From Chrysochromulina parva (lineage: Eukaryota > Haptophyta > Prymnesiales > Chrysochromulinaceae), in assembly GCA_002887195.1 (NCBI GenBank), contig PJAB01000832.1, forward strand, positions 1 through 20,072: DNA of 20,072 nucleotides, read 5' to 3'. Positions 1 through 20,072 of the stretch are shown here, piece by piece. Within the stretch, counting starts at the first letter, position 1; the number at the start of each line of letters is the position of its first letter. The position numbers were made by a program, and so were the translations under genes. The notes below the pieces were generated by a model. It saw nothing but the letters and a program-made list of their open reading frames with translations, was not told where the DNA came from and searched no databases.

Positions 1-274
1 GGACAGGCCGGGGGTTATCAAGTGATAGGTCCCGGCTATCATCCGTCTCCCTCTCCGGGCGTCGGACAGGTTCCCGGCCACCGGTCAGCGCTAGGCGCCG
101 ACGGGCTCCAGGGGGCCTCCACCCAGGTGGATGGGTGCCTCACGGCAGCCATGAACATGCAGAAATGACATGTGCGTCGTGGCCAGTTCGGAGACTGACC
201 AGGGGGGGTGGCACAGCTGGCCTGTGCCGACCGTGCCGACGCCCGGTGTGCGCGAGACAGTGCCACCAGCGATA
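1..274. other. Left-edge sequence, no gene recognised
   Basis: Unique GC-rich sequence before the minisatellite. One minus-strand frame stays open across it, but only as a continuation of the artefactually open repeat, and it resembles no protein I know. It could hold the end of a gene lying outside the window. Confidence 0.4.
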
Positions 275-1615
275 AGCTGAGTGCGCCTGAGTGCGCCTGA
301 GTGCGCCCAAGGGCGCCCGAGGGCGCCTGAGTGCGCCCGAGTGCGCCTAAGTGCGCCCAAGTGACGCCTGAGTGCGCCCGAGTGCGCCTGAGTGCGCCCG
401 AGTGGCGCCAGAGTGCGCCCAAGTGACGCCTGAGTGCGCCCAAGTGGCTCCTGAGTGCACCCTCGAGTGGCGCCTGAGTGCGCCCAAGTGACGCCGAAGT
501 GCGCCCGAGTGGCTCCTGAGTGCACCGCCGAGTGGCGCCTGAGTGCGCCCAAGTGACGCCTAGGTGCACCCAAGTGACGCCTAAGTGCGCCCGAGTGCGC
601 CTGAGTGCGCCCGAATGCGCCTGAGTGCGCCTGAGTGCGCCCCAGTGACTCCTGAGTGCACCCGAGTGGCGCCTGAGTGCGCCCGAGTGCGCCTGAGTGC
701 GCCTGAGTGCGCCCAGCGGCGCCTGAGTGCGCCCAGCGGCGCCTGAGTGCGCCCGAGTGGCGCCTGAGTGCGCCCGAGTGGCGCCTGAGTGCGCCCGAGT
801 GGCGCCTGAGTGATCGCTGAGTGCGCCTCATTGCGCCTGAGTGCGCCTGAGTGCGCCTGATTGCGCCTGAGTGCGTCCGAGTGCGCCCGAGTGCGTCTGA
901 GTGCGCCCGAGTGCGCCTGAGTGCGCCCGAGTGCGGCCTGAGTGCGCCCGAGTGACGCCTGAGTGACCGCTGAGTGCGACCGAGTGACGCCTGAGTGCAC
1001 CCGAGTGCGCCTGAGAGCTGAGTGCGCCTAAGTGCACCCGAATGACGTCTGAGTGCGCCTGAGTGACCGCTGAGTGCGCCCGAGTGCGCCTGAGTGACGA
1101 GTGCGCCTGAGTGCGCCCAAGTGCGCCCAAGTGCGCCTAGGTGGCGCCCGAGTGGCGCATGAGTGCGTCTGAGTGCGCCTGGGTGACCGCTGCGTGCGCC
1201 GGAGTGCGCCTGAGTGCGCCTGAATGGCGCCCGAGTGCGCCCAAGTGCGCCCGAGTGACGCCTAAGTGCGCCCGAGTGACGCCTGAGTGCGCCCGAGTGA
1301 CGCCTGAGTGTGCCCGAGTGCGCCTAAGAGCTGAGTGCGCCTGAGTGGCGCCCAAGTGCGGCCTGAGTGCGCCCGAGTGCGCCCGAGTGGCGCCTGAGTG
1401 CGCCCGAGTGGCGCCTGAGTGCGCCCGAGTGGTGCCTGAGTGTGCCCGAGTGGCGCCTGAGTGCGCCCGAGTGCGCCTGAGTGACCGCTGAGTGCGCCTG
1501 ATTGCGCCTGAGTGCACCTAAGTGCGCCTGAATGCGCCTGAGTGCGCCTGAGTGCGCCCGAGTGCGCCCGAGTGCGCCCGAGTGCGGCCTGAGTGCGCCC
1601 GAGTGACGCCTGCGT
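275..1615 (+). repeat. Degenerate 10/11-bp minisatellite array
   Basis: About 1.34 kb of back-to-back units such as GTGCGCCTGA, GTGCGCCCGA, GTGGCGCCTGA, GTGACGCCTGA and the variant GAGTGACCGCTGAGTGCG. Units are 10 or 11 bp, giving roughly 120-130 copies with no unique spacers. The plus strand carries TGA in most units. The minus strand is nearly free of stops in all frames, which creates long but meaningless antisense frames rich in Ser, Gly, Ala, Leu, Arg and His. No gene was accepted inside. Unit length and the CTGA core resemble the repeats filling introns of genes further along the window. Confidence 0.95.
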
Positions 1616-2025
1616 CGATGAGCGTGCGAAGCGCACACCGGGGGACACCGGACCGGGTCGGTGTAGGAGAAGGAAGCCTTCGTGTCCTAAATAACAACTG
1701 CCAACTCATCGCCGGAAACTAGGGCCGCGTTGGGAACCTATACACTCGAGGACCGCACTCAGACGGCCTGAGTGACCGCTGAGTGCGACCGAGTGACGCC
1801 TGAGTGCGCCCGAGTGCGCCTGATATCAGGAAGTTCGCCGATTGCATGCGAGAATGACTGAACAAAAAACCACAACGCCGTTGTGTGATCAGAATAGTAC
1901 AGTGTGTGAACTTGACAACGTTCATTTCGCACTTTCCTAAAGTAGCAAGTTTTGTACTGTGTCCCTCTGTTGAAACGGATCATCAACGCGTGCGCGGTCT
2001 CGTCGCAACTCGCGACGGCGTGCGC
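1616..2025 (+). other. 5' flank of the GAF gene with a minisatellite outlier
   Basis: Unique sequence holds a small island of the same 10/11-bp repeat at about 1765-1822. From about 1830 the composition turns noticeably richer in A and T up to the GAF-gene ATG, as expected of a promoter and 5' UTR. An open frame extends upstream from the gene to a GTG at 1885 but contains no ATG, so I treat that stretch as untranslated. Confidence 0.5.
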
Positions 2026-3753
2026 ATGCCGGCGCCGACGTTCGTCGACCTCGCGCCGATGATCGAGCGTTCGTGGGCTCTGCCGCCGCGCTCTCCTCGC
2101 TCTCCTCGCAACCCACATCTCGAGAAGCTCGCCCGTGCGCCGCGTACACATACGGACGGGGCGCTCCACACATTCTTGACGGAGCACGCGACTCCGTTGC
2201 CGGGCAGCCCGCTGCCACACTTTGTAGACGACCTCACGGCCATGGCTGCAAGCCTAAGCACGGGCGAGCTCGAACGATTTCGCGAAAACATCACGAAGCT
2301 GCTCGAGGCACGGTCCGGGAGCGCCGTCTCGGCCGCGGCCGCGGTCCGTCAGTCTCGTCAGTTTGCGGCGACTTTGAGCAAGGCGAGCCGTTCACACAGG
2401 TCGCCCGATAAGCCGCTCGTCTCGGTGCGGGACCTGTGCACGAGCTTTTGCGCATGGCCACCGAGTGTGCAGCGCCACTTTTTCAAGGCAGTCCTGGCGA
2501 TAGGTGGCATCAGCTCGTGCATGTGGGACGAAGAGCACGATGCCGGTGGTGCAGCCAACCCCGACAAGGCCCTGGTATCCGGAGAGTTGCTGCAGCCATT
2601 GGGGCTCGCCACGGGCCTCACGCTCCCTTCCGCGCCACAGTCCTCGCGCCACAGCCCACCACCGCGCTGCAGCCCACCGCAACAGTCCAGCGTCGAAAGG
2701 GACTCGCAGCCTGAAGGAAAGAGAGGAGCACACGGGTCGCCGCCGCCGGGCGGCAGCCGCGGGGCTCTGTACGACGCGGCGCTGGCGGCGGTGGGCAGCG
2801 GCTACACTGACGTCGGGCTTGCCAATTTGACGGCGGTGCTCCTCAAATACATGGGATGCGAGCACGTTATCTGCCTCCGTGCAGATCCCACCGGGGAGCC
2901 CGGGCAGCCGTTGAAGATAGCTGGCGGGTACCCCAAATACCTCGTCGGCGAGTTGACCAACAGCGACGAGTTGGCCAGCAGCGGCCCGGTGCGGCTACAC
3001 GTGGCCGCCGTGGACGGCTACGTGTGGCAGCGAATCCCTTCGACTGCGGCGATCCCTCCCGTCGAAGGTTGCTGCGGCGCGACCGTCCTTGCGTCGGGAG
3101 AGCCTTTGTGCCTGCAGCGAGCGAACGCCGACCCCCGCTTCCAAACCGGCGCCGTGCATGCACTCGGGCTCGACCCGAATAAGGTGCGCAACGTCCTCTC
3201 GGTCCCCATCCCAAGCCCCATAGCGGGCCAACCCATATTAGGGATCATCGAGCTCGTCAATGCGGCAGGCTCCTGGGGATTCGAGCCACGAGAACTCACG
3301 GAGGTTGTCGGTGCGTGCAAGGCCGTGGCTCCGCTGCTGCATCGCACGCGGCACGTCCCCGCGCAGACGAAAGAGGACGTCCGCAAGCATAACCGCGAGG
3401 TGGCCGAGAAGGTGGAGGCGGCCGAGAAGGTGGCGGCCGAGAAGGTGGCGGCCGTGCGGCAGGAGGCGCAGGAGGCGAAGAGGGACCCGATGGCCGCAGC
3501 CAGATCGAGCTTGCTCGATGCGAAGAGAACGCTGCGCGAGGCACAGCCCACACCACCGGATCCACGCGCTCCACCATCAACACCCGCAGCATCCCTACCT
3601 CAGCGTCCGGCGCCGCTTGAACGGCAACTATCAAACCTCGAGCAGGCACGCGCGGCAACCAAGGAGGCCGATCGTGAAAAAGCTCGCAAGATGGCCCTTA
3701 AGCGTCAAGCCGAGTATGAGGCGGCGGCAGCCTCAGATTCGAATGCCGATTAA
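2026..3753 (+). CDS. GAF-domain protein with C-terminal coiled coil
   Basis: Single uninterrupted exon, 575 residues from the first in-frame ATG at 2026; the frame is open upstream to 1885 but only from GTG. Residues 1-245 are of unknown type, with a Pro/Ser-rich low-complexity stretch just before the recognisable domain. Residues about 245-437 look like a GAF domain: a helix with YDAALAAVGSGYTD, the centre GEPLCLQRANADPRF, and the strand pair RNVLSVPI ... GIIELVNA, which is close to the phosphodiesterase-type GAF pattern. Residues about 440-480 are a charged Ala/Glu/Lys coiled coil with AEKV repeats, and the last ~40 residues are again helical and charged. GAF domains bind small ligands such as cyclic nucleotides or mediate dimerisation. 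No phosphodiesterase, cyclase or kinase catalytic domain is visible, so the output is unknown. The domain call is fairly sure; the function is not. Confidence 0.8.
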   Translation: MPAPTFVDLAPMIERSWALPPRSPRSPRNPHLEKLARAPRTHTDGALHTFLTEHATPLPGSPLPHFVDDLTAMAASLSTGELERFRENITKLLEARSGSAVSAAAAVRQSRQFAATLSKASRSHRSPDKPLVSVRDLCTSFCAWPPSVQRHFFKAVLAIGGISSCMWDEEHDAGGAANPDKALVSGELLQPLGLATGLTLPSAPQSSRHSPPPRCSPPQQSSVERDSQPEGKRGAHGSPPPGGSRGALYDAALAAVGSGYTDVGLANLTAVLLKYMGCEHVICLRADPTGEPGQPLKIAGGYPKYLVGELTNSDELASSGPVRLHVAAVDGYVWQRIPSTAAIPPVEGCCGATVLASGEPLCLQRANADPRFQTGAVHALGLDPNKVRNVLSVPIPSPIAGQPILGIIELVNAAGSWGFEPRELTEVVGACKAVAPLLHRTRHVPAQTKEDVRKHNREVAEKVEAAEKVAAEKVAAVRQEAQEAKRDPMAAARSSLLDAKRTLREAQPTPPDPRAPPSTPAASLPQRPAPLERQLSNLEQARAATKEADREKARKMALKRQAEYEAAAASDSNAD

Positions 3754-4191
3754 GACCTCGAGGTGCCTCCGCTCGACACACTCACGATCAGCGCACACCA
3801 CGCAGCTTTGAACATGTTGCAATAATTCACGCGGGACGATGCGGCGCTGGCGGGTGGCGGACGAGATGTCGATCATGGTAACTACATGCGATAGTACGTA
3901 GCGATGTTACACGGCTGTATGCCATCTTCTTATGAACCGATGAAAACCACGCTTCAAATTCAACACTCCCACATGCAACCCACACATGCGCCACAGTGCG
4001 CCAACCCCACAGCAAGGAAAACACATTGGGAACGACAGTGTCGTTCCGTTCGCGACGTCGCCATGGCGTTCGCCCAAGCATGCGATCTTCTAATTTGAAG
4101 AATCCCCATTCACAGCATCCTTCACCGGCGGCTCTCAGGAGCGGAGAGGCTCGCGCGTCCAATCCGCCTGCAGCTCGCACTGTTTCTTATT
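3754..4191. other. Convergent intergenic spacer
   Basis: This 438-bp spacer lies between the 3' ends of the GAF gene (+) and the membrane-protein gene (-), so it should hold both 3' UTRs. No convincing coding region was seen. A 19-bp near-perfect palindrome lies at 4029-4047. Confidence 0.6.
4029..4047. repeat. 19-bp palindrome
   Basis: GGAACGACA and TGTCGTTCC are perfect 9-nt inverted arms around a single central G. It lies in the spacer between two convergent genes. It could be a binding site for a dimeric protein, or chance; the one-base loop makes an RNA hairpin unlikely. Confidence 0.6.
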
Positions 4192-6128
4192 TCATCTTGC
4201 CATCTGATCCTCATGCAGGTTCTTTGACTGCGGTGCGGTTTGACTGCTCCTCTCCATCCTCATGATCTCATCCTCATCCTCCTCGCCGTCGCGGCCGAAT
4301 TCAGCGAGCCCATCCACCGACCGTATGGACTCAAGAGTAGGGACTAGGAGCGGTGGGGCCACCGACCGTATTGATTCTCTCATGGACTCAAGAGTAGGGA
4401 CTAGGAGCGGCGGGCTATACGACAGGACGGTAGCCGCGCTGCCAGCCGCGCCGGGCGCAACGCCGACAGCTGCGCCGCCAGTCGTGCCGCCGGGCTGTAC
4501 TGATGCGCTGCCGCTACGCCCCATCTCATCGCCGGCCTCCTCGTCGGCCTTCTCGAGAGGCGCCGTTCGAAACTGGGTCTCTTCAAGCTCGGCGCCGAGC
4601 TGGATCATCGTCCACACCAGCAAGCAGAACCCGACCACCAGAATCGCCACGGCGCCTGCCGACTCGCTCAGGGTGCCCACGTTGACTTGCTTGAGAGCTG
4701 CGGCGACGAGGAAAATGGGAAGGCTCGATAGGAAAGCATAGACCGCGCTTCGACGATGGCGGCCAGTGTTCTGGACCAGAAGGAGGATCGGACGGTCGGC
4801 AGGGCGCATGGTCACACGTGGGAAGAGGCAGGAGTAGGTTGGAAGGGGCTGTCAGAGCGAGCAGAACAGTGGAAGGCGAGCTGCGGTGGCGGCGACCTCT
4901 CACCTTGTAATAGTCGAGGTAAGCATGCTCTGAGAGGTCCTTGTAGGCGAGAGCGAGAGCGCTGTGGTGAGCACTTGCATGCCAGGCAGGTCATAAGTGG
5001 CAATCAACGAACCTTGTAGGCGCGAGCGGCCAGGTACCGATTCAAGATGAGGGTAAGGCCAGCGTAGAGGCATAGCGCGACTGCCGTCGCCATCAGCAGG
5101 CGATACAAACCTGCGGCCCCATCCCAGTTGAAATCTTTCGCCCTGTCACAGCGAAGCGAAGCGAGCAATCGTGACGGGAGGCACGAGCGGGGCCATCACC
5201 ATGAGAGGCTGCGACGACATCAGGCTAGGGACAGTGAGCCAGGGCGATGTGGGGATGCTTACGTTGGTGGAGCAAGCACGTCTCGAATGCTGAAGCCGCC
5301 CAGCATTGACGAGGCTGAAATAGTGAGGTCGTAGCCTTTATCCGTCTTATCATTTTTGGCGAGTTTTCGGTGAAGCGCTTCTTCAAGCTGCTCTGCGGAT
5401 GGCACCAAAGTTTCATCGACCTCCTGGTCAGCTAGGTCGCTCTTGGAGCAGGGCTCTTCCACCTCGCGATATCGATAAGGTAGGATTGAGCTCCACTGGG
5501 AAAAGTTACTTGACAACCTCTCGAGCTTTGGTGGAGCTCTTGTGAGCGCAAGAGGCAACAGCCCGGATGCCATTGCAGGCGCTCGGCCTTCAGATACAAT
5601 TGCAGGCGCTCGGGCTTCGAATGCCATTGCAGGCGCGACCACGTGTGCGGAATCGAGCTTCTCGCTTGAAGAATTTGAAGAATTTGAAGCATTTGATGCA
5701 GAGCGTGCAGCTGAGCATGCCGCAGGCGACGAAAGACGCCTGCCGGAGCCTGTGTGTCCTGAGGGACTGTGCCGTGTACTGCGTGCCGTGAACTGCACTG
5801 TCGCTTCTTCAAAGTCTCTCGTGTCACTATCGATTGAAGAATTTGATGATTCTCGTCGGTGTTTTGGGGGGGCCGACGCCACCCTTGACGGGATGAAAGT
5901 GCGAGCCTCACTGTCCATCCCGGCCGCGGCCTCGGTTCCTGGAGCCGGCCACAGCGCTGCATGTTCTGTTTCTTCGCTCAATGCTTGCTGCGGAAGAAGG
6001 GACTCCGAAAGGATGGCCGGCATCGACCCCAACCGCCGACATGTTCTCTCGCTAGGAATATTGCAGGCAAAGGCTGAAGGCGACGCCATTGAGAAGTTGA
6101 CGTGGCTTGTGGTGCGGGTACTTTGCAT
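4192..6128 (-). CDS. Unknown membrane protein, four exons
   Basis: Exons (minus strand) 6128-5263, 5142-5013, 4939-4904 and 4770-4192 join with matching phases (2, 0, 0) to 536 residues ending in TGA. All three introns are GT-AG (120, 73 and 133 nt; donors GTAAGC, GTTCG, GTGAG). Splicing gives the continuous segments LAPPT-AKDFNWDGAAGLYRLL, then ARAYK-DLSEHAYLDYYK-NTGRH. The first ~285 residues are Ser/Ala-rich and probably disordered. Three hydrophobic segments follow: GLYRLLMATAVALCLYAGL, SAVYAFLSSLPIFLVAAAL and AGAVAILVVGFCLLVWTM, then an acidic tail of about 110 residues. The tail contains a 19-residue duplication (LLVPTLES twice). The frame is open above 6128 as far as 6368 but without an ATG, so an upstream start exon is possible. 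I do not recognise the family. The exon chain is well supported; the start is not. Confidence 0.7.
4327..4410 (-). repeat. 57-bp in-frame duplication in the membrane-protein gene
   Basis: GGACTCAAGAGTAGGGACTA occurs at 4327 and again at 4384, a spacing of 57 bp or 19 codons. On the minus strand it encodes LLVPTLES followed by an IRSV-containing segment twice in the cytosolic-looking tail. Confidence 0.85.
4904..4939 (-). other. 36-nt microexon of the membrane-protein gene
   Basis: This exon encodes only DLSEHAYLDYYK and is phase 0 on both sides, so it can be skipped without breaking the frame. Its acceptor (CGCCTACAAG) and donor (GTGAGAGG) are plausible, and the residues continue the short polar loop between the first two membrane segments. 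Confidence 0.6.
5572..5640 (-). repeat. 27-bp tandem repeat, about 2.5 copies, coding
   Basis: ATTGCAGGCGC recurs at 5572, 5599 and 5626 with an exact 27-bp period. In the minus-strand protein it gives a nine-residue repeat of the type APAMAFEAR / APAIVSEGR in the disordered N-terminal half. Confidence 0.85.
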
Positions 6129-6491
6129 GAATTTGAAACGACGGGACGCCGTTTCGACGCTCGCAATTCCCTCGCAGAGGCTCGCTGGGCTTGAAACCTT
6201 TTCCGGGCTGCGCGCACTCTGGTCGCTGATCTGGTCGCGCGCCGTGACGAGACGCGCACGCTGGACGCGCAGTGACGAACACGCTGCGCCAGCACCACAG
6301 ATTCCGCGGGTGCCGCGGGTCCTACCACGAGTACACGTCCCGACGCCCCGTCTGCCGCCCGATGTCACACACGCCGCTCACGTCGCACGAACGCTGGCGG
6401 CCGCGACGCAGCACGCAGCCGCCTCATATGCGGGTTCGCACGGCCTACAGATACAGTAGCACGTACGGCTTTCGCCTCTCGCGCGTCAAAT
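6129..6491. other. Spacer between two minus-strand genes
   Basis: This region lies between the stop of the aldo/keto reductase and the ATG I chose for the membrane protein. It should hold a 3' UTR and a promoter. A minus-strand frame is open across 6129-6368 in phase with the membrane protein, so part of it may be coding if an upstream exon exists. Nothing else was seen. Confidence 0.4.
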
Positions 6492-7478
6492 CTAAAGCTC
6501 GTCCAACTTGCTCGTCTGCCAGCCCGGTACGAGGCCGCTGCGCTGGCCGTCGACCGAGAGTGCATCGAGAGCCGCCACCTCGTCGCCACTCAGAATGATC
6601 GTCGCCGCCGCCGCGTTCTCGCGCGCCTGCTTGGCCGTCTTGGCGCCAGCGATGGGCACAGTACCCTTGGCGATCGTCCACGCGAGCGCAATCTGCGCTG
6701 GCGTCGCGCCGCCGTGCGCCTCGCCCACCTGCCGCAGCTTGCCAATGAGCGCATCGTACTGCTCTGACGAGTAGCCGCCGCTCGCAAAGACTCTCTCCTT
6801 GGTTTCCGCCCCCTTAAACGACTTACCCGTGAGCCGCCCCATGGCCAAGGGCGAGTAGGCCATCACCGCCACGCCCATGTCGGCACACTTCTGGAGCAGG
6901 CCCGAAGTCTCCGGTCGACGCTTCAACAGGGAGAACTCGATCTGGTTAGAAGCGAGACGATGCCCTCTCTCTTTGAGCACCTTCACCGTGCGTGCAACCT
7001 GATCTGAATTGTAGTTGGACACGCCGACCTGTGCGCAGAGCCCCTGGTCGAGTGCGTCGGCCAGGCCGTGCGCCCATGTCTCGACGGAGCGAATCGATAC
7101 GGAAGGTCCATGGATCTGATACAAGTCAAGTCTTTCGAGGCCCATTTTCGCCAGTGACGCCTTCAGATGAGACACGACATTGGACGAGCTGATGTGATAC
7201 GGCAATGGAAGGAACTTGGACGCGATGGCCACTTTGGAGCGCTCTTCTGCGGAGAGCGCGCTGAGGTAGCGCCCAATACGCTCTTCTGACTCGCCGTAAT
7301 GTTCCGCAGTGTCGAAGAAGGTTATGCCTGCATCGATGGCAGCCTTGAACGCCTCATGGTTGGTCGCCTCGTCTGTATTTGTTCCTGGTTCTTTACCCCA
7401 CGTGGGGGACGGCGACCACGCCCACGTACCGATGCAAAGCGTGCGCAGCTTGCCTGCGATGTTGAGCGGCGCGGGCAT
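6492..7478 (-). CDS. Aldo/keto reductase
   Basis: Intronless, 328 residues from ATG at 7478; the frame runs a little further upstream only from a TTG. It is an NADPH-dependent oxidoreductase of the (beta/alpha)8 AKR superfamily. The catalytic tetrad is visible: Asp56 (FFDTAEHYG), Tyr61, Lys88 (IASKFLPLPY) and His123 (LYQIHGP). Further family blocks are VGVSNYN, SNQIEFSLL, VMAYSPLAMGRLTG and the cofactor-binding GTVPIAGAKTAKQARENAAA near the C-terminus. The last segment resembles plastid-type plant and algal AKRs. The body is full length, but no transit peptide is encoded from this ATG, so it is either cytosolic or has an unseen 5' exon. The substrate cannot be assigned. It is divergent from the ARM gene across a 442-bp spacer. 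Confidence 0.93.
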   Translation of the reverse strand: MPAPLNIAGKLRTLCIGTWAWSPSPTWGKEPGTNTDEATNHEAFKAAIDAGITFFDTAEHYGESEERIGRYLSALSAEERSKVAIASKFLPLPYHISSSNVVSHLKASLAKMGLERLDLYQIHGPSVSIRSVETWAHGLADALDQGLCAQVGVSNYNSDQVARTVKVLKERGHRLASNQIEFSLLKRRPETSGLLQKCADMGVAVMAYSPLAMGRLTGKSFKGAETKERVFASGGYSSEQYDALIGKLRQVGEAHGGATPAQIALAWTIAKGTVPIAGAKTAKQARENAAAATIILSGDEVAALDALSVDGQRSGLVPGWQTSKLDEL

Positions 7479-7920
7479 CAGAGCCCACTGAGCCACTCTG
7501 ACCTGCGGCTGCAACTTGTTGCAACTCCGTGCCGATCTCCGTGCCCCTGTGGTTTTGCGAGCACCGTCGGCGCCTCCGAAGGTTCGGTAATTTTTTTATT
7601 CCCGCACCGCTCCACACGAACTTCGCTTCTCTGTGCGAAACGGCTGTGAAAGTCGGAGCTTGCGGAACGTTCGCCTAGGCGCCAACACACAGCGTGGATA
7701 CATGCATGAAAAGGTCGTGCCTGCCCACCTGCGAACGTCGCGAAGTCTTGCACCAGATGCACCACCCGATGCTTAGAACTTGCTCGGGCCGTCAGCGAAT
7801 CCCATGTCCGACGAAACGGCGTGCATAACAGGCACTCATCCCCCAAATAGTTCCTTAATGGATTCCAATTTTAACTTCCGATCTGTTTTGACACCCCCTC
7901 ACAATTGGGCCTCTCACAAG
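7479..7920. promoter_or_regulatory. Divergent promoter region
   Basis: This 442-bp spacer lies between the start codons of the aldo/keto reductase (-) and the ARM protein (+), so it should contain both promoters and 5' UTRs. It includes the T-rich run TTTTTTTATTCC near 7590, and the last ~70 bp before 7921 are less GC-rich. No specific element could be identified. Two in-frame ATGs (7804, 7858) lie upstream of the ARM start chosen here. Confidence 0.45.
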
Positions 7921-8748
7921 ATGGGTGCGGAGCAGAGCGCAGTGAGTGATGCGCCGGCGGGGGCGCCCATCGACGGCGGCGAAGCACATCCCAGCTCTTC
8001 GCAAGAAACGACTATCGGCGCAGGAGCAGTATCTGACCCCGTCGCTGAAACACACAAGATGTGTCTTGAAATAGACAAGATGGGGCCGGCAGAAGTGGTG
8101 AAGATGCTGAACGCGGCAGTGCAGGCCAGGCCTCTCAATCACACGGTTGTGGAGGTTTGCTGTAGGCGCGTGCGAATCCTCTGCCGTGATGCCGAGCAGT
8201 GCCACGAGTGCGACAAGCAAGGGGCATCAGCGGCAGTCGTGGCGGCGATGAAGGTGCTTCCAGTTGATACGAACGTGCAGCTGCAGGGCCTCGCTGCCAT
8301 TGTCAACCTGTGCTCAGAGGAAAATGATCACCGCAACACGTCCGTATCGTCGGGCGTACTTGTGGCGGTCTCGAATGCGATGATAATGATGGTCAGCAAC
8401 GCGGAGGTTCAGGAGATGGGATGCATGGCACTCCAGAACTGCTGCGACGGAGAAGATGATATGGCCATCCATCGGCGGCAGAGTGCGGCCGATGCAGGGG
8501 CGCTCAAAGCGGTGATCGGTGCGATGAACGCACACCACGCCATCCCCGCGGCGCAGGAGGTCGGTGTGGCGACGCTGCGACTGATACTCCACAAGGTACC
8601 CACGCTGCGTGAGGAAGCCATCAAGTTGGGGGCCAAGCCCGAATGGCTGGACCCACTCGTCAAAGAGATGAGAGTCATGACGTCCTTCCGACGCATGGCT
8701 GCAACAGGCTTCGGCACCGGTCGGCGCATGTTCAAGCCGACCTCTTAA
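7921..8748 (+). CDS. Armadillo-repeat protein, probably N-myristoylated
   Basis: Intronless, 275 residues from ATG at 7921, stop TAA. I chose this start because the protein then begins MGAEQSAVSD, a good N-myristoylation signal (Gly2, Ser6), and because the sequence upstream is less GC-rich. In-frame ATGs at 7804 and 7858 would add 39 or 21 residues and bury the signal. After a ~45-residue polar leader the chain is helical with repeating hydrophobic patterns: VQLQGLAAIVNLCSEENDH, VQEMGCMALQNCCDGEDD and AAQEVGVATLRLILHKVP. These are typical of degenerate ARM repeats in protist scaffold proteins (residues about 55-255). ARM proteins bind partner proteins; the myristoyl group would place this one at membranes. 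No catalytic residues are seen, and the partner is unknown. Confidence 0.8.
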   Translation: MGAEQSAVSDAPAGAPIDGGEAHPSSSQETTIGAGAVSDPVAETHKMCLEIDKMGPAEVVKMLNAAVQARPLNHTVVEVCCRRVRILCRDAEQCHECDKQGASAAVVAAMKVLPVDTNVQLQGLAAIVNLCSEENDHRNTSVSSGVLVAVSNAMIMMVSNAEVQEMGCMALQNCCDGEDDMAIHRRQSAADAGALKAVIGAMNAHHAIPAAQEVGVATLRLILHKVPTLREEAIKLGAKPEWLDPLVKEMRVMTSFRRMAATGFGTGRRMFKPTS

Positions 8749-9172
8749 ACATGTTCAGTCAGCGATACGCATGTCCTGCGCTGCAGCTGACCATTTCGCA
8801 ACGCACACGGGTTGGGGTTGGGGGAGTCCCGACCGTGCAGACCGCCGGGAGGTTAGTCGAACGCGCGACGCGACCGTAACGCCCGTCTGTGTTTCGTGTC
8901 CTGTGGTTGTGGCTGGCCGGTGCGCGCTCAAATGTCACCAGTTCAAAATCAGGTGGTGGGATACTATCACAGGCGTGTGTGACGATCCAGATACCAGACG
9001 AGAACGGAAGGAATACCTCCCGCTCCCGGTTCCGCTCCCCCTACCCCTTTCCCCTTTCGCCTTTGGGTAATCGCGGATTTCCTAGCATGCATCGAACCGC
9101 ACAACCTGGTAAGAATCCTACAACCTGCTGGTGCGTGGCCTACAATAGTAGGATGCGTGAGGGCTTGCGACG
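8749..9172. other. Intergenic spacer upstream of the TTL gene
   Basis: This 424-bp region holds the 3' UTR of the ARM gene and the promoter of the TTL-family gene. A pyrimidine-rich strand (about 9018-9061) precedes the TTL start by roughly 110 bp and is the only promoter-like feature visible. Frames open here are short and unlike proteins. Confidence 0.5.
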
Positions 9173-12100
9173 ATGATGTGGGTTGCAGGGCGAATGGGTT
9201 CCATGCGCGGGCAACCCTTGCTCGTCCTGGCAGCAGTGAGTTTGATGGTTCAGCTGTACTTGGCTAGTTGGCTACTTTCGCATGAGTCCATGCAAGCAGA
9301 CGTGCCAGTAGCTGCTGCGCGCAAGAGTGAGAGGAGCGAAACTCCAACCAGCTCTCCCAGCTCCGAGGACGCCGCGGCAACAGCACTGCGTCGAGCATCC
9401 ATGCAGTACGCCAAACGTGCAGCGCTCCGTCGATCGAGTCGGCTGAACGCGAGCCGAGCAGCGATCGAGGCTGCCGCGAGCAAGGTTCGCATTCGCCAGG
9501 CACGATTCAACATATCAGCGGCCGCCGTAGTACCAGACGCACGAGGATCAGCGCAGGAGCTGCCAGCAAGTGGTGCCATCATGATCCAAAGCGACCCGGC
9601 AATCGTACGCACAGCCACGGTGGCAAAGAGCACACCTCCATCGCTTTCGCAGCTGGAGCCCCCCCCCGCTACGCCCCCCGAGGCGAAGTTGCCCACGACG
9701 AACGAGTGGACTGCTCTGCAGGCGCGCCGAGCGTTTGGCGCCTTATGGGCCGATGTGCATCGGCGAGCTCAGCGCCTCGGCCTCAATGTGAGCCAGCAGT
9801 CCTACAAGGCGAGCGGCGGCTCGAGAACCGACGCTCATCACAACGCTCATCACGACGCTCATACGACGCACAGCAGTTCGTGGCGCCACCGCTGCCGCCG
9901 ATTCGCCGTTGGATCCCGGCACGACTATCGTGGATCCGTCTCCGCCGCGTTGCGCGCGCTTGGCCTGTGCGAGACGCACAGCGCGCACTGGGACGTGTAC
10001 TGGGGCGAGCAGTGGCTCAAGCCCGAACAGTTTGCCAACGGCGCCATCGCAGAGCATGCCCTCGTCAACTCGATCCCCGGGTTCCGCTCGTCCTTTGGCG
10101 ACAAGTTTGCCTTTGCACGCCTGCATGACAGCTGCCTGGCGCAGCGCGACGGGGCCGAGGGCTCCAAGAACAACCGCACGCGCGGTGTGAAAGGCACTGT
10201 GAAAGGCACTGAGCAGCCGCTGCGGCGCGCCTCCTTGCGAGCGTCTTCCTCGCCCTCCTCCTCGCCCTCGTCCTCGCCCTCGCCCTCCTTGTCCTCCTCC
10301 TCCTCCTCCTCCTCCTCCTTCATACCATCCCCACGGTCCGATGGCATACCATATTGCGACTGGACCAAGCGCGGCTTCAACTACGTACGCCGGGGCAAGG
10401 GTCTCTGATGACGTCTGATTGCCTCCCTCCTCACTCTGATGACGTCTGATTGCCTCCCTCATCAGGTACGCCGGGGCGAGGGTCTCTGATGACGTCTGAT
10501 TGCCTCCCTCCTCACTCTGATGACGTCTGATTGCCTCCCTCATCAGGTACGCCGGGGCGAGGGTCTCGTTGATGGGCCCGTGTCGGCGCTGCGCGCACAC
10601 GCGCTCGAGCTTGCACGCAGCCAAGGCGGCGACCGCAACGAGCTGCCGCACCAGATGTGGATCCTCAAGCCTCAGCAGTCCTTCAACCAGGTGCGCTTCT
10701 CCCTCGGATGGCCTCGGATGGCCTCGGATGGCCTCTGATGAGCTACCTAATTTTGCAGGTGGGCATATCACTCGTGCTCCTCGGCGAGGCCGACCTCGGC
10801 TCGGACGCGGCGATGCATGCATGGCTTTCTCGCTCGCTGCCCCTCGACGGATCATGGACGCTGCAGGCATACGTCAAGCACTGAGGACCACTGATGACCG
10901 ATGACCACTGATGACCACTGATAGCTACTGATGACCACTGATGACCACTGATGACCACTGATGACCACTGATGAACTCCTCTCGATCTGCAGGCATACGT
11001 CAAGCACCCGCTCCTCTATCGTGGACGCAAGTTTGACATGCGTGTGTGGGCGGTCATCACCTCCGTCGACCCGCTGCGCCTCTACATGCTCGATCGCGCC
11101 TTTCCCAAGATCTCGACAGTGAAGTACTCGACCGATACTGACGTGGTCGGTCGGCATTGCCTCTCGTCGCCCAAATGTGCGTGCTCGCAATGTGCTCGCA
11201 AGTGAAGAGTACTCGTGGAATGAGGGCCTCCGAGGGCCTCTGATGAGAGCTCTGATTGCCTCCAAAATGGCCTCTGAGGACCACTGATTGCTTACGATTG
11301 CTTACGATCCCCTCTCATCAGGTGCGTGCATGCACGTGCGCATGCCCCTCGGTGAAGGGTGCGACAAGGAACAGCTCGTGGCGCCATATCCTCCGCATAC
11401 GGCCTCTCCACTCTTTCAGCGCGGGCTGCGCTTCGGCCCAGCCTTCCGCGGGCGCGGCGACGTCGCGCACGACTCGAGCTTGTGGGAACGACAGGTGATG
11501 CATGGACGTGATTGCTTCCCTCATCAGCTGAATGCATTCATGTCGCGCACGACTCGAGCCTCTGTGGGGACGTCAGGCAACGCCGCAACTGGCAAAGGCG
11601 AACTTGCCCTGATCGCTACTGATCGCCTCTGATTGCCTCTGACGGCTCCCGATGGCTTATCGATGGCTCAGGTGATGCCGCAAGTGGCGAAGGCGCTCGT
11701 CGCGGCGGTCCTTCTTGCACGCAACGTCGAGCCACTTGCACTCCATCGGCGGCTGCAGGCGAGCGGCGCGTCGTATCGGCGCGTCCTAATGCTCTCGCCA
11801 GACTTCATCGTGGACGACTCGGGAGCTGCCTTCCTCGAAGAGGTGCGCATCCTCAGCTGATGGCCTCTGATGGCCTCTGATGGCCTCTGATGGCCTCTGA
11901 TGGCCTCTGATGGCCTCTGGTGGCTACCAATGGCCGCTGGTTGCCCTCGGTTGGCCTCTGATGTCTTACCGATGGCCACGGATGGCCTCTTTCTCCTTCC
12001 AACGTCCTCCAGGTGAACACCAACGGCTTCATGGTCGGTGACGACGAACTCTTCACAGCCCAAGCCGACACAGTCGACCTCATGCGTCTGGTGGGCGCGG

Positions 12101-12639
12101 ACGGCTGGCCTAAGCGCCCTTTGTACACTTCGCGCGCGCGGGCCCTCGTGCATGCATTCACCCAGGGGCGGGGGTACGACGAGCACGACGTGGCGCTGGT
12201 CATGCCTGTGCTGATGGCGTTGCTGCACGAGGAAGCTGCCGCTCACCCCACGAATTGGAAACGCGTCTTCCCGCCACCGCTGGGCGCGATCCCCGCCATC
12301 TCCGCAACGGCCGACGTCGAGGCGGGCCGCAAGGCGGGCAGAGACGCACTCGAGGATGTGGGAGGCATGCTCACCGATCTGGATGAAGCCACGAGGCAGT
12401 TTGTCGAATGGTTGGAGCAGTCGGCCACCGCTAAGAAGCTGCTCGAGGAGCACCTCTCAGCAGCCGAAGATGCCTTGACCTTGCATGCACAGAAAGCGCA
12501 AGGCGAGACAGATGTCACCTCCCCCCCCCATGGCACCCTGCTCCCGAACACCCTCGGGCTCCCATCCCTCGCCTCGAAGGATCTACCTCGAATTGAGATG
12601 ACACCCGTAGAACTGGACACATTGGAGATCGATCTATGA
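9173..12639 (+). CDS. Tubulin-tyrosine-ligase (TTL) family protein, seven exons
   Basis: Exons 9173-10384, 10547-10690, 10759-10866, 10993-11176, 11322-11494, 11672-11842 and 12013-12639 join in frame (2619 nt, 872 residues). TTL-family enzymes add amino acids to tubulin or other proteins with an ATP-grasp fold. Visible blocks: NSIPGFRSSFGDKFAFARL in exon 1; MWILKPQQSF (Lys445); VGISLVL; YVKHPLLYRGRKFDMRVWAV (residues 490-509), the strongest family signature; CMHVRM where relatives usually have MHLTN; and DFIVDD ... FLEEVNTNG (Asp651, Glu664, Asn666), the metal-binding end. A hydrophobic stretch at residues ~14-36 looks like a signal anchor, unusual for the family. Residues ~340-385 are a Lys/Arg then poly-Ser insertion inside the domain. 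The C-terminal ~170 residues are helical and unassigned. Intron 3 uses a GC donor. All other junctions are GT-AG, and five of the six introns are clearly repetitive. Confidence 0.88.
10385..10546 (+). repeat. TTL intron 1: two tandem 81-bp GT...AG units
   Basis: Units 10385-10465 and 10466-10546 differ at a single base (A versus G in the twelfth to fourteenth positions). Each starts GTACGCCGGGGC and ends TGATTGCCTCCCTCATCAG, so each alone looks like a complete intron. Exon 2 begins at 10547 with a third copy of the first 21 nt. Inside each unit the block CTGATGACGTCTGATTGCC is itself repeated twice. Confidence 0.95.
10691..10758 (+). repeat. TTL intron 2: 10-bp GGATGGCCTC repeats
   Basis: This 68-nt GT-AG intron has three to four tandem copies of GGATGGCCTC/TGATG in its middle and a normal acceptor (ATTTTGCAG). 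CAGGTG is present at both splice junctions. Confidence 0.85.
10867..10992 (+). repeat. TTL intron 3: GC-AG intron of TGATGACCAC repeats
   Basis: This 126-nt intron is mostly tandem TGATGACCAC (10-bp period). The 21 nt at 10861-10881, starting CTGCAGGCATACGTC, recur exactly at 10987-11007, spanning the exon 3 end plus intron start and the intron end plus exon 4 start. Splicing at CAG in both copies leaves a GC donor and gives LQAYVKHPLLY, matching the TTL consensus. A GT lies six bases inside the repeat and would insert two residues (AY). Confidence 0.8.
11177..11321 (+). repeat. TTL intron 4: GT...TCATCAG intron with short duplication
   Basis: This 145-nt phase-1 intron starts GTGCGTGC, and exon 5 also starts GTGCGTGC. 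The body has CTGATGAG, CTGATTGCC and GATTGCTTAC elements and ends CCCCTCTCATCAG. Joining gives the residues SSPKCACMHVRM in frame. Confidence 0.85.
11495..11671 (+). repeat. TTL intron 5 containing a copy of its own exon junction
   Basis: This 177-nt intron begins GTGATGC, as does exon 6. It has a 33-nt first block (11495-11527) ending TTCCCTCATCAG. Then comes a degenerate copy of the spliced exon 5/exon 6 junction (about 11542-11604) and a CTGATCGCC/CTGATTGCC block ending GGCTCAG. The copy has a 2-nt insertion that breaks the frame and runs into TGA. Confidence 0.85.
11843..12012 (+). repeat. TTL intron 6: TGATGGCCTC repeats
   Basis: This 170-nt GT-AG intron has about six consecutive perfect copies of TGATGGCCTC (10-bp period), followed by degenerate copies and a pyrimidine-rich acceptor (TTCTCCTTCC...CCTCCAG). 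Joining GAG to GTG AAC ACC gives FLEEVNTNG, the conserved TTL metal-binding end. Confidence 0.9.
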
Positions 12640-12905
12640 CACTGTATTTTTATTTTTAATTTTTATATTTTAATGGCTTGATTTTTTGCTCATTCAGAGG
12701 TCTGACTCTGACGCTCGTGAAACTGTATGGGTCGTCTTACACCGGGACACCGTGGGCAACCCACCATTCCTCGGTCTTACCGGTTTTGGTCGATCACTCG
12801 GTGAACTCTGAAGAGACGTTGCACGTTGGGTGCTGGCGTGGTAATTACAAACACTCTGTCAGAGACATGCTTGTGGGCCTTGTCGTTGCGCGTTGTCGGC
12901 AGAGG
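12640..12905. other. Convergent 3' spacer
   Basis: This region lies between the stops of the TTL gene (+) and the F-box-like gene (-). The first ~35 bp after the TTL stop are a striking A/T run (TATTTTTATTTTTAATTTTT) in otherwise GC-rich DNA, a likely 3'-end or polyadenylation region. No credible gene was seen. Confidence 0.5.
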
Positions 12906-14778
12906 TCACTGTCCTGCGCCGCTGATTGCGAAGAGGGGGAAGTGGTCCTCGGTGAGCTCCTCAACGGGGGTGCGTACAGGGGTACGTCCTTCGCGCGGCA
13001 GCCCGTGCGCCTCGCCCTCGCCCTCGCCCTCGCCCTCGTGCTCGTCTTCCTCTGCACCGTCGGGCTCCGCGACGGGCGCCGCGTCGGGCGCCGCTGGCAC
13101 CGCAATGCACAACCCAGGGAAATCTTGAACACCGCGTGACGACGCGGGACCACACGCGATCGCCCACGCCTTGCCTGCCACGTGGTGGACAAAACCGCTC
13201 CCGCCGTCGACCAGCCACAGCTGGCCGTGGCACTGGCGTGTACACTGACGCCTTGTGGGATCCCCGTCGACCAGATGCATGCTGCGCGGCGGCACGTTCG
13301 TATGCAGCTCGTCTGCAAAAGAGAGTTGAGCGCGCATGACTCTTAGCGGCATCGGTACGGGCAGATTGAGGAGAGGAAGAGGGCAGATTAAGGAGAGGAA
13401 GAGGGCAGATGAAGGAGAGGAAGAGGGCAGATTAAGGAGAGGAAGAGGGCAGATTAAGGACAGATTAAGGAGATTAAGGAGATTAGGGGCAGATTAAGGA
13501 GATTAAGGGCAGATTAAGGAGATTAAGGGCAGATTAAAGGCAGATTAAGGAGAGGAAGAGACATGGCGCGCGAGCCGGGGCACACTGGTGTGCGCATGCC
13601 AATGAGACGTAGCTGAGATGCGCGGCTGCAATCAGGCGCAATCAGGCGCGCGTACACGAGATGCGCTGCAATCAGGCGCAATCAGGCGCGCGTACACGAG
13701 ATGTGTGGCTGCTGTGGCGGATGCACTATGTACTCTTCGAGCCGACGGTAAAGCACCTCGCCGCACATGCGGCATTTGACATCCAGAGGCGCGCAGCGCG
13801 GTGCGTCGACAAGACAGCCGATACGGCACAGTCGCGGCGCCAGCCGCTGCTGCTCGAGGAGGTACCTGACGAAACATGACGAAGCACGGGCACACGCCCA
13901 CGCACGAGCATCGAGCAGCACTGTCATCAACTTCAGGCGTCGTTGGCACGTTTGGCACGGTGCACAGGGCGTTCGGAGCGTGAGCGTCCGGGCAGGGGGA
14001 GCGAGTCCGGTGGGTGGTGTGAACGAGTCCGGTGGGTGGTGTGAACGTCTGGAGCAGGGGGCGAGTTCGGTGGGGGGAGCGCGTACTCCAGCCCCTCCCG
14101 CCGGCCGATCGCGCTAAAGCAATAGAATCCGAGGGCGAGCACCTCGAGGCGCGGCAGCGCGCGCGCGAAGCTGAGCCTCGCCACATTCGGCGATCCCTGG
14201 GTGAGATCGTCATCGCGCATGGCGGCCGTCTTCGCACGCCGGCGCTGCTGCAAGCGGAGCCCCGCGAGCGAGCGCTCGGTGAGAATGCCCGTCAGGTCGA
14301 GTGAGCGCAGCAGTGGCAGCTCCTCGATGCAGGCAAGCAGCGCATCGAGGAAAGCGTCGGGATGCTCAACGCGCACGCGCCCTCGCCCCTCCGGCGGTCG
14401 CACAGCGAGCGTGTGCAGCGTCGCTGGCAGCATGGCACTCATCCGAAGCAGGCTGCTGCCATCGCTGGCGCTCAGGTTCGTGAGGTCGAGTGCACCGATC
14501 CGTGGCTTCGAGCGCAGCACACGAATTAGCGCCTCGCTGGAATAGCGACGGAGGTTGCTCCTCTGCAGTGCAAGGAAGCGCGATTCGTCGCACTCGCTCC
14601 AGTGAGGTAGGTCTGTGCGGAGCGCGGCAGCCCTCCAACTCTTGCAGATGCGAGCGATTGTGGCGAGGCTTTGGAACTCAGCGTGGGCCACGATGAGAAA
14701 TACAAGGTCGGGATTCTCGATGCACCACGACCGCGATGTGACGGCATCCGGGTCGACGTCCCCTGCAGCTTCCGACAT
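12906..14778 (-). CDS. F-box/LRR-like protein with C-terminal Cys cluster (model partly uncertain)
   Basis: Exon 1 starts at ATG 14778 and codes to about 14086. Residues ~20-52 resemble an F-box (NPDLVFLIVAHAEFQSLATI ... ICKSWRAAA), followed by LRR-like strands (IGALDLTNLS, LLRSLDLTGI, LPRLEVLALGF). F-box proteins recruit substrates to SCF ubiquitin ligases. The frame then enters a 22-bp repeat and stops, so an intron is needed; its donor is unresolved. Exon 2 (about 13930 to 13696) reads TVLLDARAW ... VKCRMCGEVLYRRLEEYIVH. Exon 3 (13312-12906), after the strong acceptor CTCTCTTTTGCAG, reads YELHTNVPPRSM ... QCTRQCHGQLWLVDGGSGF and ends in an acidic GEGEGE tail. Exons 2 and 3 join in phase 1 using donor GTACGC. 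The C-terminal part has CxxC and CxxxC pairs that may bind zinc; I do not recognise it. Exons 2-3 could instead be a separate gene. Confidence 0.5.
13313..13695 (-). repeat. Repeat-filled intron of the F-box-like gene
   Basis: Proposed intron 2 (383 nt, minus strand) starts GTACGC and ends TCTTTTGCAG. Its first part is a 40-bp tandem duplication (plus-strand copies at 13626 and 13666) that on the minus strand reads CGCCTGATTGCGCCTGATTG. Its second part (13361-13560) is the 22-bp repeat listed separately. Confidence 0.6.
13361..13560. repeat. 22-bp polypurine minisatellite
   Basis: Units of GCAGATTAAGGAGAGGAAGA plus two G repeat with a 22-bp period (13361, 13383, ...) and then decay to shorter GCAGATTAAGGAGATTAAG units. 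The plus strand is almost entirely purine and the minus strand pyrimidine. It lies inside the proposed minus-strand intron, where it would make a long pyrimidine-rich transcript. Confidence 0.9.
14003..14046. repeat. 22-bp tandem repeat, two copies
   Basis: GAGTCCGGTGGGTGGTGTGA plus AC occurs at 14003 and 14025, with a weaker third copy starting near 14065. It lies where the first F-box-like exon should already have ended, and translates to low-complexity His/Pro/Thr text, supporting an intron here. Confidence 0.8.
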
Positions 14779-15165
14779 ATACCCGACAAGGACAAAAACT
14801 TCTCATTGCATGAAGAGAGACGAACGAAACATGACGAAAAGAGTGTGAAAGAACAGTAAGACGAACCCACTCGACCACACAGAGGTCGAGTCACTCAGAG
14901 GTCGTGGTCAGTCTGTACAACAACTCGGCCACACGCGCGGCCTCTTACCTACTGTTCACGGAACGCTATATGGCAGGCGGAACGCAAGAGACGGAGATTA
15001 ATCAAGGGAATTCACAGTGACTCGGACAGTGTTTTGGTCTTCTTAAATTTCGTGTTTTCATGTTAGACGGTTTAAAGGGTCACTCCCTAACGTAGTCCCT
15101 AGAACACGCCGCCCGTCGCGTCGGTTTGGGAACTTAATGGAGAATGCGCCGCACAGCGCACTCGC
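14779..15165. other. Spacer between F-box-like and PH/membrane genes
   Basis: 387 bp holding the F-box-like promoter and the 3' UTR of the PH/membrane gene. It is locally less GC-rich around 14990-15090. A short string at 15104-15119 resembles the universally conserved 3' end of small-subunit rRNA but is not part of an rRNA gene. No coding region was seen. Confidence 0.5.
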
Positions 15166-17970
15166 TCACATGAGGTCAGCACGGTTCCAATGATGCGAGC
15201 GCCTCGACGGGTATCCAGGACCAAAAGAGAACCACGGCCGATTGTCCTCGAAGGCCTGGAGCCCGAGACGACGCGTGACGGCCGCGGCAGCCGCTAGGTA
15301 GCACAGCAGCTCGATGCCCCAGAACGCGAGCAGACCGGCGCTGCTCAGCAGGTTGGTGAGCGCCACGGCGCCCTCGCCCATCACGGCGCCTTCGCCCATC
15401 ACGGCGCCCTCGCCCAGCACGGCGCCCTCGGCCGATTCGCCCTCCTCAGCCGGCTGCGCCCGCCACGGCGCCGTCGCGAGCACGGGCAGCAGCTCGCACA
15501 CGGCACTGGCGGCGCAGAGGAGGCACGCGAGCAGCGCGAGCAGCCGGAAGATCGCCGAGGGGATCGCCGAGCAGCAATAGCACTGCGCGGCAGGGGGCAG
15601 CCAACGAGCGGCGACGAAGAGAGAGTACGCGAGAAAGTAGGCCAAGTACGCGCCGAAGAAGGCCTGCAGGAAGATGATGACCGCCTTTGGGTTGAACGAG
15701 GCGGTCTGCACGCACAAGAGGCCGATCGCATACGACGCATCCAAGAAGAAGGCGATCCCGAGCGACGTCGCGAGCACGAACTCGTGCGCGTCGCGCCGGC
15801 GCCATTCATGGAGCTCCGCCTGATGAGGGAGGCAATCAGCGGTCATCAGCGGTCATCAACGGACATCAACGGTCATCAGAGGTCATCCCATCGGCGCCAT
15901 TCATGGAGCTCCACCTGATGAGGGAGGCAATCAGCGGTCATCAACGGTCATCAGCGGTCATCCCATCGGCGCCATTCATGGAGCTCCACCTGATGAGGGA
16001 GGCAATCAGCGGTCATCAACGGTCATCAGCGGTCATCAGAGGTCATCTCATCTGCGCCATTCATGGGGCTCCACCTCAATCTCGTTGAGCATCGCACAGG
16101 TGTACGGCGAGTCGTCCTTGGACGCGGCGGATGCGGCGGCGGCGAGCGCGGCCTCGTCGCGCGCCTGCAGCAGGCGCTGTAGCGGCGCGATCTTCGTGAG
16201 CTCGCCTAGCTGGGGCGCGAGCGGCTCGAGCGCTTCGTCAAGTTTGTCAAGTTCGTCAGACCCACCCTCGTCGCCACCCTCGTCGCCACCCTCTTCGGCC
16301 ACGAGCCATTTGGAGAAGGAGATGTTCGAGCTGTTGAAGGAGCGCGAGCGCCGCGCCGACGCATGCGGGTGCGTCGGCACCGTCGGACTCCCGCCGGGCG
16401 TGAACAGTCCGCCGGGCGTGAACAGTGACGGCGTTGAACCGAAACGGTCCGCATTGAAAGTGTTCAGACGTGTGACCTTTTGCGCGTCGAGGGTCGGTTT
16501 GGCCTTGGGAGTGGCCGTGGGCGTATCGGCCGTGAACGTGGGCGCAACGGCCGTGAACGTGGGCGCAACGGCCGTGAACGTGGGCGCAACGGCTGTGAAC
16601 GTGGCCATCCTCGCGACCGTTATCCCGGGGGCGCTCCCGCTCTCCGTCGCCGCCGTGTCGCTGTCGCTGCACAGGCTCGTGGTGGTGGCGGAGGCGGCGA
16701 CGGCGGCGCTCGCCCCCGCGTGCGCGTGGTTCCCTACTTTGGAAGTCGATCCTAATTTGGAAGTCGATCCCTCCTTCATCGGGCTGGTGCACGTGTCGCG
16801 CTGCAGCGGCGACGCCCAGCGCCACATGCACTGGCAGCCCGCGCACATGCACTGGCACGCGCACCATGTGCCGCGCGACGCCCAGCACGATCCCAAGCAC
16901 GCCTCGATCGCTTGCGCCGTCTCGACGCACCGGCGGCGCACTCCGCCGCAGGCTTCGAGCACGGCGCTGCAGAGCCACGCCTGGAGCACGTACAGCGTGG
17001 CGGCGGGCTTGGAGTACGGGTGCCCAATGAGCTCGAAGAGCTCATACATGCACGGGCCGACGGTGCCGCAGAGCGAGTGGATGAAGATGCGACCCCACAG
17101 GCATGCAAGGTGAGACGGCGTCGGGCCTCGCCACGTCAGGGCGCTCCGAGAGGTGGTCGCTCCACGGGGCGTGCGCGACGAGAGCGGGCGCGGCGTCGTC
17201 TCGTGACGCGAGCCGTGCGAGGACGACGTCAGCGCTGCGATGTTGATCTTCACCCCGAGCGAAGGCACCTTGACAGGAGCGGGCACCGACTCGGGCGGCG
17301 GCTTCACGCTAGACGTGGTGGCGGCGCTCGGGAGATGTAATGGCTGTGTGTGCGCACGTGAGAGAGCGGCGGGCGCGAGCGCTTTCGAGTCGTCCCGGCC
17401 CACACCGATGCTCTCGAGCGCGTCGATCCACTGCCTCGCGAGCGTGACCGACTTGGCGGCGAGCACCCACTTCTTCTGCTCGCCAACGCACTCGATGGTG
17501 AAGATGGCCTGCTCGGATCCCTTATGCAGATTGCCGCTTACCCACGTGGTCGCGAGTGGCATCACGTCGAGCGGCATGGCATCTTGCCCGTCCGGAAGGT
17601 GACACTCGAGCTCGGTCGGCCGCAGCACAAAGAACCTGCGCGCACGGGGTACATCAATTTGCGGCATGAGTTCGGCGTGGAGCACGCGTGGCTCGGCGGC
17701 TGAGGACGCGCGCGTGGTGATTCTGGCGGCGGCAGGCCGGCGACGTCTAGGGAGTGGCGCGAACCGTTCAACAAAGTGGTCCTTCGATGGGTCGCGCACG
17801 CTCAGCGTGCCCGCATGGATGACGAGGTCCATGGTTTTGGGGTTGATCGAGGGGTTGACGACGCACTGCCCCTCACGGACGGCAGCCAGCGCTTCGGCGG
17901 GGTTCTCGAAAATCAGCTTGTGAAGGAAGGGAACAGTTGAGAAATTTTCTGTCGAAAACTTGAATATCAT
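15166..17970 (-). CDS. PH-domain protein with polytopic membrane C-terminus, two exons
   Basis: Exons 17970-16075 and 15819-15166 join in phase 0 to 849 residues. The start is the first ATG; two codons of open frame precede it from GTG. Residues about 108-188 look like a PH domain (RARRFFVLRPTELECHLPDG ... KKWVLAAKS ... ARQWIDALESIG, with the conserved C-terminal Trp181). PH domains bind phosphoinositides or proteins. Residues ~287-383 hold two or three moderately hydrophobic segments and a Cys-rich stretch (GTWCACQCMCAGCQCMW). Then comes a low-complexity part with a seven-residue repeat (TFTAVAP) and acidic GGDE repeats. After the junction (NEIE-AELHEWRRR) come four strong membrane helices (EFVLATSLGIAFFLDASYAI, FLQAFFGAYLAYFLAYSLFV, FRLLALLACLLCAASAVCEL, SAGLLAFWGIELLCYLAAAA). 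A six-residue GEGAVM repeat lies before the last one. The family is unknown; it may be a membrane-tethered lipid sensor or transporter. Confidence 0.75.
15820..16074 (-). repeat. Intron made of three tandem GT...AG units (85, 75, 95 bp)
   Basis: On the minus strand, units 16074-15990, 15989-15915 and 15914-15820 each start GTGGAG(C/T)(C)CCATGAATGG-type sequence and each end CTGATTGCCTCCCTCATCAG. The bodies are CTGATGACCG and TTGATGACCG repeats in varying number, explaining the different lengths. Exon 2 starts with a fourth copy of the leading sequence (GCGGAGCTCCATGAATGG), in which the GT has become GC. Confidence 0.95.
16515..16605 (-). repeat. 21-bp coding tandem repeat, four copies
   Basis: GGCCGTGAACGTGGGCGCAA recurs with a 21-bp period and encodes TFTAVAP repeats on the minus strand in the PH/membrane protein. 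The 21-bp period keeps the frame. Confidence 0.9.
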
Positions 17971-18216
17971 CTCCACAGGAAGGTCCCCCCGCGCTCAATA
18001 TCAACTCCGTGCAACAGCAGCCGTAAGTCAGTTTCGTCGCGGTCCTTCCGCGCTCACACTCTGTGCATCACACGTGAAGGAGGTTTGTTAAGCGAAAAAT
18101 CAGCTCCGAGAGCTGGCCGAAGGCCGAGCTCCGACGCCTGCAATTCTGCATCCATTAAGCATCCATCATGGTATCGTAGATTCATAGTACATGCATCTCA
18201 TGTTGCACCCTTCAAT
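17971..18216. other. Spacer between methyltransferase and PH/membrane genes
   Basis: 246 bp with the promoter and 5' UTR of the PH/membrane gene and the 3' UTR of the methyltransferase. Sequence at about 18140-18235 is less GC-rich than its surroundings. No gene was seen. Confidence 0.5.
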
Positions 18217-19566
18217 CTATTTTGGGGCTCGTTGTGTATCCATGTTCGGAGGAGGCTTGCGTGCAGCCGCACAGCCCCAAATTGCGGCCAGTCCTTCGAG
18301 AATGCTCATCGAGCCACTGTGCAATGTATCCATGGTGCAATCGCGGGCGTGGGCCTTGTCGGCCGGCATCCCCACCGCTGGTAGCTCGTCGAAATGCTCC
18401 TTGAGTGGCGATGGCGGCGCGTCGAGGACGTACTGCTCCTCCAAGGGCAACGGCCCACGGTCCCAGCCCGCCTTGCGCGCACAGAGCAGCGCGTTCTTGC
18501 AGCTCGCCGTACCCTCCGAGTCCTCGCCGCCCAGCTGCGTCCGCATCGCATTGTCGCGGATCACGTCCACGCGCACGCCGCCGGAGCCGCCGCCGCCCGA
18601 GCCGCCGCCGCCGCTGCTGCCGCCGCCGCTGCCGGCGCCGGCGCCGCAGTCGCCGGCGAGAGCGCCGCCGGCGGGAAGCGCGTGCAAGAGCCCACAGAGC
18701 TCCTCGACCTTCGCCTCATACGGATCGACGCCACGCAGCTTCGCTTGGGCCTTGAGGAGAGTGTCCGTGCGCTTGTCGAGACAGCATGGCACGAGCACGA
18801 GTGCATCGAGCTGCACACAGCCGCCGAAGAGCTCGATAGCCCGTGGGGCGAGTGACCCGCATAGGTGCATGCCGACTGCGATGCATCGGCCTCGGTCGCC
18901 CATGTAACGGTCGCTCATGACCGTTGCCGCACCTTCTTGACAGTCGCCGAGCTCGCCGCAGTGCTCGCCACTGCCGCCGCCGCCGCCGCTGCTGCTGCTG
19001 CTGCCGCGGCCGCCGCTGATGCTGTCGTCGACCGCTGCGGCAAGCGCTGCCGTGAGCTGAGCCGCAAACGCGCTGCCCATGATGTCCGCGCGCACGAATC
19101 GCAAGTTGGGAAGGGCGCCCACGTGGCCGGTCTTGATGCGCTGGTCGATGTCCACCATGATCACGCGTGTGGACGGGAACTCGAGCGCCAGGATGGCCGA
19201 CATGAAGCCCTTGCCCGAGCATAAGTCGACGATGGCCGCGACGGGCGCCGAGGCCTCGTCGGACGCGAGCTGTCGCTCGAGCACTTCGACGATGGCATAG
19301 GCTTCGATGAGCTCCTTTTTGAGCTGCTTGCTCTGGCGGCTCAACATCGGCGAGAATTCGGGCGCGTCAAGCAGCTGCTGCAAGTACGGAGCCGCTTTGA
19401 ACCGTGCGAGGTGCCGATTTTGCACGATGCTGGAGCCGTTTAGTAGGTAGTCGACAGCGCGGCGAGGGCGTGAATGTGCCGCCGAGGGTGGATCAGCGGC
19501 CAACGCCGGTTCGCACAGCTGCGGCAGAGGGCGTGAATGTGCCGCCGAGGGTGGATCAGCGGCCAA
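18217..19566 (-). CDS. Class I SAM-dependent methyltransferase, 5' end unresolved
   Basis: The coding frame reaches TAG at 18217-18219 and is open upstream of 19566 as far as a stop near 19700, with no ATG. The first in-frame ATG is at 19347 (MLSRQSKQLKKELIEAY), but residues before it (AVDYLLNGSSIVQNRHLARF) look conserved, so an upstream exon probably supplies the start. SAM motif I is IVDLCSGKGFMSAILA, with an acidic strand-2 end (VIMVDID). Later blocks are VGMHLCGSLAPRAIELF and LVLVPCCLDKR. The HxCG and PCC blocks resemble Methyltransf_32-type (METTL25- or TRM13-like) proteins; the substrate could be RNA or protein and is not decided. Two Gly/Ser runs encoded by GCC/CTG-type triplet repeats (about 18575-18640 and 18965-19010) interrupt the domain and are probably disordered loops. 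The C-terminal ~100 residues are unassigned. Confidence 0.8.
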   Translation of the reverse strand: MAADPPSAAHSRPLPQLCEPALAADPPSAAHSRPRRAVDYLLNGSSIVQNRHLARFKAAPYLQQLLDAPEFSPMLSRQSKQLKKELIEAYAIVEVLERQLASDEASAPVAAIVDLCSGKGFMSAILALEFPSTRVIMVDIDQRIKTGHVGALPNLRFVRADIMGSAFAAQLTAALAAAVDDSISGGRGSSSSSGGGGGSGEHCGELGDCQEGAATVMSDRYMGDRGRCIAVGMHLCGSLAPRAIELFGGCVQLDALVLVPCCLDKRTDTLLKAQAKLRGVDPYEAKVEELCGLLHALPAGGALAGDCGAGAGSGGGSSGGGGSGGGGSGGVRVDVIRDNAMRTQLGGEDSEGTASCKNALLCARKAGWDRGPLPLEEQYVLDAPPSPLKEHFDELPAVGMPADKAHARDCTMDTLHSGSMSILEGLAAIWGCAAARKPPPNMDTQRAPK

Positions 19567-19590
19567 CGCCGGTTCGCACAGCTGCGGCAG
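19465..19590 (-). repeat. 63-bp perfect tandem duplication
   Basis: Copies 19465-19527 and 19528-19590 read identically. The period is 21 codons, so the methyltransferase frame passes through both copies (AADPPSAAHSRP twice) without a break. On the minus strand each copy contains CCGCAG, so part of the array may instead be an intron end. Confidence 0.9.
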
Positions 19591-19924
19591 ATGGACGAGC
19601 GGCAGAGGGACGAGCGGCTGCGCGCGCCGAGGGACTGTGCCGGTAAAGGAGTGTGAAACAAAATTTGGTGGGCCGGGACTCCACGGGTCACGTCAAACTT
19701 GTTTCACGTTCACAAGTGTTTCACGAATTTCCGTGACGATTTTGGTTACGCAGGGCCGGTGCGTGCCCAAATAGAGGCGTATGATATGGATATGTATCCT
19801 GCCATGGTATATCGCGTATAGTCGCCGAAAGCAGCGCCGAAGCAGCTGTGCCTCTGCCTAAGCCGTTGTAGATGTAGTAGCCTCCCGTGGTTGTTCAACG
19901 CTCGGTCTCGGGTGGGCAGCACTC
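19591..19924. other. Spacer, possible 5' exon of the methyltransferase
   Basis: 334 bp between the open methyltransferase frame and the stop of the right-edge gene. A minus-strand ATG near 19806 opens MAGYISISYASIWARTGPA followed directly by GTAACC, which could be a short first exon and donor. I could not confirm it. The stretch around 19660-19810 is less GC-rich, promoter-like. Confidence 0.3.
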
Positions 19925-20072
19925 TCAATGCAGGAGGAGTGGCGCATCGCTGCTGCCGCCTGCACCAGGATGGGCAAAGCGCTCAAAGCGATCCGTCATG
20001 TACTGCTGCCACTTCTTTATGTGCTCGACTAGCTCTTCTGTTTTACCATCAGCTCCGCCAAGCGTTTCGAAA
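19925..20072 (-). CDS. 3' end of an unknown gene, cut by window edge
   Basis: Forty-eight codons and a TGA on the minus strand with no start in the window. The residues include FETLGGADGKTEELVEHIKK, then WQQYMTDRFERF, and end in SSDAPLLLH. It reads as an amphipathic helix followed by a flexible tail, with protein-like composition. No other frame here is as convincing. The family is not recognised, and an intron boundary within the fragment cannot be excluded. Confidence 0.55.
   Translation of the reverse strand, partial: FETLGGADGKTEELVEHIKKWQQYMTDRFERFAHPGAGGSSDAPLLLH

Follow-up and report, generated by a model that had tools for sequence, protein, structure and literature searches.

A candidate introner-like family with long, variable exon duplications in Chrysochromulina parva

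The origin of introns in large numbers is an old problem, and a single gene of the haptophyte Chrysochromulina parva raises it in a concrete form: why should the start of an exon be repeated at the start of the intron before it? The gene lies in the window, the whole 20,072-nt stretch of contig PJAB01000832.1 (C832) that was analysed, and genome-wide counts refer to the 45.07-Mb draft genome. A sequence-only reading had ascribed the repeats to a candidate introner-like family, in which an element (E) stands between two copies of an exon segment (X), with duplications of about 20 bp and tandem amplification. The gene and its exons are as follows.

9173..12639, plus strand: tubulin-tyrosine-ligase-like (TTL) gene with seven exons, recognized by a joined open frame, a Pfam TTL match and 12 homologues
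9173-10384, 10547-10690, 10759-10866, 10993-11176, 11322-11494, 11672-11842 and 12013-12639, plus strand: the seven TTL exons

Joining of the seven exons gives an open frame of 872 residues. The Pfam TTL match (E=1.2e-16) covers residues 436-537 and spans introns 2 and 3, not intron 1. The homologue search returned 12 proteins, including those of Haptolina ericina (49% identity) and Chrysocystis fragilis (34%); the remaining 10 are unnamed or called 'hypothetical protein'. No DNA paralogue of the TTL region was seen, and outside its own locus the 89 matches listed are all in introns (40 of the 741 candidates were scored). A search of the window against Rfam at gathering scores gave no match. 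On the minus strand, positions 18220-19692 of the window hold an open frame with a Methyltransf_32 domain, which overlaps a 63-bp tandem repeat at 19454-19591.

In four of the six TTL introns, and in the intron of a minus-strand gene in the same window, the start of the next exon is copied at the start of the intron over 7-24 nt. The individual features are listed below.

10385..10405, plus strand: first X copy of intron 1, with the GT of the 5′ splice site; 21 nt, one mismatch against the start of exon 2
10406..10465, plus strand: element E (60 nt) in the first unit of intron 1, with related copies at other loci
10466..10486, plus strand: internal (third) X copy of intron 1, identical to the start of exon 2
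10487..10546, plus strand: element E in the second unit of intron 1, with the 3′ splice site CATCAG at its end
10547..10567, plus strand: X copy that opens exon 2
10691..10758, plus strand: intron 2, with only GTG duplicated
10861..10881, plus strand: first duplication copy of intron 3, CTGCAG in exon 3 and GCATACGTCAAGCAC in the intron, with a GC donor; 21 nt identical to 10987-11007
10867..10992, plus strand: intron 3, GC-AG, filled with CTGATGACCA decamers; the decamer stretch matches other contigs
10987..11007, plus strand: second duplication copy of intron 3
11177..11321, plus strand: intron 4, whose first 8 nt, GTGCGTGC, also open exon 5
11495..11671, plus strand: intron 5, whose GTGATGC also opens exon 6
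11540..11600, plus strand: inside intron 5, a degenerate copy of exons 5 and 6 as joined at their junction, without interruption, seen by eye against 11459-11494 and 11672-11694, its upstream part also by alignment (C832:11527)
11843..12012, plus strand: intron 6, with CTGATGGCCT decamers and without duplication
16074-15990, 15989-15915 and 15914-15820, minus strand: three units of X (24 nt) and E in the intron of the minus-strand gene, of 85, 75 and 95 nt
15796..15819, minus strand: X copy that opens the downstream exon of the minus-strand gene

Intron 1 (10385-10546) starts with GTACGCCGGGGCAAGGGTCTC and exon 2, at 10547, with GTACGCCGGGGCGAGGGTCTC; the two agree over 21 nt with one mismatch, in line with the earlier figure of about 21 nt. 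The intron consists of two 81-nt units, each made of a 21-nt copy of the exon 2 start and a 60-nt element that ends in CTGATTGCCTCCCTCATCAG, and the exon copy follows directly. At intron 3, an identical 21-mer (10861-10881 and 10987-11007) is present on both sides and overlaps both splice sites, with 15 nt after the site and CTGCAG before it. The earlier values for this intron (15 nt past the splice site, 21 overall), for intron 4 (8 nt) and for intron 5 (7 nt plus CAG) were all recovered. For the minus-strand gene (intron 16074 to 15820) the duplication itself was found again, but at 23-24 nt it is longer than the earlier figure of about 18 nt. It had also been stated that intron 1 does not duplicate the end of the upstream exon. 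This holds, as TAC stands against CAG there, but intron 3 has 6 upstream nt in common and intron 5 has its degenerate junction copy. The matches of introns 2 and 6 to the next exon extend to GTG only, which is the chance level, since at least three bases are common in 0.48 of GT/GT pairs. Among 456 GT and 148 GC exon-start pairs from different contigs, none has at least seven leading bases in common, so that introns 1, 3, 4 and 5 exceed what the splice-site consensus gives.

By genome search, the introns with an exon-start duplication were found to have a common dispersed 3′ module, CTGATTGCCTCCCTCATCAG, which is likely the branch-point region, pyrimidine tract and 3′ splice site. Element E is composed of a variable number of CTGA-type repeats of about 10 nt, followed by this module. 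The 21-mer CTGATTGCCTCCCTCATCAGG, which is the module with a trailing G, has 436 exact copies in the genome (242 and 194 on the two strands), and its reverse has none. With up to 3 mismatches, the 20-mer has 3,731 copies and the reversed control none. The same sequence is shared by introns of unrelated genes, those sampled including TTL, UCH, PP2C, TRM, TPR and Arm. The exact 20-mer had no match in the viral and none in the prokaryotic collection, in which records near the source genome may be left out. A looser motif was dropped, as its 450 matches were mostly due to chance.

The arrangement of X and E beyond TTL was followed in the window, 20 stretches of 10 kb and 30 loci taken in contig order from the list of exact 21-mers, together with 7 loci picked for likeness to intron 1 and 9 picked unseen. 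A search with an 18-mer (up to 3 mismatches, ending in AG) gave 81 ends. Fifty-three of these are the last of their cluster, i.e., with no other end within 300 bases downstream; the other 28 are not, and tandem arrays are common. The 60 bases after CAG were aligned to upstream DNA, and a score of at least 24 with a start within the first three bases was taken as a duplication. On this criterion, 30 of the 53 cluster-last copies have a duplication upstream, against 0.95% of 1,269 different-contig pairs, so the match is specific to the locus. If any start is allowed, the values are 34 of 53 real sites and 8.75% of shuffled pairs. In three of the 30 passing sites (C55, C93 and C189) the sequence after CAG is a further array unit, not an exon copy. 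An earlier, ungapped form of the comparison gave a score of at least 10 in 21 of 39 ends and in 0 of 640 control pairs chosen to agree in their first three bases; 1.4% of unmatched pairs reach this score. The check proposed with the sequence-only reading, exon-start against intron-start similarity in real and shuffled pairs, thus came out in favor of the family in the sampled loci, and its 3,731 copies agree with an introner-like family that has duplications of about 20 bp and amplifies in tandem.

Among the loci picked unseen, seven of nine pass, a count that includes C189, where the match is only unit to unit because the stretch was cut inside an array; C210 is just below the threshold (11 identical bases) and C233 shows nothing. 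The loci picked for likeness to intron 1 have five counted ends: C479 passes, C46 passes only with an offset, C771 and C1923 look duplicated by eye but are below the criterion, and C593 does not look duplicated. The support for X-E-X has its qualifications: 23 of the 53 copies are without a duplication by the criterion, TTL introns 2 and 6 depart from the rule, and several loci also duplicate the upstream exon. The 23 copies possibly reflect age, another origin, or indels or mismatches of the kind that the eye finds in C58 and C771. Four sites pass only with an offset after CAG, namely C46 (6 bases), C16:31746 (13), C832:11527 (14, TTL intron 5) and C40 (23), and these count against insertion, since an exact-ended element should not leave bases there. 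Direct repeats at large were scanned in the window and the 20 stretches (220 kb; exact, at least 12 nt, distance 40-400, both strands, with plain tandem arrays and low-complexity sequence left out), and only 36 of 533 second copies are preceded by AG, which is no enrichment. The duplication rule is thus a property of the E family rather than of introns or repeats in general. At another place, L043 (C80:30605-30655), E interrupts an alpha-galactosidase-like frame without any duplication, with TCG before it and GCG after it, and by eye the intron ends would be CC-AG or GC-CA.

Could all this arise with no mobile element? A strong 3′ splice consensus and slippage of decamers would then make the introns, and the X matches would be splice-site consensus. 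Decamer repeats are indeed abundant, as in the minisatellite at 277-1612 of the window, which has about 130 copies of CTGAGTGCGC decamers, and introns 2 and 6 fit such an origin. However, it is already contradicted by the controls, with thousands of 20-mer copies against none of the reversed control and with X matches that, compared with matched controls, mostly run to 14-28 nt, and we regard it as highly improbable. The minisatellite is close to the CTGAGTGC repeats in some E elements and is possibly a reservoir for E repeats or a sign of decamer slippage. Two further repeats were observed in the window: a 22-bp array of GGGCAGATTAAGGAGAGGAAGA at 13359-13550, which is a separate repeat family, and a 40-bp unit present twice at 13625-13703, whose minus-strand end is CTGATTGCGCCTGATTGCAG and which may be another X-E-X unit.

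The anatomy of X and E bears on how the element came to its place. X has a median length of 21 nt (IQR 17-25, range 9-41, n=27, leaving out three array cases with matches of 58-60 nt), and 25 of the 27 are 14-28 nt long. These duplications are longer than the 3-9 bp of introners and the 4-12 bp of Daphnia neo-introns that are reported in the accessible texts. The first two bases after CAG at the 53 ends are GT in 31 and GC in 18, and GG, GA, CC and CT once each. In 9 of 30 sites the matched copy is preceded by CATCAG, as an inner unit is. In the other 21, the base before the first copy is, by eye, G in 17, with AG in 10. The 3′ boundary of E is exact, with X starting within 0-2 bases at 30 sites, a constancy partly built in by the selection of sites by their 3′ end. 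Its 5′ boundary is ragged, and TGA is absent from -3 to +8 bases of it in 15 of 27. The microhomology where X meets E, taken as the end of X compared with the bases preceding the same E sequence elsewhere, is 0.88 nt against 0.45 nt after permutation (p=0.0015; 17 of 27 loci with donor context). An introner of DNA-transposon (MITE) type is disfavored, as X is not of fixed length (9-41 nt) and the 5′ end of E is not constant; for the latter reason, terminal inverted repeats (CTGATGA...TCATCAG) were also set aside.

Another way to obtain such introns is tandem duplication of an exon segment of about 65-80 bp, which would first make AG/GT...AG/GT introns, the 3′ half being overwritten later by E through gene conversion. 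This is an established route of intron gain according to the accessible part of PMC3443670. Twelve of 27 units are 67-81 nt long, arrays are common (28 of 81 ends, as above), and the lengths of X and E lean to a weak anticorrelation (rho -0.43, p=0.06, n=19), a tendency that either a constraint on intron length or an initial duplication of fixed size would produce. However, the route needs AG at the end of the upstream exon, and intron 1 (TAC), C54 (CTC), C87 (TGA) and C35 on the minus strand (GGT) are without it; by eye, AG precedes the first copy in only 10 of the 21 copies without a preceding CATCAG. The interior of the introns beyond X is family sequence, not exon copy, the clustering of X near 21 nt is not explained, and direct repeats ending at AG are not in excess in the 220 kb from which plain tandem arrays were left out (36 of 533). 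Tandem duplication as the first step is thus unlikely.

Local duplication of some kind would nevertheless be part of the process, since in nested loci (L042, L049, L053, L065 and TTL intron 5, by eye) the upstream exon is duplicated as well. In addition, at L055 (C46:7887-7971, minus strand) six extra bases, GTAACC, lie between E and a 26-nt X, and the same six bases follow E at C1050, so that they are possibly a donor flank. These features fit the repair of staggered double-strand breaks. Filling in of overhangs of about 20 nt would duplicate X, the filler would be copied from E introns elsewhere by microhomology-driven template switching, and selection would keep the products that splice. 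The microhomology at the X/E junction and the joining of the L042 unit through ATCA (by eye) also speak for such repair, and staggered breaks have a precedent in Daphnia (PMC4202315, accessible text). On the other hand, the filler belongs to one dispersed family, in 30 of 53 copies X begins no more than 0-2 bases from CATCAG, a possible donor flank is seen at C46 only, and the Daphnia repeats are of 4-12 bp in the same text. Break repair with copied filler is a possible origin, although on balance it is not the one we expect.

Are the X+E segments introns at all? When they are removed, open frames join in 12 loci, and the retained segment is stopped in two or three frames; the frames were picked by length, and that of L060 and L037 looks wrong. 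In a Pfam search of 6 of the 12 loci and L030, domains cross the junction after removal: UCH (2.8e-42), PP2C (3.2e-29), TRM (1.9e-15), TPR (1.2e-15, from L030) and Arm (1.5e-10). At two loci the match does not cross it, Filamin stopping short and Melibiase ending there, both below curated cut-offs. In the 120 bases downstream, the sense strand codes better in 41 of 53 (0.494 at random places) and the antisense strand in 12. For example, the 81-nt X+E of L030 (1440-1520; C35:29064-29144) is stopped in every frame, and without it the TPR frame is whole again; the intron with this frame kept would be GA-AG, or GT-AC when shifted. A search for an empty site of this TPR gene found only its own locus. 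Thus, the segments are predicted introns, their splicing being read from frames and domains.

As to gain, a metagenomic TTL relative, P0002 (74% identical when aligned; in the homologue search, 63% identical with 88% of the query covered), has no insertion at any of the six TTL intron positions. Elsewhere it has a 54-residue insertion after KFDLR and, after FTAQ, a repeat of 10 residues (ASDGFRWLPM and variants), the product expected from a DNA repeat of 10 nt. These are apparently read-through introns at other positions. P0002 would then be a genomic sequence, and decamer introns would have been gained separately in two lineages. It is also possible that P0002 is a transcript with retained introns, and the difference may instead reflect intron loss in its lineage. 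The other TTL homologues may be transcripts and are not used as evidence on gain.

Taken together, it is probable, though well short of certain, that E is a dispersed introner family which brings its own 3′ splice site, obtains the 5′ site from a long and variable target duplication, and then amplifies in tandem. The family, the X-E-X anatomy and the restoration of frames are observed, whereas the direction of events, the splicing itself and the enzyme are inferred. A short E would insert into an exon and leave a duplication X, usually of 14-28 nt, of the exon at the insertion point. The first X copy would become the start of the intron, which requires that by chance it opens with bases that can serve as a 5′ splice site (GT, in many cases GC and apparently GA in one). 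E would supply the 3′ splice site exactly at its own end, so that splicing out X+E would restore the original coding sequence. The repeated X would let X+E units multiply in tandem, and further insertions could nest at the same place.

Target-primed reverse transcription leaves a long and variable duplication, a 3′ end that is constant and a 5′ end that is ragged and shows microhomology. As the mode of movement, a reverse-transcription-like insertion of this kind is favored, because E and X have these properties. Break repair with copied filler is nearly as good. The target-primed route is opposed by the scarcity of reverse-transcriptase matches (5 low-scoring RVT_1 matches, just above the cut-off), by the extra bases at C46 and by the upstream-exon duplication of nested loci, the last two of which fit break repair with template switching. 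A narrower form of the target-primed route, which we consider doubtful, is that excised intron RNA, whose 3′ end is the 3′ splice site, would be copied into exons by target-primed reverse transcription, every insertion thus coming with a 3′ splice site, its own 5′ site being lost by truncation and a new one coming from the target duplication of about 20 nt. If true, copied intron RNA would be a self-spreading retro-route to new spliceosomal introns.

Insertions of SINE/LINE type have variable duplications of about 7-20 bp; their 3′ ends are constant, and their 5′ ends are ragged and show microhomology. The E family is like them in its long variable duplication and in both of its ends; unlike them, it has at most candidate partner elements (the 5 low-scoring RVT_1 matches), and its end coincides with a 3′ splice site. 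Introners are described in the accessible text of Gozashti et al. (2022; PMC9860276) with duplications of 3-9 bp in some earlier described families and 8 bp in Aureococcus. Those of Symbiodinium have a 4-bp duplication, carry the 3′ splice site and take the 5′ site from the duplication, whereas in a Chrysochromulina MAG, also with 4 bp, the introners carry the 5′ site. Many of those with duplications are tied there to DNA transposons by short duplications and inverted ends. Like these introners, the E family is dispersed, would create introns in genes and would usually restore the coding sequence precisely, and its splice-site arrangement has a precedent in the Symbiodinium type; unlike them, its duplications have a median of 21 nt and vary, no constant 5′ end is seen, and X-E units form tandem arrays. 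Daphnia neo-introns, attributed to staggered breaks (repeats of 4-12 bp; PMC4202315), are similar in their nested repeat events, but the repeats are shorter and the accessible text describes no dispersed family. The introner elements of Amoebophrya (PMC7789003, accessible text) have direct repeats of 3-5 nt, together with inverted ones of 8-20 nt. They resemble the E family in that the introns are repeated, are bounded by direct repeats and use non-canonical splice sites; in E, however, the direct repeats are long, and no motif recurs consistently at the 5′ terminus. Introns with long repeats nearby have been noted before: Rogers and Bendich (2025; PMC11782384) report, in the accessible text, that 213 introns of various kinds have direct repeats of 4-30 bp in their vicinity. 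An introner family with duplications of about 20 bp was not found in the accessible texts of PMC9860276, PMC7789003, PMC12768974, PMC3443670 and PMC4202315, the search being of literature outside subscription. The kind of element is thus known; a variant in which the duplication is this long and this variable, the 5′ end is ragged and the units form tandem arrays was not found in these sources. The long variable duplications, with a constant 3′ and a ragged 5′ end, point to an insertion chemistry other than that of DNA transposons, a question that the compact genome, with its thousands of copies, puts within reach of a test.
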